64,000 nt of DNA from Thermococcus sp. 21S7 (GTDB lineage: Archaea; Methanobacteriota_B; Thermococci; Thermococcales; Thermococcaceae): assembly GCF_012027615.1 (NCBI RefSeq), contig NZ_SNUT01000006.1, forward strand, positions 124,001 through 188,000, written 5' to 3'. The position numbers and the translations under genes are program-made. The notes under the pieces were generated by a model, which ran no database searches, was not told the origin of the DNA, and saw only the letters and a program-made list of their open reading frames with translations. Positions 1-64,000 of this stretch are shown piece after piece. Every line of letters starts with the position of its first letter. Position 1 is the first letter of the stretch.

Positions 1-253
1 AACCATTAGTGAAGTTAACAAGGAGTGGTGTGGCAACCATCGTGTACGCGGTATTGTTAAAGTACGCCTCCCACCGGATGGAGAAGTTGTCGCTGTATGC
101 ATCGTAACTGGTAATTGAGGTGTTGGATGCATACGCACCGCTCACATTTTCAATCTTAATCGCTGCACCCGAACCGACGGCGCTAACTGCCCCCGCCATT
201 CCAACAAGCACAAGAACGCCCATAAACATAACCAGCATTCGTTCCAGTCTCAT
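1..253 (-). CDS. Secreted protein, N-terminal part only (cut by window start)
   Basis: The reading frame starts at the ATG at 253-251 and stays open to the window edge, giving 84 residues. The start is preceded by a clear ribosome binding site (GGAGGG, seven bases upstream). Residues 1-25 form a typical signal peptide (MRLERM followed by a Val/Leu/Gly/Met core ending near AVSA). The visible mature part contains several N-x-S/T sequons (for example NVS, NTS, NFS, NNT), so it is probably exported and glycosylated. No domain can be recognised from this fragment. The gene diverges from the DUF1616 gene at 510, and its neighbours are also envelope proteins. Function unknown. Confidence 0.75.
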   Translation of the reverse strand, partial: MRLERMLVMFMGVLVLVGMAGAVSAVGSGAAIKIENVSGAYASNTSITSYDAYSDNFSIRWEAYFNNTAYTMVATPLLVNFTNG

Positions 254-509
254 TAACTATCCCTCCATATTTCGCGAGAGACACTCCATAATAAATGCAG
301 GTTAGTTCCTTGGGAATTCCCCAATACTTTGTCTGTTACGCATTTGGTCTATAAATACCTTTTGGCATATTACGTCTCAGATAAGACCTCCCGGGATAAT
401 ACTGAAAAGTAACTCTCACGGATTAAAACAGGTATCGGCGAAGAAGGGAGTCATACAACCCACGAAAACCGTTTTAAATCCCCCGCTTTCACTCTACCCA
501 GGTGATAAA

Positions 510-1499
510 ATGAACCCCAGAAAACACTGGGATCTGCTGGCGGCCATCGCCCTCTCAATAATCCTCAACCTCCTCATATTCTATGCCCCCGACAGTCTTC
601 TCAGGAAGGCTTTAGGGCTGGCCTTCGTCCTCTTCTTCCCAGGCTACGTATTCATAACCGCCCTCTTCCCCAACCGGCCAGAGCTGGACAACCTCGAACG
701 GCTGGCCCTCAGCTTCGGTCTGAGCATAGCGATAGTCCCGCTTATAGGTCTTGGACTAAATTATACCCCCTGGGGTATAAGGCTCATCCCGATACTCATC
801 AGCCTCACAATTTTCAACATCATCTTCGCCATCATAGCAATATACCGCCGTTCGAAGGCGTTTGAGCCGTGGATTCCCTGGATAACCATCGAGCGAATCA
901 AGGAAGAACTCGAATGGGAGAACTCAAGCAAACTTGACAAGGCACTGACGGTCATCCTGATAATCGCCATAATCACATCCATCGGAACCTTGGCCTATGT
1001 GGTAACCCACCCCAAACCCGGTGAGGCCTTCACCGAGTTCTACATCCTCGGCCCGGATGGAATAGCCGACAACTACCCCACAGACCTTAAAGTGGGCCAG
1101 AACGGGACGGTAATAATCGGTATAGTCAACCATGAGCACCGCAACGTAACCTACTACGTCCAGATATGGCTGGTGAACCTAACGTGGGACAGCACGACCA
1201 ACACAACGGTAATCCACGAGATGTACCCACTGCCCGGCTGGTTCAACGTGACGCTGCCGAGCGTTCCCGTGAACATCGAGGGCAACTGGACACCGCAGTT
1301 CGAGACCAACTACACCTTCAGCATAGGGGAGCCCGGCGAGTGGCAGGTGTGGTTCCTAATCTTCAAGGACGAACCGCCAGAACTTCCCCCTGCCCCTCCC
1401 GACGGCAACTACGCAGAAACCCCCGCGAGGGACCTCATTCTGAAGGCAGTTAACGGGACCATCCAGTCCCTTAAGCTCAACATCAACGTGAGGCCATGA
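510..1499 (+). CDS. DUF1616 family membrane protein
   Basis: A 329-residue protein. The N-terminal 120 residues carry about four hydrophobic helices (about 8-26, 32-52, 66-86, 92-112), the arrangement of DUF1616. A fifth helix at about 146-166 is followed by a roughly 160-residue domain with many N-x-S/T sequons that should lie outside the cell. The start is supported by AGGTGATAAA just before the ATG and a TATA-like TTTTAAAT at about 474-481. DUF1616 proteins are widespread in archaea and often sit near cell-surface genes, but no activity is established. The neighbours (a secreted protein on the left, a TasA-like protein on the right) suggest a role in envelope or surface-protein biogenesis; this is inference. 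Confidence 0.8.
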   Translation: MNPRKHWDLLAAIALSIILNLLIFYAPDSLLRKALGLAFVLFFPGYVFITALFPNRPELDNLERLALSFGLSIAIVPLIGLGLNYTPWGIRLIPILISLTIFNIIFAIIAIYRRSKAFEPWIPWITIERIKEELEWENSSKLDKALTVILIIAIITSIGTLAYVVTHPKPGEAFTEFYILGPDGIADNYPTDLKVGQNGTVIIGIVNHEHRNVTYYVQIWLVNLTWDSTTNTTVIHEMYPLPGWFNVTLPSVPVNIEGNWTPQFETNYTFSIGEPGEWQVWFLIFKDEPPELPPAPPDGNYAETPARDLILKAVNGTIQSLKLNINVRP

Positions 1500-1578
1500 C
1501 CAATTTTACTATTTTTGAAGAAAATTTTATAAGCCCTCCCCACGTAAGCATCTCAGAATACCATTGAAGGTGGTGCAG

Positions 1579-2175
1579 ATGAAACATGCAGGAGTTGTAG
1601 CAGTCGGAGTCCTCGCAGCGATCCTGGTGCTCGCCGGGCCGGCCAAGTCACTCTTCACCGACACCGCCCTCTCCGAGAACAATGGGATAAGCTCGGGGGA
1701 GTTTGACATAGCCATAAGTAAGGACGGGAGCAAGTTCTACAACGATGCCAAACTCTTTGAGTTCTCGGACCTGAAGCCGGGCGAAGAGAGAACCTTCAGC
1801 TTCTACGTTAAGAACAGGGGCGACGTCGACGTCTCAAGATTGACCATGACCCTGTACATCAGAGACCTTGAGGAGGGTACGATGAGCCCGGCGGAGAAGG
1901 CCGTGGACAACACGACAGACGTAGGGGAACTCAGCGGGTACCTGATAGTGAAGGAACTGAGGGTCTACCTCGGCCGGGTTTCATGGACAGTCGACTCTGT
2001 GAGGGGCAGGAGCCTGAAAGAACTCGGTGGAAAGGGGGTAAGCCTCATCGACAAACCCCTCAGAGAGGGAGAGAGACTTAGGGTCACGATGACGGTGGAG
2101 TTCTCAAAGGAAGCAGGCAACGAGTGCCAGACCGACAGGGTTCTCGTCAACATGAAGCTCAGCGCGGAGCAGTGA
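1579..2175 (+). CDS. TasA/camelysin-like secreted protein
   Basis: A 198-residue protein starting at the ATG at 1579, which follows GAAGGTGGTGCAG; an in-frame TTG at 1564 lies before that ribosome site and is less likely. A hydrophobic signal segment (residues about 5-25) ends in the KSLFTD region. The mature start, with DTALSENNGISSG followed by a DLKPGEERTFSFYVKN stretch, is the pattern of the SipW-dependent TasA/camelysin family (Peptidase_M73). Members form extracellular filaments: TasA in Bacillus, and related bundling pili in some archaea. Family assignment rests on this pattern. No metalloprotease motif is evident. The dedicated SipW-like signal peptidase expected for such proteins is not in the visible part and may lie left of the window. 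Confidence 0.65.
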   Translation: MKHAGVVAVGVLAAILVLAGPAKSLFTDTALSENNGISSGEFDIAISKDGSKFYNDAKLFEFSDLKPGEERTFSFYVKNRGDVDVSRLTMTLYIRDLEEGTMSPAEKAVDNTTDVGELSGYLIVKELRVYLGRVSWTVDSVRGRSLKELGGKGVSLIDKPLREGERLRVTMTVEFSKEAGNECQTDRVLVNMKLSAEQ

Positions 2176-2206
2176 GCTTTTAAACCCTCTCTCCATTCTT
2201 TTTTCC

Positions 2207-3022
2207 ATGCCGAGAAAAATCGCCCTCATCTTCGACATGGACGGTGTTCTGTACAGAGGAAACGAACCCATTGAGGGATCCAGGGAGCTGATAAACTTCC
2301 TGAAGGGGATGGGCGTTCCGTTCATATTCCTGACCAACAACTCCACCAAAGACCCCGCTATGTACCGCGAGAAGCTCCTCTCGATGGGCATCAACGTCCC
2401 GGAGGACGTCATAGTCACCTCGGGCCTCGCCACGAGGCTCTACATGGAAAAACACTTTGAACCAGGGAAGGTTTTTGTCATAGGGGGAGAGGGACTTCAC
2501 AGGGAGATGGAGCGCCTCGGCTGGGGAATCGTTGGCGTCGATGAAGCCAGAAAAGGCGCCTGGAGGGAAGCAAAATACGTCGTCGTCGGCCTCGACCCCG
2601 GTTTAACCTACGAGAAGCTCAAGTACGCCACGCTGGCTGTAAGGAACGGCGCGAGGTTCATCGGCACCAACCCCGACACAACATATCCCGCCGAGGAGGG
2701 CATCTACCCCGGCGCGGGCTCGATAATAGCCGCGCTGAAAGCATCAACCGACGTTGAACCTCTGATAATAGGCAAACCCAACGAACCGGCCTACGAGGTA
2801 GCGAGAAGCAAGCTCAAAGCTGATGAAATCTGGATGGTGGGGGACAGACTCGACACCGACATAGCCTTCGCCAAGCGCTTCGGCATGAAGGCGGTGATGG
2901 TTCTAACCGGTGTGAACACACTGAATGATGTTGAAAAAACCGGCATAAAGCCCGACCTCGCCCTCCCCAGCGTTAAGGAGCTGCTAGATTACATGAAGAC
3001 CCTCATGGAGGCCTCGGAATGA
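2207..3022 (+). CDS. HAD-superfamily phosphatase, NagD-like (HAD-IIA)
   Basis: A 271-residue protein with the HAD motifs in order: motif I FDMDGVLYRG near residue 8 (nucleophile Asp and acid/base Asp), motif II FLTNNST near 43, motif III Lys in the IGKPNEPAY region, and motif IV VGDRLDTDI near 223. The cap between motifs II and III and the length fit the HAD-IIA group (NagD, p-nitrophenyl phosphatase, phosphoglycolate phosphatase-like). Such enzymes hydrolyse small phosphate esters; the substrate cannot be read from sequence. The start is probably leaderless: a TATA-like CTTTTAAA sits about 27 bases before the ATG. The stop overlaps the next start as ATGA, so the ferritin-like gene is probably co-transcribed. 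Confidence 0.85.
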   Translation: MPRKIALIFDMDGVLYRGNEPIEGSRELINFLKGMGVPFIFLTNNSTKDPAMYREKLLSMGINVPEDVIVTSGLATRLYMEKHFEPGKVFVIGGEGLHREMERLGWGIVGVDEARKGAWREAKYVVVGLDPGLTYEKLKYATLAVRNGARFIGTNPDTTYPAEEGIYPGAGSIIAALKASTDVEPLIIGKPNEPAYEVARSKLKADEIWMVGDRLDTDIAFAKRFGMKAVMVLTGVNTLNDVEKTGIKPDLALPSVKELLDYMKTLMEASE

Positions 3023-3453
3023 AGCTTCAGGAACTCCTAAAGAGGCTCATATGGCAGGAGAACGAACTCTACAACCTCCACAAGCTCGGTGAGACCTTCG
3101 CCACTTTCGAGAGACCCGAACTCGTGGAAACCTTCCAGCTGATGGCAGAGGAGGAGCTGAGGCACAGGAAAACGCTGGAGGGGATGCTCTCCGAGGGAAC
3201 GCTGGAGGAAACCGCGGTTATAGACTACCTCGAATCCCTCTCCATCGAACCCATGCTGAGCGACGAGAGGGCGGAGCCAACGAGCCTTGAGGAGCTGATC
3301 CTTGAAGCCCTCGTGAGGGAGAAACATGCATATGAACTCTACACGAGGCTCTCCCAAATACTGGACGGCTCTTTAGGACACATCTTCAAAATGATGGCAG
3401 GGGAAGAGCTCAAACACGCCTACAGGCTCAAACTGGTCTACGAGGGGCTTTAA
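3019..3453 (+). CDS. Ferritin-like / rubrerythrin-type di-iron protein
   Basis: A 144-residue, almost wholly helical protein that overlaps the HAD gene by four bases. It has two copies of an E-E-x-x-H type metal site (MAEEELRHRK near residue 48 and MAGEELKHAY near residue 129), each preceded about 30-35 residues earlier by a Glu-bearing helix (QENELYNLH, VREKHAYEL). This is the four-helix di-iron arrangement of the rubrerythrin/ferritin-like superfamily. There is no C-terminal rubredoxin domain, so it is the short erythrin type. In anaerobic archaea such proteins reduce peroxide or handle iron; the exact substrate is not known. Confidence 0.75.
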   Translation: MKLQELLKRLIWQENELYNLHKLGETFATFERPELVETFQLMAEEELRHRKTLEGMLSEGTLEETAVIDYLESLSIEPMLSDERAEPTSLEELILEALVREKHAYELYTRLSQILDGSLGHIFKMMAGEELKHAYRLKLVYEGL

Positions 3454-8824
<5,371 letters not shown>

Positions 8825-8961
8825 CGCCGCTTCATCCCCCTTTTCTGTTCAACATTTTCCTGTCAACACATCCTTTTTAAGCCAAAGGTTTTAACTTCTG
8901 CCACTCAGACGAAAGCCTTAATTAGGTTTCACCCAAACACTGGGTATTCGGAGGTGTTGTC

Positions 8962-9423
8962 ATGGACAAAGTCTATCTCACGTGGTGGCAGATTGACAGG
9001 GCCATCTTCGCGCTCGCAGACCGGCTGAGGGATTATAAACCAGACGTTATCGTCGGCGTCGCGAGGGGCGGACTCATTCCGGCCGTGAGGCTCAGCCACA
9101 TCCTCGGCGACCTGGAGGTCAAGGTCATCGACGTCAAGTTCTACAAGGACATCGACGAAAGGATGGAGAAGCCGGTCGTAACGATACCCCTCCACGGCTC
9201 ACTGGAGGGAAAAAAAGTGGTCATCGTCGACGACGTGAGCGACACGGGGAAGACCCTCGAAGTCGTCATCGAGGAGGTCAGGAAGGCCGGCGCGGAAGAC
9301 GTTAGAATCGCCTGCCTCAGCATGAAGCCCTGGACAAAGGTGGTTCCCGACTTCTACGTTTTCCGCACCGACAAGTGGATAGTCTTCCCCTGGGAGGAGT
9401 TCCCGGTTGTTGTGAGGGAGTGA
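8962..9423 (+). CDS. Purine-type phosphoribosyltransferase
   Basis: A 153-residue type I phosphoribosyltransferase. The PRPP-binding loop is VVIVDDVSDTGKTLE (residues about 88-102), with the two acidic residues and the Thr-Gly-Lys-Thr floor. An earlier GVARGGLIPAVRLSH segment (residues about 33-47) matches the loop I region of Gpt/Hpt-like enzymes. Length and the tryptophan-rich C-terminus (WIVFPWEEF) fit the short archaeal xanthine/guanine/hypoxanthine salvage enzymes. It would join a free base to PRPP to give a nucleotide. The ATG follows GGAGGTGTTGTC. It is a single gene in the same direction as nrdJ but with 137 bases between, so probably a separate unit. Confidence 0.82.
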   Translation: MDKVYLTWWQIDRAIFALADRLRDYKPDVIVGVARGGLIPAVRLSHILGDLEVKVIDVKFYKDIDERMEKPVVTIPLHGSLEGKKVVIVDDVSDTGKTLEVVIEEVRKAGAEDVRIACLSMKPWTKVVPDFYVFRTDKWIVFPWEEFPVVVRE

Positions 9424-9627
9424 AGTTTTGTTTTCCCACACTTCCTTTGCATCGATATGCAACTCTTTTACTCAAGCTTCTTTTGAACGGTTCTAAAAGG
9501 AAAATATAAATTAGAATAAATTCATACTTAAAAAAAAAGAAAAGATAATTATAATTGGTAAAAGGAAAAGTTTATAAGAGATAAATTATCCAAATAGTAA
9601 TGCGAAAACTATAAGGAGGTGAACCAC

Positions 9628-10677
9628 TTGCGGTGGAGGCCACTATTAGCAGTCCTGTTGGGACTGCTGATGGTCGGGGTGACAGCGGCTGGAACAAATA
9701 TATCCGCGAAAGGGGCAAAGGAATCTAACAAAGATACGTTGGACATTGAACTCCTTCCAATCCCAATGGGCAAAATGATGTACTTTTACGGGGAGGATGC
9801 AGTGAAAGCCCTGGCGGAGATGAATCACAAAAACCTGACGCTGAGAATAGTCCCCAGCCAGGGGTTATCTCAAGTAACGTTCGTGGGATTATACCGGGAT
9901 ACCAACGGTAGGACATATTACTACATAGTAGAGGGACCAGTAAAAAAGGAGACCGTCCTAAGGGACTTCATTAAACAAGCAAAGCACTTCTCGCAGAGGC
10001 CGGCACACAGGAAGATATCGATAATGGGACGAACCCGAGATTGGGCCGACATTGGGGCAGTCACATGGAAAAAGACCTCCGTTGGAACCACAATGGAGAT
10101 GGGGATAACGGCAGAATTCAGCTACGTCCCCACGACATCGGGAATGAAATACTACCTTGTGGAAATCTATCAGTCAGGCAATCCCAAGAGGAGCGACATA
10201 GCCGTTGATGAGATGACCGTCGACATAAGTGTTCCGGACAGAATACCCCTTTCAGAAATATGGATAAGCAAGTGGCTACCAAAAATGGATGGGGGACCTA
10301 AAAAATACTACTCATACACTTCAACAATAAACGTGGAAGGAAACTTGCTAAGTTATTCCGCCTCTGCATCAACAAGTGAAGAAACCAACGACGGCATCAC
10401 GTTTAGGTGGAAGGTTAAGAGTCGCGAGATTGGAAGGAACGTTGAGTTCATTCACTACGACTTTGTAAAGAAGATTGGAAGTGGACGCCTCTCAAGACCA
10501 GCTTATGGAATAATCCTCGATGCAAACCCCAGCGTTATCGTTGTCTCCAAGCCGAACACAGCCCGGCTATTCTTTGAGGCCAGTGCAAAGTTTAACATCG
10601 CCAATCGGATGATTATCCCTACAGGCACACTGAAATTCGGGGTCGAGTTTAATCCTAACGGCGTAAGAGAGCAGTAA
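9628..10677 (+). CDS. Secreted protein of unknown function, A+T-rich gene
   Basis: A 349-residue protein. I choose the TTG at 9628, seven bases after a strong AGGAGGT; an in-frame GTG at 9619 overlaps that site. A signal peptide (residues 1-22, RWRPLLAVLLGLLMVGVTAAG) is clear. The mature part is rich in beta-type sequence and Ser/Thr/Tyr, with no transmembrane anchor and no recognised domain. The gene and its 200-base upstream region (A-tracts, TTTATAAG TATA box near 9570) are visibly more A+T-rich than the neighbours, and codon use differs, which suggests acquisition by transfer. No partner gene is adjacent. Confidence 0.75.
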   Translation: MRWRPLLAVLLGLLMVGVTAAGTNISAKGAKESNKDTLDIELLPIPMGKMMYFYGEDAVKALAEMNHKNLTLRIVPSQGLSQVTFVGLYRDTNGRTYYYIVEGPVKKETVLRDFIKQAKHFSQRPAHRKISIMGRTRDWADIGAVTWKKTSVGTTMEMGITAEFSYVPTTSGMKYYLVEIYQSGNPKRSDIAVDEMTVDISVPDRIPLSEIWISKWLPKMDGGPKKYYSYTSTINVEGNLLSYSASASTSEETNDGITFRWKVKSREIGRNVEFIHYDFVKKIGSGRLSRPAYGIILDANPSVIVVSKPNTARLFFEASAKFNIANRMIIPTGTLKFGVEFNPNGVREQ

Positions 10678-10987
10678 GTTCCCAAAGGAGTAAGATTAAC
10701 CAATGAGCATCCATTTTCTTCATTTTCATGATTTTAATCCTCGTGTACTCTGGCAATGCACTCACCCAGAACTGAGCGCTCAAAGATGCTGTGATTTCAT
10801 TTGAAAGCCTTCGCCCTTCCGGGCGGGAGGGGGTCAGACTCCAACAGCAAACCTCAAGAAGGTGTTCAGGATTTCAAAGGCCATTTATCGGGAGTGGTAT
10901 GGGACGGTGTAGAATCGAATCCAACGTACGGGTAACGAACACGAAAACCTCTTTAACCCCCTCCCCCAGCTTTTCTCAGGTGGTGAT
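10678..10987. other. Intergenic region with possible IS200/IS605 right-end remnant
   Basis: A 310-base stretch without a gene. At 10812-10825 a small hairpin, CGCCC-TTCC-GGGCG, is followed by GGAGGGGGTCAG (10825-10836). From memory, this layout (CCCTTC-GGGCGG-GAGG-GGTCAG) resembles the right end of archaeal IS200/IS605 tnpB elements, where the guide RNA ends. No tnpA or tnpB reading frame remains nearby. The last 60 bases hold the promoter of thpR (CTTTAACC and GGTGGTGAT before its ATG). Confidence 0.3.
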
Positions 10988-11542
10988 ATGAGGGCGTTCA
11001 TAGCCATTGAGGTTAGCGACGAAGTTCGCGACAACCTTCTGAAGGCACAGGAAAGGATAGGGGGCAAATCAGCAAAGATAAAGTTCGTCGAGCGCGAGAA
11101 CTTCCACGTCACGCTCAAGTTCCTTGGGGAGATTGACGAGATAACGGCAGAAGAGGTCAAAAGGGCGCTGGAGGAGATAGCAAAGAAGCACAGGAAGCAC
11201 CGCGTTAGGGTGAAGGGGATAGGCATCTTCCCGAACCCTAACTACGTCCGCGTCATCTGGGCTGGAATAGAGAACGACGAGGGCATAAAGGCGATAGCGA
11301 AGGACGTTGAGCGGGAGATGAGGCGGCTGGGCTTCAAGAAGGAGAAAGACTTTGTCGCCCACATAACCATCGGCCGCGTCAAGTTTGTGAGGGACAAACT
11401 GGAGCTGGCGATGGCGCTCAAAGACCTCGCCAACGAAGACTTCGGCGAGTTTGATGTTGAGGCCATAGAGCTGAAGAAGAGCACGCTGACGCCGAAAGGG
11501 CCGATCTACGAGACAGTTGCAAGGTTCGAGCTGGCCGAGTGA
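10988..11542 (+). CDS. thpR: RNA 2',3'-cyclic phosphodiesterase (2H family)
   Basis: A 184-residue 2H phosphoesterase. The two H-x-T-x active-site motifs are HVTLKFLG (near residue 41) and HITIGRV (near residue 126), the spacing expected for the ThpR/LigT group. These enzymes open RNA 2',3'-cyclic phosphates and were first described as 2'-5' RNA ligases of tRNA halves. The start [10 protein letters not shown] is typical and is preceded by GGTGGTGAT. The CCA-adding enzyme follows after nine bases, and both act on RNA 3' ends, so an operon with a shared role in tRNA end repair is likely. Confidence 0.93.
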
Positions 11543-11551
11543 GGTGTGGAA

Positions 11552-12919
11552 ATGGACGTCGAGGCCGTACTCCAGAAGGTTCTCCAGAGAATACGCCCGA
11601 CGGACGAGGAGAGGGCCTTCGTGGAGGGCCTGATGAGGGAACTGGAGGACATAGCTGAAGAAACCATCGAAAGCCTGGGCCTCGACGTTAAGCCCTATTT
11701 CGTTGGCTCGCTCGCCAAGGACACATACCTGGCCGGAGACCACGACGTTGACCTCTTCTTAGCTTTCCCCCTCGATACCCCCCTGAAAGAGCTCAGGGAG
11801 AGGGGTCTGGAACTCGGCAGGGCCATCGCAGAGAGGCTCGGCTCCTACGAAATCGCCTACGCCGAACATCCCTACGTTAGGGCCCTGTACAGGGGCGTGA
11901 AGGTTGATCTCGTTCCATGCTACGACGTGGGGAGCTGGCGGGACGTGAAGACGGCCGTGGACCGTTCGATACTCCACAACCGCTGGGTCCTTGAGAACCT
12001 CAGGGGCAGGAACGACGAGGTGAGGCTCCTCAAGCGCTTTTTGAAGGGCATAAACGCCTACGGGAGCGAGATATACATCCGGGGCTTTTCGGGATACCTG
12101 GCCGAGATACTAGTCATCAAATACGGCTCCTTCCTCGAAGTTCTCAAAAATTCCGACTTCATGCTGAGGCAGAAGATAATAGATCCCGGAAACTGGCTCA
12201 AGCGGGAACATGAGACGGCCATGAAAACCGTCAGGCGTGAGGCCGAGGCCGACAGGCCCCTGATCGTCATCGACCCGGTTGACCCGAGGAGAAACGTCGC
12301 GGCAAACCTGGGCTGGGAGCGCTATGGCTTTTTCTACTTCAGGGCACGTCAGTTTCTGGAAAATCCGGCCGAGGAGTTCTTCTTCCCAAGAGGCAGGAAA
12401 AGAGGAAACTATCTCTCCGAGCTGAGGAGGAAGGGAAGCCACCTCGTGACGCTGGTCTTTGGGGCCCCAGACCTGGTGGATGACATCCTGCTCCCCCAGC
12501 TGGAAAGGAGTGCGCGGGGCTTTGAGAGGGCCCTCTCAAGGGAGGGTTTCAATATCCTTGGCTGGAACGTTGGGCATGAGGGCGGCAAAGCGTTCATAAT
12601 GCTGGAGGTGGACAGGAGGGAAAGGGAGAGGGTGAGGATAAAGCCCGGACCCGAGTTCTTCACCGAGAGGGGCCTGGACTTCTACCGGAAGAACGAGAGG
12701 GTGTGGCTTGGGGGAAAGAGGCTCTTCGCAGAAAAAGCCGTCAGAGAGAGCATAATCGAAGTTATCCTCGAACTCTTGGGGAAGAACCAGGTTGCCCTGG
12801 GAAAAAGCGTTAGGGAAAACATCAGGGACGCCAGGATAATGCTAGACTACGTCCCGAAGGAGTTGGAGGACGAAGCCTACCTCTTCCTGAGCAGAGAGAA
12901 GTGGAATCTGAAGGGCTAG
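11552..12919 (+). CDS. cca: CCA-adding enzyme, archaeal class I tRNA nucleotidyltransferase
   Basis: 455 residues from the ATG at 11552, which follows GAGGTGTGGA; an in-frame GTG at 11546 lies within that ribosome site. The nucleotidyltransferase signature GSLAKDTYLAGDHDVDLFLAF (split here: GSLAKDTYL and DHDVDLFLAF, residues about 52-72) holds the two catalytic Asp residues; the third is in GVKVDLVPCY. The length and the all-in-one head, neck, body and tail architecture are those of the archaeal class. It adds or repairs CCA at tRNA 3' ends without a nucleic acid template. It is co-oriented with and just downstream of thpR. Its last 78 bases overlap a small gene on the other strand. Confidence 0.95.
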   Translation: MDVEAVLQKVLQRIRPTDEERAFVEGLMRELEDIAEETIESLGLDVKPYFVGSLAKDTYLAGDHDVDLFLAFPLDTPLKELRERGLELGRAIAERLGSYEIAYAEHPYVRALYRGVKVDLVPCYDVGSWRDVKTAVDRSILHNRWVLENLRGRNDEVRLLKRFLKGINAYGSEIYIRGFSGYLAEILVIKYGSFLEVLKNSDFMLRQKIIDPGNWLKREHETAMKTVRREAEADRPLIVIDPVDPRRNVAANLGWERYGFFYFRARQFLENPAEEFFFPRGRKRGNYLSELRRKGSHLVTLVFGAPDLVDDILLPQLERSARGFERALSREGFNILGWNVGHEGGKAFIMLEVDRRERERVRIKPGPEFFTERGLDFYRKNERVWLGGKRLFAEKAVRESIIEVILELLGKNQVALGKSVRENIRDARIMLDYVPKELEDEAYLFLSREKWNLKG

Positions 12920-13066
12920 CAGGAGGGTCTTCTTCCCCACTCCCTTCTTCTCCGCGTCCTCAAGTATGCGCTTGAGCCTCAGGTACTCCTTCCCTCCAAG
13001 CTTCATCAGCACGGGGCCGATGATGAACAGCTCCTCCTCACGGCGTTTCTTCTCCTTCAACACCAT
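12842..13066 (-). CDS. Small charged protein of unknown function
   Basis: 74 residues from the ATG at 13066, preceded by GGAGGCGGAGGGG; a longer start at 13105 lies too close to the TATA-like TTTAAAAC at about 13108-13115. The N-terminus is very basic and acidic (KEKKRREEE). A central stretch LMKLGGKEYLRLKRILEDAEKKG is amphipathic and could be a helical, nucleic-acid- or protein-binding segment. No family is recognised. The 3' end overlaps the end of cca antisense by 78 bases. That overlap, together with a plausible promoter and ribosome site, leaves it likely but unproven. Confidence 0.5.
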   Translation of the reverse strand: MVLKEKKRREEELFIIGPVLMKLGGKEYLRLKRILEDAEKKGVGKKTLLLALQIPLLSAQEEVGFVLQLLRDVV

Positions 13067-13163
13067 CCCCTCCGCCTCCGGTCGTTTTTGTATAATGTCC
13101 CCCAAGTTTTAAAGGTTAGGTCAGCAAAATTAAATAACCAAATGTCCAGAAGAGAAGGGCGCA

Positions 13164-14891
13164 TCATTCCCCATGCTCGCACCACTCGCGGTTCTCCCAC
13201 TCCCCATGAGTCTCCCCCGGTATATGACCGGTGTCCGCAACGGCCCATTCGAGGCTGTAGTGCCGTATCAGGTTTCTGAGCTCGCCCCGCAGGTCGCGCT
13301 TTCCAACGTATAGAGCGGCCCTCGTAACGACGTTGTAACCGCTTCCCGGAACTTCAGGCTTAATGGCCTCGTTCCATGCATCCTCGCCCGTCTCCCATCC
13401 CTCCAGGGAGGGCATAGCGGAGAGGTTCCAGAGGTGGTAGAGGTTCTCGAAGTTGAGGAGTTTGAGGTACGCCTCCACGAAGAGGCTCTGGAGTTCATCA
13501 CCGTCGAAGTACTCCATCAGCTCTATCAGGGCCTTCGCCATGACCGAGGCGTTGCCGAAGGCGACGCGCGTATCGAGGTTCTCCCAGAAGCGCGGGCAGG
13601 AGTGGTTGGCGAGGAGCATCAGGTAGTAAACTCTGCCGAGCCTTAAGGCCTCCCCCTCGCCGTTGGCAGGCTCAAGCACGTAATCGAGTGAGGTTTCCAT
13701 GCCGAAGTGGTCGTAGTAGTCCCTGAAGAAAATCCTCGCGTAGCGGACGAGGAACTCCTCGGAATTGGCCTCAAGCTCTTCGAGGCCCTTCAGAACCCCC
13801 AGCCTGACGGTTCTGTTGAGCTCCTCAAAGAGCCTCGTGAAGGCAACCTTCCAGATCTGGGAGATTTTCCTGCCGTTCACCTCTCTCGCGAAAACCTTTC
13901 CATCGGCCCTCCTGTATCCCAGCCAGCGGGAATCGCTCGTCTTGCCGTCCGTGCTCAGGTCGAAGTAGTCGCTCCAGGCGGAGTAGTCCTTAACCCCCAT
14001 CTCGAAGGAGCACTCGCCGTCCAAGCGCTTGAACTCGCCCGAGAGCTTCCTCCTCACGAACTCCATCGCCGAGACCCTCTCGACGCCGTTCCCCTCAAGT
14101 CCGTCCATCCAGGCGGTGAAGCGGTCGAGCTGTGCCGGATTGCCGAGCAGGCTCTCAAGGTCGCTGGCGGTGAATATCAGGTAGGGAACGCCCAGGTTCT
14201 CCTTGCGGTCGTCGCGGTAGGATAGGGTAGCCGAGATCAAACCTGGGACGTCAAGGGTGTTGAAGGCGAAGGCGTCGCTTATGCCCCACTCCCTCCCGAA
14301 GACGAAGGAGTTGCCGTAGCGGTTGCATGAGTGCTTCGCCTGGGGAAAGTCGTAGAGGAGCTGCCTCTCGTCGAGAAGAAAGACCAGCTTCCTGTCCGTT
14401 TGGGACTCGATTATCTGGGCCGTTCTTCTCGTTATCACCGCCTCGGGAAGCCAGTAGCCGATTACAGGCTTATCATCAATCAGCGGGGCGTAGAAGTCGA
14501 AGGAAACCCTCGCAAGGATTCTCTCCTCGAACTCGTCGAGGTGGGGAACTATCGGGTGAAATGGTGTTGTTGGAACGGCGTCAAACCTCCGTAGAAGCTC
14601 GACGGCATCATCAAAGGCGTTTCTGCGGTAGCGGAGGAGCATCAGAAACGTGAAGGGCTCTATGTCAATGCTAACCCCCTTCATGCGCGAGAGGGTGTCG
14701 GCTATGTGCTCGTAGGAATAGAGCATCGCCCTAGTCCAGTTCTCGCCCTTAACTTCTTCACCGCGGATTCTTATCGCGACGGGGCTCCTCCTTTCCTCGT
14801 ACTCTATCGGCCCCGAGCCGTCGCCGTCTTTAACGTAAACTATGTCGCCGGGCTGATAGGCGTGGAAGTGATGGGCGTACTTCATCTGCAT
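13164..14891 (-). CDS. Glycoside hydrolase family 57 enzyme, specificity unknown
   Basis: A 575-residue protein. The N-terminus MKYAHHFHAYQPGD is the GH57 region 1 (H-x-H-x-x-Q-P type). GYWLPEAVI (about residues 167-175) matches the conserved region carrying the Glu nucleophile, and a conserved-region-like MGVKDYSAWSDYFD segment follows later. GH57 contains alpha-amylases, branching enzymes, 4-alpha-glucanotransferases and amylopullulanases; this sequence is not clearly any of these. No signal peptide is seen, so it should act in the cytoplasm, perhaps on glycogen or maltodextrins. The ATG at 14891 follows GGTGAGACA. A Tgr-type palindrome lies directly upstream, which points to sugar-controlled expression. 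Confidence 0.8.
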   Translation of the reverse strand: MQMKYAHHFHAYQPGDIVYVKDGDGSGPIEYEERRSPVAIRIRGEEVKGENWTRAMLYSYEHIADTLSRMKGVSIDIEPFTFLMLLRYRRNAFDDAVELLRRFDAVPTTPFHPIVPHLDEFEERILARVSFDFYAPLIDDKPVIGYWLPEAVITRRTAQIIESQTDRKLVFLLDERQLLYDFPQAKHSCNRYGNSFVFGREWGISDAFAFNTLDVPGLISATLSYRDDRKENLGVPYLIFTASDLESLLGNPAQLDRFTAWMDGLEGNGVERVSAMEFVRRKLSGEFKRLDGECSFEMGVKDYSAWSDYFDLSTDGKTSDSRWLGYRRADGKVFAREVNGRKISQIWKVAFTRLFEELNRTVRLGVLKGLEELEANSEEFLVRYARIFFRDYYDHFGMETSLDYVLEPANGEGEALRLGRVYYLMLLANHSCPRFWENLDTRVAFGNASVMAKALIELMEYFDGDELQSLFVEAYLKLLNFENLYHLWNLSAMPSLEGWETGEDAWNEAIKPEVPGSGYNVVTRAALYVGKRDLRGELRNLIRHYSLEWAVADTGHIPGETHGEWENREWCEHGE

Positions 14892-14893
14892 TG

Positions 14894-14910
14894 TCTCACC
14901 GAGAGTGATA
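14894..14910 (-). promoter_or_regulatory. Thermococcales glycolytic motif (Tgr operator) before the GH57 gene
   Basis: Read on the minus strand the site is TATCAC-TCTCG-GTGAGA, one mismatch from the published consensus TATCAC-N5-GTGATA bound by Tgr/TrmBL1. A TATA-like CAAATAAG lies about 15-20 bases further upstream, so the site falls over the expected transcription start. In this regulon a site downstream of the TATA box means repression when sugars are absent. Confidence 0.65.
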
Positions 14911-15015
14911 CATCACCGGCACTTATTTGGATTTCGGAAAAATTAAAGGGCATTTTTACCCATATGTGCCCGATAGATTAATAAACCTGTGCATTGAGAT
15001 TCCAACGGTGGGAAG

Positions 15016-15324
15016 ATGGAGCGCGAATTCAGGCTGATTCTCGGCGAAGACCTTGCCAACTACCTCGAACTCATAAGGGCAAAGTTAGCGTTTGCCGAGG
15101 AGCTGTACGGGATAAAGATGAACTACGTGCCCCTGATCACGGAGGGGGAGATAGTCATACTCGACAAGAACGACGGAAAAATCAAGTGGCTGAAGAACAA
15201 AAGACCGCTCACCCTTGAGGAGTTCAAGACACTGGCGGATAAAATAAAGGAGAACCTTGAGTCAGGCTACGTCGAGATGCTCCTGGCCATGAACATGTCC
15301 TGCGTCCACGGGCCCGGGGAGTGA
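15016..15324 (+). CDS. Hypothetical protein next to tungstoenzyme operon
   Basis: A 102-residue, soluble, charged protein. The ATG follows GGTGGGAAG, and a TATA-like GATTAATAAA lies about 35 bases before it. The sequence alternates helical and strand-like segments (RLILGEDLANYLELIRAKL; then PLITEGEIVILDK) and has a single Cys (MSCVH). I recognise no family. It converges on the moaD-like gene, and its last 63 bases are antisense to that gene's odd C-terminal tail. Its position at the end of the AOR operon may be chance. Confidence 0.6.
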   Translation: MEREFRLILGEDLANYLELIRAKLAFAEELYGIKMNYVPLITEGEIVILDKNDGKIKWLKNKRPLTLEEFKTLADKIKENLESGYVEMLLAMNMSCVHGPGE

Positions 15325-15543
15325 GCCGCCGTAGACCACCGGGAGCACCTTGATTCTGTCGCCCTCCCTGAGGGGATGACTCTCTTCTACCCTCTTCTCG
15401 TTCACCAGGATGTGGTGCTCGTCCGTCCCTATTCCCAGCTCCCTTAGGAGTTCACCCACCCTTTTCCCTTCCTCGACCTCAAGCTCCCTCTGCGAGCCGT
15501 GTTTTAGAGCGTGCTCCCCGTAGAGTATCAGCGTTACCCTCAT
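15262..15543 (-). CDS. MoaD/ThiS-like sulfur carrier with extra C-terminal tail
   Basis: 93 residues from the ATG at 15543 (ribosome site GGTGGT). Residues 1-73 have the beta-grasp MoaD/ThiS pattern: an N-terminal strand MRVTLILYG, then VGELLRELG, HILVNEKRV, LREGDRIKVLPVVYGG. In the family the Gly-Gly pair is the very C-terminus, which is adenylated and thiocarboxylated to supply sulfur for molybdopterin or tungstopterin. Here Gly72-Gly73 is followed by 20 more residues (SLPGPVDAG onward), all encoded antisense to the neighbouring gene. Either a stop codon was lost, or the tail is removed by a protease. It lies 12 bases downstream of the AOR-family gene, so it probably serves that enzyme's cofactor. 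Confidence 0.8.
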   Translation of the reverse strand: MRVTLILYGEHALKHGSQRELEVEEGKRVGELLRELGIGTDEHHILVNEKRVEESHPLREGDRIKVLPVVYGGSLPGPVDAGHVHGQEHLDVA

Positions 15544-15555
15544 GAAGACCACCGT

Positions 15556-17427
15556 TCAGAGGCCGAGGCGCTCCCTTATGCGCTTCACCTCGCGCTTTGC
15601 CTCTCCAAGCCCGAGTTCCTCCAGAACTTCCTCCTTCGGAATCCCGTGCTCGTCGTAGCCAACCTGCTCGTAGTACTGGCGAACCTTCTCGCTTATCTCC
15701 TCCTTGGTGGGGGCCCTTCCCTTGACCGGCCCGGTCGGGAGGGGTTCGTAGAACCTCGGCGGGTTGTCGTCGTCCTTCCTCGGATCCCAGTGGACGTCCG
15801 GCCCTCCGAGGAGGAGCAGAATCCTCTGGAGGTGGATTATCCTCAGGCCGGTTTCGTTGAACCACTTCTCCGGCGTCAGTTCAAAGCCCGTAACCGCGTT
15901 TCCGAACTCAAGGATTCTCTCGAAGCCGGGCCTCGTCGTGAACATGCAGATAACGGCCGAGTCGTAGAAGGCATTGACGAGTTCGCCCTCGTAGCTCCTC
16001 GCTGGAAGGGCCGCTGTTGACGTGTGGTCGCCTCCCTGAACCGAGACGGCATAGCTTATGTCCCTAGTGTAGTCGAGGTCGCTCCTTATTCCGTGGGCAC
16101 CGACTCCGATGCCCTTGACGTGGACTGCATATCTCATCGCATCGACGCCCTTCATCTCGGAGATTCTTCTCGCCGCGCGGTAGGTTCCCTCGGCCAGGAT
16201 TTCTCCTATGCCCTCTCTGGCAACTATCAGCTCAAGGAGCTTTGCGAAGGTCTTTTCGTCGCCCCACTCAAGCTTGAAGCCGATGTCCTCCTCCGTCAGG
16301 ATTCCGCGCTGGTAAAGCTCCGCCGTAAAGCCGAGGACGTTGCCCGCGTTTATGCCGTCCAGACCTAGCTCATCGACGAGGTATGAGAGATATACGACCT
16401 TCTCGGGGTCGAATATTCCGAGGTTGGTTCCCACGTAGGCCATCAGCTCGTAGTCCGGGGCGTCGGTTATCGAACCCTTGTACTCGCCGTAGCGGAGATA
16501 GGATATCTTCATGCAGTTCACGGGACAGCCGTAGTCGGCCCAGTACTTCTTTATCCAGGCCTTGAGCTCAAAGTTTACCACGCTTATCCTCTCGTCGTCG
16601 TGGTACTCCTCCTGCCAGTTCCTGACCGGCTGGCTTGAGCGGTCCTTGCCGACGCTGTAGCCTCCAGCCCCCGTTCCCCACTGGCGGAAGGTGGTAAGGG
16701 TTAGGAGTTCCCTCTGGAACTCCCTGAGAAGGGACCTGAACTTCTCTCTGTCATGGACTTCCGGCAGGGGGCCGTTACCTTTAACGAGCACCGCCTTGAG
16801 GTTCTTGCTTCCCATCACCGCACCGAAGCCGCCGTAGCCGGCGGCGTGCATCAGCTTGCTCATTATGGCAGCAAAGCGCACCTTCCTTTCCCCGCCCCTG
16901 CCGATGTACATCATCGCCGGCTCCTTCGGGACACCCCTCAGCCTGGCCCTCTTCCTCAGCTCGTCGTGAACTTCCTTCAGCAGGGTCTTGTGAAGCTCGA
17001 CACCGCCCATGCCCCAGTACTTCGAGGCGTCCCTTATCTCAACCTCGTCGTCGTTGATGAAAAGATAGACCGGCTCCTTTGCCCTTCCACGGATTATTAT
17101 TCCGTCGTAGCCGCTCGCCTTAAGCTCTATTCCCACCTCGCTGCTGAGGACGCTTCCCACTACCCCGTTGCTCTCGGGGGATTTGGCCACTACCGCCGTC
17201 TTTATCCCCGGGTAGTAGCCCGTCAGCGGGCCGGTGAGGATCAGAAGGAGGTTCTCCTCGCCTAGGGGGTCGACCCTTTCCCACTTCTCTCCGAGCTCCT
17301 TCCACAGGATGTACGTGCCAAGCCCTCTGCCGCCGTAGAAGCGGAGCATTTCCTCGTCCAGCTCGACGGTTTTCACGTTTCCTGTGCTCAAATCAACGTC
17401 CAGAAGCTTTCCAGCGTAGCCGTACAT
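15556..17427 (-). CDS. Tungsten aldehyde ferredoxin oxidoreductase family, WOR5-like large subunit
   Basis: 623 residues starting MYGYAGKLLDVDLSTG at the ATG at 17427. The AOR fold is plain: GGRGLGTYIL, GPLTGYYPG, AAGYGGFGAVMGSKNLKAV (tungstopterin and phosphate contacts), LGLDGINAGNVLGFT, and the C-terminal Cys in AVICMFTTRPG. The [4Fe-4S] motif, C-x2-C-x3-C in P. furiosus AOR, reads D-Y-G-C-P-V-N-C, so Asp replaces the first Cys ligand. The enzyme would oxidise aldehydes to acids, passing electrons through its cluster. The immediately upstream polyferredoxin gene (4 bases apart) suggests a heterodimeric enzyme of the WOR5 type rather than homodimeric AOR. The substrate is not known. Confidence 0.88.
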   Translation of the reverse strand: MYGYAGKLLDVDLSTGNVKTVELDEEMLRFYGGRGLGTYILWKELGEKWERVDPLGEENLLLILTGPLTGYYPGIKTAVVAKSPESNGVVGSVLSSEVGIELKASGYDGIIIRGRAKEPVYLFINDDEVEIRDASKYWGMGGVELHKTLLKEVHDELRKRARLRGVPKEPAMMYIGRGGERKVRFAAIMSKLMHAAGYGGFGAVMGSKNLKAVLVKGNGPLPEVHDREKFRSLLREFQRELLTLTTFRQWGTGAGGYSVGKDRSSQPVRNWQEEYHDDERISVVNFELKAWIKKYWADYGCPVNCMKISYLRYGEYKGSITDAPDYELMAYVGTNLGIFDPEKVVYLSYLVDELGLDGINAGNVLGFTAELYQRGILTEEDIGFKLEWGDEKTFAKLLELIVAREGIGEILAEGTYRAARRISEMKGVDAMRYAVHVKGIGVGAHGIRSDLDYTRDISYAVSVQGGDHTSTAALPARSYEGELVNAFYDSAVICMFTTRPGFERILEFGNAVTGFELTPEKWFNETGLRIIHLQRILLLLGGPDVHWDPRKDDDNPPRFYEPLPTGPVKGRAPTKEEISEKVRQYYEQVGYDEHGIPKEEVLEELGLGEAKREVKRIRERLGL

Positions 17428-17431
17428 GGTA

Positions 17432-17959
17432 TCACCCCAAAAACTCCTCCCCGTACATCTTCCTCGCCAGCTCGGTGCTCTTCTCAACCGGATCCTTGGC
17501 GAAGGTTCTGTACACCGAGCGGTACTGGCCTTTCACGAGAACCAGTGCATCGTGCCCGGCTTCATGACAGACCTCGACGCACTTCGGGCTTCCTCCGCAG
17601 AGGTCGCAGATTACCACGCTGCCCTTGCCAACCGGAATTCTCGGGACGTTGCCGGGGCACGCCAGAACACACGCCCCGCACTCGGTGCACTTCTCCTCGT
17701 TCACGAGCACGGCACCGGTTTTCTCATCGACGCTCAGTGCATCGAAGTTGCACGCCTTCACGCACGGGTAGTCTGGACACTGGACGCATGTGTGGGGGAC
17801 GTTGACGCCGGGCAGAAGCTCGTATATCCTTATACGCGATGCCTCTGGCCATATTATTCCCTCGTGCTCCAGGGAGCAGGCGATTTCACACAGTCTGCAG
17901 CCGCTGCACTTGTCCGGGGTTATCAGAATCCACATCCGCTCTACCGCTTCGTCACCCAT
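17432..17959 (-). CDS. Polyferredoxin subunit with four [4Fe-4S] sites
   Basis: 175 residues from the ATG at 17959 (AGGTGTT upstream). Sixteen cysteines form four clusters' worth of motifs: CSGCRLCEIAC, CVQCPDYPCVKAC, CTECGACVLAC and CDLCGGSPKCVEVC. This is the DmsB/HycB-like ferredoxin arrangement. With the AOR-family gene four bases downstream, it should be the electron-transfer subunit of that enzyme, as in P. furiosus WOR5. No signal peptide is present, so the complex is cytoplasmic. A TATA box (TTATATATG, minus strand, about 17993-18001) and a pair of repeats lie directly upstream. Confidence 0.88.
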   Translation of the reverse strand: MGDEAVERMWILITPDKCSGCRLCEIACSLEHEGIIWPEASRIRIYELLPGVNVPHTCVQCPDYPCVKACNFDALSVDEKTGAVLVNEEKCTECGACVLACPGNVPRIPVGKGSVVICDLCGGSPKCVEVCHEAGHDALVLVKGQYRSVYRTFAKDPVEKSTELARKMYGEEFLG

Positions 17960-17987
17960 TTGGAACACCTAGTATTCTACTTGGAAC
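17960..17987. repeat. Direct repeat TTGGAAC x2, 21 bp apart, in the tungstoenzyme promoter
   Basis: TTGGAAC occurs at 17960-17966 and 17981-17987, two helical turns apart, between the TATA box (about 17993-18001) and the ferredoxin start at 17959. The position over the likely transcription start suits a repressor-binding site. No known regulator is assigned. Confidence 0.35.
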
Positions 17988-18085
17988 TCAGCATATATAA
18001 CCCTTATGAAACTATGATGAAAACGCACAGATGGGGGTTTATACGAAGGGAAGGTCTTATAAACGAGAGTGTGCTACAGAACGCG

Positions 18086-18916
18086 ATGAACCGCTCCGAG
18101 CTCGTACTCCTCGGTATCACCGCGATATGGGGGTTTACCTTTCCGGCGATGAAGGTTAGCCTCGATTACCTGCCGCCGATTCTCTTCCTAGCCTACCGTT
18201 TCGGGATAGCGTCCATCCTAATGCTCATCCTTTTCCGCTCGAAGGTTCTCCGAAGGGAGACCTTTAGGGAGGGCTTCATTCTGGGAACGACCCTCTTCTT
18301 CGGCCACGGCTTCCAGATAGTTGGGCTCAAATACACCACGGCCTCGAACTCGGCTTTCATAACTTCGCTTTACGTTGTCTTCACGCCCTTCATAGCGTAT
18401 TTCATTCTCAGGGAGGGGCTCAAGCTCAGGGATGCCGCCTCGCTCGCAATAGCCCTAACCGGCCTCTACCTCATCTCGGGGGCGAGCTTGAACTTCAATT
18501 ACGGGGACATGCTCACCGTCCTCTGCGCCCTCAGCTTCGCCTTCCAGATAGTCCTCGTTCAGAAGTTCGGGGAAAAGGACTACCTAAGCTTAGCCTTCTG
18601 GCAGATAACCTGGAACTTCGTCTTTTCGCTGGTTTTTGCCCTCGTCGCCGAGCCGTTCACGTTCCCCACGGACCCCCTGCCATGGACAGGGGTGCTCTAC
18701 ACCTCGGTCTTCGCGACGGTGATAGCGTTCACACTCCAGGTGAAGCACCAGAGGAACACGAGGGCGCACAAGGCGGCGCTGATTTACTCCGCGGAGCCGA
18801 TATTCGGCCACATAGCGGCGTTCATAACGATAGGGGAAATCCTCAGCGTCAAGGGCTACCTGGGCGCGGCGCTGATAATGGCCGGAATATGGAACGAGAT
18901 TAGAAACCAGGGGTAG
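18086..18916 (+). CDS. EamA/DMT-family transporter
   Basis: 276 residues with about ten hydrophobic helices and two EamA repeats. The first opens with LGITAIWGFTFPAMK (typical WGSxF-type EamA start) and the second with LCALSFAFQIVLVQKF. Members export or import small metabolites such as amino acids or sugars across the membrane; the substrate is unknown. I take the ATG at 18086 because a TATA box (CTTATAAA, 18056-18063) lies about 25 bases before it, giving a leaderless start; the frame is open much further upstream only because it is antisense to the ferredoxin gene. Its end overlaps DUF116 convergently by 17 bases. Confidence 0.85.
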   Translation: MNRSELVLLGITAIWGFTFPAMKVSLDYLPPILFLAYRFGIASILMLILFRSKVLRRETFREGFILGTTLFFGHGFQIVGLKYTTASNSAFITSLYVVFTPFIAYFILREGLKLRDAASLAIALTGLYLISGASLNFNYGDMLTVLCALSFAFQIVLVQKFGEKDYLSLAFWQITWNFVFSLVFALVAEPFTFPTDPLPWTGVLYTSVFATVIAFTLQVKHQRNTRAHKAALIYSAEPIFGHIAAFITIGEILSVKGYLGAALIMAGIWNEIRNQG

Positions 18917-19517
18917 GGCTGGACTCGATGGACGGCACCTTACTGCCCCTTCCCCGGGAATTTATGCCGAGGCCAAGGGTCGCCTCCACGCGCTTGACGT
19001 CCACGAGCGTATTGATGCATCCGGCACGGAGGAGGGGCACGGCCTGGAGGGGAATCCTGAGATGGGAGAGCTTCTCGGCGGCCTCGGCAAGCTCCGGCCA
19101 GCAGGCGATTCCAACCGCCGCCCTGATTTCTCCCTTCGGAACCTTTGACTTGAGAATTTTCTTGACCAGGCTTCCGCCGGGGGCTATGTAGAACTGCTTA
19201 TAGCCCAGCCTCTCACCGACTTCGATTATTGAGCCCACCGGACAGCGTCCGCACTTCGTGCATTCAAAGCCGTACTCCCCAAACTCCGCCGGACATTCGC
19301 GGAAGTTTCTGAGGCACTGAGGAATGAATACCGCCCTCTTCTCGGGAGGAACTTTTGCAAAATCCTCGGCGTAGGCCCTGTTTTTGAGTTCTACGTATAT
19401 CTGATCAGCCAGCTCCTCATCCTCTCCCATTAGGGACAGAACCGCCCTGACGGCGCTCCTCGTGCTCAGGTCTGCACCGGAAGCGAGCAGTTTTGCAATC
19501 AGGTTTTCGATGCCCAT
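18900..19517 (-). CDS. DUF116 family protein
   Basis: 205 residues from the ATG at 19517 (GGGAG five bases upstream; an in-frame GTG at 19532 is an alternative). It has the DUF116 pattern: cysteines in PQCLRNFRECPAEF, then FECTKCGRCPVGSI, GIACWPEL and RAGCINTLVDV. Seven or more cysteines in short motifs suggest a bound metal or iron-sulfur cluster. DUF116 is common in anaerobic archaea and bacteria, often near lipoate or radical SAM genes, but its function is not established. It is a stand-alone gene here, convergent with the EamA transporter. Confidence 0.78.
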   Translation of the reverse strand: MGIENLIAKLLASGADLSTRSAVRAVLSLMGEDEELADQIYVELKNRAYAEDFAKVPPEKRAVFIPQCLRNFRECPAEFGEYGFECTKCGRCPVGSIIEVGERLGYKQFYIAPGGSLVKKILKSKVPKGEIRAAVGIACWPELAEAAEKLSHLRIPLQAVPLLRAGCINTLVDVKRVEATLGLGINSRGRGSKVPSIESSPTPGF

Positions 19518-19641
19518 TCCAGCTCCCGCCACACTCCTTTGTACTATTTCAATCTAAGCGTGAATATAAGCCTTTGGGAAGGATTTAGAAACAAAAAGTT
19601 AATAAATTCTTGAGGACAAATAATCTCCGGAGGTGGTGGCC

Positions 19642-20007
19642 ATGGTGCACGCGTACATCAGGGAGAGAACCAGGGAGTTCTCGAAGGAGGAAAAGGAAAG
19701 GCGCTACAAGTACCTCGGAAAGGAAGTCATAGACGTCGGTGACCCCGGACTCGACAGCGTCCCAGAGTTCTACGGCATAGCCAACGCAATATGGCGCGAC
19801 TGGAAGGAGGGAGAGATAGGAACCAAAACCGCACTCGGAAGGCTGGCCCTCCTCAAGCTGCTGACGTACAAGAGCAAGAACAGGAAGATTCAGGACATCC
19901 CAGAGGAGGATCTCGATGAGGTCAGGAAGTTCATAGACTACGTGATACAGGTCATCAAGAACGAGAGCAGGAGGAAGGGCGAGCCCGAGGAAGAGAGGCA
20001 GGTTTAA
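19642..20007 (+). CDS. Conserved-looking small protein of unknown function
   Basis: 121 residues from the ATG at 19642, which follows CCGGAGGTGGTGGCC; a TATA-like GTTAATAAA lies about 45 bases upstream. The protein is strongly charged and mainly helical (RERTREFSKEEKERRYKYLGK at the start, IDYVIQVIKNESRRKGEPEE at the end), with no cysteine and no membrane segment. I recognise no domain. The good ribosome site and codon use like the neighbours mark it as a real gene. It precedes ileS by 230 bases but has its own promoter. Confidence 0.7.
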   Translation: MVHAYIRERTREFSKEEKERRYKYLGKEVIDVGDPGLDSVPEFYGIANAIWRDWKEGEIGTKTALGRLALLKLLTYKSKNRKIQDIPEEDLDEVRKFIDYVIQVIKNESRRKGEPEEERQV

Positions 20008-20102
20008 ATCATCCTCACCTTAAACTCAACCGGCCCTCCCCCTCACGCCCCTGGGAGAAGTGACCTGGGGTCGGTCGGGGAGGGCACACCTCACCCAAAA
20101 AC

Positions 20103-20240
20103 CTTATAAGGGAAGTTCCCAATTTTGCCCCGATGCCCATGAGGGGGGAGTGTTTTATCCTTCGCTTCGCCCGTTCCGCGGCCTGAGTCCCCCTGTTCTA
20201 GGGTAGTCCATCCTAAAGATCATTTCTGGAGGGTTTTGAC
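20103..20240 (+). promoter_or_regulatory. ileS promoter and long, G+C-rich structured leader
   Basis: A TATA box CTTATAAG lies at 20103-20110, about 130 bases before the ileS ATG, so the mRNA should have a leader of about 105 bases. Inside it AGGGGGGA (about 20142-20149) can pair with TCCCCCT (about 20188-20194), and an outer GATG/CATC pair (about 20132 and 20208) can close the structure. No known riboswitch, tRNA or C/D-box pattern fits. GGAGGG precedes the start codon. Confidence 0.4.
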
Positions 20241-23200
20241 ATGATAAAGGAACCGGAGTTTAGGGAGTATACCCCAGGGAAGCTTGAGGAAAAGGTCGAG
20301 CGCTTTTGGGAGGAGAACAACACCTACGAGAAGGTGAAATCCCTGCGCCAGAACGGCCCGAAGTACTACTTCCTCGACGGGCCGCCCTACGTCAGCGGTG
20401 CAATACACCTCGGAACTGCCTGGAACAAGATAATCAAGGACATGGTGATAAGGTTCAGGACGATGCAGGGCTACAACGTCCGCAGACAGCCAGGCTTCGA
20501 CATGCACGGCCTTCCGATAGAGGTCAAAGTCGAGCAGGCCCTCGGCCTGAAGACCAAGAAGGACATAGAGACCGAGATAGGCGTCGACAACTTCATACGC
20601 AAGTGTAAGGAGTTCGCCCTCAACAACCTCAAAGTGATGACCGGACAGTTCAGGCAGCTCGGCGTCTGGATGGACTGGGACAACCCCTACATGACCATAA
20701 AGAACGAGTACATCGAATCAGGCTGGTTCACGCTCAAGAGGGCCCACGAGAAGGGTCTGCTTGAGAAGGACAAGAGGGTTCTGCACTGGTGTCCGCGCTG
20801 TGAGACCGCCCTGGCCGAGCACGAGGTTCGCGGCGAGTACAAGATAAGGGAGGACCCGAGCATATACGTCAAGTTCCCGGTCGAGGGGAAGGAGAACGAG
20901 TACCTCCTCATCTGGACGACTACCCCCTGGACCCTTCCGGCCAACCTTGCAGTCACCGTTCACGCGGACTACGACTACGCCAAGGTCAGGGTCGAGACCG
21001 AGAAGGGCGAGGAGTACTGGATAATAGCGAAGGCCCTCGTTGAGAGGGTTCTGGGCGAAGCCGGCGTCAAGGGCGAGATAGTTGAGGAGTTCAAGGGCGA
21101 GGAGCTTGAGGGACTCCGCTACGTCCACGTCCTCATGGACGAGTATCCCATCCAGAAGGAGTTCCGCGAGAAGTACGAGTGGGCGCACCGCGTAATCCTC
21201 GGCGAGCACGTGACCCTCGGGGAGGGTACCGGTTTGGTTCACACCGCCCCCGGCCACGGTGAGGAGGACTTCGAGATAGGCAGGCAGTACGGCCTGCCGG
21301 TTTACAGCCCGGTCGACGACGAGGGCCGCTACACCGAGGGCCGCTGGAAGGGAACCTACGTCAAGGACGCAGACCCGGAGATAATAGAGCACCTCCGCGA
21401 GAAAGGCTACCTCGTGAAGGCCGGAACGATAGAACACAAGTACCCGCACTGCTGGCGCTGTAAGACCCCGCTCATATTCCGCGCCACAGACCAGTGGTTC
21501 CTCAAGGTGAGCAAGGTCAAAGACCTCATAATCAAGGAGAACGACGAGAAGGTCACCTGGTACCCCGACTGGGTCAAGGTCAGGTACGACAACGGCGTCA
21601 TGAACTCGGGTGACTGGGTCATAAGCAGGCAGCGCTACTGGGGAATACCCCTCCCGATATGGGAGAGCGGGGACGGCGAGATACACGTCGTTGGAAGCTT
21701 TAAAGAGCTTGTGGAGCTCAGCGTTGCTATAGAGGTAAACGGTGAGAGAATAGAGCTTCCGGAGGACTACGAAGAGAAGCTCAGGGTGATAGAGGAGAAG
21801 CTCGGCCCGGAGGACCTCCACAGGCCCTACGTCGATGCCTTCATCATAAAGGTCAACGGCAAGGAGATGAAGCGCGTCAAGGACGTCGTTGACGTCTGGT
21901 TCGACAGCGGAATAGCGAGCTGGGCCTCCCTCGACTACCCGAGAACGGAGGAGAACTTCAGAAAGCTCTGGCCGGCCGACTTCGTAGTCGAAGGTGAGGA
22001 TCAGGTTACCAAGTGGTTCTACTCCCAGCAGGCTGCCTCGGTTATAGCCTTCGACACAGTCCCCTACAGGCACGTGGCGATGCACGGCTATGTCTTGGAC
22101 GAGAAGGGCGACAAGATGAGCAAGAGCCTCGGCAACATAATAAGGCCGGAGGAGGTCGTCCAGAAGGAGGGAAGGGATCCCTTCAGGTTCTACATGCTCT
22201 GGGCCACCAACCCGTGGGAGAACCTGCGCTTCAGCTGGAAGGGCCTTGAACAGGTCAAGAGGATGCTCAACATACTCTGGAACGTCTACGTTCTCAGCGC
22301 CACCTACATGAGCCTCGACAACTTCGACCCGACGAAGCTCAAGCCCGAGGAACTGCCGTTCCGCGAGGAGGACAGATGGATACTCAGCAGGGTCAACGGG
22401 CTGATAGGCGATGTCACCGAGGGTATAGAGACCTTCAGGCTCACGAGGGCCACCAGGGCGATATACCACTTCGTCGTTGAGGACCTGAGCCGCTGGTACG
22501 TGAGGCTCATCAGGAAGCGCATGTGGGTCGAGGGCGACGACCCGGACAAGCTGGCAGCCTACTACACCGTCTGGAAGGTCTTCGACGTCCTGCTGAGGCT
22601 CATGGCTCCCTTCACGCCATACATAGCGGAGGAGATATACCAGAACATGCTCAGGCCGTTCGTCGGTGTGGAGAGCGTCCACATGCTCGACTGGCCGGAG
22701 GTCGACGAGGAGGCAAGGGACGAGGAGCTTGAGAGGGAGATGGAATACGTCAGGAGGATAGTCGAGGCGGGCTCTTCAGCAAGGCAGAGGGCCAAGATAA
22801 AGCTCCGCTACCCGGTCAGGAGGATAATAGTGGAGACCGAGGACGAGACCGTTGCAAAAGCCGTCGAGAGGCTCAACAGAATCCTGCGCGACCAGCTCAA
22901 TGCCAAGGAGATCGTCGTCGGCAAGGTCGAGCGCGAGCTCGTCATCAAGCCCAACTTCGCCAAGGTCGGGCCCGAGTTCAAGGGCGACGCCAGGCTCGTC
23001 TCCCAGTGGATAGCCGAACACGGCAGGGAGCTCTACGAGAGGGGAGAGATGGACGTCGAGCTCGAAGGAAAGACCTTCCACCTCACGAGGGAGCACCTTA
23101 GCATAGAGGAGAAGCTGCCGGACTTCTTCGTTGCCGAGGACTTCGAGGGCGGAAGGGTCTTCGTGGACAAGACCCTCACGAGGGAGCTCCTCGCGGAAGG

Positions 23201-23444
23201 CCTCGCCAGAGAGTTCGTCAGAAGGATACAGGAAATGAGGAAGAGGCTCGACCTCGACGTCAACGACAGGATAGTCGTCACCATAGAGACCACCGACGAG
23301 AACCGCGAGTTGCTCAGCGAGAACCTCGACTACGTGGAGAAGGAGACGAGGGCAACGGAGGTTATCTTCGGCGAGACGAAAGGCTACGTCGTTGAATGGC
23401 CCGAGGTGCAGGCGAAGATAGGGATTGAGAAGGTGGAGGGCTGA
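20241..23444 (+). CDS. ileS: Isoleucyl-tRNA synthetase
   Basis: A 1067-residue class Ia synthetase. The HIGH-type motif is HLGTAWNKI (residue about 56), the KMSKS motif is KMSKSLGN (about 625), and the editing domain includes WTTTPWTLPANLAV. Zinc-binding pairs are visible in HWCPRCETAL and HCWRCKTPL. A long anticodon-binding region follows KMSKS, including the IleRS-typical SARQRAKIKLRYPVRRI. It charges tRNA-Ile with isoleucine and edits valine. The gene is monocistronic, with a long leader that may control it. A truncated gene remnant abuts its 3' end on the opposite strand. Confidence 0.97.
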   Translation: MIKEPEFREYTPGKLEEKVERFWEENNTYEKVKSLRQNGPKYYFLDGPPYVSGAIHLGTAWNKIIKDMVIRFRTMQGYNVRRQPGFDMHGLPIEVKVEQALGLKTKKDIETEIGVDNFIRKCKEFALNNLKVMTGQFRQLGVWMDWDNPYMTIKNEYIESGWFTLKRAHEKGLLEKDKRVLHWCPRCETALAEHEVRGEYKIREDPSIYVKFPVEGKENEYLLIWTTTPWTLPANLAVTVHADYDYAKVRVETEKGEEYWIIAKALVERVLGEAGVKGEIVEEFKGEELEGLRYVHVLMDEYPIQKEFREKYEWAHRVILGEHVTLGEGTGLVHTAPGHGEEDFEIGRQYGLPVYSPVDDEGRYTEGRWKGTYVKDADPEIIEHLREKGYLVKAGTIEHKYPHCWRCKTPLIFRATDQWFLKVSKVKDLIIKENDEKVTWYPDWVKVRYDNGVMNSGDWVISRQRYWGIPLPIWESGDGEIHVVGSFKELVELSVAIEVNGERIELPEDYEEKLRVIEEKLGPEDLHRPYVDAFIIKVNGKEMKRVKDVVDVWFDSGIASWASLDYPRTEENFRKLWPADFVVEGEDQVTKWFYSQQAASVIAFDTVPYRHVAMHGYVLDEKGDKMSKSLGNIIRPEEVVQKEGRDPFRFYMLWATNPWENLRFSWKGLEQVKRMLNILWNVYVLSATYMSLDNFDPTKLKPEELPFREEDRWILSRVNGLIGDVTEGIETFRLTRATRAIYHFVVEDLSRWYVRLIRKRMWVEGDDPDKLAAYYTVWKVFDVLLRLMAPFTPYIAEEIYQNMLRPFVGVESVHMLDWPEVDEEARDEELEREMEYVRRIVEAGSSARQRAKIKLRYPVRRIIVETEDETVAKAVERLNRILRDQLNAKEIVVGKVERELVIKPNFAKVGPEFKGDARLVSQWIAEHGRELYERGEMDVELEGKTFHLTREHLSIEEKLPDFFVAEDFEGGRVFVDKTLTRELLAEGLAREFVRRIQEMRKRLDLDVNDRIVVTIETTDENRELLSENLDYVEKETRATEVIFGETKGYVVEWPEVQAKIGIEKVEG

Positions 23445-23458
23445 AGCCCCCATTTTTC

Positions 23459-23563
23459 CAAAATTTTCACCTTTAGCCCGTATTCTTTAAAGCGCTCAAA
23501 ATCGCTATCGTAGGCAAAAAGTTCTAATGTGAATATCTCAATCGGAGCACGGAACCCACTCAT
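23459..23563 (-). pseudogene. Truncated C-terminal fragment, possibly of a PIN-domain toxin
   Basis: A frame starting at the ATG at 23563 reads [16 protein letters not shown], then AYDSDFERFKEYGLKVKIL before running antisense into ileS and stopping about 70 bases later. The DSDFERFKEYGLKV segment resembles the C-terminal D-x-D-F region of PIN-domain (VapC-like) ribonucleases, but the N-terminal catalytic part is missing. It overlaps the preceding small gene by 26 bases, as toxin genes often overlap antitoxin genes. The assignment to PIN is tentative. Confidence 0.35.
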
Positions 23564-23699
23564 TCATCCATTCCTCAATTTCTTTCAGCGTTTTTCTGAA
23601 CCTCTCAACTTCTTCCTCAGTCATACTTCCAAACGCAATCATCAGAACATCAATGTTACCTTTCTTCTCCCACCTTGAAGAACTCTCTCCGTCCGCCAT
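23538..23699 (-). CDS. Small helical protein, possible orphan antitoxin
   Basis: 53 residues beginning [14 protein letters not shown] and ending in NEWVPCSD. The second half ([20 protein letters not shown]) is a single charged amphipathic helix, the type of C-terminus seen in VapB-like or other small antitoxins. The next frame on the same strand starts inside its 3' end and looks like a truncated PIN domain. Together they resemble a decayed toxin-antitoxin pair. No good ribosome site is visible, so expression is uncertain. Confidence 0.4.
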
Positions 23700-23737
23700 A
23701 TTCAAAATAAGAATTTCCAGTTACTTAACTTTTCCCG

Positions 23738-24514
23738 TTACCCAAAAACAATCCTCCACGCAATCCACAGCTGAAGGACCACGATGATTGTCAGCGCCAG
23801 CGCCGTCAGCTTTCTGCTCTTCCTCGGCCCGTAGAGGCCGGTTATACCGAACAGGAAGTTTAGCCCAGAAAGCTCAAGGAGCAAGCTTACCAATTCCGTG
23901 TTCCTCCCAAAGTCCATCAGTTTCCCTATGGGGTCATCGCCAGATGGATAGCCGGAGTGGAGCGCTATGAGCCTGACCGCGATAAGGATTGCCGTGCAGA
24001 CAAGGTTCTGTCTCATCAGCTCAATCAGGAAGTCCCTGTTGAGTTCTCTCCCGGTAAAGAGCTTGTAGAGGGCAAAGGGAAATGCCATAATCCAGATAAC
24101 CATCGAGACTAAAAGAACAAAGAAGGCGAAGATTTCAGCAAATATAGCGACTCCGTTGAGAAGCCCCCTCAACGGATTTTCCGTCATCACAACGGCCGTG
24201 GCAACGAATCCCCAGAATATCAACGCTCTGGCCACAGTGTCAAAGACCTCCTTCGGAAGGTAGAGCCTCCCGTGGGTTTTCTCGATTATCTCGGGCAGTC
24301 TTCTGATGTCCTTCCGCGAGTAGCCGTAGCGTTCGAGGGTCTTTCCAACGAAGTGAAACGCCACGAGGAGGAATGGGGCGAGGAGAAGGAAGGCAACGAA
24401 AACGTTCACGGCGTTAAGACCTTCCTTCGTTGGGGGAACGAGAAGCCAGAGGGCGAGCCAAAACCCCACCGCCAGCAACCACGGGAAAAGATAGTCCTTG
24501 ATGAAGGCCCGCAT
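23738..24514 (-). CDS. Multi-pass membrane protein of unknown function
   Basis: 258 residues with about seven hydrophobic segments (about 9-27, 37-55, 91-110, 115-145 as two, 165-185, 205-255 as two) and a soluble stretch near 60-90 (GKTLERYGYSRKDIRRLPEI). There are few charged residues inside the helices and no transporter signature. I do not recognise a family. It is transcribed divergently from the ATPase gene at 24597, with which it shares an 82-base promoter region holding a palindrome; the two may be co-regulated. Confidence 0.7.
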   Translation of the reverse strand: MRAFIKDYLFPWLLAVGFWLALWLLVPPTKEGLNAVNVFVAFLLLAPFLLVAFHFVGKTLERYGYSRKDIRRLPEIIEKTHGRLYLPKEVFDTVARALIFWGFVATAVVMTENPLRGLLNGVAIFAEIFAFFVLLVSMVIWIMAFPFALYKLFTGRELNRDFLIELMRQNLVCTAILIAVRLIALHSGYPSGDDPIGKLMDFGRNTELVSLLLELSGLNFLFGITGLYGPRKSRKLTALALTIIVVLQLWIAWRIVFG

Positions 24515-24571
24515 GGCGGTTAATATTCCCGGGGGTAAATAACCCTTTCGAAACCCTTATAACTTATGCCC

Positions 24572-24588
24572 CCGTAAGTTACTTACGG
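24572..24588. promoter_or_regulatory. Perfect 17-bp palindrome, likely operator of the ATPase gene
   Basis: CCGTAAGT-T-ACTTACGG is a perfect inverted repeat. It begins about 13 bases after a TATA-like CTTATAAC (24555-24563) and covers the expected transcription start. A third half-site CGTAAGT recurs at 24592-24598, overlapping the GTG start codon. The arrangement suggests repression, perhaps autoregulation by the ATPase's winged-helix-like C-terminus. Confidence 0.5.
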
Positions 24589-24596
24589 TGGCGTAA

Positions 24597-25646
24597 GTGC
24601 TGTTCGACCTGAAGCCAAAGAGCAGGAGAGAGGAGATATTTGACAGGGAAAAGGAGTTCAAAGAATTGGAAAAAAGCATTGAGAGATATCCGCTGACGCT
24701 TCTCCTCGGGATAAGACGCGTGGGGAAGAGTTCCATCCTCAAGGCTTATCTCAACGAGAATCCCGGAATTCTGATAGATTGCCGGGAACTCTACGCCGAA
24801 AGCGGACACATAACCCGGGACGACCTCATCCGGGAACTCCAGTCGAAAGGAAGTATCCTCCAGAGAATCGCCTCAAAGTTTAAGGTAAAACTGAACCTGA
24901 AGTTCCTCCAGATTGAACCCCGGGATGCTTCCCTCAGGGAGATATTCAGGGAGCTAAACGAACTCGGAGAAAAAACCGGGAAGTTCGTCATAGCCTTCGA
25001 TGAGGCCCAGTACCTCAGGTTCTACGGCTCGCGGGGCGGAAAGGAGCTCTTGGCATTATTCGCCCACGCCTACGACAGCCTGCCCAACCTACGGATCATA
25101 CTGACGGGCTCGGAGGTTGGACTTCTGCACGACTTTCTTGGCATAGACGACTACGAGAGCCCTCTCTACGGGAGGGTTGGAGGAGAGATTTATGTAAAGC
25201 CCTTCGACGGCGAGACATCAAGGGCATTTCTGCGGGCAGGATTTAAAGAGGCAGGGGTTGAGGTACCAGCGGAATATATTGACAAGGCTGTCTCCACACT
25301 CGACGGCATACCCGGCTGGCTCGTCCTCTTCGGGTCGAAATACATCGAAACTCAGGACTTTCAGAGGGCTATGGAGTCAACCCTCAGCATCGCCAAAGGC
25401 CTCCTCCTTGGCGAGCTCTCGGAGCTTGAAAGACGGAGCAGGCGGTACGTTGGAATTTTAAAGGCAATATCACTGGGCTACAACAGGTGGAGCCTGATAC
25501 GGGACTACTTAGAACTCAAGAAAATGAGGACCCCCGAACCGAGACTTCATGAGCTTCTGAAGAACCTGAAGAAGATGGGCTGGATTGAGGAAGAAAATGG
25601 GGAGTACCACCTCACTGACCCGCTTGCAAAGCTCGCTCTCAGGTGA
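24597..25646 (+). CDS. Archaeal STAND-like AAA ATPase with C-terminal helical/winged-helix region
   Basis: 349 residues from the GTG at 24597. Walker A is GIRRVGKSSIL (about residues 39-49), Walker B with catalytic Glu-like residue is FVIAFDEAQYL (about 134-144), and sensor 1 is RIILTGSEVG (about 168-177). The order matches the archaeal ATPase family (Pfam ATPase_2, PF01637-like) that is greatly expanded in Thermococcales. The C-terminal ~90 residues (LKAISLGYNRWSLIRDYLELK and LLKNLKKMGWIEEENGEYHL) look like a winged helix and may bind DNA. Function is unknown; defence and regulatory roles have been proposed for relatives. The upstream palindrome suggests controlled expression. Confidence 0.8.
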   Translation: MLFDLKPKSRREEIFDREKEFKELEKSIERYPLTLLLGIRRVGKSSILKAYLNENPGILIDCRELYAESGHITRDDLIRELQSKGSILQRIASKFKVKLNLKFLQIEPRDASLREIFRELNELGEKTGKFVIAFDEAQYLRFYGSRGGKELLALFAHAYDSLPNLRIILTGSEVGLLHDFLGIDDYESPLYGRVGGEIYVKPFDGETSRAFLRAGFKEAGVEVPAEYIDKAVSTLDGIPGWLVLFGSKYIETQDFQRAMESTLSIAKGLLLGELSELERRSRRYVGILKAISLGYNRWSLIRDYLELKKMRTPEPRLHELLKNLKKMGWIEEENGEYHLTDPLAKLALR

Positions 25647-25647
25647 G

Positions 25648-26733
25648 TTAAGGCAGCGGAACCCTCTCGACCTCAAGCCTGTCGAAGGTCGGGTACTCCT
25701 CGACGATGAAGAACCTCACGTCGCCCTCTATCGCCTCCGCCAGCTCAAGAGCAACCTCCTCCGGCATCTCAATCCTGCCCTTCTCCCTGTTGATGTAGAG
25801 CCACTCGGGTGGAACCTCCGCGTCATTAACGAGGAGCTCGTAAAGCTCGTCAAGGTCGTCGTATTCGGCAATACCAAACCGGAGCGTCCCGTCCTCGGTT
25901 ACCTCCATGTAGGGCCTGGCCACGTTTTTGGCCATCCTCCCCAGCCTGTTCTTGAGCTGGACTGCGTCCTTCAGCCTGGCCGTGCAGAGGTGGTAACTCA
26001 GGGAAGTGTTCTCCTCGCCCCATTCGAGGAGCTTCAGACCCAGCTCAAGGGAACCCTTTATGGCGGCGCTCTCGTCGCTTATCGGCCTGTAGCCCCTGTC
26101 GAGGATAGCCCTCAGGTTCGTCTCGCTGAACTCAAGCTCGTTCACGTTGAGGAACTTCGCGCCGAGGTTGTCGAGGAACTCAGCGTACCACCTCATCATC
26201 TCGAAGTGCCCCGGAATCGATGGAATCTCGCCGCCGACGTCCCAGTCGAAGTCGAAGGCGTTCCTAATGTTCTCGATTTCAACTTTGAAGAGCTTCGAGT
26301 TCGGGTTGAACAGATCGGGGTGGAATCGTATCTCGTCCAGACCGGCATCGTATAGCTTTTCGAGGTTCTTCTTGGTGGCCAAGGCGCCCGTCGTATACAG
26401 ATGAACGTGGAAATTTTCGCCAAAGGCCTCCTTGAGGGCGCGGATATACTCAGCCGTTCTGTCGAGCCTCGCCAGAGGGTCGCCGCCGGTAACGCCGGTC
26501 CCCCTGGCTTCCATCAAAAGGGCCTCCTCGATCACGTCGTCCAGGCTTTTGACGGGCCTCTCGTTGGCGTAAATCACATCGCCCATTCTGTGCTCGCTCA
26601 GCGGGCAGTAGAAGCAGTCCCTCGGGCAGACCCCGGTTGTGAAGAGGACGAGCTTCTCACCCCTAACGCAGAGCTGGCAGCCCTTGGGGAGCTCTCTCAC
26701 AGCGTACGAAAAGTAAGGCGTCTCCCAGACCAT
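25648..26733 (-). CDS. Radical SAM protein
   Basis: 361 residues with the CxxxCxxC cluster motif in [15 protein letters not shown] (residues about 34-48) and the GGDPL motif (SAM amino-group contact) near 80. Two further cysteines precede it (GCQLCVRG). The N-terminal [19 protein letters not shown] and the whole layout recall archaeal radical SAM proteins annotated as pyruvate-formate-lyase-activating-like, but the substrate is unknown. The ATG follows GAGGTGAGTCG. It is convergent with the ATPase, with one base between stops, and divergent from the RNase P gene at 26806. Confidence 0.85.
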
Positions 26734-26805
26734 CGACTCACCTCGCTAACCCTAAACGCGGGGGAGAGCTTAAAAAGGTTGGCGGGCAAAGTTGTGCAGA
26801 TGCCT

Positions 26806-27168
26806 ATGAGGGAGAAGCCGAAGTACCTGCCGCCCACCCTGAGGGACAAGCACCGCTACATAGCCTTTCAGGTCATCGGAGAGAGGCCGTTTAAGAAGGA
26901 TGAGATAAAGAGGGCCATATGGGACGCGAGCCTCTCAACGCTGGGAACCCTCGGCTCGGCGAGGGCAAAGCCCTGGTTCATCAAGTTCGACGAGAGGAGC
27001 CAGACCGGAATCGTCAGAGTCGACAGGAAGCATGTGGAGGAGCTTCGCTTCGCTCTGACGCTGGTCACCCATATAAACGGCTCAAGGGCTATTTTCAGAA
27101 CCCTCGGCGTCTCTGGAACGATAAAAAGGCTGAAAAAGAAATTTTTGGCCGAGTACGGCTGGCGTTAG
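26806..27168 (+). CDS. rnp2: Ribonuclease P protein component 2 (Pop5)
   Basis: 120 residues starting [21 protein letters not shown]. The body contains [38 protein letters not shown] and the C-terminal [16 protein letters not shown], matching archaeal Pop5, about 120 residues in relatives. Together with Rpp30 it activates the RNase P RNA for 5' maturation of tRNA. An ATG six bases earlier (26800) is an alternative start; a TATA-like CTTAAAAA at about 26769 makes the transcript nearly leaderless. Its end overlaps glgA convergently by four bases. Confidence 0.92.
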
Positions 27169-28517
27169 CGGAGGAACGGAACGGCCCTGTCAACGGCCCC
27201 CTCGTAAACCCTCATGTATCTCCTGCAGGCGTTCTCCCACGTGAAGTCGTTTCTGGCACGTCTCTTTCCGTTTTTCCTGAGCCTGCGCAGGGTCGTATCG
27301 TCCAGCTCCTTGGCGAGAACCATCGCTCTGGCCAGCGAGAAGGCATCCCTCGGGGGAACCAGCAGGCCGGTGGCGTTCTCCGGGTCTGAACTGAGGTCTA
27401 TCACGGTATCCTTTATTCCCCCGACGGCACTTCCTATCGGAATCGCGCCGAGACACATGGCCTCAAGCTGCACCAGACCGAAGGGCTCGAAGTACGACGG
27501 AATTATCACGAAGTCCACCGAACCGTAGAGCTCCCTGACGGTTTCCCTGCTGAGGAGTTCGGTGACAACCCTAACGTTCTCGGGGAAGCGGTTCTGAACC
27601 GCCTTCGCCCACGCCTCCAGCTCCGGATGGCCCTTGCCGATTATGATGAACCTCATCTCCCTAAAGGCGGGATCCGCCGAGAGAATCTCTATCGCCCGGA
27701 GAAGGGTGTCGACTCCCTTCTGAGCTTTGTCAAAGCGCCCTATGAACATGAAGGCCTTGCCATCGCTCAGGCCGAAGCGCTCCAGAACGAGCTTCCTCCT
27801 CTCCTCTCTGGGAAGATCCTTCGTCTCCATGAGTTCCTCGTTCCAGAAGGAGCAGTCTATGCCGTTGAAGACGTGCGTAACCTTGCCCTCAAAGTGCTTG
27901 AAGAACCCCCACTCCTCCCACAGATAGCTCCTGCTGACGGTCGTTACGGCGTCCGCTATGTACCCGGCGGTGTGCTCGGGGTCTATGTCGGGGTATGGTG
28001 CAAGCTCCCCCAGGTTTGCTTCACCGAAGTATTGGGCCGGAATTTTCGCCTTGTTGAGCCTGTGAACCGTGAAAACGCTCCTTATCCCGAAGTACTTCTT
28101 CAAGAGCCCAAGGGCAAAGACCGTGTGCCAGTCGTGGGCGTGAATCACGTCCGGCTTGAAGGTTTCAATAAGCCCGTTCATCAGTCCAACGCTCGCTTTT
28201 CCGAAGAGGACCGTTTTCCTGAGCAGACCATCCCAGCTCGGGCCGTAAACATCGGCCTCACTGAGGAGTCCGCCGCCGAGGGAATAGACAACCACCCCGT
28301 TCTGCTCCCTCTTCCGGACGGTTATATGAACTGACTCCCCGAATGCTGAGACATCAAAGGAACCAGCGACTTCGCCGAGGTTCTTTCCGTGATCGGGGGT
28401 AAAAACGATGACCTCGTTTCCCAGTTCAGCCAGTCCTTCGGCTATGCTTGTTATGGCTTCCGCAAGTCCGCCAACCTTTACGGGCAGGTACTCAAACCCA
28501 AGGACGAGAATTCTCAT
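27165..28517 (-). CDS. glgA: Glycogen synthase (GT5 family)
   Basis: 450 residues from the ATG at 28517 (GGAGGTGTATGG before it). The N-terminal [22 protein letters not shown] carries the K-x-G-G-L nucleotide-sugar site of GT5. [32 protein letters not shown] and [16 protein letters not shown] (the E-x7-E region) follow in the expected order. It transfers glucose from ADP- or UDP-glucose to the non-reducing end of alpha-1,4-glucan to build glycogen. It lies 47 bases downstream of trmB in the same direction, so readthrough from the trehalose/maltose operon is possible, linking uptake to storage. Confidence 0.93.
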
Positions 28518-28564
28518 CCATACACCTCCAGACGTTTTAATCGAATACAATCCCAATGCCGGAA

Positions 28565-29590
28565 CTACAATGGCTCACCCACTGCAAACCTAACGTCGGT
28601 GCTCTCGTAATCCTCAACAACGGCAAACATTCCTCCAATCTTTACTATGCCCTCATCCGTCTCCACATGGATGTTGTTAATAGCCTCCTTGAGTGAAAAC
28701 GTATACCCCACCACAAGCCCGTTAATCGTCTCATTTTTTCTCGTTTCAATGTGTCTGCCCCTGACCGTGGCCATAATATGCTTGTCTTTCAAGTATCTGC
28801 TGACAAAATCAACCGCATGGAACATGGCAAAAAACCGGAGGTCACCGGGATTGTTGATAACTTCCACCCTCAGTGACGACTCCTTGAAGATTTCTATTAT
28901 GAGGCTGTACTGGGAAAATATTATCTCCGGATACGTTGACCTGAAAGCGGGAGGGTTTTTTGAGTTGAAAGCAGCGTTCTGGACCGCTATGACCTCCTTC
29001 CCGTCAACCATTCCTATGATGTGGTTAAGCTTGTAAAACTCCCTCACAAACAGGTTTCCTCTTCCCTGGAATTTTGAAAGGTCCGGAATTTTGTCGGTGT
29101 ACACCGACAGGGTCACGCCCCTCTTAAACGTCCTCAGTAAGTCCTCCTCCACATGTCCAAAGAACTCGCTGGGAATGACGACGATGACCTCATTCTCAGC
29201 GGAATCAATGGCCTCCCGAAACATTTCGAGGGCCTCATCGAGGCTCCTGCTTCTCCATATTGCGGGCCTGTGATCCTCCCGCTGCACATCATTCAGTGCC
29301 TGTTCCAACTGCTCCACTATTGTTTCGAGTTCCTTCTTGAATCGGAGAAAAGCTATTCTGGGAGAGTAAGCAGCATAGACTTTAGGATTGCCCTCTATTT
29401 CGGTGACAAATCCTCTCTCCTTTAGGGAAGATACCGTATCGTAGACCCGGTTATAGGGCACCCCGCTTTTTGTGGATATTTCTCTCGCAGTGCTGGGCCC
29501 GTAGACGAGGAGTGTCCAGTACGTCATAACCTCATACTTCGTGAAGCCTATCTCGCTCAGCGCCTGCGAGAGATGGGATGGAATCTCCAT
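28565..29590 (-). CDS. trmB: TrmB, regulator of the trehalose/maltose operon
   Basis: 341 residues from the ATG at 29590 (GGTGGTGGCA before it). The N-terminal winged helix is [19 protein letters not shown] to [17 protein letters not shown]. The C-terminal sugar-binding region contains RPAIWRSRS and [14 protein letters not shown] and ends with [25 protein letters not shown] (two stretches), closely matching my recollection of TrmB from P. furiosus and T. litoralis. TrmB represses the malEFG-treT operon and is released by maltose or trehalose. It is the last gene of that operon here; in P. furiosus malK follows trmB, but here glgA does. Confidence 0.93.
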
Positions 29591-29619
29591 TGCCACCACC
29601 TTTACAGTTGAAAATTAAA

Positions 29620-30864
29620 CTAGGGTCTAAAAGAGTTTAGGATGTCAAGGTATCTCTCAAGATGCCTTGTTATAACGAAGTTCTCCCTGACACGCTCTTT
29701 CGCCCTCTCACCCATTCTCTCCGCGACCTCGGGGTGTTTGAGGAGGTAAAGCACCTTTTCTGCGGCCTCATCAACGTCCCTCACGAGGAAACCGGTTTCA
29801 CCGTCAACTATCTGAAGCAGGATTCCCCCAACGGCCCTTCCGACCACTGGTTTCTCCTTCCACATAGCCTCTGTGACCGTCAGCCCAAAGCCCTCCCTTA
29901 TGGACATCTGCAGGACAACATCGCTGGCCCTCTGGAAGGCGTTGACCTCCCTGGCATGGACCCCGTTGAGGTTTGTCAGCACTTTCACATCGTAGTCCTC
30001 GCCTATCTTTCTCAACGTCTTCTCAAAGTACACCCAGCCCTCCGGGTCGTCGTGGGCCATAACACCCACCAGAAGCAGCTGGACATCGGCGACTTTCTCC
30101 TTGACCTTCCGGTACACATCGATGATGTCAAAGATTCCCTTCCAGGGATCAAAGCGGGCAACCTGGGTGATTACTGGCCTCTCCGGATCAACGTCGAACC
30201 TTTCAAGTGTTTTAAGCACTTCGGTCTCGCTGAGCCCCATGTTCTTTTCGCTCAAGGGGTCGATTGACGGAGGCATTATCACGACTTTGCTCCCCTCAAG
30301 GTCTCCGCGCACGTAGTCCTCCATGTGGAATATGTATGTGTCATACTTCGCCACGAAGCCCCTGAGGAACTCCCAGAACTGCATGTTGGGGTCGCTTAGG
30401 TCTATGTGGCACCGCCAGATCCAGGGCTGTTTTTTCTTGTAAAAGTCTATGAGCGCCGCCGGCTGGGGGTCGTGGATGAGCACGTAGTCAAAGGCATCCA
30501 GATCAACGTCGAGGGAGTTCTTTCTGTTTGTCTCAATATAGAGGCGCTTCATCTCGTCCGTTAGCCGGAGCTCACTGTTCCCCTGAAGGGCGTTATGAAA
30601 GCCCTTGGTCACGTTGAAAAACTCATCGCTGCCTTCAATGACGAACCATCGGGCGTCCACTCCGACGTCCCTCATGAGCGGTATGAGGTTGTGGAGTATC
30701 TCCGCAACCCCCCCACCAAACGATGTCGAGTTCACGTTGGCAAAGGCCGCCCCTTCTACCAGCTCGGCCTTCTCCCGTATTCTGTTCAGGACGTCCTCAC
30801 CGATTATTCCCTTGTAGTCCCGGAGCTTTTTTCCCTGTCCTCCAAATTCCGTTACTTCGAACAT
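29620..30864 (-). CDS. treT: Trehalose synthase TreT (trehalose glycosyltransferring synthase)
   Basis: A 414-residue GT4-type retaining glycosyltransferase. NVNSTSFGGGVAEIL (about residues 44-58) is the nucleotide-sugar loop, ITQVARFDPWKGI starts the second Rossmann domain, and SIREGFGLTVTEAMW carries the E-x7-E type motif. TreT reversibly makes or breaks trehalose using ADP/UDP-glucose and glucose, so it lets imported trehalose enter metabolism. It lies nine bases after malG and 29 before trmB, the same order as in the P. furiosus and T. litoralis Mal-I operons. The ATG follows GAGGTGGTGGC. Confidence 0.95.
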   Translation of the reverse strand: MFEVTEFGGQGKKLRDYKGIIGEDVLNRIREKAELVEGAAFANVNSTSFGGGVAEILHNLIPLMRDVGVDARWFVIEGSDEFFNVTKGFHNALQGNSELRLTDEMKRLYIETNRKNSLDVDLDAFDYVLIHDPQPAALIDFYKKKQPWIWRCHIDLSDPNMQFWEFLRGFVAKYDTYIFHMEDYVRGDLEGSKVVIMPPSIDPLSEKNMGLSETEVLKTLERFDVDPERPVITQVARFDPWKGIFDIIDVYRKVKEKVADVQLLLVGVMAHDDPEGWVYFEKTLRKIGEDYDVKVLTNLNGVHAREVNAFQRASDVVLQMSIREGFGLTVTEAMWKEKPVVGRAVGGILLQIVDGETGFLVRDVDEAAEKVLYLLKHPEVAERMGERAKERVRENFVITRHLERYLDILNSFRP

Positions 30865-30873
30865 GCCACCACC

Positions 30874-31710
30874 TCACTCTCCTTTCAGGGCACCAGCGGT
30901 AAGTCCGCTGACTATGTACTTCTGGAAGATGAGCGCCAGTATGACCAGGGGGATTGTCGAAATCGCAGATGCGGCCATGATATTGCCCCACGGCACCTCT
31001 CCGTGAACACCCTGGAACAGAGCTATGCCGACGGGTACCGTCCTGGCCCGGTAATCGGTGGTGAAGAGCAGTGCAAACATGAACTCGTTGAAGGCTGCTA
31101 TGAAGACTAGAAGAGCCGTTGAAAACAGGGCCGGAGCGGACAAGGGCAGTATGACCTTGTAAAGGGTCTGAATCCTCGACGCACCGTCTATCAGGGCGGC
31201 CTCATCGAGGTCTTTGGGAAGCTGGGCAAAATAGCTGAGAAGTATCCAGAGGGCCAGCGGCAGTGTCCACGCCACGTACGGAAAGAACAGGGCCTTGTAA
31301 GTGTTGATCCATCCAAGCTCTTCGATGAACTTGAACAGGTACCCTACGAGGCTTATCTGCGGGAACATCGAGACTCCCAAGACAAAAACCGGCACTATGA
31401 GTCTGCCCCTGAACCGTACCCTTGAGACTGCGTATGCCCCAAAGGCCGATATCATGACGGTTACCACCGTCACGACGGTGGCTATGATAAGGCTGTTCCT
31501 GAAATAGTCCATGAAGTGGAGGGTCGGGTCGCTCAGGACCGTTCTGTAGTTGTCCAGCGTGAACTCAAAACTGACGTAGGGGGAGCCCAAAAAGGTGGCG
31601 TCTTTTGTGAAGGAGATTATTATCATCCAGATGAAGGGAAAGAGGCACACCAATACCATTAAGACTGCCCCGACAACCAGCAGGATATTTTTAAGGAAGT
31701 TTTCGTTCAT
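30874..31710 (-). CDS. malG: Trehalose/maltose ABC transporter permease MalG
   Basis: 278 residues with six membrane helices. The EAA loop that docks on the ATPase is DEAALIDGASRIQTLYKVILPL (DEAALIDGAS then LYKVILPL), near residue 175. Length is normal for MalG, unlike the second MalG of this window. The start overlaps the malF stop (ATGA), indicating translational coupling. With malF and malE it forms the trehalose/maltose importer; no ATPase gene is in this operon. Confidence 0.93.
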   Translation of the reverse strand: MNENFLKNILLVVGAVLMVLVCLFPFIWMIIISFTKDATFLGSPYVSFEFTLDNYRTVLSDPTLHFMDYFRNSLIIATVVTVVTVMISAFGAYAVSRVRFRGRLIVPVFVLGVSMFPQISLVGYLFKFIEELGWINTYKALFFPYVAWTLPLALWILLSYFAQLPKDLDEAALIDGASRIQTLYKVILPLSAPALFSTALLVFIAAFNEFMFALLFTTDYRARTVPVGIALFQGVHGEVPWGNIMAASAISTIPLVILALIFQKYIVSGLTAGALKGE

Positions 31711-32585
31711 TTCAATCCCTCCTGGAACCTCCCTACCCTTAGATACACCACGGTAAAGCTCAGAACCGTTAGGAAGGTGAGTATTGAGATAGCGGAGCCA
31801 ATGCCGTAGTCACCGAGGTTGTAGTAGTTAAACGCCATCAGGGACACGGAGGTGGTCGCCCCGCCGGGCCCTCCACCGGTGAGGACGTATATTATGTCAA
31901 ACACCCTTAGAGCATCTATCGTCCTCAGGGTAACCGCAACTATCAGAACGGGTTTAAGCAGCGGGAGGGTTATGTGCCTAAATCTCTGGAACATGCTGGC
32001 CCCATCGATTATGGCGGCCTCATAAGTGTCCCCCGGTATGGCCTGAAGTCCCGCCAGGAGAAGAAGGGTCATGAAAGGTGTCGTCTTCCACACGTCCGCA
32101 AGAACCACCGCAAAAAATGCGCTCAGAGGGGTACCAAGCCAGTTGACGCCGCTCAGCCCAACTGCACTCAGCATCCAGTTAAAGAGGCCGTAGCTGTAGT
32201 TGTACATCAGCTCCCAGGTTCTGGCGGATATTATCGTGGGAACCGCCCACGGAATCAGCACTATCGCCCTCAAAATCCCCCTTCCCCTTATACCTTCGTT
32301 CAATATGAGGGCAAACGCCAGACCGAGTAAAGTTTCCAGGGTCACACTCACAAGTGAGAAAGACACAGTGACGAAGAGGGAGTACCAGAATTCTCGCTTT
32401 CCAAGCACGGTAATATAATTATTGAGTCCCACGAATTTAAAACCCTGAATAAAAGTTACATCCCGGTGTAAGCTTACCCAGAAGGTTCCAAGGACGGGCA
32501 CTATAATAAAAAGCACCACAAATGCCAGCATGGGAAACAGCATACCGTAAGCAAACTTCTCCTCGGTGTACTTCACTCCGCCCAT
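31707..32585 (-). CDS. malF: Trehalose/maltose ABC transporter permease MalF
   Basis: 292 residues from the ATG at 32585 (GGTGGTGCCG before it). Six hydrophobic helices begin with AYGMLFPMLAFVVLFIIV. The EAA motif is YEAAIIDGASMFQRFRHI near residue 195, the contact for MalK. No large periplasmic domain is present as in the E. coli protein, which is normal in archaea. It sits 56 bases after malE and overlaps malG by four bases. Confidence 0.93.
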   Translation of the reverse strand: MGGVKYTEEKFAYGMLFPMLAFVVLFIIVPVLGTFWVSLHRDVTFIQGFKFVGLNNYITVLGKREFWYSLFVTVSFSLVSVTLETLLGLAFALILNEGIRGRGILRAIVLIPWAVPTIISARTWELMYNYSYGLFNWMLSAVGLSGVNWLGTPLSAFFAVVLADVWKTTPFMTLLLLAGLQAIPGDTYEAAIIDGASMFQRFRHITLPLLKPVLIVAVTLRTIDALRVFDIIYVLTGGGPGGATTSVSLMAFNYYNLGDYGIGSAISILTFLTVLSFTVVYLRVGRFQEGLK

Positions 32586-32641
32586 CGGCACCACCCGGTA
32601 GTGAAAGTCGTGAATTGGGCTGAAAAGAAAAAAGAGAGCGA

Positions 32642-33994
<1,353 letters not shown>

Positions 33995-34016
33995 TTAAGG
34001 CACCTCGAAAATTGTG

Positions 34017-34031
34017 TATACTAAAAGTATA
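34017..34031 (-). promoter_or_regulatory. Palindrome over the TATA box of the trehalose/maltose operon
   Basis: TATACT-AAA-AGTATA is a perfect inverted repeat 23 bases upstream of the malE start, overlapping the A+T-rich TATA segment (ATATATAC on the minus strand). TrmB is known to bind A+T-rich palindromes at this promoter in relatives, so this is the likely TrmB operator; that link is inference. Confidence 0.5.
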
Positions 34032-34215
34032 TATGCTTTGCGGTACTGACGTAGACATTAGAATCCCCAGAGGGACAATAGCAGAAGTATGGTTAAGTGC
34101 ATCCGCCGATTGTAGAGTTACTAAAAGGGCAAATCATACACAACTCCCTGCACCTTAAGTTATGCGAAAAAACTAGGAACTGCCAAAAACATTGTTCGTA
34201 CCACCATTATACCAT

Positions 34216-34229
34216 AAGTATACATACTT
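34216..34229. promoter_or_regulatory. Second A+T-rich palindrome upstream of malE
   Basis: AAGTAT-AC-ATACTT is a perfect palindrome about 220 bases upstream of malE and 33 bases past the tgr stop. Its half-site shares AGTATA-like sequence with the proximal palindrome at 34017. The stretch 33995-34261 has no gene and is visibly A+T-rich. The site may be a distal TrmB site or a second promoter. Confidence 0.3.
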
Positions 34230-34261
34230 TAAAGCAGAAGAAAGCAGAAGGGGAACAGGTC

Positions 34262-35284
34262 TCATTCAAGAAGGATGAACTTCTCCCCTTCGATGTCCTC
34301 AAAGTAGCTGCCGATGCCGCCGACCTTCCACTCCCTGCCGTCGGCTCTGGCCGTTACGTTGGCCATCAGCGGCGTGTACTCGTAGGCTGTAATCTCCCCG
34401 TCGAGTGTTATCGGCTCCTTGGTGTCAACGAGCCTTCCGACTATCTCAGCCTTCTTGGGAAGCTGAACGAACTTCAGGAGGGTTATCAGCGTCCTTATGT
34501 TCACGAGCGAGAGGGGCTTCGGCAGGGATTCGTAGTTGATGGTCTTAACAATCTCGCTGTTGTCGAAGTAGATGGTGTAGAACCAGTGCATGTAGTTCTG
34601 GATTATCTTGGGGCTCTTGGCCCAGAATGAGTAGAACTTCTCGCGCCTCTTGTCCCTCGGAAGGGCGCCGAAAAAGAGGGCGTAGTTTATATCGCCGATT
34701 ATCCAGCTGGCCATGAGCCATGGGGCGCCGCCGGTTCTGGCGAGGATTATGTTGTCCCTCTTCAGCCAGTCGGGTATCTCCTCGAAGTTGCTTATGATGA
34801 CGAAGATGATGTCCTTCCTTGCGCGTATCTCACTCTTGAGGAGCTTGAGAAACTCGAAGGGGGTGTTTATGAGAACCTCGTGCTTGGCGGTCCTTATGAC
34901 GTACTCCGCCCGCTCAACGGTGTTATCGAATCCCTGAATAGTCCAGATCTCAGGCAGTTCTTCCCCGTGAACCTCGCGGTAGAGGTCGAGAAAAGCGACC
35001 TTAAGGTTCTCGATGTCCTCGATGAAGTCCTCCTTTATCTTCTCCAGAACCACCTCTGGGTTGACGGGCTTGTAGAGTCTCGGGGAGCCGTGCATGACGT
35101 CAACGAATCCCTTCCTGTGGAGGGAACTCAAGACGTCGTAAACCCTCGTGTGGGGAATGCCGCTCTCCTTCGTTATGTCGGTGGCCTTGCTCGGGCCGAG
35201 CTTGAGAAGGGTTATGTACGCCAGGCTCTCGTACTTGGTGAGACCGAGCTTCTGAAGTTTTTCAATGATTTCCTCTTCCTTCAT
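34262..35284 (-). CDS. tgr: Tgr/TrmBL1, global regulator of sugar metabolism
   Basis: A 340-residue TrmB-family protein. The N-terminal winged helix runs from KLGLTKYESLAYITLLKLG to HTRVYDVLSSLHRKGFVDV, and the C-terminal effector domain includes LPEIWTIQGFDN and ends KVGGIGSYFEDIEGEKF. Its position beside neopullulanase and the maltodextrin transporter is the same as for Tgr (TK1769) in T. kodakarensis. Tgr/TrmBL1 binds TATCAC-N5-GTGATA sites, repressing glycolytic and activating gluconeogenic genes when sugar is absent. The ATG follows GGAGGTTTCGAT, with a TATA-like CTTAAAAA about 22 bases upstream. It is divergent from the neopullulanase gene. Confidence 0.9.
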   Translation of the reverse strand: MKEEEIIEKLQKLGLTKYESLAYITLLKLGPSKATDITKESGIPHTRVYDVLSSLHRKGFVDVMHGSPRLYKPVNPEVVLEKIKEDFIEDIENLKVAFLDLYREVHGEELPEIWTIQGFDNTVERAEYVIRTAKHEVLINTPFEFLKLLKSEIRARKDIIFVIISNFEEIPDWLKRDNIILARTGGAPWLMASWIIGDINYALFFGALPRDKRREKFYSFWAKSPKIIQNYMHWFYTIYFDNSEIVKTINYESLPKPLSLVNIRTLITLLKFVQLPKKAEIVGRLVDTKEPITLDGEITAYEYTPLMANVTARADGREWKVGGIGSYFEDIEGEKFILLE

Positions 35285-35325
35285 ATCGAAACCTCCAAAT
35301 TTTTAAGCTTCACTCGCAATAGTTT

Positions 35326-35342
35326 ATTCATCAGTAGTGATA
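35326..35342. promoter_or_regulatory. Degenerate Tgr-type site between tgr and neopullulanase
   Basis: Read on the plus strand: ATTCAT-CAGTA-GTGATA. The right half-site is perfect; the left matches at three of six positions. It lies about 15 bases before the neopullulanase GTG start and 42 bases before tgr, so it could serve either gene. Weaker than the sites at 14894 and 37378. Confidence 0.35.
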
Positions 35343-35356
35343 CTTGGGTGGGGAAA

Positions 35357-37306
35357 GTGTATAAAATTTTCGGGTTCAAACCGGACGACCGCTTCGGCAG
35401 GGTCGCCGAGGTGGAGTTCTCGGTACCCGCGAGGGGAAGCTACGCCTATCTCCTCGGCAGCTTCAACGCATTCAACGAGGGCAGCTTTAGGATGCGGCGG
35501 AAAAGGAACAGATGGAGCATAAAGCTGGGGCTCCCCGAGGGAATCTGGCATTACTGCTTTTCTCTGGACGGAGAGTTTTTGCTCGATCCCGAGAATCCAG
35601 AGAGGGAAACCTACAGACGCCTCTCATACAAATTCGAGAAGAAAGTGAGCGTGGCGAGGATAGTCGGGGAGGGGGAGTTCTTCCACAGACCGAGCGCCAC
35701 CTACCTCTACTCCTTCGCAGGGAGAACCCACGTGGTTTTCCGCGCACTGAAGGGAAAGGCACAGAGGGTTGTCATACGAACAGGGAACGCGGAAACCAAG
35801 ATGAGAGCCAAGGCGCACGATGAACTCTTTGAGTACTTCGAGGCGGTTCTGTCCGGCGAGGGGCCTCTGGAGTACTCCTTTGTTGTAGAATCAATGGGGA
35901 AAACCATCGAATACGGCCCATTTAATGCCGAACCCTATAAATTCCGGGCTCCTATGTGGGTTTTCGAACGTGTCTTCTATCAGATAATGCCCGATAGGTT
36001 CGACAGAGGCCTGCCAGGGACACCAATAGGGAGAGCGTTCAGGAGGGATGAGTTTCACGGCGGGGATTTAGCCGGGATAACAAAGAGGCTTGACCACCTC
36101 GAAGACCTCGGCGTAAACGCGCTCTACCTCACCCCGATATTCGAGTCCACGACGTACCACCGGTACGACGTCACCGACTACTTCAGGATCGACAGGAAGC
36201 TCGGAGGGTGGGGGGCCTTCAGGGAGCTGGTAAGGAAGCTCAAAGAGCGGGACATCAGAATCGTTCTCGACGGGGTTTTCCACCACACGAGCTTTTTCCA
36301 CCCCTACTTCCAGGACGTAGTCATGAGGGGAAAGAACAGCAGATACGGGGATTTTTACAGGGTTATCAGCTTCCCAGTTGTCCCGGAGGAATTCATGGAG
36401 ATTTTGAAATCTGACGAATCCTGGGGTGAGAGATACAAAAAGCTCAAGGGGCTAAACTGGAACTACGAGAGCTTTTACTCCGTCTGGCTGATGCCGAGGC
36501 TGAACCATGACAGCCCGGCGGTAAAGCGGTTCATCGAAGACGTTATGCTGTACTGGCTTGAGAAGGGCACAGATGGGTGGCGGCTGGACGTCGCCCACGG
36601 TGTTCCCCCCGGACTCTGGAGGGAGATAAGGAGGGCCATGCCGGAAAGGGCATACCTGGTGGGAGAAGTGATGGACGACGCGAGGCTCTGGACCTTCGAC
36701 GTCTTTCACGGCACCATGAACTATCCCCTCTACGAACTCATTCTCCGGTTCTTTGTGGAAAGGGAAATCGATGCGGGGGAGTTTCTCAACGGCCTGGAGT
36801 TGCTGAGCGCCCACTTGGGTCCCGCTGAGTACGCGATGTACAACTTCCTCGACAACCACGACACAGAGCGCTTCATCGATTTAGTCGGCGATGAAAGAAA
36901 GTATCTCTGCGCGCTGGCGTTTCTGATGACGTACAAGGGCGTCCCTTCGATATTCTACGGCGATGAGATTGGCCTCAACGGCGGAGGTGAAGGTCTGAGC
37001 GCCGGGAGAACACCGATGAAGTGGAACGCTGAAGAGTGGAACCTCAACGTGCTGAAGGCCACCAAGGAACTGGTCAGACTCAGGCGGGAGAGCCGGGCAC
37101 TCCAACTGGGTGAGTTCAGGCCCCGGGCTTTCAAAAAAGGACTCATCCTCTACGAGAGGACTTACGGCGGCGAAAGGGTTCTCGTGGGAATAAACTACTC
37201 GGAGGAAACGGCTGTGGTGAATGTGCCCAGGGAGTATGCCCCCGCGAAGGGTGGGGACAAACGCATGGAACTGGCACCCTGGTCGTTCATCGTGCTGACC
37301 AAATGA
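35357..37306 (+). CDS. Neopullulanase / cyclomaltodextrinase-type alpha-amylase (GH13)
   Basis: 649 residues from the GTG at 35357 (GGTGGGGAAA before it; the frame is open further upstream only as antisense of tgr). An N-terminal beta-sandwich domain (about 1-190) precedes the GH13 barrel. Conserved regions in order: GVNALYLTPIF, VLDGVFHHTS, DGWRLDVAHGV (nucleophile Asp), YLVGEVMDDA (acid Glu) and YNFLDNHDTER (third Asp). The N-terminal domain and the MPDRFDRG start of the barrel are typical of the neopullulanase/cyclodextrinase group. No signal peptide, so it would cleave imported maltodextrins or cyclodextrins inside the cell. It precedes the maltodextrin transporter, as in T. kodakarensis and P. 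furiosus. Confidence 0.92.
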   Translation: MYKIFGFKPDDRFGRVAEVEFSVPARGSYAYLLGSFNAFNEGSFRMRRKRNRWSIKLGLPEGIWHYCFSLDGEFLLDPENPERETYRRLSYKFEKKVSVARIVGEGEFFHRPSATYLYSFAGRTHVVFRALKGKAQRVVIRTGNAETKMRAKAHDELFEYFEAVLSGEGPLEYSFVVESMGKTIEYGPFNAEPYKFRAPMWVFERVFYQIMPDRFDRGLPGTPIGRAFRRDEFHGGDLAGITKRLDHLEDLGVNALYLTPIFESTTYHRYDVTDYFRIDRKLGGWGAFRELVRKLKERDIRIVLDGVFHHTSFFHPYFQDVVMRGKNSRYGDFYRVISFPVVPEEFMEILKSDESWGERYKKLKGLNWNYESFYSVWLMPRLNHDSPAVKRFIEDVMLYWLEKGTDGWRLDVAHGVPPGLWREIRRAMPERAYLVGEVMDDARLWTFDVFHGTMNYPLYELILRFFVEREIDAGEFLNGLELLSAHLGPAEYAMYNFLDNHDTERFIDLVGDERKYLCALAFLMTYKGVPSIFYGDEIGLNGGGEGLSAGRTPMKWNAEEWNLNVLKATKELVRLRRESRALQLGEFRPRAFKKGLILYERTYGGERVLVGINYSEETAVVNVPREYAPAKGGDKRMELAPWSFIVLTK

Positions 37307-37377
37307 ACCCACCTTTTCATTGGGGCCCCATCGTGGTCATGCCCCACATGGTTGAACAGAAAAGCGCAAGGTATATA

Positions 37378-37394
37378 TATCACTGGCAATGATA
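37378..37394 (+). promoter_or_regulatory. Thermococcales glycolytic motif (Tgr operator) at the maltodextrin operon
   Basis: TATCAC-TGGCA-ATGATA matches the consensus TATCAC-N5-GTGATA with one mismatch. It directly follows and overlaps the TATA stretch GTATATATA (37371-37379) and lies 36 bases before malE, so the bound regulator should block initiation. This is the expected place for Tgr control of the maltodextrin operon. Confidence 0.8.
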
Positions 37395-37414
37395 CTATAT
37401 CACCCAAAATTTAG

Positions 37415-38761
<1,347 letters not shown>

Positions 38762-38798
38762 AGCCTTCTCCCTTTCCTACCTTTTTGGAGGGATGAGG

Positions 38799-39698
38799 AT
38801 GAAAAAAACCACAATGATTGCCCTGTTTTTAATCCTGCCAGGAATAGCAGCGTTTCTGTTCTTCAACATGTGGCCGATACTGTACTCGATATACCTCGCC
38901 TTCACAAACGCCCAGCTCGGAAACTTTCCGATTCAGGCACCACAGGCACCGAAGCTGGCCTTCGTGGGACTCGACAACTTCAGATGGATACTGAGTGATG
39001 AGAAGTTCAGGAACGCCTTCCTCTGGACGTGGCTGTTTGTGCTGACTAGCGTCACCTTTAAGATCCTGGCAGGGATATTCCTCAGCCTGCTCTACAACAG
39101 CAAGTATGTGAAGGGCAAAATGATATATCGCTCGCTTTTGATAATCCCCTGGGCACTTCCCCTCCTGTTCTCCGTCACCGTGTGGAAGTTTATGTTCGAC
39201 CCGATTTTCGGGCCAATAAACCAGATGCTCAAATCGCTGGGGGTTCAAACCCTTCCCAACTGGATTAACGATCCATTCTGGGCGTTTCTGGCCCTTAACA
39301 TCATCGAGGTATGGCTGGCGTATCCGTTCATGATAACCGTCATAACCGCCGCCCTCCAGTCGGTTCCGGATACGCTGGTCGAGGCGGCGATAATAGACGG
39401 CGCCAGCTACTGGCAGAGGATAAGGCACGTGGTTCTGCCCATAGTCGGAAAACCGATAGCCTTCGCGACAATACTCACCAGCGCGGCCAGCTTCCAGTAC
39501 TTCATGGTGCCCTACATCTACAACGCCGGCCTCTTCGAGGACAAGTTCATACTGCTCTACGGTTTCAGGAAGGCCTTCGGCTCAACGCCCCACTACGGGA
39601 GGGCAGCGGCGGTCATGGTAATAGCAACCCTTGTTCTGGCCGTGTACATGTACATCAACGTTAAGGTAACCAAGCTCCAGGAGGGTGCCAAAGGATGA
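38799..39698 (+). CDS. malF: Maltodextrin ABC transporter permease MalF
   Basis: 299 residues from the ATG at 38799; GGAGGG sits six bases before it, whereas an ATG at 38793 is too close. Six membrane helices start with TMIALFLILPGIAAFLFFNM. The EAA motif is VEAAIIDGASYWQRIRHV (near residue 210). It pairs with the long MalG encoded next; the malG ATG overlaps this gene's stop. Together with MalE and MalK it imports maltodextrins. Confidence 0.93.
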   Translation: MKKTTMIALFLILPGIAAFLFFNMWPILYSIYLAFTNAQLGNFPIQAPQAPKLAFVGLDNFRWILSDEKFRNAFLWTWLFVLTSVTFKILAGIFLSLLYNSKYVKGKMIYRSLLIIPWALPLLFSVTVWKFMFDPIFGPINQMLKSLGVQTLPNWINDPFWAFLALNIIEVWLAYPFMITVITAALQSVPDTLVEAAIIDGASYWQRIRHVVLPIVGKPIAFATILTSAASFQYFMVPYIYNAGLFEDKFILLYGFRKAFGSTPHYGRAAAVMVIATLVLAVYMYINVKVTKLQEGAKG

Positions 39699-40963
39699 GG
39701 GGCATGAGAAAGGGTGAGGCTCTGAGGAGCCTTGTGCTCACGGCACTGGCAGTGCTCGTGATGTTCATAATACTCTTCCCCGTCTACTACATCTTTGTTG
39801 TTTCAATAACGCCGGGCTCGACCCTTGCAACAACGGAGTTCAAGCTCATACCCCAGAACGTCAGCCTCGACTCCTACAGGGAGGTGCTCTTCGGTTTCAA
39901 GGGCAACAGAATAAGCGAGAACTTTACCGGAACCATCGAGGGCACCGCACACATTCAGGACGGAAAGCTCTACGTTATGAACGGCAAGCTCATCGGAAAG
40001 GTCAAGTACGGGCCTTTCACGGGGCTTACGTTTGAGATACCGCTGTCCAGTGCGGTCTTTGAGGTTTCTGCGGGCGAAAACGTGCAGGGACAGCTGAAAG
40101 GAACCGTTAAGGGACTGTTTGTACTCACCAAGGTCAACGACGACGGAAGCATCGGCTTTGGACTCGTCAGGAACCTTGAGATTACGAACGGCAAGCTTGA
40201 GGGGACGTCCTTCTCAGGAATACTCCTCCAGGGGCCGACCAGAAGGGACTACATCGTAGTCAGGAACTCCGGAAAGGCCACCTTCACACGCATAGGAATG
40301 TTCGTCAATTCACTGTTCTTCGGCTACCTCAAGAACAGCCTCATCATAGCCGGCCTAGCGGTGCTGCTGACCCTCATCTTCGTCGTCCCTGCGGCGTATG
40401 CCTTCTCGCGCATGAAGTTCTTCGGAAGGGACCATGTGCTGTACTTCTACCTGATGTTCACCCAGGTCGCCGGAGGTCTCGGCATAGCAGGATTGATAGC
40501 GCTCTACGGTATGATCGTTAAGCTCGGTCTCTACGACAAGCTGCCGGTGCTGTCCTTCATCTACGCCGCTGGAAGCGTCCCATTCAACACCTGGCTCCTG
40601 AAGGGCTACATAGACTCCATAAGCCCTGACTTCGACGAGGCAGCCCTGGTCGACGGCGCCAGCTACCTCCAGATAATACGGCACGTGCTCCTCCCCATGG
40701 CACTGCCAGGAATAGCGACCGTTGCAATATTCGCATTCATAGGAGGCTGGACAGAGTTCATCCTGGCAAGCCTCCTCCTAACGGAGAAGAACCAGCCCCT
40801 TTCAGTGTGGATATACCTGCTCATGAGCGGCATAGGCAGGGGAATAGACTGGAGCTACTTCGCCGCGGCTGCACTGCTCTTCGCCCTGCCGGTGTTCGTA
40901 ATGTTCATGCTTGCGCAGAACTACATAAGGAGCGGCCTCACCATCGGAGGTCTGAAGGAATGA
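39695..40963 (+). CDS. malG: Maltodextrin permease MalG with large extracellular insertion
   Basis: 422 residues, about 140 longer than the other MalG in this window. After the first membrane helix (about 12-35) a polar, strand-rich stretch of about 160 residues (about 50-200, with NFTGTIEGTAHIQDGKLYV and SGKATFTRIG) intervenes before the second helix at about 210. The rest is a normal permease with EAA loop DEAALVDGASYLQIIRHV near residue 320. The inserted part lies on the outside and may contact the binding protein or long dextrins. The start overlaps malF by four bases (ATGA). Confidence 0.92.
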   Translation: MRGMRKGEALRSLVLTALAVLVMFIILFPVYYIFVVSITPGSTLATTEFKLIPQNVSLDSYREVLFGFKGNRISENFTGTIEGTAHIQDGKLYVMNGKLIGKVKYGPFTGLTFEIPLSSAVFEVSAGENVQGQLKGTVKGLFVLTKVNDDGSIGFGLVRNLEITNGKLEGTSFSGILLQGPTRRDYIVVRNSGKATFTRIGMFVNSLFFGYLKNSLIIAGLAVLLTLIFVVPAAYAFSRMKFFGRDHVLYFYLMFTQVAGGLGIAGLIALYGMIVKLGLYDKLPVLSFIYAAGSVPFNTWLLKGYIDSISPDFDEAALVDGASYLQIIRHVLLPMALPGIATVAIFAFIGGWTEFILASLLLTEKNQPLSVWIYLLMSGIGRGIDWSYFAAAALLFALPVFVMFMLAQNYIRSGLTIGGLKE

Positions 40964-40972
40964 GGTGATATC

Positions 40973-43900
40973 ATGAGGCGGGTGGTTGCCCTCTTTATTG
41001 CAATTTTGATGCTTGGAAGCATCGTTGGAGCGAACGTTAAGAGCGTTGGCGCGGCGGAGCCAAAGCCGCTCAACGTCATAATAGTCTGGCACCAGCACCA
41101 GCCCTACTACTACGACCCTGTCCAGGACGTCTACACCAGGCCCTGGGTCAGACTCCACGCGGCGAACAACTACTGGAAGATGGCCCACTACCTGAGCCAG
41201 TACCCGGAGGTTCACGCCACCATTGACCTCTCGGGTTCGCTCATAGCCCAGCTTGCCGACTACATGAACGGCAAGAAGGACACCTACCAGATAATCACCG
41301 AGAAGATAGCCAACGGGGAACCCCTCACCGTCGACGAGAAGTGGTTCATGCTCCAGGCACCGGGAGGGTTCTTCGACAACACCATCCCCTGGAACGGTGA
41401 ACCGATAACCGACCCCAACGGCAACCCGATAAGGGACTTCTGGGACCGCTACACGGAGCTGAAGAACAAGATGCTCCAGGCAAAGGCCAAGTACGCCAAC
41501 CTTCCGCTCGATGAGCAGAAGGTCGCTGTGACGAACGAGTTCACAGAGCAGGACTACATAGACCTAGCGGTTCTCTTCAATCTCGCCTGGATTGACTACA
41601 ATTACATCACGACGCACCCGAAGCTCAACGCCCTCTACGACAAGGTTGACGAGGGCGGCTATACAAGGGCGGACGTCAAAACCGTTCTCGACGCCCAGAT
41701 CTGGCTTCTCAACCACACCTTCGAGGAGCACGAGAAGATAAACCTCCTCCTCGGAAACGGCAACGTCGAGGTCACGGTCGTTCCCTACGCCCACCCGATA
41801 GGCCCGATACTCAACGACTTCGGCTGGGAGAGCGACTTCAACGACCAGGTCAAGAAGGCCGACGAACTGTACAAGCGGTACCTCGGCGGCGGCACCGCGG
41901 TTCCAAAAGGAGGATGGGCGGCTGAGAGCGCCCTCAATGACAAAACTCTGGAGATCCTCGCCGAGAACGGCTGGGAGTGGGTCATGACCGACCATATGGT
42001 TCTCGGAAAGCTCGGCATTGAGGGAACCGTCGAGAACTACCACAAGCCCTGGGTGGCCGAGTTCAACGGAAAGAAGATATACCTCTTCCCGCGCGACCAC
42101 GCCCTCAGCGACCGCGTTGGCTTTACCTACGCCGGAATGAACCAGCACCAGGCCGTTGAGGACTTCGTCAACGAGCTCCTCAAGCTCCAGAAGCAGAACT
42201 ACGACGGCTCGCTGGTTTACGTGGTCACCCTCGACGGCGAGAACCCGTGGGAGAACTACCCCTACGACGGGGAGCTCTTCCTCACCGAACTCTACAAGAA
42301 GCTGACCGAACTCCAGGAGCAGGGTCTCATAAGAACCCTCACCCCGAGCGAGTACATCCAGCTCTACGGCGACAAGGCCAACAAGCTCACACCTCGGATG
42401 ATGGAGCGCCTTGACCTCACCGGAGACAACGTTAACGCCCTCCTCAAGGCCCAGAGCCTCGGCGAACTCTACGACATGACCGGCGTTAAGGGGGAGATGC
42501 AGTGGCCCGAGAGCAGCTGGATAGACGGAACCCTCTCCACGTGGATAGGCGAGCCCCAGGAGAACTACGGCTGGTACTGGCTCTACATGGCCAGGAAGGC
42601 CCTTATGGAGAACAAGGATAAAATGAGCCGGGCGGACTGGGAGAAGGCCCACGAGTACCTGCTGAGGGCTGAGGCAAGCGACTGGTTCTGGTGGTACGGA
42701 AGCGACCAGGACAGCGGCCAGGACTACACCTTCGACCGCTACCTGAAGACCTACCTCTACGAGATGTACAAGCTGGCAGGAGTCGAGCCGCCGAGCTACC
42801 TCTTCGGCAACTACTTCCCGGACGGAGAGCCCTACACCACGAGGGGCCTGGTCGGACTCAAGGACGGCGAGATGAAGAACTTCTCCAGCATGTCCCCGCT
42901 GGCAAAGGGCGTGAGCGTCTATTTCGACGGCGAGGGGATACACTTCGTAGTGAAAGGGAACCTGGACAGGTTCGAGGTGAGCATCTGGGAGAAGGATGAG
43001 CGCGTTGGCAACACGTTCACCCGCCTCCAGGAGAAGCCGGACGAGTTGAGCTATTCCATGTTCCCATTCTCAAGGGACAGCGTTGGTCTCCTCATAACCA
43101 AGCACGTCGTGTACGAGAACGGAAAGGCCGAGATATACGGCGCCACCGACTACGAGAAGAGCGAGAAGCTTGGGGAAGCCACCGTCAAGAACACGAGCGA
43201 AGGAATCGAAGTCGTCCTTCCCTTTGACTACATAGAAAACCCCTCCGACTTCTACTTCGCTGTCTCGACGGTCAAAGATGGAGACCTTGAGGTGATAAGC
43301 ACTCCTGTGGAGCTCAAGCTCCCGACCGAGGTCAAGGGAGTCGTCATAGCCGATATAACCGACCCAGAAGGCGACGACCACGGGCCCGGAAACTACACTT
43401 ATCCCACGGACAAGGTCTTCAAGCCCGGTGTTTTCGACCTCCTCCGCTTCAGGATGCTCGAACAGACGGAGAGCTACGTCATGGAGTTCTACTTCAAGGA
43501 CCTAGGTGGTAACCCGTGGAACGGACCCAACGGCTTCAGCCTCCAGATAATCGAGGTCTACCTCGACTTCAAGGACGGTGGAAACAGTTCGGCCATTAAG
43601 ATGTTCCCCGACGGACCGGGAGCCAACGTCAACCTCGACCCCGAGCATCCATGGGACGTTGCCTTCAGGATAGCGGGCTGGGACTACGGAAACCTCATCA
43701 TCCTGCCGAACGGAACGGCCATCCAGGGCGAGATGCAGATTTCCGCAGATCCGGTTAAGAACGCCATAATAGTCAAGGTTCCAAAGAAGTACATCGCCAT
43801 AAACGAGGACTACGGCCTCTGGGGAGACGTCCTCGTCGGCTCGCAGGACGGCTACGGCCCGGACAAGTGGAGAACGGCGGCAGTGGATGCGGAGCAGTGG

Positions 43901-44986
43901 AAGCTTGGAGGTGCGGACCCGCAGGCAGTCATAAACGGCGTGGCCCCGCGCGTCATTGATGAGCTGGTTCCGCAGGGCTTTGAACCGACCCAGGAGGACC
44001 AGCTGAGCAGCTACAATGCAAACGACATGAAGCTCGCCACTGTCAAGGCGCTGCCGCTCCTCAAGCAGGGCATCGTTGTGACCGACCCGGAGGGAGACGA
44101 CCACGGGCCGGGAACGTACACCTATCCGACGGACAAAGTTTTCAAGCCCGGTGTTTTCGACCTCCTCAAGTTCAAGGTGACCGAGGGAAGCGACGACTGG
44201 ACGCTGGAGTTCCACTTCAAAGACCTCGGTGGAAACCCGTGGAACGGGCCGAACGGCTTCAGCCTGCAGATAATCGAGGTATACTTCGACTTCAAGGAGG
44301 GCGGGAACGTCTCGGCCATTAAGATGTTCCCGGATGGGCCCGGAAGCAACGTCCGTCTTGATCCAAATCACCCATGGGACCTGGCGCTTAGGATAGCCGG
44401 CTGGGACTACGGAAACCTGATAATTCTGCCCGACGGAACCGCCTACCAAGGCGAGATGCAGATTTCCGCAGATCCGGTTAAGAACGCCATAATAGTCAAG
44501 GTTCCAAAGAAGTACCTGAACATATCCGACTACGGACTCTACACCGCCGTCATCGTGGGTTCCCAAGACGGGTACGGCCCGGACAAGTGGAGGCCCGTGG
44601 CCGCTGAGGCCGAGCAGTGGAAGCTCGGAGGCGCAGACCCCCAGGCGGTCATAGACAACCTCGTACCAAGGGTCGTTGATGAACTCGTGCCGGAGGGCTT
44701 CAAGCCAACGCAGGAGGAGCAGCTGAGCAGCTACGACCTTGAGAAGAAGACTCTGGCGACGGTGCTCATGGTACCGCTCGTCAAGGGGACCGGCGGCGAG
44801 GAACCAACGCCGACGGAGAGCCCAACGGAAACGACGACAACCACACCCAGCGAAACAACCACCACAACTTCAACGACCACCGGCCCAAGCTCAACGACCA
44901 CCAGCACACCCGGCGGAGGAATCTGCGGCCCAGGCATTATAGCGGGCCTGGCCCTGATACCGCTCCTCCTCAAGAGGAGGAGCTGA
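40973..44986 (+). CDS. apu: Extracellular amylopullulanase (GH57) with CGP-CTERM anchor
   Basis: 1337 residues. Signal peptide 1-28 (VVALFIAILMLGSIVGANVKSVGAA). The GH57 catalytic part starts with NVIIVWHQHQPYYYD (region 1) and includes GWAAESALND (nucleophile Glu region) and EWVMTDHMVLG (Asp region), extending to about residue 500, with a helical region to about 630. Two tandem beta-type modules (about 790-1030 and 1033-1270, period 241 residues) begin with TDPEGDDHGPG. A Thr/Ser-rich linker leads to CGPGIIAGLALIPLLLKRRS, the CGP-CTERM sorting signal of Thermococcaceae. The enzyme cleaves alpha-1,4 and alpha-1,6 bonds of starch and pullulan at the cell surface, supplying MalE. Nine bases after malG. 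Confidence 0.95.
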   Translation: MRRVVALFIAILMLGSIVGANVKSVGAAEPKPLNVIIVWHQHQPYYYDPVQDVYTRPWVRLHAANNYWKMAHYLSQYPEVHATIDLSGSLIAQLADYMNGKKDTYQIITEKIANGEPLTVDEKWFMLQAPGGFFDNTIPWNGEPITDPNGNPIRDFWDRYTELKNKMLQAKAKYANLPLDEQKVAVTNEFTEQDYIDLAVLFNLAWIDYNYITTHPKLNALYDKVDEGGYTRADVKTVLDAQIWLLNHTFEEHEKINLLLGNGNVEVTVVPYAHPIGPILNDFGWESDFNDQVKKADELYKRYLGGGTAVPKGGWAAESALNDKTLEILAENGWEWVMTDHMVLGKLGIEGTVENYHKPWVAEFNGKKIYLFPRDHALSDRVGFTYAGMNQHQAVEDFVNELLKLQKQNYDGSLVYVVTLDGENPWENYPYDGELFLTELYKKLTELQEQGLIRTLTPSEYIQLYGDKANKLTPRMMERLDLTGDNVNALLKAQSLGELYDMTGVKGEMQWPESSWIDGTLSTWIGEPQENYGWYWLYMARKALMENKDKMSRADWEKAHEYLLRAEASDWFWWYGSDQDSGQDYTFDRYLKTYLYEMYKLAGVEPPSYLFGNYFPDGEPYTTRGLVGLKDGEMKNFSSMSPLAKGVSVYFDGEGIHFVVKGNLDRFEVSIWEKDERVGNTFTRLQEKPDELSYSMFPFSRDSVGLLITKHVVYENGKAEIYGATDYEKSEKLGEATVKNTSEGIEVVLPFDYIENPSDFYFAVSTVKDGDLEVISTPVELKLPTEVKGVVIADITDPEGDDHGPGNYTYPTDKVFKPGVFDLLRFRMLEQTESYVMEFYFKDLGGNPWNGPNGFSLQIIEVYLDFKDGGNSSAIKMFPDGPGANVNLDPEHPWDVAFRIAGWDYGNLIILPNGTAIQGEMQISADPVKNAIIVKVPKKYIAINEDYGLWGDVLVGSQDGYGPDKWRTAAVDAEQWKLGGADPQAVINGVAPRVIDELVPQGFEPTQEDQLSSYNANDMKLATVKALPLLKQGIVVTDPEGDDHGPGTYTYPTDKVFKPGVFDLLKFKVTEGSDDWTLEFHFKDLGGNPWNGPNGFSLQIIEVYFDFKEGGNVSAIKMFPDGPGSNVRLDPNHPWDLALRIAGWDYGNLIILPDGTAYQGEMQISADPVKNAIIVKVPKKYLNISDYGLYTAVIVGSQDGYGPDKWRPVAAEAEQWKLGGADPQAVIDNLVPRVVDELVPEGFKPTQEEQLSSYDLEKKTLATVLMVPLVKGTGGEEPTPTESPTETTTTTPSETTTTTSTTTGPSSTTTSTPGGGICGPGIIAGLALIPLLLKRRS
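43340..44780 (+). repeat. Tandem duplication of a 241-residue module inside apu
   Basis: Two copies with a period of 723 bases. At 43727-43792 and 44450-44515 they are identical over 66 bases, and elsewhere they remain very similar at DNA level (for example around GGCTTCAGCCTCCAGATAAT / GGCTTCAGCCTGCAGATAAT). Synonymous sites are identical in that block, pointing to recent duplication or ongoing gene conversion. The modules resemble DOMON/glucodextranase-type domains that may bind starch. Confidence 0.85.
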
Positions 44987-45016
44987 CCCCCATTTTCCAT
45001 TATTGGAGGTGAGAAC

Positions 45017-46135
45017 ATGGCGGAAGTAAAGCTCATCGGTGTGTGGAAAGAGTTCGGGGATTTTACTGCGGTTAAGGATATGAACCTTGAAGTTAAGGAC
45101 GGGGAGTTCATGATTCTCCTCGGACCGAGCGGCTGCGGAAAAACTACGACGCTCAGAATGATTTCAGGCCTGGAAGAGCCAACAAGAGGCCAGATTTACA
45201 TTGGGGATAAACTCGTCGCAGACCCCGAAAAAGGCATTTTCATAGCCCCCAAGGACAGAGACATAGCCATGGTCTTTCAGAGTTACGCATTATACCCCCA
45301 CATGACAGTCTACGACAACATCGCCTTCCCATTAAAGCTCAGGAAAGTACCGAAACAGGAGATTGATCAAAGAGTAAGAGAAGTCGCCGAAATGCTCGGC
45401 TTAACCGAACTCCTCAAGAGAAAACCTAAAGAATTAAGCGGCGGTCAAAGGCAGAGAGTCGCTCTGGGGAGGGCAATCGTCAGAAAACCCCACGTCTTCC
45501 TCATGGACGAGCCATTGAGCAACCTCGACGCGAAACTCAGAGTAAAAATGCGCGCGGAATTGAAGAGACTCCAAAAGCAACTCGGAGTCACGACCATTTA
45601 CGTCACCCACGATCAAGTGGAGGCAATGACGATGGGCGATAGAATTGCCGTGATAAACGCCGGAGTCCTCCAGCAGGTCGGAACGCCGGAGGAAGTTTAC
45701 GACAAACCGGCGAACACTTTCGTTGCAGGCTTTATTGGCTCACCACCCATGAACTTCATGGACGCGACAATCACCGAGGATGGTTTTGCAGACTTCGGAG
45801 AATTCAAACTCAAACTCCTCCCGGACCAAGTTGAGGTTTTGGAAGAGGAAGGCCTGATCGGGAAGGAGGTTATCTTCGGAATCCGCCCGGAGGACATTTA
45901 CGACGCAATGTTCGCCCAAGTGAAGATTCCGGGAGAGAACATGAGCAGGGCAACGGTTGACATCATCGAGAACCTGGGAAGCGAGAAGATTGTCCACCTG
46001 CACGTTGGGGAAGTGACGTTCCTGGGCGCATTCAGGTCAGAATCAAAAGTAAGGGAAGGGCACGAGATTGACGTAGTCTTCGATATGAACAAAGCCCACA
46101 TCTTCAAAAAAGACACAGGAAAAGCGGTGTTCTGA
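45017..46135 (+). CDS. malK: MalK, ATPase of the sugar ABC transporter
   Basis: 372 residues. Walker A LGPSGCGKTTTLRM (about 36-49), Q-loop MVFQSYALYPHM, signature LSGGQRQRVALG, Walker B VFLMDEPLSNLD and H-loop YVTHDQVEAM are all intact. The C-terminal ~130 residues form the OB-type regulatory domain (GIRPEDIYDAMFAQV). It is very close to my recollection of T. litoralis MalK. It powers the maltodextrin permease, and as the only MalK in the window may also serve the trehalose/maltose permease. The stretch around 45230-45620 is less G+C-rich than the flanking genes. Ribosome site GGAGGTGAGAAC. Confidence 0.95.
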   Translation: MAEVKLIGVWKEFGDFTAVKDMNLEVKDGEFMILLGPSGCGKTTTLRMISGLEEPTRGQIYIGDKLVADPEKGIFIAPKDRDIAMVFQSYALYPHMTVYDNIAFPLKLRKVPKQEIDQRVREVAEMLGLTELLKRKPKELSGGQRQRVALGRAIVRKPHVFLMDEPLSNLDAKLRVKMRAELKRLQKQLGVTTIYVTHDQVEAMTMGDRIAVINAGVLQQVGTPEEVYDKPANTFVAGFIGSPPMNFMDATITEDGFADFGEFKLKLLPDQVEVLEEEGLIGKEVIFGIRPEDIYDAMFAQVKIPGENMSRATVDIIENLGSEKIVHLHVGEVTFLGAFRSESKVREGHEIDVVFDMNKAHIFKKDTGKAVF

Positions 46136-46136
46136 A

Positions 46137-46155
46137 TTTTTTATTTTAAATTATT
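46137..46155 (+). terminator. T-rich terminator after malK
   Basis: A run of TTTTTTATTTT directly follows the malK stop codon. Archaeal terminators in this order are T-runs without a required hairpin, so this is the likely end of the maltodextrin operon. Confidence 0.5.
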
Positions 46156-46224
46156 ACCCGCCCGCTGCGAGCATTGCACAATATTTTTAAGGTATGAACC
46201 CATAGAACATGAGAGCACAGGAAT

Positions 46225-46289
46225 AAAACGCTTGTGAAGCAGGCGTTTTCCAGCTCACGTCCGGATTTTGGCTTCTGCCAAAACTTCGG
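46225..46289. other. Two strong adjacent hairpins between malK and the CPBP-methyltransferase gene
   Basis: Hairpin 1 (46225-46249): AAAACGCTTG pairs with CAGGCGTTTT around a TGAAG loop (ten pairs, one G-U). Hairpin 2 (46261-46289): CCGGATTTTGGC pairs with GCCAAAACTTCGG around TTCT (twelve pairs, one bulged base, one G-U). They are 11 bases apart in a 430-base region (46136-46568) with at most one small gene. They could be a small RNA, an mRNA 3' structure or the end of a lost mobile element. Confidence 0.4.
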
Positions 46290-46328
46290 ATGATTTTGAA
46301 GCTATTGTAGTAATACGGAGGGTACTTC

Positions 46329-46517
46329 ATGGACACTGCATGGGAGGTAAAAACAAACAGTTTACATGAAATGTGCCGTTTTTTGAATACCCTGTGCGTT
46401 GGCAGGCCATATTGGGGTTATCACGGGAACGATTATGAATACTGGATGAATTTACGGGGCAACAACAAGAGTACGATTATTCCGAGTCTTCCAGGAACTT
46501 ATCGTCCGCATGCATGA
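46329..46517 (+). CDS. Possible small protein, 62 residues
   Basis: An open frame starting at an ATG preceded by CGGAGGGTACTTC, a good ribosome site. The product (MDTAWEVKTN to YRPHA) is rich in Trp, Tyr, His and Asn, with no recognised domain and no hydrophobic helix. It is in the A+T-rich island ahead of the CPBP-methyltransferase gene. It could be a genuine small gene or a remnant; only the ribosome site favours it. Confidence 0.3.
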   Translation: MDTAWEVKTNSLHEMCRFLNTLCVGRPYWGYHGNDYEYWMNLRGNNKSTIIPSLPGTYRPHA

Positions 46518-46568
46518 AACGGAAGGCTCACGGTGTGAAGCAATACGGAATAAAGGGGTGGAAACATC

Positions 46569-48023
46569 GTGAAAACCCCAAAGCCTGCAAATCCCTGGAA
46601 GTTTTTTGCTCTAGCCCTTGGCATTTCATGGTTTTTCTGGATGTGGGTTATATTGCTAGACTGGGATGTTTTTACATTCCCGGCAATAATTCTCGGTGCC
46701 CTCGGATTGTTTGGCCCCCCAATCGCGGAAATCATTCTAATCTTCCGCACTCACGATAAAGAAGAATGGCGGGATTACTGGCAGCGGGTGTTTGATATAC
46801 GACGGATTGGTAAAAGATGGCACCTGGTTATCTGGCTCACATTTCCTGTGCTGAACACTCTTGCCCTTCTGTTAAGTGTCCTTACAGGCTCCCCGTGGCC
46901 AGAGTTCGAAACGGCCAGAAATCTGCTGGCTGAACCCTGGAGAACCCTTCCTTTTGCCGTTTTTATCCTGCTCTATGGTCCGTTACCGGAAGAACTGGGC
47001 TGGCGTGGTTATGCCCTGGACGGGCTTCAGGCGAGATACAATGCCCTTTTCTCAAGCCTTATCCTTGGCGCTGTATGGGCCTTGTGGCATTTTCCCCTTT
47101 TCTCCATGAAAGGACAATGGCAGCACGACGTGTTAAAATTTGGAACATTGGATTTCTGGATGTTTATTTTTAGCCCAATCTTTCTTTCAATTTTATTCAC
47201 ATGGATTTATAACAACACCAACCGCAGCACCTTATCCGCTATCCTCTTCCATTTTATGTGCAATTTCAGCGGGAACCTCATTCCACTGACAGAGCAGGGC
47301 AGGCTGTATAGTCTGATTTTAACCATCATCTTGTCAATAACAGTAACACTCATTTTTGGACCGAAAACCTTGACCCGAAACGGGAGGGGCCACCAAATGG
47401 AATCAGCGGAGAGGGGAACCCTAAAGCGTTTCTTCGGCGGCGGAGTTTGTCCATATCAGCTCTCATTTATCTTGGACTCTCCTTTTAGAAGGCTCATCCT
47501 TTCGCCTCAGAGACTGGCTGATCGTCTCCATCTCAAAGAAGATTCAAGAGTGCTTGAAATAGGACCCGGTTCTGGCTACTTCAGCGTTGAGGTTGCACGG
47601 CGCATTCCGCACGGACATCTAGAACTGTTTGATATACAGCAAAAGATGCTCGAAAAGGCACATCACAAGATTGAGTCAGCAGGACTTAATAATGTTGGAT
47701 TTACCCAAGGAGATGCCGTTTATCTCCCCTTTGACGAGGGCGAATTCGATGTCGTCTTTCTTGTCGCAGTCTTGGGTGAAGTTTCAGACCCGGAAGCGTG
47801 TCTTCGGAGCATCTATAAAGTTCTCCGCCCCTCCGGCCTCCTATCAATCACTGAACAGCCTGGAGACCCCGATTTTCTGCCCCAGCGGACTGTCATCGCA
47901 ATGGCTGAAAGGCAGGGATTTAAATTCGTCGAAAGTTACGGCGGAAAAAGGAATTACACCGCCAATTTCAGAAAACCTATTTCAAGGATGGAAACGGGGA
48001 AGTCCGATATGCCCGCGTCCTGA
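46569..48023 (+). CDS. CPBP-family membrane protease fused in frame to a SAM methyltransferase
   Basis: 484 residues from the GTG at 46569 (GGGGTGG before it). Residues 1-270 are a multi-helix CPBP (CAAX-type/Abi) intramembrane protease with EELGWRGYAL (about 141), WHFPLF (about 178) and HFMCNFSG (about 228), all catalytic elements present. Residues 277-484 are a class I methyltransferase: VLEIGPGSGYF (about 328), LELFDIQQKML, FTQGDAVYLPFD and VLRPSGLLSITE. No stop separates them, but an ATG at 47397 with GGGAGGGG seven bases upstream could start the methyltransferase separately. The region is visibly A+T-rich with different codon use, suggesting transfer. Role unknown; CPBP proteins cleave prenylated proteins or protect from peptides. 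Confidence 0.75.
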   Translation: MKTPKPANPWKFFALALGISWFFWMWVILLDWDVFTFPAIILGALGLFGPPIAEIILIFRTHDKEEWRDYWQRVFDIRRIGKRWHLVIWLTFPVLNTLALLLSVLTGSPWPEFETARNLLAEPWRTLPFAVFILLYGPLPEELGWRGYALDGLQARYNALFSSLILGAVWALWHFPLFSMKGQWQHDVLKFGTLDFWMFIFSPIFLSILFTWIYNNTNRSTLSAILFHFMCNFSGNLIPLTEQGRLYSLILTIILSITVTLIFGPKTLTRNGRGHQMESAERGTLKRFFGGGVCPYQLSFILDSPFRRLILSPQRLADRLHLKEDSRVLEIGPGSGYFSVEVARRIPHGHLELFDIQQKMLEKAHHKIESAGLNNVGFTQGDAVYLPFDEGEFDVVFLVAVLGEVSDPEACLRSIYKVLRPSGLLSITEQPGDPDFLPQRTVIAMAERQGFKFVESYGGKRNYTANFRKPISRMETGKSDMPAS

Positions 48024-48100
48024 AGGGGAGGGTTTCGGAGGAAAAGCCATAGGCTCTCCGCATCAACAACCCTTTTAAATCCCCTCCCGTACCCCAAGTC

Positions 48101-48505
48101 ATGCCTATCGAAGATTTTGCAGAGTTTCTGGCCCTGAACGTGCCAAGAGGAAAAATAATCGAACTGGGTATAGGCTTTCAGTTCAAGGTAGCACTCAGAC
48201 TTAAGGACCTCGGATACGACGTTCTGGCGGTAGACTGGAATCCCGAGTCGGTTAAGAAGGCCAGGGATCTGGGTATAAACGCGGTTCGCGACGACCTGTT
48301 CAACCCGAGGCCTGAACTCTACAGGAGCGCTAACGCTCTCTATTCAGTCAGACCCACCCCCGAGATAGTGAGGCCCATCCTGAACCTCGGGAAAAATCTC
48401 GGACTCCCCGTCTACATACTCCCCCTTGCGGGGGACACCATGCCGAGGACGATGAGGCTCACCAACTTCAGGGGGCTGGCGATATACTCCGCTAAAGGTA
48501 TTTAA
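48101..48505 (+). CDS. UPF0146 family protein
   Basis: 134 residues, MPIEDFAEFLALNVPRG, with KIIELGIGFQFKVALRLKDLG and VLAVDWNPESVKKARDLG, a shortened Rossmann/SAM-like start seen in archaeal UPF0146 proteins. The usual Gly-rich loop is altered (ELGIGFQFK), so methyltransferase activity is doubtful. Probably leaderless: CTTTTAAA lies about 27 bases before the ATG. It is followed 29 bases later by the phosphohexomutase gene. Function unknown. Confidence 0.8.
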   Translation: MPIEDFAEFLALNVPRGKIIELGIGFQFKVALRLKDLGYDVLAVDWNPESVKKARDLGINAVRDDLFNPRPELYRSANALYSVRPTPEIVRPILNLGKNLGLPVYILPLAGDTMPRTMRLTNFRGLAIYSAKGI

Positions 48506-48534
48506 ACCGCCCCCCAATTAAGCACGGTGGTGTT

Positions 48535-49896
48535 ATGAAGCTCTTCGGTACCGCTGGAATTAGGGGCACCCTGTGGGAGAAGGTCACCCCGAATCTCGCG
48601 ATGGACATCGGAAAGGCAGTGGGAACGTACATCGGGGGAGAAACCGTCGTTGCGAGGGACGGAAGGACATCCAGCGTGATGCTCAAGAACGCCCTCATCT
48701 CCGGCCTCCTCTCGACGGGAACAGAGGTTCTTGATGCGGATTTAATCCCAACACCGGCTTTAGCTTGGGCGACCAAGGAAAACGGCGACGCGGGCGTGAT
48801 GATTACGGCGAGCCACAACCCCCCAACAGACAACGGGATAAAGGTCTTCAACGGCGATGGAACGGAGTTCTACGTCGAGCAGGAGAGAGAACTGGAGGAA
48901 CTAGTGTTCTCCGGAAACTTCAGGAAGGCCGCATGGAACGAGATAAAGACCGTAAAAGCCCTCGATGTAATCGATGAGTACATAGGGGCCGTTCTCGAAT
49001 TCGTGAACCACGAGACTGAGCTCAAAGTTCTCTACGACGGCGCCAACGGCGCGGGAAGCGTTCTTGCCCCCTATCTGCTCCGTGAGATGGGAGCGAAAGT
49101 GATGAGCGTGAACGCCCACGTTGACGGCCACTTCCCAGGAAGGAAGCCAGAACCGAGGTACGAGAACATAGCCTACCTCGGCGAGCTGGCGAGGGAGCTT
49201 GGAGCTGACCTCGTGGTCGCCCAGGACGGAGACGCCGACAGGATAGCGGTCTTCGATGAGAAGGGCCAGTACGTGAACGAGGACACCGTCATAGCCCTTT
49301 TCGCGAAGCTCTACGTGGAGGAGCACGGCGGGGGAACGGTCGTCGTCTCCATAGACACGGGCTCAAGGATAGACCACGTCGTTGAGAACGCCGGCGGAAG
49401 GGTCGTCAGGGTTCCCCTCGGTCAGCCGCACGATGGGATAAAGAGGTATGGAGCCATATTCGCGGCGGAGCCGTGGAAGCTCGTCCATCCGAAGTTTGGG
49501 CCGTGGATAGACAGCTTCGTCACCATGGGACTGCTCATAAAGCTCATAGACGAACGCGGAAAGCCGCTGTCCCAGATAATCCAGGAGGAGATACCGGCCT
49601 ACTACCTCACCAAGAAGAACGTGAAGTGCCCGGACGAGTTCAAGAACGCCACCCTTGAGAGGGCCTACAGAATCCTCGAAGAGAGGCTGGGGGAAGAAGT
49701 GAAGGAGGTCCTCACGATTTCAGGCTACCGCTTCCAGCTGAGGGACGGCTCGTGGGTTCTCGTGAGGCCTAGCGGAACGGAGCCGAAGATTCGCGTTGTT
49801 GTCGAGGCCCCCAGCGAGAAAAGGCGCGATGAGCTGTTCGAGCTGGCCTATGAAACGGTCAGAAAGGCAGTTGAAGAAGCTGTGAAGAAGAACTGA
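48535..49896 (+). CDS. glmM: Phosphohexomutase (phosphoglucosamine mutase type)
   Basis: 453 residues of the alpha-D-phosphohexomutase family. N-terminal FGTAGIRG, catalytic phosphoserine loop VMITASHNPPTDNGIK (about residues 87-102), metal loop DGDADR (about 233-238), sugar-binding AAEPWK region, and phosphate loop RPSGTEPKIRVVVEA (about 418-432) are all present. Archaeal members interconvert glucosamine-6-P and glucosamine-1-P, or mannose/glucose phosphates; the exact preference is not decided by sequence. It would supply sugar nucleotides for glycans and glycogen. A TATA-like GGTATTTAAA lies about 35 bases upstream. Confidence 0.88.
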   Translation: MKLFGTAGIRGTLWEKVTPNLAMDIGKAVGTYIGGETVVARDGRTSSVMLKNALISGLLSTGTEVLDADLIPTPALAWATKENGDAGVMITASHNPPTDNGIKVFNGDGTEFYVEQERELEELVFSGNFRKAAWNEIKTVKALDVIDEYIGAVLEFVNHETELKVLYDGANGAGSVLAPYLLREMGAKVMSVNAHVDGHFPGRKPEPRYENIAYLGELARELGADLVVAQDGDADRIAVFDEKGQYVNEDTVIALFAKLYVEEHGGGTVVVSIDTGSRIDHVVENAGGRVVRVPLGQPHDGIKRYGAIFAAEPWKLVHPKFGPWIDSFVTMGLLIKLIDERGKPLSQIIQEEIPAYYLTKKNVKCPDEFKNATLERAYRILEERLGEEVKEVLTISGYRFQLRDGSWVLVRPSGTEPKIRVVVEAPSEKRRDELFELAYETVRKAVEEAVKKN

Positions 49897-49921
49897 ACCC
49901 CATCTTTTCACTTTTAGATCA

Positions 49922-50143
49922 TTAGATCACAGTCCCGAGCAACCAGCCGGCCGTTCCAGCGAGGAGTATCAATCCCAAATCCCGGACGAGAACCCAAGGC
50001 CCGGGCCTCTTTCCGGTTCCCCTCAGATAGAGCCAGTAGACGAGCAGGGGAACCATGAGATCGAGTGACAGACGAAACCCCCCAAAGAACAGATTGAGCA
50101 GAAAGGAGAAAGCCGAAACCGATGAAAGGGCCCTTCCGCTCAT
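49922..50143 (-). CDS. Small membrane protein of unknown function
   Basis: 73 residues with three hydrophobic segments (about 8-20, 26-40, 52-72). It begins nine bases after the stop of the MBL-fold gene on the same strand, with GAGGGG seven bases before the ATG, so the two genes are probably co-transcribed. No family recognised. Confidence 0.6.
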   Translation of the reverse strand: MSGRALSSVSAFSFLLNLFFGGFRLSLDLMVPLLVYWLYLRGTGKRPGPWVLVRDLGLILLAGTAGWLLGTVI

Positions 50144-50152
50144 CGAAACCCC

Positions 50153-50968
50153 TCAGACAAACCTCGCTGGCCTCAGAGTCCTCACGGATATCTCATTCTT
50201 TTCCACCATGACCTTGAAGCCCTCTTTGGCGACGTAGGTTTTGACACCGGTGACGGTCTCGATGTACTTGGCCTCCTTGTATGGGTTCGCAAAGTGCATC
50301 TTCATGCCGATGTGGCTCATGACCAGCGTCTCTGGCTTCTCCCCCATCTTCTTGAGCATCATGACAACGTCATCGGTGCTGAGGTGATAGGGAATGCCCA
50401 TGTCCCTGGGCCGGGTCACTGCGGCGATGATGAGTCTCGAACCGTCATGCCACTCAAGGAGCTCGTCGAAGTACGCGGTGTCCGGAATGTAGGATACATC
50501 TCCGTATCGGGTCTTCATGCGGAAGCCTATCGTGGTAGGGTCCGAATGTGCCGTTGGGGTTATTATGAGCTCCTCGTCGCCTATGGCTATCTTGCTCCCA
50601 GGTTCGGGAATGTGTATGCTCTCAAGGACGTCCATGTGGTACTTGCTGACCGCGGGAGTATGAGTCTCATCGCCGTAGACGACGCTCTTCGATGCTATCA
50701 GCATGCCACGCTTTTTGAGTGCGCCGCCCGTCATGGCCTCGATCAGGACTTCGACGTCGTTGCAGTGGTCAACGTGTCTGTGGGAGACGAATATTGCATC
50801 GAGCTTTCTGGGGTCGAGCTTGTAGCGCCAGGAACGAACCAGAGCCCCGGGTCCAGGATCAACGTAGATGTTCCTGCTGGCACGGATGTGGAAGCCCCCG
50901 GTGGAGCGGAACTGAGTTATCGTGATGAACCTGCCGCCCCCACTGCCGAGGAAGGTTATCTCAATCAC
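50153..50968 (-). CDS. Metallo-beta-lactamase-fold hydrolase
   Basis: 271 residues from the GTG at 50968 (MIEITFLGSGGGRF). The metal motif SHRHVDHCND (H-x-H-x-D-H, about residue 62) is intact, with later ligands in PTAHSDPTT, YIPDTAYFDE and VMSHIGMKMHF. The LGSGGGRFITITQFRSTGG start is typical of the RNase Z/PhnP-like branch. The substrate could be RNA or a phosphodiester; it cannot be told. A TATA box (CTTATATACC on the minus strand, about 51020-51030) lies upstream. Confidence 0.8.
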   Translation of the reverse strand: MIEITFLGSGGGRFITITQFRSTGGFHIRASRNIYVDPGPGALVRSWRYKLDPRKLDAIFVSHRHVDHCNDVEVLIEAMTGGALKKRGMLIASKSVVYGDETHTPAVSKYHMDVLESIHIPEPGSKIAIGDEELIITPTAHSDPTTIGFRMKTRYGDVSYIPDTAYFDELLEWHDGSRLIIAAVTRPRDMGIPYHLSTDDVVMMLKKMGEKPETLVMSHIGMKMHFANPYKEAKYIETVTGVKTYVAKEGFKVMVEKNEISVRTLRPARFV

Positions 50969-51144
50969 CCATACACCCCCACTTTCTTTTACAGACGTAG
51001 GGGTATCACAGTGAGGGTATATAAGACATTACCCTCTGCCCCGGTGAAATTAACATGAATTTTTTGACACATAAGTGAGATTCAGATGAGCACATTATAA
51101 CATCTAGTCAAAAGGTGTACATGATTACATTCATTTGCATAACA

Positions 51145-51161
51145 ATAAGTTACAGACTTAT
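51145..51161. promoter_or_regulatory. 17-bp palindrome in the OPT transporter upstream region
   Basis: ATAAGT-TACAG-ACTTAT is a perfect inverted repeat about 100 bases before the OPT gene, in the 293-base A+T-rich gap 50969-51261. It lies upstream of the likely TATA segment (ATTTTTAAC, about 51207-51215), a position suited to an activator. The gap holds no gene. Confidence 0.35.
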
Positions 51162-51261
51162 GACAAATATTTCGTAGAATTTGTAAAAATAGAGATTTAG
51201 CAAAACATTTTTAACAGCGGGAGTGTTTAATTACTACGCCACCATTCGGGAGGTGTAAGTT

Positions 51262-53136
51262 ATGGGGCTAAAACCATATATCCCACCTGAGAAATCACTA
51301 CCGGAGTACACTGTTAAGGCTTTTATTTTGGGTATAGTTCTTTCGATAGTAATGGGCGCAGCGAACGCCTACCTTGGAATGTATGCAGGAATGACGGTAA
51401 GTGCCAGTATTCCAGCGGCGGTCATTTCGATGGCCATACTCTTCGCATTCAAGGACAGAAACATCCTGGAGAACAACATGGTTCAGACCGCAGCGTCCGC
51501 CGGTGAGTCGCTCGCCGCGGGAGTCATATTCACCTTCCCGGCGCTGATCGTTCTCGGTTACTACACGACCTTCCCGTACTATATCGTGACGCTGATAGCG
51601 GCGCTCGGCGGTTCCCTCGGTGCACTCTTCACGATTGTGCTGAGGAGGGCATTCATCGTCGAGGAGAGGCTCCCATACCCAGAGGGTACCGCCTGTGCCG
51701 AGGTTCTCATAGCCGGTGACAAGGGCGGAAGCCACGCCAAGCCGATACTCTACGGTGGAATCTTCGGCGGTCTCTTCAAGCTCCTCGGAAGCTCAGGCCT
51801 CTGGGCCGGAACCGTTGAAGCCGCAAAGGCCGTTGGCTCCCGCGTCTACTACATCGGAAGCGACCTCTCCGCGGCCCTCGTGGCGGTTGGCTACATCGTT
51901 GGCCTCAACATAGCGTTCCTCGTCTTCCTCGGCGGCGCCATAGCCTGGTTCATAGCCATCCCCCTCTACGCCGGCCAGATCGACCACGGCAACATGAGTG
52001 CCCTTGACCTCGCGTGGACAATCTGGAGCACCAAGATCCGCTACATGGGTGTCGGCGCGATGGTCGTCGGTGGTCTCTGGAGCCTCATCAAGCTCAGGAA
52101 CCCGATAAAGAGGGGTATCAAGGCCGGCCTTGAGGTTGCAAAGAGGAAGCAGTCCGGCGAGGCAATCCTCAGGACCGAGGAGGACCTTCCGCTCAACTAC
52201 GTGATGATGCTCATAGCTGCCTTCGTCGTTCCGCTGTTCCTGCTCTACTTCCACATCATCGGTTCGGTGGGAATCGCGGCAATAATGGCGGTGATACTCC
52301 TCATCGTCGGCTTCCTTGGAAGCTCAATAGCAGGCTACCTGGCGGGTGTCGTTGGTTCATCCAACAACCCGGTCTCGGGAATCACCATCATGAGCCTGCT
52401 CTTCACCGCCTTCGTGCTCAAGGCCCTCGGCCTCAGCGGAATGGAGGGCATGGCGGCAACAATCCTCGTCGCGGCAGTCATATGTACCGCTGCAGCCATA
52501 GCCGGTGACACCATGCAGGACCTCGCCACCGGTTACTTCGTCGGAGCAACGCCGAAGAGACAGCAGGTATTCGAGATAGTCGGAACGTTCTTCGCCGCCC
52601 TCGTTATGGCCCCGGTGCTCAACCTGCTCATCCAGGCCTACGGTATAGCAGGAACCCCGACGGCGAAGGAGAACGCGTTGGCGGCTCCGCAGGCGTTCCT
52701 CATGGCCAAGGTCACCGAGGGCGTCTTCACCGGCAACCTTGAGTGGAACATGATATACATCGGCGCTGGAATAGCAATAGCACTCATAATCCTCGATGAG
52801 ATACTCGCCATGAAGGGCTCCAAGTTCAGGACCCCGGTCATGCCGGTCGCGGTCGGTATCTACCTGCCGCTCAGCCTCGGCGTCCCGATATTCATCGGTG
52901 GTCTAATCAAGCACTTCGCCGGCAAGGCCAGGGGCAGCGACGAGGAGAACCCGACCGACCCCGGAGTCCTCGGTGCCGCGGGACTCATCGCGGGCGAGGC
53001 CCTCATGGGCATATTCTTTGCCGCCCTCATAGTGGCCAACGTCGCACCGAGCTTTGGCTTCAGCAGCAACATCCTCGGTGTCATCCTCCTGGCCGGAATA
53101 GCGGTCTGGCTCTACATGACCGGCAAGAAGAAGTGA
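51262..53136 (+). CDS. OPT-family oligopeptide transporter
   Basis: 624 residues with about fourteen hydrophobic helices. The N-terminal LPEYTVKAFILGIVLSIVMGAANAYLGMYAGMTVSASIPAAV (in two pieces: LPEYTVKAFILGIVLS, NAYLGMYAGMTVSASIPAAV) is the OPT signature, and NPVSGITIMSLLFTAFVLKA and AGDTMQDLATGYFVGATP are typical internal motifs. Prokaryotic OPT proteins take up peptides or metal-chelate complexes using an ion gradient. A peptide role fits the downstream M20 peptidase. The ATG follows GGGAGGTGTAAGTT; a T-rich terminator follows the stop (53137-53150). Confidence 0.93.
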   Translation: MGLKPYIPPEKSLPEYTVKAFILGIVLSIVMGAANAYLGMYAGMTVSASIPAAVISMAILFAFKDRNILENNMVQTAASAGESLAAGVIFTFPALIVLGYYTTFPYYIVTLIAALGGSLGALFTIVLRRAFIVEERLPYPEGTACAEVLIAGDKGGSHAKPILYGGIFGGLFKLLGSSGLWAGTVEAAKAVGSRVYYIGSDLSAALVAVGYIVGLNIAFLVFLGGAIAWFIAIPLYAGQIDHGNMSALDLAWTIWSTKIRYMGVGAMVVGGLWSLIKLRNPIKRGIKAGLEVAKRKQSGEAILRTEEDLPLNYVMMLIAAFVVPLFLLYFHIIGSVGIAAIMAVILLIVGFLGSSIAGYLAGVVGSSNNPVSGITIMSLLFTAFVLKALGLSGMEGMAATILVAAVICTAAAIAGDTMQDLATGYFVGATPKRQQVFEIVGTFFAALVMAPVLNLLIQAYGIAGTPTAKENALAAPQAFLMAKVTEGVFTGNLEWNMIYIGAGIAIALIILDEILAMKGSKFRTPVMPVAVGIYLPLSLGVPIFIGGLIKHFAGKARGSDEENPTDPGVLGAAGLIAGEALMGIFFAALIVANVAPSFGFSSNILGVILLAGIAVWLYMTGKKK

Positions 53137-53189
53137 TTTCTTCTTTTTCCTTTCCCAACCTTTAAATTTTGAACGCCGGAGGAATGAAC

Positions 53190-53552
53190 ATGGAGGAATA
53201 CATGAACCTTGTGCCAGTGCGCAACGAGAAGGTCGAGCTGAAGAGGATCGAAGGGAAGTACTACCTTCTCATACCAATGGAATCCAAGCTTGATTTTCTG
53301 GCGAGGAAGCTCCACGGCGAGCACAGAAGGATAGAGCTTGACGAGATAGGGGCCTACACCTGGGAGCTCTGCGACGGTCGGAGAACCGTCAGGGAGATAG
53401 GAAAGGCCCTGAAGGCGCGCTTTGGGGATGAAGTTGAGCCCCTTTACGAGCGTCTGGTAACGTTTCTTTTCGAACTGGGGAAAAGGTACCTAGTTGAGTT
53501 TAAAAACGGAAACGAGCTAATCTACGGTGGTGATATGAATGACAGAGCTTGA
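53190..53552 (+). CDS. PqqD-like peptide-chaperone family protein
   Basis: 120 residues from the ATG at 53190 (CCGGAGG seven bases before). It has the PqqD winged-helix-like pattern: an N-terminal strand segment LVPVRNEKVELKRIEGKYYL, then RRIELDEIGAYTWELCDGRRTVREI and LYERLVTFLFELGKRYLVEF. PqqD proteins present peptides to radical SAM enzymes; no radical SAM partner is adjacent, so the role here is open. Its end overlaps the M20 peptidase start by 14 bases, so the two are translationally coupled. Confidence 0.75.
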   Translation: MEEYMNLVPVRNEKVELKRIEGKYYLLIPMESKLDFLARKLHGEHRRIELDEIGAYTWELCDGRRTVREIGKALKARFGDEVEPLYERLVTFLFELGKRYLVEFKNGNELIYGGDMNDRA

Positions 53553-54804
53553 AAAAATCTCAAAGGAGATTGAAAAGCTCCAGGACGAGATGGTGGAAAC
53601 CCTCGTGGAACTGATTAAAATCCCGGCCATAAGCCCGGACTATGGCTACGAGGGCGAATACGACAAGGCGCAGAAGCTGCTTGAGATGATAAAGGACTGG
53701 CCCTTCGACAGGGTCGAGGTCTACAACGCACCCGATGAGCGGGCCAAGAACGGAGTGAGACCGAGCATTCTGGCCTACTACTACGGGCAGGACGGCGAGA
53801 AGAGTCCAAGGATATGGATCCTCACCCACATTGATGTGGTTCCGCCCGGAGACATGAGCAAATGGACGGTCACCGAGCCCTTCAAGCCCGTCGTCAAGGA
53901 CGGAAAGATATACGGGCGCGGAAGCGAGGACAACGGGCAGAGCCTTGTGGCTTCGCTCTATGCGGTAAAGGCCATGATGAACCTTGGGATAAGGCCGAAG
54001 AGGACCGTTGTCTTAGCCTTCGTCAGCGACGAGGAAACGGGAAGCAAGTACGGCGTCGAGTGGCTGATGAGGGAGCACCCAGAGCTGTTCAGGAAGGACG
54101 ACCTGGTTCTCGTCCCGGACGGTGGAAACGAGGAGGGCACCTTTATCGAAGTCGCCGAGAAGAGCATCCTCTGGCTCAGGGTGAAGGTCAGGGGTAAGCA
54201 GGTCCACGCCAGCATGCCGGACAAAGGACTCAACGCCCACCGCGTCGCCCTCGACTTCGCCTACCACCTCGACAAACTCCTCCACGAGAAGTACGGCGAG
54301 GGGGACGAGCTGTTCGACCCGCCGGAGAGCACCTTCGAGCCGACGATGGTTCACGGCCCGGCCGACAGCCCGAACATAGCCCCCGGCGAGCACGAAGTGG
54401 TTTTCGACTGCAGGATTCTGCCGAGGTACGGCATAGACGACATCCTCGCCGACGCCAAGGCCCTTGCCGAGGAGGTCAAGGAGAAATACCGGAAGGAGTT
54501 CGACGGAGAGGTTCTGCCGGAGATAGAGTTCGAGGTTCTCCAGCGCATGGACGCCCCGGCTCCAACCGACCCGAACAGCGAGATAGTGAAGCTCCTCCAG
54601 GAGGCGCTCAGGAAGCTCCGCGGAAAGGAAGCCAAGGTCGGAGGAATAGGAGGCGGAACCTTCGCGGCCTACTTCAGGAAGCTCGGAATTCCGGCCGTCG
54701 TCTGGGCGACGCTCGACGAGACCGCCCACCAGCCCAACGAGTACGCCTGGATAAAGAACCTGGTGGAAGATGCCAAGGTTATGGCGGCCCTGGCCCTTCT
54801 CTGA
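53539..54804 (+). CDS. M20-family metallopeptidase (dipeptidase/deacylase type)
   Basis: 421 residues. Metal-binding motifs: HIDVVPPGD (about 95), GRGSEDNGQS (bridging Asp, about 129), SDEETGSKYG (catalytic Glu and ligand Glu, about 163), VPDGG (ligand Asp) and a C-terminal DETAHQPNEY (last His). A dimerisation-type lid domain lies between (KVRGKQVHASMPDKGLNAH). Members cleave peptides or N-acyl amino acids (ArgE/DapE/CPG2 group). Proximity to an OPT transporter suggests peptide use; the substrate is unknown. Ribosome site GGTGGTGAT. Confidence 0.9.
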   Translation: MTELEKISKEIEKLQDEMVETLVELIKIPAISPDYGYEGEYDKAQKLLEMIKDWPFDRVEVYNAPDERAKNGVRPSILAYYYGQDGEKSPRIWILTHIDVVPPGDMSKWTVTEPFKPVVKDGKIYGRGSEDNGQSLVASLYAVKAMMNLGIRPKRTVVLAFVSDEETGSKYGVEWLMREHPELFRKDDLVLVPDGGNEEGTFIEVAEKSILWLRVKVRGKQVHASMPDKGLNAHRVALDFAYHLDKLLHEKYGEGDELFDPPESTFEPTMVHGPADSPNIAPGEHEVVFDCRILPRYGIDDILADAKALAEEVKEKYRKEFDGEVLPEIEFEVLQRMDAPAPTDPNSEIVKLLQEALRKLRGKEAKVGGIGGGTFAAYFRKLGIPAVVWATLDETAHQPNEYAWIKNLVEDAKVMAALALL

Positions 54805-54888
54805 CCCCCTTCCCATTTTGTTTCAAACTCGATTGAAACTATCGCTATGTATTTATATTTTCCCGCCGAGAGTAATTCGGTGACGGGA

Positions 54889-56175
54889 ATGAGGCGGCTT
54901 TTGGCGCTTGCACTCGTCTTTGTGGTCATCGCGTCAGGCTGCATAGCCAATAACGAAGGGACGCCAACCGCCCCCCAGAACCCCTCAAGCGAGACGCCCA
55001 TCCCTCCAATGACAGGGAACGACGTTCTCGATCCGACCCAGACCGAGGAAGCCATGGACGTTGTCGGAGCCAGCAACCTCTTCGGCATTGAACTCTACCG
55101 CGAGCTGTCGAGGGAGAACGGGAACCTCTTCATCTCGCCCTTCAGCGTCTTCACGGCGATGACAATGGCCTACGAGGGCGCACGCGGCGAGACCGCCGGG
55201 GAGATGGCAAAGGTTCTCCACATTCCCGAGAACGAAACCCTGCGCAGGGAAGCGTTCAGGACACTCCTGCTCGACGCCGGGAGACCCTCCGGGATAGAGC
55301 TTAGGATAGCCAATGCCCTCTGGGTTCAGAAGGACTATCCCGTGCGGGAGGAGTACCTCGACACCATAAGGCGGTACTATCTGGGCGATGTGGAAGAGCT
55401 TGACTTCAGGGGTGACCCGGAGGGGGCGGAGAGAACGATCAACGAATGGGCGGAGGAGAAAACCAACGGCAGGATAAAGAACCTCGTGAGCGGCCTGACA
55501 CCGGACACGAGACTGATAATAACCAACGCCGTATACTTCAAGGCCAACTGGACGCTCCGCTTCAGTCCGGACGCCACGAAGAACGACACCTTTACCCTGC
55601 CCACCGGTGAAAGGGTAACGGTTCCAATGATGAACAGGGTTGGAAAGTTCAACTACGCTGAGACCGACGAGATTCAGGCCCTTGAGATGCCCTACGAGGG
55701 CTCCAGGTTCAGCAACTTCAGCATGGTGATAATCCTCCCAAAGAAGAGGGACGGCCTAAACGAAATAGAGGAAAAGCTGAGCCCGCGGTTCCTGCAGGGG
55801 CTCCTCAGCTCTCTCAAGCCGGAGGAAGTTGACGTGACGGTACCGAAGTTCAGGTTCGAGGGCGAATACCAGCTGGGCGAGACACTCAGGGGAATGGGCA
55901 TGAGAAAAGCCTTCACTGACCGTGCGGACTTCTCGGGCATCTCAGAGGAGCCCATCGCCATAAGCGAGGTCGTCCACAAGACCTTCATAAGCGTTGCCGA
56001 GAACGGCACCGAGGCGGCCGCGGCGACGGCGGTGATATTCACGGCGGTTTCGGCCCCCGGAGAAACCCCGGAGTACAAGGTCTTCAGGGCAGACCATCCC
56101 TTCCTGTTCCTCATAGTCGACAGGGACAGCGGGCTCGTGCTCTTCATCGGCAGGCTGGTTGACCCGAGGGGATGA
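54889..56175 (+). CDS. Serpin, lipoprotein-anchored protease inhibitor
   Basis: 428 residues from the ATG at 54889 (GGTGACGGGA before it; TATA TTTATATTT at about 54851). The signal MRRLLALALVFVVIASGC ends in a lipobox, followed by a Pro/Thr linker. The serpin fold is clear: GNLFISPFSVFTAMTMAYEGA, ITNAVYFKANW, and the hinge ENGTEAAAATA (about residue 370), whose small residues mark an inhibitory serpin. The reactive loop continues VIFTAVSAPGETPEYKVF. FRADHPFLFLI is the C-terminal signature. It should inhibit a serine protease outside the cell, such as a secreted subtilisin; T. kodakarensis has a comparable serpin (Tk-serpin) in a similar position. Confidence 0.93.
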   Translation: MRRLLALALVFVVIASGCIANNEGTPTAPQNPSSETPIPPMTGNDVLDPTQTEEAMDVVGASNLFGIELYRELSRENGNLFISPFSVFTAMTMAYEGARGETAGEMAKVLHIPENETLRREAFRTLLLDAGRPSGIELRIANALWVQKDYPVREEYLDTIRRYYLGDVEELDFRGDPEGAERTINEWAEEKTNGRIKNLVSGLTPDTRLIITNAVYFKANWTLRFSPDATKNDTFTLPTGERVTVPMMNRVGKFNYAETDEIQALEMPYEGSRFSNFSMVIILPKKRDGLNEIEEKLSPRFLQGLLSSLKPEEVDVTVPKFRFEGEYQLGETLRGMGMRKAFTDRADFSGISEEPIAISEVVHKTFISVAENGTEAAAATAVIFTAVSAPGETPEYKVFRADHPFLFLIVDRDSGLVLFIGRLVDPRG

Positions 56176-56204
56176 GCTTTTAAGCCCCTCCCCCAACTCT
56201 TTTT

Positions 56205-56948
56205 ATGCCCCTCTGGAAGGATGGAAAGCTAGGACTGCCGGTAAAAGAGGCCGTGAAGCTCTTTCCGGAGCTGAACGACTACCTCGACGGGCGCGGGAGG
56301 CTCGACTTCTCGAACAGGGAAGCGAGAATACTCTACAACAAAGCCATAGCGAAGGCCCTCTTCGGGCTGGAGATAGAATACCACCCGCGCGGGCTCGTGA
56401 CCACCCCCGTTTCGCGCTACCTATTCCTCAAGACCTTCCTGCGCGGGGACGAGAGGGTTCTGGAAATCGGAACCGGACACACCGCGATGATGGCGCTAAT
56501 GGCGGAGAAGCTCTTCAAGTGCGACGTTACCGCGACGGAGCTCGACGAGGAGTTCTTCGAGTATGCCAGGAAGAACATCGAGCGGAACGGCGCCGGAGTT
56601 AAGCTCATCAGGAGCAACGGGGGGATAATCAGGGGGGTAATTCCCAAAGGCGAGCGCTTTGACGTGATTTTTTCAGCCCCGCCGTACTACGAGAGGCCGA
56701 CAAGGAGCGTTCTGACGGAGAGGGAAGGCGTTGGAGGAGGCGAACACGGCGAGGCCTTCTCGGTGAGGCTCATCGAGGAGGCGCTGGATCATTTGAAGCC
56801 CGGCGGCAGGGTTGCCCTCTTCCTTCCGGACAAAAAGCCTCTGATAAAGGCCATAGAAGAAAAGGGAAAAGGGCTGGGCTACTCCGTGAGGGACGTGAAG
56901 TTCAAGGTCGGGACGAGGTGGAGGCACAGTTTGATAATGAAAAAATGA
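56205..56948 (+). CDS. METTL16/RlmF-like N6-adenine methyltransferase
   Basis: 247 residues. Motif I VLEIGTGHTAMMALMAEKL (about 86-104), motif II VTATELDEEFFEYARKNI, and the catalytic tetrapeptide SAPPYY (about 163-168), the N/S-P-P-Y form of amino-methyltransferases. The N-terminal segment with LDFSNREARILYNKAIAKALFG is typical of the RlmF/METTL16 group that methylates adenine N6 in RNA. The RNA target in archaea is not established to my knowledge. Leaderless start likely: CTTTTAAG about 27 bases before the ATG. Its end lies four bases from the convergent lipoyl gene. Confidence 0.8.
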   Translation: MPLWKDGKLGLPVKEAVKLFPELNDYLDGRGRLDFSNREARILYNKAIAKALFGLEIEYHPRGLVTTPVSRYLFLKTFLRGDERVLEIGTGHTAMMALMAEKLFKCDVTATELDEEFFEYARKNIERNGAGVKLIRSNGGIIRGVIPKGERFDVIFSAPPYYERPTRSVLTEREGVGGGEHGEAFSVRLIEEALDHLKPGGRVALFLPDKKPLIKAIEEKGKGLGYSVRDVKFKVGTRWRHSLIMKK

Positions 56949-56952
56949 AAGG

Positions 56953-57186
56953 TCAGGCCACGATGAGGCCTATCACCTGGCCCTGCGCCACCTCCTCGTT
57001 CTCCTTCACCAGAATCTTAAGCCTCCCGCTCGCCGGGGCCTTAACGTGCACGGTAACCTTTTCTATCATGACCTCCGCTATTTCTTCACCCTCCTCGACG
57101 GGGTCGCCGTCGTTTTTGTACCAGCTCAGCAGGACGCCGGTCTTTTCCTCCTTCGTCGTCCGGGGTACCTTGACCTCCGCCTCCAT
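56953..57186 (-). CDS. Free-standing lipoyl-domain protein 1
   Basis: 77 residues from the ATG at 57186 (GGTGAG nine bases before, overlapping the E1 beta stop; a GTG at 57198 is an alternative). The whole protein is one biotinyl/lipoyl domain: MEAEVKVPR, VLLSWYKNDGDPVEEGEEI, MIEKVTVHVKAP with the modifiable Lys43 in EKV, and VIGLIVA at the end. In pyruvate- or acetoin-type dehydrogenases this domain is part of E2; here it is alone, last in the operon after the E1 genes. It should carry acyl groups from E1 to the E2 core as a mobile protein. The linker and binding domains are absent. Confidence 0.88.
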   Translation of the reverse strand: MEAEVKVPRTTKEEKTGVLLSWYKNDGDPVEEGEEIAEVMIEKVTVHVKAPASGRLKILVKENEEVAQGQVIGLIVA

Positions 57187-57194
57187 TCTGCCGC

Positions 57195-58199
57195 TCACCC
57201 GACCATGTCCTTCACTGTCTTCACTATCTTCTCCCTGTCCGGAAGGACGAACCTCTCCAGCACCCTGCTGTACGGAACCGGAACGTCCGGGTAGGCTATC
57301 CTCCTCGGCAGGGCTTTGAGCTCGCTGCCTATCCTCTCGACGACGGTGGCTATTATCTCGCCGCTCATCCCGTAGCTCATGTAATCCTCGTCCACGACGA
57401 GAAGCCTTCCGGTCTTCCTGACGGAGTCTATGAGGGTCTCCTTATCGAGGGGAACGAGGGTTCTCAGGTCAATGACCTCGGCGCTTATCCCGTCCTTTTC
57501 GAGCTCTTCGGCCGCCCACAGGGCCTCGTAGACCATGCGAGATACCGTCGCTATGGTCACATCGTCGCCCTCCCTCACGACCTTGGCCTCGCCGATTGGG
57601 ACGGTATATGGCTCCTCGGGCACTTCAACCGCGGCTTCCTCCGGGGAGGGCATCCATCCGAGCCCCATGAGTCCCTTGTGGAAGAAGTACATGACCGGGT
57701 TGTCGTCCCGTATGGAGGATATCATAAGTCCCTTGGCGTCGTAGGAGTTGGAGGGGATTACTATCTTGAGTCCCGGAACGTGGGCGAACAGACCGTAGAG
57801 GCACTGGGAGTGCTGGGCCGCATCGCTGTAGCCTCCGCCGATGGCTGTGGTTATGACTATGGGCATCTTAACCTGTTCGCCCGACATGTAGTGCGCCTTG
57901 GCGATGTGGTTGTATATCTGATCCATCGCCACGCCGAAGAAGTCAACGAACATCAGCTCGACTATCGGCCTCATGCCCTTCGATGCGGCCCCGAGGGCGG
58001 CGCCTATGAAAGCCGACTCGCTTATGGGCGTATCTCTAACCCTCTCAGGGCCGAACTTCTCAAGGAGTCCGTTCGTGGCACCGAAGATTCCACCGTAGGC
58101 ACCGATGTCCTCGCCCATGACGAAGACGTTCTCATCGCGCTCCATTTCCTGCGCTATCGCTTCGGCTATCGCCTTGTACATGGGGAGCTTCCTCGCCAT
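57195..58199 (-). CDS. 2-oxo acid dehydrogenase E1 beta subunit, copy 1
   Basis: 334 residues from the ATG at 58199 (GGGGGGTGATT before it). Transketolase-like beta chain: MARKLPMYKAIAEAIAQEMERD, VFVMGEDIGAYGGIFGAT (ThDP-contact Glu region), RVRDTPISESAFIGAALGAA, and the C-terminal domain with EVIDLRTLVPLDKETLIDSV and RLLVVDEDY. It pairs with the alpha chain encoded immediately upstream (one base apart) to decarboxylate a 2-oxo acid or acetoin and transfer the product to lipoyl. The downstream lipoyl gene overlaps its end. A distinct paralogue lies at 60031. Confidence 0.93.
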   Translation of the reverse strand: MARKLPMYKAIAEAIAQEMERDENVFVMGEDIGAYGGIFGATNGLLEKFGPERVRDTPISESAFIGAALGAASKGMRPIVELMFVDFFGVAMDQIYNHIAKAHYMSGEQVKMPIVITTAIGGGYSDAAQHSQCLYGLFAHVPGLKIVIPSNSYDAKGLMISSIRDDNPVMYFFHKGLMGLGWMPSPEEAAVEVPEEPYTVPIGEAKVVREGDDVTIATVSRMVYEALWAAEELEKDGISAEVIDLRTLVPLDKETLIDSVRKTGRLLVVDEDYMSYGMSGEIIATVVERIGSELKALPRRIAYPDVPVPYSRVLERFVLPDREKIVKTVKDMVG

Positions 58200-58200
58200 T

Positions 58201-59205
58201 TCAATCACCCCCCGCAAAAACACCCTTCAGAGCTTCTTCCGGCTCAGGATACGGGCTGTTGAGGGCGAAGTCTATGGCCTCCTGAACTTTCCTCTCGTTT
58301 TCTTCCTCGATTCTCGCCAGCTCTTCCTCCGTGGCGATGTCCTTCTCAAGCAGCAGCTTCCTGAAGTTGTCCAGCGGGTCCTTCTCCTTCGCCAGTTCGA
58401 AGTCCTCCTTCGGTCTGTAGAGCTGCGGGTCACCTTCGAAGTGCCCCCTGAGCCTGTACGTTCTGACCTCTATGAGGCTCGGCCCCTCTCCGCGCCTCGC
58501 CCTTTCAACGGCTTCCTTGGCGACTTCATAGACCGCTATAACGTCGGCGCCGTCAACGCTGACCCCGGGAATGCCGTAGGCCTTAGCCCTCTCGCTGTTC
58601 TTGGCGACGGCCGTTGACTTGTCCTTTGGAACGGAGATGGCCCAGCCGTTGTCCTCTATCAGAAATACAACCGGCAGCTTCCAGACGGCTGCAAGGTTGA
58701 GCGCCTCGTGGAAAGTTCCCTGGTTGGCCGCTCCGTCACCGCCGACGGCGACTGCCACGTAGTCTTCGCCCTTCAGCTTGGCCGCGATGCCAACCCCAAC
58801 GGCCTGCGGGAAGCTCGCACCAACGATACCGCTGCAGCTGAAGTTTTTGGCCGCGTCGAAGAGGTGCATGTGGCCGCCCTTGCCCCCGGAAAGACCGGTG
58901 GCCCTGCCGAATATCTCGGCCGTCATCTTCTTCAGGTCGACCCCCTTCGCTATCGCGAAGTGGTGGGCCCTGTGGGTTCCTATAACCGCATCTTCGTCCC
59001 TAAGGTGTATGCACACACCAACGGCGGCTGACTCCTGACCCGAGGACAGGTGCAGCTCTCCTGGAATCGGACCGGCGGATATGTCAAAGCGCGGGCTCTT
59101 TCCCTCGTAGTACCACTTCGCAAGTGTCTCCTCGTACGTCCTAATCCGATGCATTGTCCCGTATAGTTCCAACAGGGTTTCCTTCGGTATCTCCTCAACT
59201 CCCAT
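58201..59205 (-). CDS. 2-oxo acid (acetoin-type) dehydrogenase E1 alpha subunit, copy 1
   Basis: 334 residues from the ATG at 59205 (AGGTGGGAGA before it). ThDP-binding motif VGGDGAANQGTFHEALNLAA to FLIEDNGWA (about residues 155-190), the GDG-x-NN-type motif ending in the EDN triad. Active-site His in GTHRAHHFAIAKG, and GGKGGHMHLFD and YRLRGHFEGDPQLYR are typical of acetoin dehydrogenase-like E1 alpha chains. It pairs with the next beta chain. The N-terminus (EEIPKETLLELYGTMHRIR) closely parallels the second alpha chain at 61002, indicating duplication. Confidence 0.93.
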   Translation of the reverse strand: MGVEEIPKETLLELYGTMHRIRTYEETLAKWYYEGKSPRFDISAGPIPGELHLSSGQESAAVGVCIHLRDEDAVIGTHRAHHFAIAKGVDLKKMTAEIFGRATGLSGGKGGHMHLFDAAKNFSCSGIVGASFPQAVGVGIAAKLKGEDYVAVAVGGDGAANQGTFHEALNLAAVWKLPVVFLIEDNGWAISVPKDKSTAVAKNSERAKAYGIPGVSVDGADVIAVYEVAKEAVERARRGEGPSLIEVRTYRLRGHFEGDPQLYRPKEDFELAKEKDPLDNFRKLLLEKDIATEEELARIEEENERKVQEAIDFALNSPYPEPEEALKGVFAGGD

Positions 59206-59260
59206 TCTCCCACCTGCCTTTTCCGTTGATTTTAGTCGAACGTGAGCAAAAAAAGAAAGG

Positions 59261-59707
59261 TCACTCCTTCAGCACTATCCGAACCGGAGTTGCGTTTATC
59301 AGGTTGTCAGTGACCGGACAGCGCTCTTCCGCTTCCTTCAAGAGCTCCCCAATCTTTTCCCTGGGGGCGTCAGCCTTCAGGTAAACCGAGACCGTCACCT
59401 CGGTGAAGCCCGCGCGCCCCTCCCCCGAGAGACCCTGGAACTTCTCAGGGTTCAGCTTTCCGGCGATGGCCATCTCAAGCGACTCCACAGGTATTCCTTT
59501 CTCCTCCGCGATTCCCCTGATGGTAACGTTCAGACAGCCGGCCAGCGCCACGAGGAGGTACTCCACAGGGTTTGGGGCCTCGTTGGTTCCTCCTATCTCC
59601 CCGGGCTCGTCAACGAGAACCTCGAAATCCCTGACCCTCGCGAGCAGCTTAGTTCCCGAGAGGGATTTTCCGGTTACGTAGAACGTCCATTCCTCCAAGA
59701 CAATCAC
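59261..59707 (-). CDS. OsmC-family protein
   Basis: 148 residues with the two OsmC cysteines in VALAGCLNVTIRG (about residue 57) and ERCPVTDNLI (about 129), separated as in peroxide-reducing OsmC/Ohr proteins. Ohr enzymes reduce organic hydroperoxides with electrons delivered by lipoylated proteins and dihydrolipoamide dehydrogenase; the location inside a lipoyl-enzyme operon makes that link attractive here, though unproven. The GTG start overlaps the previous gene's stop (GTGA). A 55-base gap then separates it from E1 alpha copy 1. Confidence 0.85.
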   Translation of the reverse strand: MIVLEEWTFYVTGKSLSGTKLLARVRDFEVLVDEPGEIGGTNEAPNPVEYLLVALAGCLNVTIRGIAEEKGIPVESLEMAIAGKLNPEKFQGLSGEGRAGFTEVTVSVYLKADAPREKIGELLKEAEERCPVTDNLINATPVRIVLKE

Positions 59708-60006
59708 CCGAAAATACCGTCTCCGCTCTTTCCATCCAGACCTGGATGAACGTCGAACCTCACAACCCCCACCGGAACCTTCCCCTCAACGGCCTCAACG
59801 ATTCTGGCCACACCGATATGACCAAAACCTCCGCACAGCTCTATCGCCGCGATTCCATCCTCAACGAGCTTTTTTGCAACTTCACAGGCCTCATCGTAGT
59901 TTTTGACGCCGACGACATGGAGTTCCACCATCGGGGTTCTGACGATTGCCCTGTGCCCCGCGGGGTCTGCTTCCGGTGCAACGAACATGAAAGCGGCCTT
60001 CAGCAT
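59704..60006 (-). CDS. DUF6506-like small protein
   Basis: 100 residues: MLKAAFMFVAPEADPAGHRAIVRTP, then HVVGVKNYDEACEVAKKLVEDGIAAIELCGGFGHIG and PVGVVRFDVHPGLD. The alternation of strands and helices and the ELCGGFGHIG loop resemble the DUF6506 family as I recall it; no activity is known. The single Cys lies in that loop. It starts 24 bases after E1 beta copy 2 and overlaps OsmC, so it belongs to the same transcript as the dehydrogenase genes. Confidence 0.7.
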   Translation of the reverse strand: MLKAAFMFVAPEADPAGHRAIVRTPMVELHVVGVKNYDEACEVAKKLVEDGIAAIELCGGFGHIGVARIVEAVEGKVPVGVVRFDVHPGLDGKSGDGIFG

Positions 60007-60030
60007 GTTTCCACCTCCAAAAAAAAGAGG

Positions 60031-61014
60031 TCAGAGAACCTCCCTGACCGCGTTCTCTATTCTTTCCGTGCAGGGTATCCACTCGTTTTCGAGGGCGGGA
60101 CTGAAGGGAACAGGTGTCGCCGGCGGTGTGATTATCTTGACCGGCGCCTTCAGGCGCTCAAAGGCCCTGCTGGCGGCGAGCGCCGCTATGTCCGTCGCAA
60201 AGCTTGCCCTCGGGTAGCCCTCGTCAACGACGACCAGCCTTCCGGTCTTCTTGATGGAGTTCAGGATCGTGTCGGCGTCTAGGGGTACGAGCGACCGCGA
60301 GTCAACGACCTCGACGCTCACACCCTCCTTCGCCAGCTTCTCCGCCACTTCCAAGGACTTGAGAACCATTGCGGCCGTTGCGACTATCGTTACGTCCTTT
60401 CCCTCCCTCTTAACGTCCGCCTCGCCGAGGGGTATCGAGTAGGGCTCCTCCGGAACCGGCCCTTTAACCGCGTAGAGCCCCTTGTGCTCTATGAAGATCA
60501 CCGGGTCGTCGTCCTCTATCGCCGAGATCAGCAGTCCCTTTGCATCGTAGGGCGTGGACGGCATGACAACCTTGAGTCCAGGAACATGGATGAAGATGGC
60601 GTGGAGCGACTGGGAGTGCTGGGCGGCGGCTGAAAAGCCGGCACCGCACGTTGTTCTGAGAACCATGGGTATCCTCGCCTTCCCGCCGAACATGTACCTC
60701 ATCTTTGCGGCCTGGTTGTATATCTGGTCGTAGGCGACTCCGAGGAAGTCTATGAACATCAGCTCCACGACCGGCTTCAGCAGGCCCGTCGCCGCGGCGC
60801 CAACCGCGGTGCCCACGAAGCCGCTCTCCGCTATCGGCGTATCCCTGACCCTCTCGGGCCCGTACTTCTCGTAGAGCCCAGCCGTCACCCCGTAGATTCC
60901 CCCGTAGAGTCCGACGTCCTCGCCCATCACGACGACCTTTTCATCCTTTTCCATCTCGTAGTCCAGCGCCTCGTTGAGCGCCTGAGCGAAGGTTATCTCC
61001 CTCACCACTGCCAT
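60031..61014 (-). CDS. 2-oxo acid dehydrogenase E1 beta subunit, copy 2
   Basis: 327 residues from the ATG at 61014, which lies inside the 3' end of the E1 alpha gene (13-base overlap), so translation is coupled. Transketolase-like pattern: VVMGEDVGLYGGIYGVT, RVRDTPIAESGFVGTAVGAAAT, AQHSQSLHAIFIHVPGLKVVMP, and VEVVDSRSLVPLDADTILNSI. It forms an E1 with the chain at 61002. It differs from copy 1 at many positions, including the C-terminal domain end, so the two E1s may favour different substrates. Confidence 0.93.
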   Translation of the reverse strand: MAVVREITFAQALNEALDYEMEKDEKVVVMGEDVGLYGGIYGVTAGLYEKYGPERVRDTPIAESGFVGTAVGAAATGLLKPVVELMFIDFLGVAYDQIYNQAAKMRYMFGGKARIPMVLRTTCGAGFSAAAQHSQSLHAIFIHVPGLKVVMPSTPYDAKGLLISAIEDDDPVIFIEHKGLYAVKGPVPEEPYSIPLGEADVKREGKDVTIVATAAMVLKSLEVAEKLAKEGVSVEVVDSRSLVPLDADTILNSIKKTGRLVVVDEGYPRASFATDIAALAASRAFERLKAPVKIITPPATPVPFSPALENEWIPCTERIENAVREVL

Positions 61015-62006
61015 ACGAGCACCCCCTTGGTGGGCGTGGAGAAGACGTCTTCGAGGAGCTCCTCCTTCGACGGCCACGGGCTTTCTTCGGCGAACTTAAC
61101 CGCCTCCTCGATTTCCTCCCGGGCCTTCTCCCAGATTGCATCGAGCTCTTCCCGGGTGGCTATTCCTTTGGCTAGAAGCTTCTCCTCGAAGAGCTTTATC
61201 GGGTCCTTGTTCTTCTTCCACCACTCTATCTCCTCCTTTGACCTGTAGACCTGCGGGTCACCTTCGAAGTGCCCCCTGAACCTGTAGGTCTTGGCCTCTA
61301 TCAGAGTGGGGCCCTCGCCCCTTCTGGCGCGTTCGATGGCTTCCTTCGCCACCTCGTAGACCGCCAGAACGTCCTGTCCGTCAACGCTTACACCTGGGAT
61401 TCCATAGGCCTTGGCCCTCTCGGCTACGCTCTTTATCGTCTGCTGTTTCTCGTAGGAGAGGGATATCTGGTACTGGTTGTTCTCACAGACGAATACAACC
61501 GGCAGCTTCCAGATGGCCGCGAGGTTTATTCCCTCGTGGAAGTTCTGCTGGTTCGAGGCACCGTCACCGAAGAAGGCAACGGCAACCCTGTCGAGGCCGT
61601 TGAGCTTTATTCCCAGGCCGGCGCCTACCGCGTGGGGAATGCCGCCCCCGACTATGCCATTGGCTCCCAGCTCACCGACGTCGAGGTCGGCTATGTGCAT
61701 CGAACCGCCCTTTCCCTTCCCGCTTCCCGTCTTCTTTCCGAACAGCTCGGCCATCGAGGCCTTCACGTCCCCGCCCTTGGCTATGTAGTGGCCGTGCCCC
61801 CGGTGGGTGCTCGTTATGAAGTCCTCCCTCCGGAGGTTGGCCATCACGCCCACGGCGACGGCCTCTTCCCCGACGTATAGATGTACAAAGCCGGGTATCT
61901 TGCCCCGAGCAAAGAGTTCCGCGACCCTCTCCTCGTGAACCCTTATCCTAACCATGGCCTCGTACATCCACAGCAGGGTTTCCCTGGGTATTTCCTCAGC
62001 TGGCAT
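61002..62006 (-). CDS. 2-oxo acid (acetoin-type) dehydrogenase E1 alpha subunit, copy 2
   Basis: 334 residues from the ATG at 62006 (GGAGGAGGAG before it). ThDP motif FFGDGASNQQNFHEGINLAA to VCENNQYQIS (about 157-190; ends in ENN rather than EDN as in copy 1). Conserved GHGHYIAKGG active-site His, GKGKGGSMHIADL and YRFRGHFEGDPQVYR. Same length as copy 1. First gene of a leftward unit of probably seven genes (E1 alpha 2, E1 beta 2, DUF6506-like, OsmC, E1 alpha 1, E1 beta 1, lipoyl 1), divergent from the lipoyl 2-E2-AcoX unit. Confidence 0.93.
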   Translation of the reverse strand: MPAEEIPRETLLWMYEAMVRIRVHEERVAELFARGKIPGFVHLYVGEEAVAVGVMANLRREDFITSTHRGHGHYIAKGGDVKASMAELFGKKTGSGKGKGGSMHIADLDVGELGANGIVGGGIPHAVGAGLGIKLNGLDRVAVAFFGDGASNQQNFHEGINLAAIWKLPVVFVCENNQYQISLSYEKQQTIKSVAERAKAYGIPGVSVDGQDVLAVYEVAKEAIERARRGEGPTLIEAKTYRFRGHFEGDPQVYRSKEEIEWWKKNKDPIKLFEEKLLAKGIATREELDAIWEKAREEIEEAVKFAEESPWPSKEELLEDVFSTPTKGVLVWQW

Positions 62007-62085
62007 GGCATCTCCTCCTCCAAAACCTAGATTTCTCACCATGTTATTTTCAAAAAGAGATTTGAACACTATACTAATGAAAAAA

Positions 62086-62119
62086 CCTCTATATACGTAT
62101 TTCGCAAGTATTATATAGG
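62086..62119. promoter_or_regulatory. Imperfect palindrome in the divergent dehydrogenase promoter
   Basis: CCTCTATATACGTAT (62086-62100) and GTATTATATAGG (62108-62119) form an imperfect inverted repeat holding TATA-like cores on both strands, in the 161-base A+T-rich gap between E1 alpha 2 and lipoyl 2. It could set divergent initiation or be a regulator's site. A second TATA-like CTTATAAT follows at 62137-62144. Confidence 0.4.
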
Positions 62120-62167
62120 TTAATCCAGCTATTGCCCTTATAATTTGTGAATTTGGGGGACAGCATC

Positions 62168-62413
62168 ATGAAAAAAGTAAACGTAATAATGCCGAAGCTC
62201 GGCATGACTATGAAGAAGGGAGAGATTGTGGAATGGAAAAAGAAAGCCGGGGAGCACGTCAAGAAAGGGGAGGTTATCGCGGTGGTTCAGTCCGAGAAGC
62301 TGACAGGTGAGATAGAGGCACCGGAAGACGGCCGCCTGGCGGAGATACTCCACGACGTGGGTGCGGAAGTGCCCGTCGGGGAGGTTATAGCCACAATAGA
62401 GGCGGAAGAGTGA
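62168..62413 (+). CDS. Free-standing lipoyl-domain protein 2
   Basis: 81 residues from the ATG at 62168 (GGGGGA upstream; a TTG at 62147 is in frame but lies within the promoter). A complete lipoyl domain: VNVIMPKLGMTMKKGEIVEWKKKAG, QSEKLTGEIEAPEDG with the modifiable Lys44, and EVIATIEAEE at the end. MPKLGMTM is the usual opening of E2 lipoyl domains. It lies four bases before the E2 core gene, so what is one polypeptide in ordinary E2 is here two. It differs from lipoyl protein 1, which lacks the MPKLGMTM opening. Confidence 0.92.
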   Translation: MKKVNVIMPKLGMTMKKGEIVEWKKKAGEHVKKGEVIAVVQSEKLTGEIEAPEDGRLAEILHDVGAEVPVGEVIATIEAEE

Positions 62414-62417
62414 TCGC

Positions 62418-63236
62418 ATGACGGACGAAGAGGTCAGGATGATAGCGGAGCAGTACGAGATAGACCTTTCGAAGCTTGAGGGCTCCGGGCCGGATGGCGA
62501 GGTAACCCTCGAAGACCTTGAGAGGTACATCAAGGAGCACTTCTACCCGAAGGTTCTGAGGGAGGTCAAGCTAATCGGAATAAGGAAGGTGATAGCGGGA
62601 AGACTCTCCGAGAGCTACCGAGAGGCAGTCCACGTCACAATCAACATGGAGGCGGAGATGGACGGGCTCGTTGAGATGAGGGAAAAACTGACTGAAAAGC
62701 TCGGGAGGAAGCCGTCCTACACCGTGCTCATGCTGAAGTGCACAGCAAAGGCAATCCGGGACTTCATAGACATGAACGCGACGATGGACGGGGACAGGAT
62801 AACGGTCTACAACGACATCAACATAAACGTGGCCGTCGACAGCCCGATGGGGCTGATAACCCCGGTAATCAGGAACGTTGACGAGAAAAGCCTTGAGGAG
62901 CTTCTCGATGAGTACTCCAACCTCGTGGAGCGGACGAAAAAAGGCCTCCTGAAGGAAAAGGACTTCGTCGGGGGGACCTTCACGGTCACGAACCTGGGAA
63001 TGCTGGGGGTTGACTCGTTCACTCCGATAATAAACCCGCCCCAGGTGGCGATTCTGGGCCTCAATAGAATAGCCGAAAAGCCGGTTGTAAGGAACGGAGA
63101 GATAAAAAAGGCCAGGGTCATGACCCTGTCCCTGAGCTTCGACCACAGGGCGATAGACGGTGCCCCAGCGGCGAGGTTCCTGGGACGGGTGAAGCACTAC
63201 CTGGAAAACCCCGGAGAAGTCTTCGGAGACCCGTGA
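62418..63236 (+). CDS. 2-oxo acid dehydrogenase E2 core acyltransferase without lipoyl domain
   Basis: 272 residues. Residues about 4-38 (VRMIAEQYEIDLSKLEGSGPDGEVTLEDL, in pieces VRMIAEQYEIDLSK and GSGPDGEVTLEDLERY) are the peripheral-subunit-binding domain that docks E1 or E3. The catalytic domain begins at about IRKVIAGRLSESYREAVHVT and ends with SFDHRAIDGAPAARFL, with the catalytic His243 and Asp247 (H-x-x-x-D-G). The lipoyl domain is missing; it is supplied by the separate gene just upstream. It should form the oligomeric core that moves the acyl group to CoA. The only E2 in the window, so it probably serves both E1s. Confidence 0.92.
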   Translation: MTDEEVRMIAEQYEIDLSKLEGSGPDGEVTLEDLERYIKEHFYPKVLREVKLIGIRKVIAGRLSESYREAVHVTINMEAEMDGLVEMREKLTEKLGRKPSYTVLMLKCTAKAIRDFIDMNATMDGDRITVYNDININVAVDSPMGLITPVIRNVDEKSLEELLDEYSNLVERTKKGLLKEKDFVGGTFTVTNLGMLGVDSFTPIINPPQVAILGLNRIAEKPVVRNGEIKKARVMTLSLSFDHRAIDGAPAARFLGRVKHYLENPGEVFGDP

Positions 63237-63246
63237 GGGCTGAAGG

Positions 63247-64000
63247 ATGAAGAAAGGAGTCGTCGGGATAATAGCCAATCCGGAATCCGGAAGGGACATA
63301 AGGCGGCTGGTCGCCCACGCCAGCGTCTTCGACAACATGGAGAAGGTCAGTATAGTCGAGAGGCTCCTTCTGATACTCCAGGAGCTGGGGGTGGAGAGGG
63401 TAATCGGCATGCCCGAGACCTTCGGGATAATCCCCGGCGCAAAACGGGCCGTTGAGGAGCACCTGAACATAGAGGTTGATCTGCTGGACATGAAGATATT
63501 CGGGGACTGGCGCGACACCTACAAAGCGGCCGAAATCATGGGAAGGGAAGCCTCCGTCATTGTGGTGATAGGCGGAGATGGAACCAACAGGATAGTGGCG
63601 AAGGCCTGCGGGGACACGCCGATAATGCCCATCTCCACCGGAACCAACAACGTTTTCCCGTACATGATAGAGGCCACGATAGCCGGGGAAGCAGTGGCGG
63701 CGATTGCGACCGGAGTCGTAAAGCAGGAGGAAGGAACCTACAGGACGAAGAGGATAGAGCTCTTCGAAAACGGTGAGCTGAGGGACATAGCCCTTGTAGA
63801 CGCCGCGGCAACAACCCATTCATTCGTCGGCTCAAAGGCGGTGTGGAAGCCGGAGTACATCAGGGAACTCGTTGTCAGCCGTTGTTCACCATCAAACATA
63901 GGACTCAGCTCCATCGCCGGAATCTTAGGGGAGGTAAAGGACGAGGACGATTTCGGGCTGTACCTGGAGGTAGGAAAGGGCAGGCCTGTAAAGGCCCCGA
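63247..64000 (+). CDS. AcoX/NAD-kinase-like protein (cut by window end)
   Basis: 251 residues are visible, open to the window edge. The start ATG follows GGCTGAAGG, ten bases after the E2 stop. KGVVGIIANPESGRDIRRLV at the start and VVVIGGDGTNRIVAKAC with PISTGTNNVFP (about 98-125) are the NAD kinase/diacylglycerol-kinase-type GGDGT nucleotide site. Proteins of this kind (AcoX) are encoded in bacterial acetoin dehydrogenase clusters, where their role is still unclear. This supports an acetoin-type assignment of the complex. Confidence 0.85.
   Translation, partial: MKKGVVGIIANPESGRDIRRLVAHASVFDNMEKVSIVERLLLILQELGVERVIGMPETFGIIPGAKRAVEEHLNIEVDLLDMKIFGDWRDTYKAAEIMGREASVIVVIGGDGTNRIVAKACGDTPIMPISTGTNNVFPYMIEATIAGEAVAAIATGVVKQEEGTYRTKRIELFENGELRDIALVDAAATTHSFVGSKAVWKPEYIRELVVSRCSPSNIGLSSIAGILGEVKDEDDFGLYLEVGKGRPVKAP

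Follow-up and report, generated by a model that had tools for sequence, protein, structure and literature searches.

An extended ubiquitin-like carrier beside a tungsten oxidoreductase

Active ubiquitin-like proteins (Ubls) of the ThiS/MoaD kind need a C-terminal glycine. How, then, should one understand a gene of this kind in Thermococcus sp. 21S7 that is translated beyond its Gly-Gly codons? Within the window analysed here, i.e. the whole stretch of 64,000 nucleotides from positions 124,001 to 188,000 of contig NZ_SNUT01000006.1, the minus-strand ORF 15262-15543 comprises 93 codons and a TGA stop, and its product consists of MRVTLILYGEHALKHGSQRELEVEEGKRVGELLRELGIGTDEHHILVNEKRVEESHPLREGDRIKVLPVVYGG followed by SLPGPVDAGHVHGQEHLDVA. 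The preliminary description of this locus had reported Gly72-Gly73 without a stop, followed by 20 further residues, and the translation bears this out. The 73-residue beta-grasp core (15325-15543), ending in VVYGG, is the portion conserved in all orthologues, and both glycines (codons GGC GGC, 15325-15330) are invariant in an alignment of 18 orthologues from the genus.

The carrier scores 48.7 bits with Pfam ThiS (E 1.1e-12, cut-off 22.5), which places it in the ThiS/MoaD/SAMP family of beta-grasp proteins, and 32.5 bits with Pfam SAMP2 (E 1.2e-7, cut-off 27). It falls below the curated cut-offs of the archaeal MoaD profile TIGR01687 (26.4 bits, cut-off 49.5) and of the SAMP2 equivalog NF041919 (25 bits, cut-off 70). 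The earlier label “MoaD-like” thus holds at the level of the family, but the protein is not a canonical archaeal MoaD, and by profile score its domain is nearer ThiS/SAMP2. Among solved structures, P. furiosus SAMP2 (PDB 5LDA chain B, the PfJAMM1 entry) is the closest to it, and a structure model built from three sequences matches the structures of SAMP1, MoaD and TtuB. In this model the beta-grasp fold is confident as far as about residue 70 (pLDDT averaging 87-96 in each block of residues 1-70), with pLDDT below 50 across most of residues 72-93, the tail being predicted as disordered. Since VVYGG lies past the last strand of the model, and Gly-Gly itself in the low-confidence region, the fold does not explain why the two glycines are invariant at the end of the domain in 43/43 intact orthologues. 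Because 20 residues are encoded after Gly-Gly, which in this family is expected to be the encoded C-terminus, we class the protein as a putative precursor-type relative of the ThiS/MoaD/SAMP Ubls and not as a ready-made carrier.

Upstream of the carrier gene and on the same strand lie the genes for both subunits of a WOR5-type tungsten oxidoreductase, namely the catalytic subunit (15556-17427; Pfam AFOR_N and AFOR_C, with a 1200-bit match to P. furiosus WOR5, PDB 6X1O_A) and the Fe-S subunit (17432-17968; match to PDB 6X6U_B, E 1.9e-99). An enzyme of this type is described in a review as a taurine/aliphatic-sulfonate and aldehyde oxidoreductase (PMC12096430), and in two papers on tungsten oxidoreductases that deal with WOR5, that review included, there is no mention of MoaD. 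MoaD-like genes adjoining tungsten oxidoreductase genes are already known: AorD/AorE in Aromatoleum (PMC6365974) and the MoaD genes found next to AOR genes (PMC1779556, PMC2948915) likewise represent a MoaD-like gene in a tungsten-oxidoreductase operon with an Fe-S subunit. The enzyme is AOR there whereas it is WOR5 here, and the excerpts covered report no tail. The carrier would be a ThiS/SAMP2-type accessory Ubl, co-encoded with WOR5 and presumably helping to make or load the WOR5 tungstopterin.

The source genome also contains three other Ubls, all ending at Gly-Gly, two ThiF/E1-like genes, one of them directly behind a MoaD-type Ubl, and one MoaE gene. The ThiS/MoaD-type carriers UblA, UblB and UblC of T. 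kodakarensis serve tungsten cofactor synthesis and tRNA thiolation (PMC11323500); the WOR5-linked Ubl comes on top of the three Ubls reported there and is present in only some Thermococcaceae.

Junction with the convergent gene and origin of the tail

The tail is encoded at 15265-15324, and its 20 codons together with the stop (15262-15324) fall within a convergent conserved ORF of 102 aa on the plus strand (15016-15324). It had been claimed beforehand that all 20 extra residues are antisense to this gene and that codon 74, TCA, stands opposite its TGA stop. Both statements proved correct, the codon at 15322-15324 being read as a TGA stop on the plus strand and as TCA (Ser74) on the minus strand. 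Neither Pfam nor NCBIfam gives a match for the convergent ORF; its orthologues adjoin the carrier in most loci across Thermococcaceae, and within the genus they mostly end in CVxGPGE.

Untailed near relatives with the same convergent neighbour have the junction GGC-TGA-TCA-CTC (G025, G059, G026, G015 and G061, and in slightly altered form G027 and G029), in which the carrier stops right after Gly-Gly and its TGA directly abuts the stop of the neighbour. In the six genomes of the tailed clade, source genome included (G000, G032, G058, G035, G054, G004), exactly 3 bases are missing relative to this arrangement, and the junction reads GGC/GGG TCA CTC, or TCA TTC in G004. Comparison of these junctions indicates that a 3-base deletion in an ancestor merged the two adjacent stop codons into a single codon that can be used by only one of the genes, and that translation of the carrier would since have continued for 20 residues beyond Gly-Gly into the antisense strand. 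TAA, TAG and TGA all have sense codons as their reverse complements, so the one codon left can terminate only one of the two genes. Were the carrier to regain its stop there by a single substitution, the neighbour would lose its own, so that the extension is hard to reverse in one step. The locus is a clean example of a small deletion between convergent genes that fuses two stops into a codon unable to serve both. Sequencing error was considered as the source of the tail and rejected: the junction recurs in five other genomes, among them the single-contig genome G058 and the four-contig genome G032, and tails are also found in the single-contig genomes G065, G073 and G087.

Tail lengths in the six genomes, in the order given above, are 20, 20, 13, 20, 20 and 30 residues, and are set by chance stops in the antisense frame. 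In the overlap, G000 and G004 differ by 1 synonymous and 10 non-synonymous changes in the frame of the tail, compared with 8 synonymous and 3 non-synonymous changes in that of the neighbour, and pairwise changes in general mostly alter the amino acids of the tail and are more often silent for the neighbour. The variable length, the substitutions that mostly suit the frame of the neighbour and the predicted disorder mark the tail as a by-product, in all likelihood with no function of its own. That it has been kept in six genomes might instead point to a function in its own right, e.g. in targeting or regulation, but its inconstant length, its changes that follow the neighbour's frame, and the unrelated tails found elsewhere (see below) make this scarcely credible, and we reject it.

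Selection on the carrier and recurrence of tails

The preliminary description had left two possibilities, a carrier matured by a JAMM-type protease or a dead one. Over the 73 codons of the domain, omega within the tailed clade is 0.00-0.16; between G000 and G004, 24 synonymous differences stand against 2 non-synonymous ones (Fisher P 9e-16). Gly-Gly is unchanged across the clade, with synonymous variation of its codons, and omega is similar in a second tailed group (YSPGP, below). Judged by its sequence, the carrier is alive and under continued strong purifying selection. Decay of the gene would fit the established need of such Ubls for a C-terminal glycine, but given the low omega in both groups, the lack of disabling changes in six tailed genomes at distances up to dS ~1 and the Gly-Gly that is invariant in all tailed lineages, a dead or decaying carrier is very improbable and was rejected.

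A search of 94 family genomes yielded 45 carrier orthologues, 43 of them intact (the tails of G063 and G082 were excluded, these being partial or frameshifted copies from MAGs), and a wider search of the phylum found no further close orthologues beyond Thermococcaceae. Tails are present in 14 of the 43, some of the genomes concerned being MAGs. They comprise SLPG.../SLAG.../SFAR... in the clade of the source genome (6 genomes), YSPGP in G087, G088 and G089, YSPGV in G034, NSITDLTASFL in G065, LTFSQSYVLSKG in G091, LFSQAHVFSKCER in G073 and YSHI in G093, and several of these are unrelated to one another in sequence. The proposed check of orthologues for a stop directly after Gly-Gly therefore gives a divided answer: most do stop there, but one clade reads on, and tails of their own have arisen in several further lineages. 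A tree built from the 219 nt of the domain requires a minimum of 8 changes of tail state, an approximate figure given the weakly supported deep branches and one that may include regained stops.

Other Ubls of the family served as controls. One tail (NAGC, G034) was seen among about 85 other Ubl copies in the genus, and in other genera 86 of 89 copies end at Gly-Gly, the three exceptions having AL, AL and II. Tails thus occur in 14/43 carriers versus about 4/174 other Ubl copies, the control counts being approximate since a few loci were sampled twice (Fisher P 3.5e-8, a descriptive value that treats related sequences as independent). Part of this excess may reflect mutational opportunity, since convergent abutting stops raise the chance of stop loss relative to the paralogues; among orthologues without a close convergent neighbour, only that of G065 has a tail.

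The tailed paralogue in G034, a MAG, is a second Ubl ending in GGG-NAGC (L082, G034:C26:9459-10119) and is the only other paralogue seen in the genus with residues beyond Gly-Gly; the same MAG carries the YSPGV tail on its WOR5-linked Ubl. The three exceptions in other genera belong to a separate class of Ubls that ends in FLPVVHGG and has two residues after Gly-Gly in 3/3 genomes (L282 in G084, AL; L283 in G078, II; L284 in G079, AL).

That stop loss recurs in the WOR5-linked Ubl and hardly ever in other Ubls could also mean that this carrier can now do without a free glycine, serving WOR5 as a non-covalent partner or leaving the sulfur-carrier job to other Ubls, with Gly-Gly kept on other grounds, e.g. 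for docking. The three Ubls of the source genome that end at Gly-Gly and the partial redundancy of the T. kodakarensis Ubls (PMC11323500) speak in the same direction. If the terminal glycine were dispensable, however, substitutions at Gly-Gly would be expected, and no intact orthologue, with or without a tail, departs from the pair, despite its flexible, low-confidence surroundings. We regard this explanation as unlikely, and it is the remaining rival of weight. An invariant Gly-Gly at a flexible end, unrelated tails and purifying selection form the pattern expected of a precursor that is cut after Gly-Gly; the repeated gain of unrelated tails, while Gly-Gly never changed, suggests that the tail is clipped in the cell.

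JAMM proteases and maturation of the carrier

The source genome encodes two JAMM proteases, each with its HxH...S..D motif intact; a tail behind Gly-Gly and a protease of this kind thus occur together, as expected for a JAMM-matured Ubl precursor. One of the two is an orthologue of PfJAMM1 (E 1.5e-42 to PDB 5LDA_A), with the motifs EICGFLFG and HSH...SGRD. JAMM1 is found in 13 of the 14 tailed genomes (in G091 as fragments), the exception being an 88%-complete MAG, but it is nearly universal in Thermococcaceae, untailed genomes included. A correlation of tails with JAMM1 is therefore uninformative, and the presence of the enzyme is permissive evidence that does not discriminate between explanations. 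The first residue after Gly-Gly varies as well (S, Y, N or L), so that no cleavage motif backs a particular protease.

CsJAMM of Caldiarchaeum cleaves SAMP precursors, and JAMM-1 of P. furiosus has been called promiscuous (PMC6043591); PfJAMM1 is also reported, in a paper citing Cao 2017 (PMC8832034), to recognise SAMP2 whatever is attached to it. The carrier is probably a precursor that is trimmed to Gly-Gly, most likely by a PfJAMM1-type protease, with an accidental tail that has no function. We infer that cleavage after Gly73 is the work of a general Ubl protease, for which the JAMM1 orthologue is the likeliest candidate and JAMM2 a less certain one, and that the exposed glycine would then be adenylated by an E1-like enzyme for use as a sulfur carrier. 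The JAMM alternative of the preliminary description is accordingly the one that stands as plausible, in view of the PfJAMM1 orthologue and the match to SAMP2 in 5LDA. Another protease, or unspecific trimming of the unstructured tail by peptidases, might also expose Gly73 with no involvement of JAMM, and would suit tails that are disordered and share no common sequence. Unspecific trimming would nevertheless have to halt exactly at Gly73, and exact trimming is what JAMM proteases do for archaeal and bacterial Ubls (PMC6043591, PMC8832034), which leaves this route quite improbable.

Known systems resemble the carrier in part. The SAMP/ubiquitin precursors of Caldiarchaeum subterraneum are beta-grasp proteins of an archaeon too, and JAMM-type proteases remove the residues that follow their Gly-Gly (PMC6043591); the tail of the present carrier, by contrast, is read antisense to a convergent gene, derives from deletion of a stop codon and is not conserved, and its cleavage is a prediction. 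P. furiosus SAMP2/PfJAMM1 (PDB 5LDA; Cao et al. 2017) offers the closest solved relative and an enzyme with an orthologue in the source genome; the solved SAMP2 chain ends at Gly-Gly, whereas the carrier, linked to WOR5, is a distinct copy whose similarity reaches only 33 bits. The MoaD-MoaE fusion cut by DRJAMM (PMC8832034) is likewise a sulfur carrier with material past its C-terminal glycine, for which the JAMM cut is required, but the C-terminal part is a working enzyme there and a random tail here. The novelty of this case lies in how the tail arose and in the repeated appearance of tails within a single Ubl family.

If processing is as proposed, this one family supplies ready-made substrates with several unrelated tails, and a role of JAMM1 in Ubl maturation in vivo, beyond the removal of conjugates, becomes testable in the genetically tractable Thermococcales. 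It is conceivable, although we lean against so strong a statement, that maturation by a protease is obligatory for the WOR5-linked carrier of Thermococcaceae, which, unlike its paralogues, has repeatedly gained random tails through collisions of convergent stop codons. If true, this would constitute a natural experiment on routine, sequence-tolerant Ubl maturation in hyperthermophilic archaea.

As a separate observation, the otherwise complete genome G023 has only a 47-residue match to JAMM1 with an in-frame stop (G023:C1:1205183-1205320), suggestive of a JAMM1 pseudogene. In the same genome the WOR5-linked Ubl lacks a tail, a single case (n=1) among the complete genomes that bear the orthologue.
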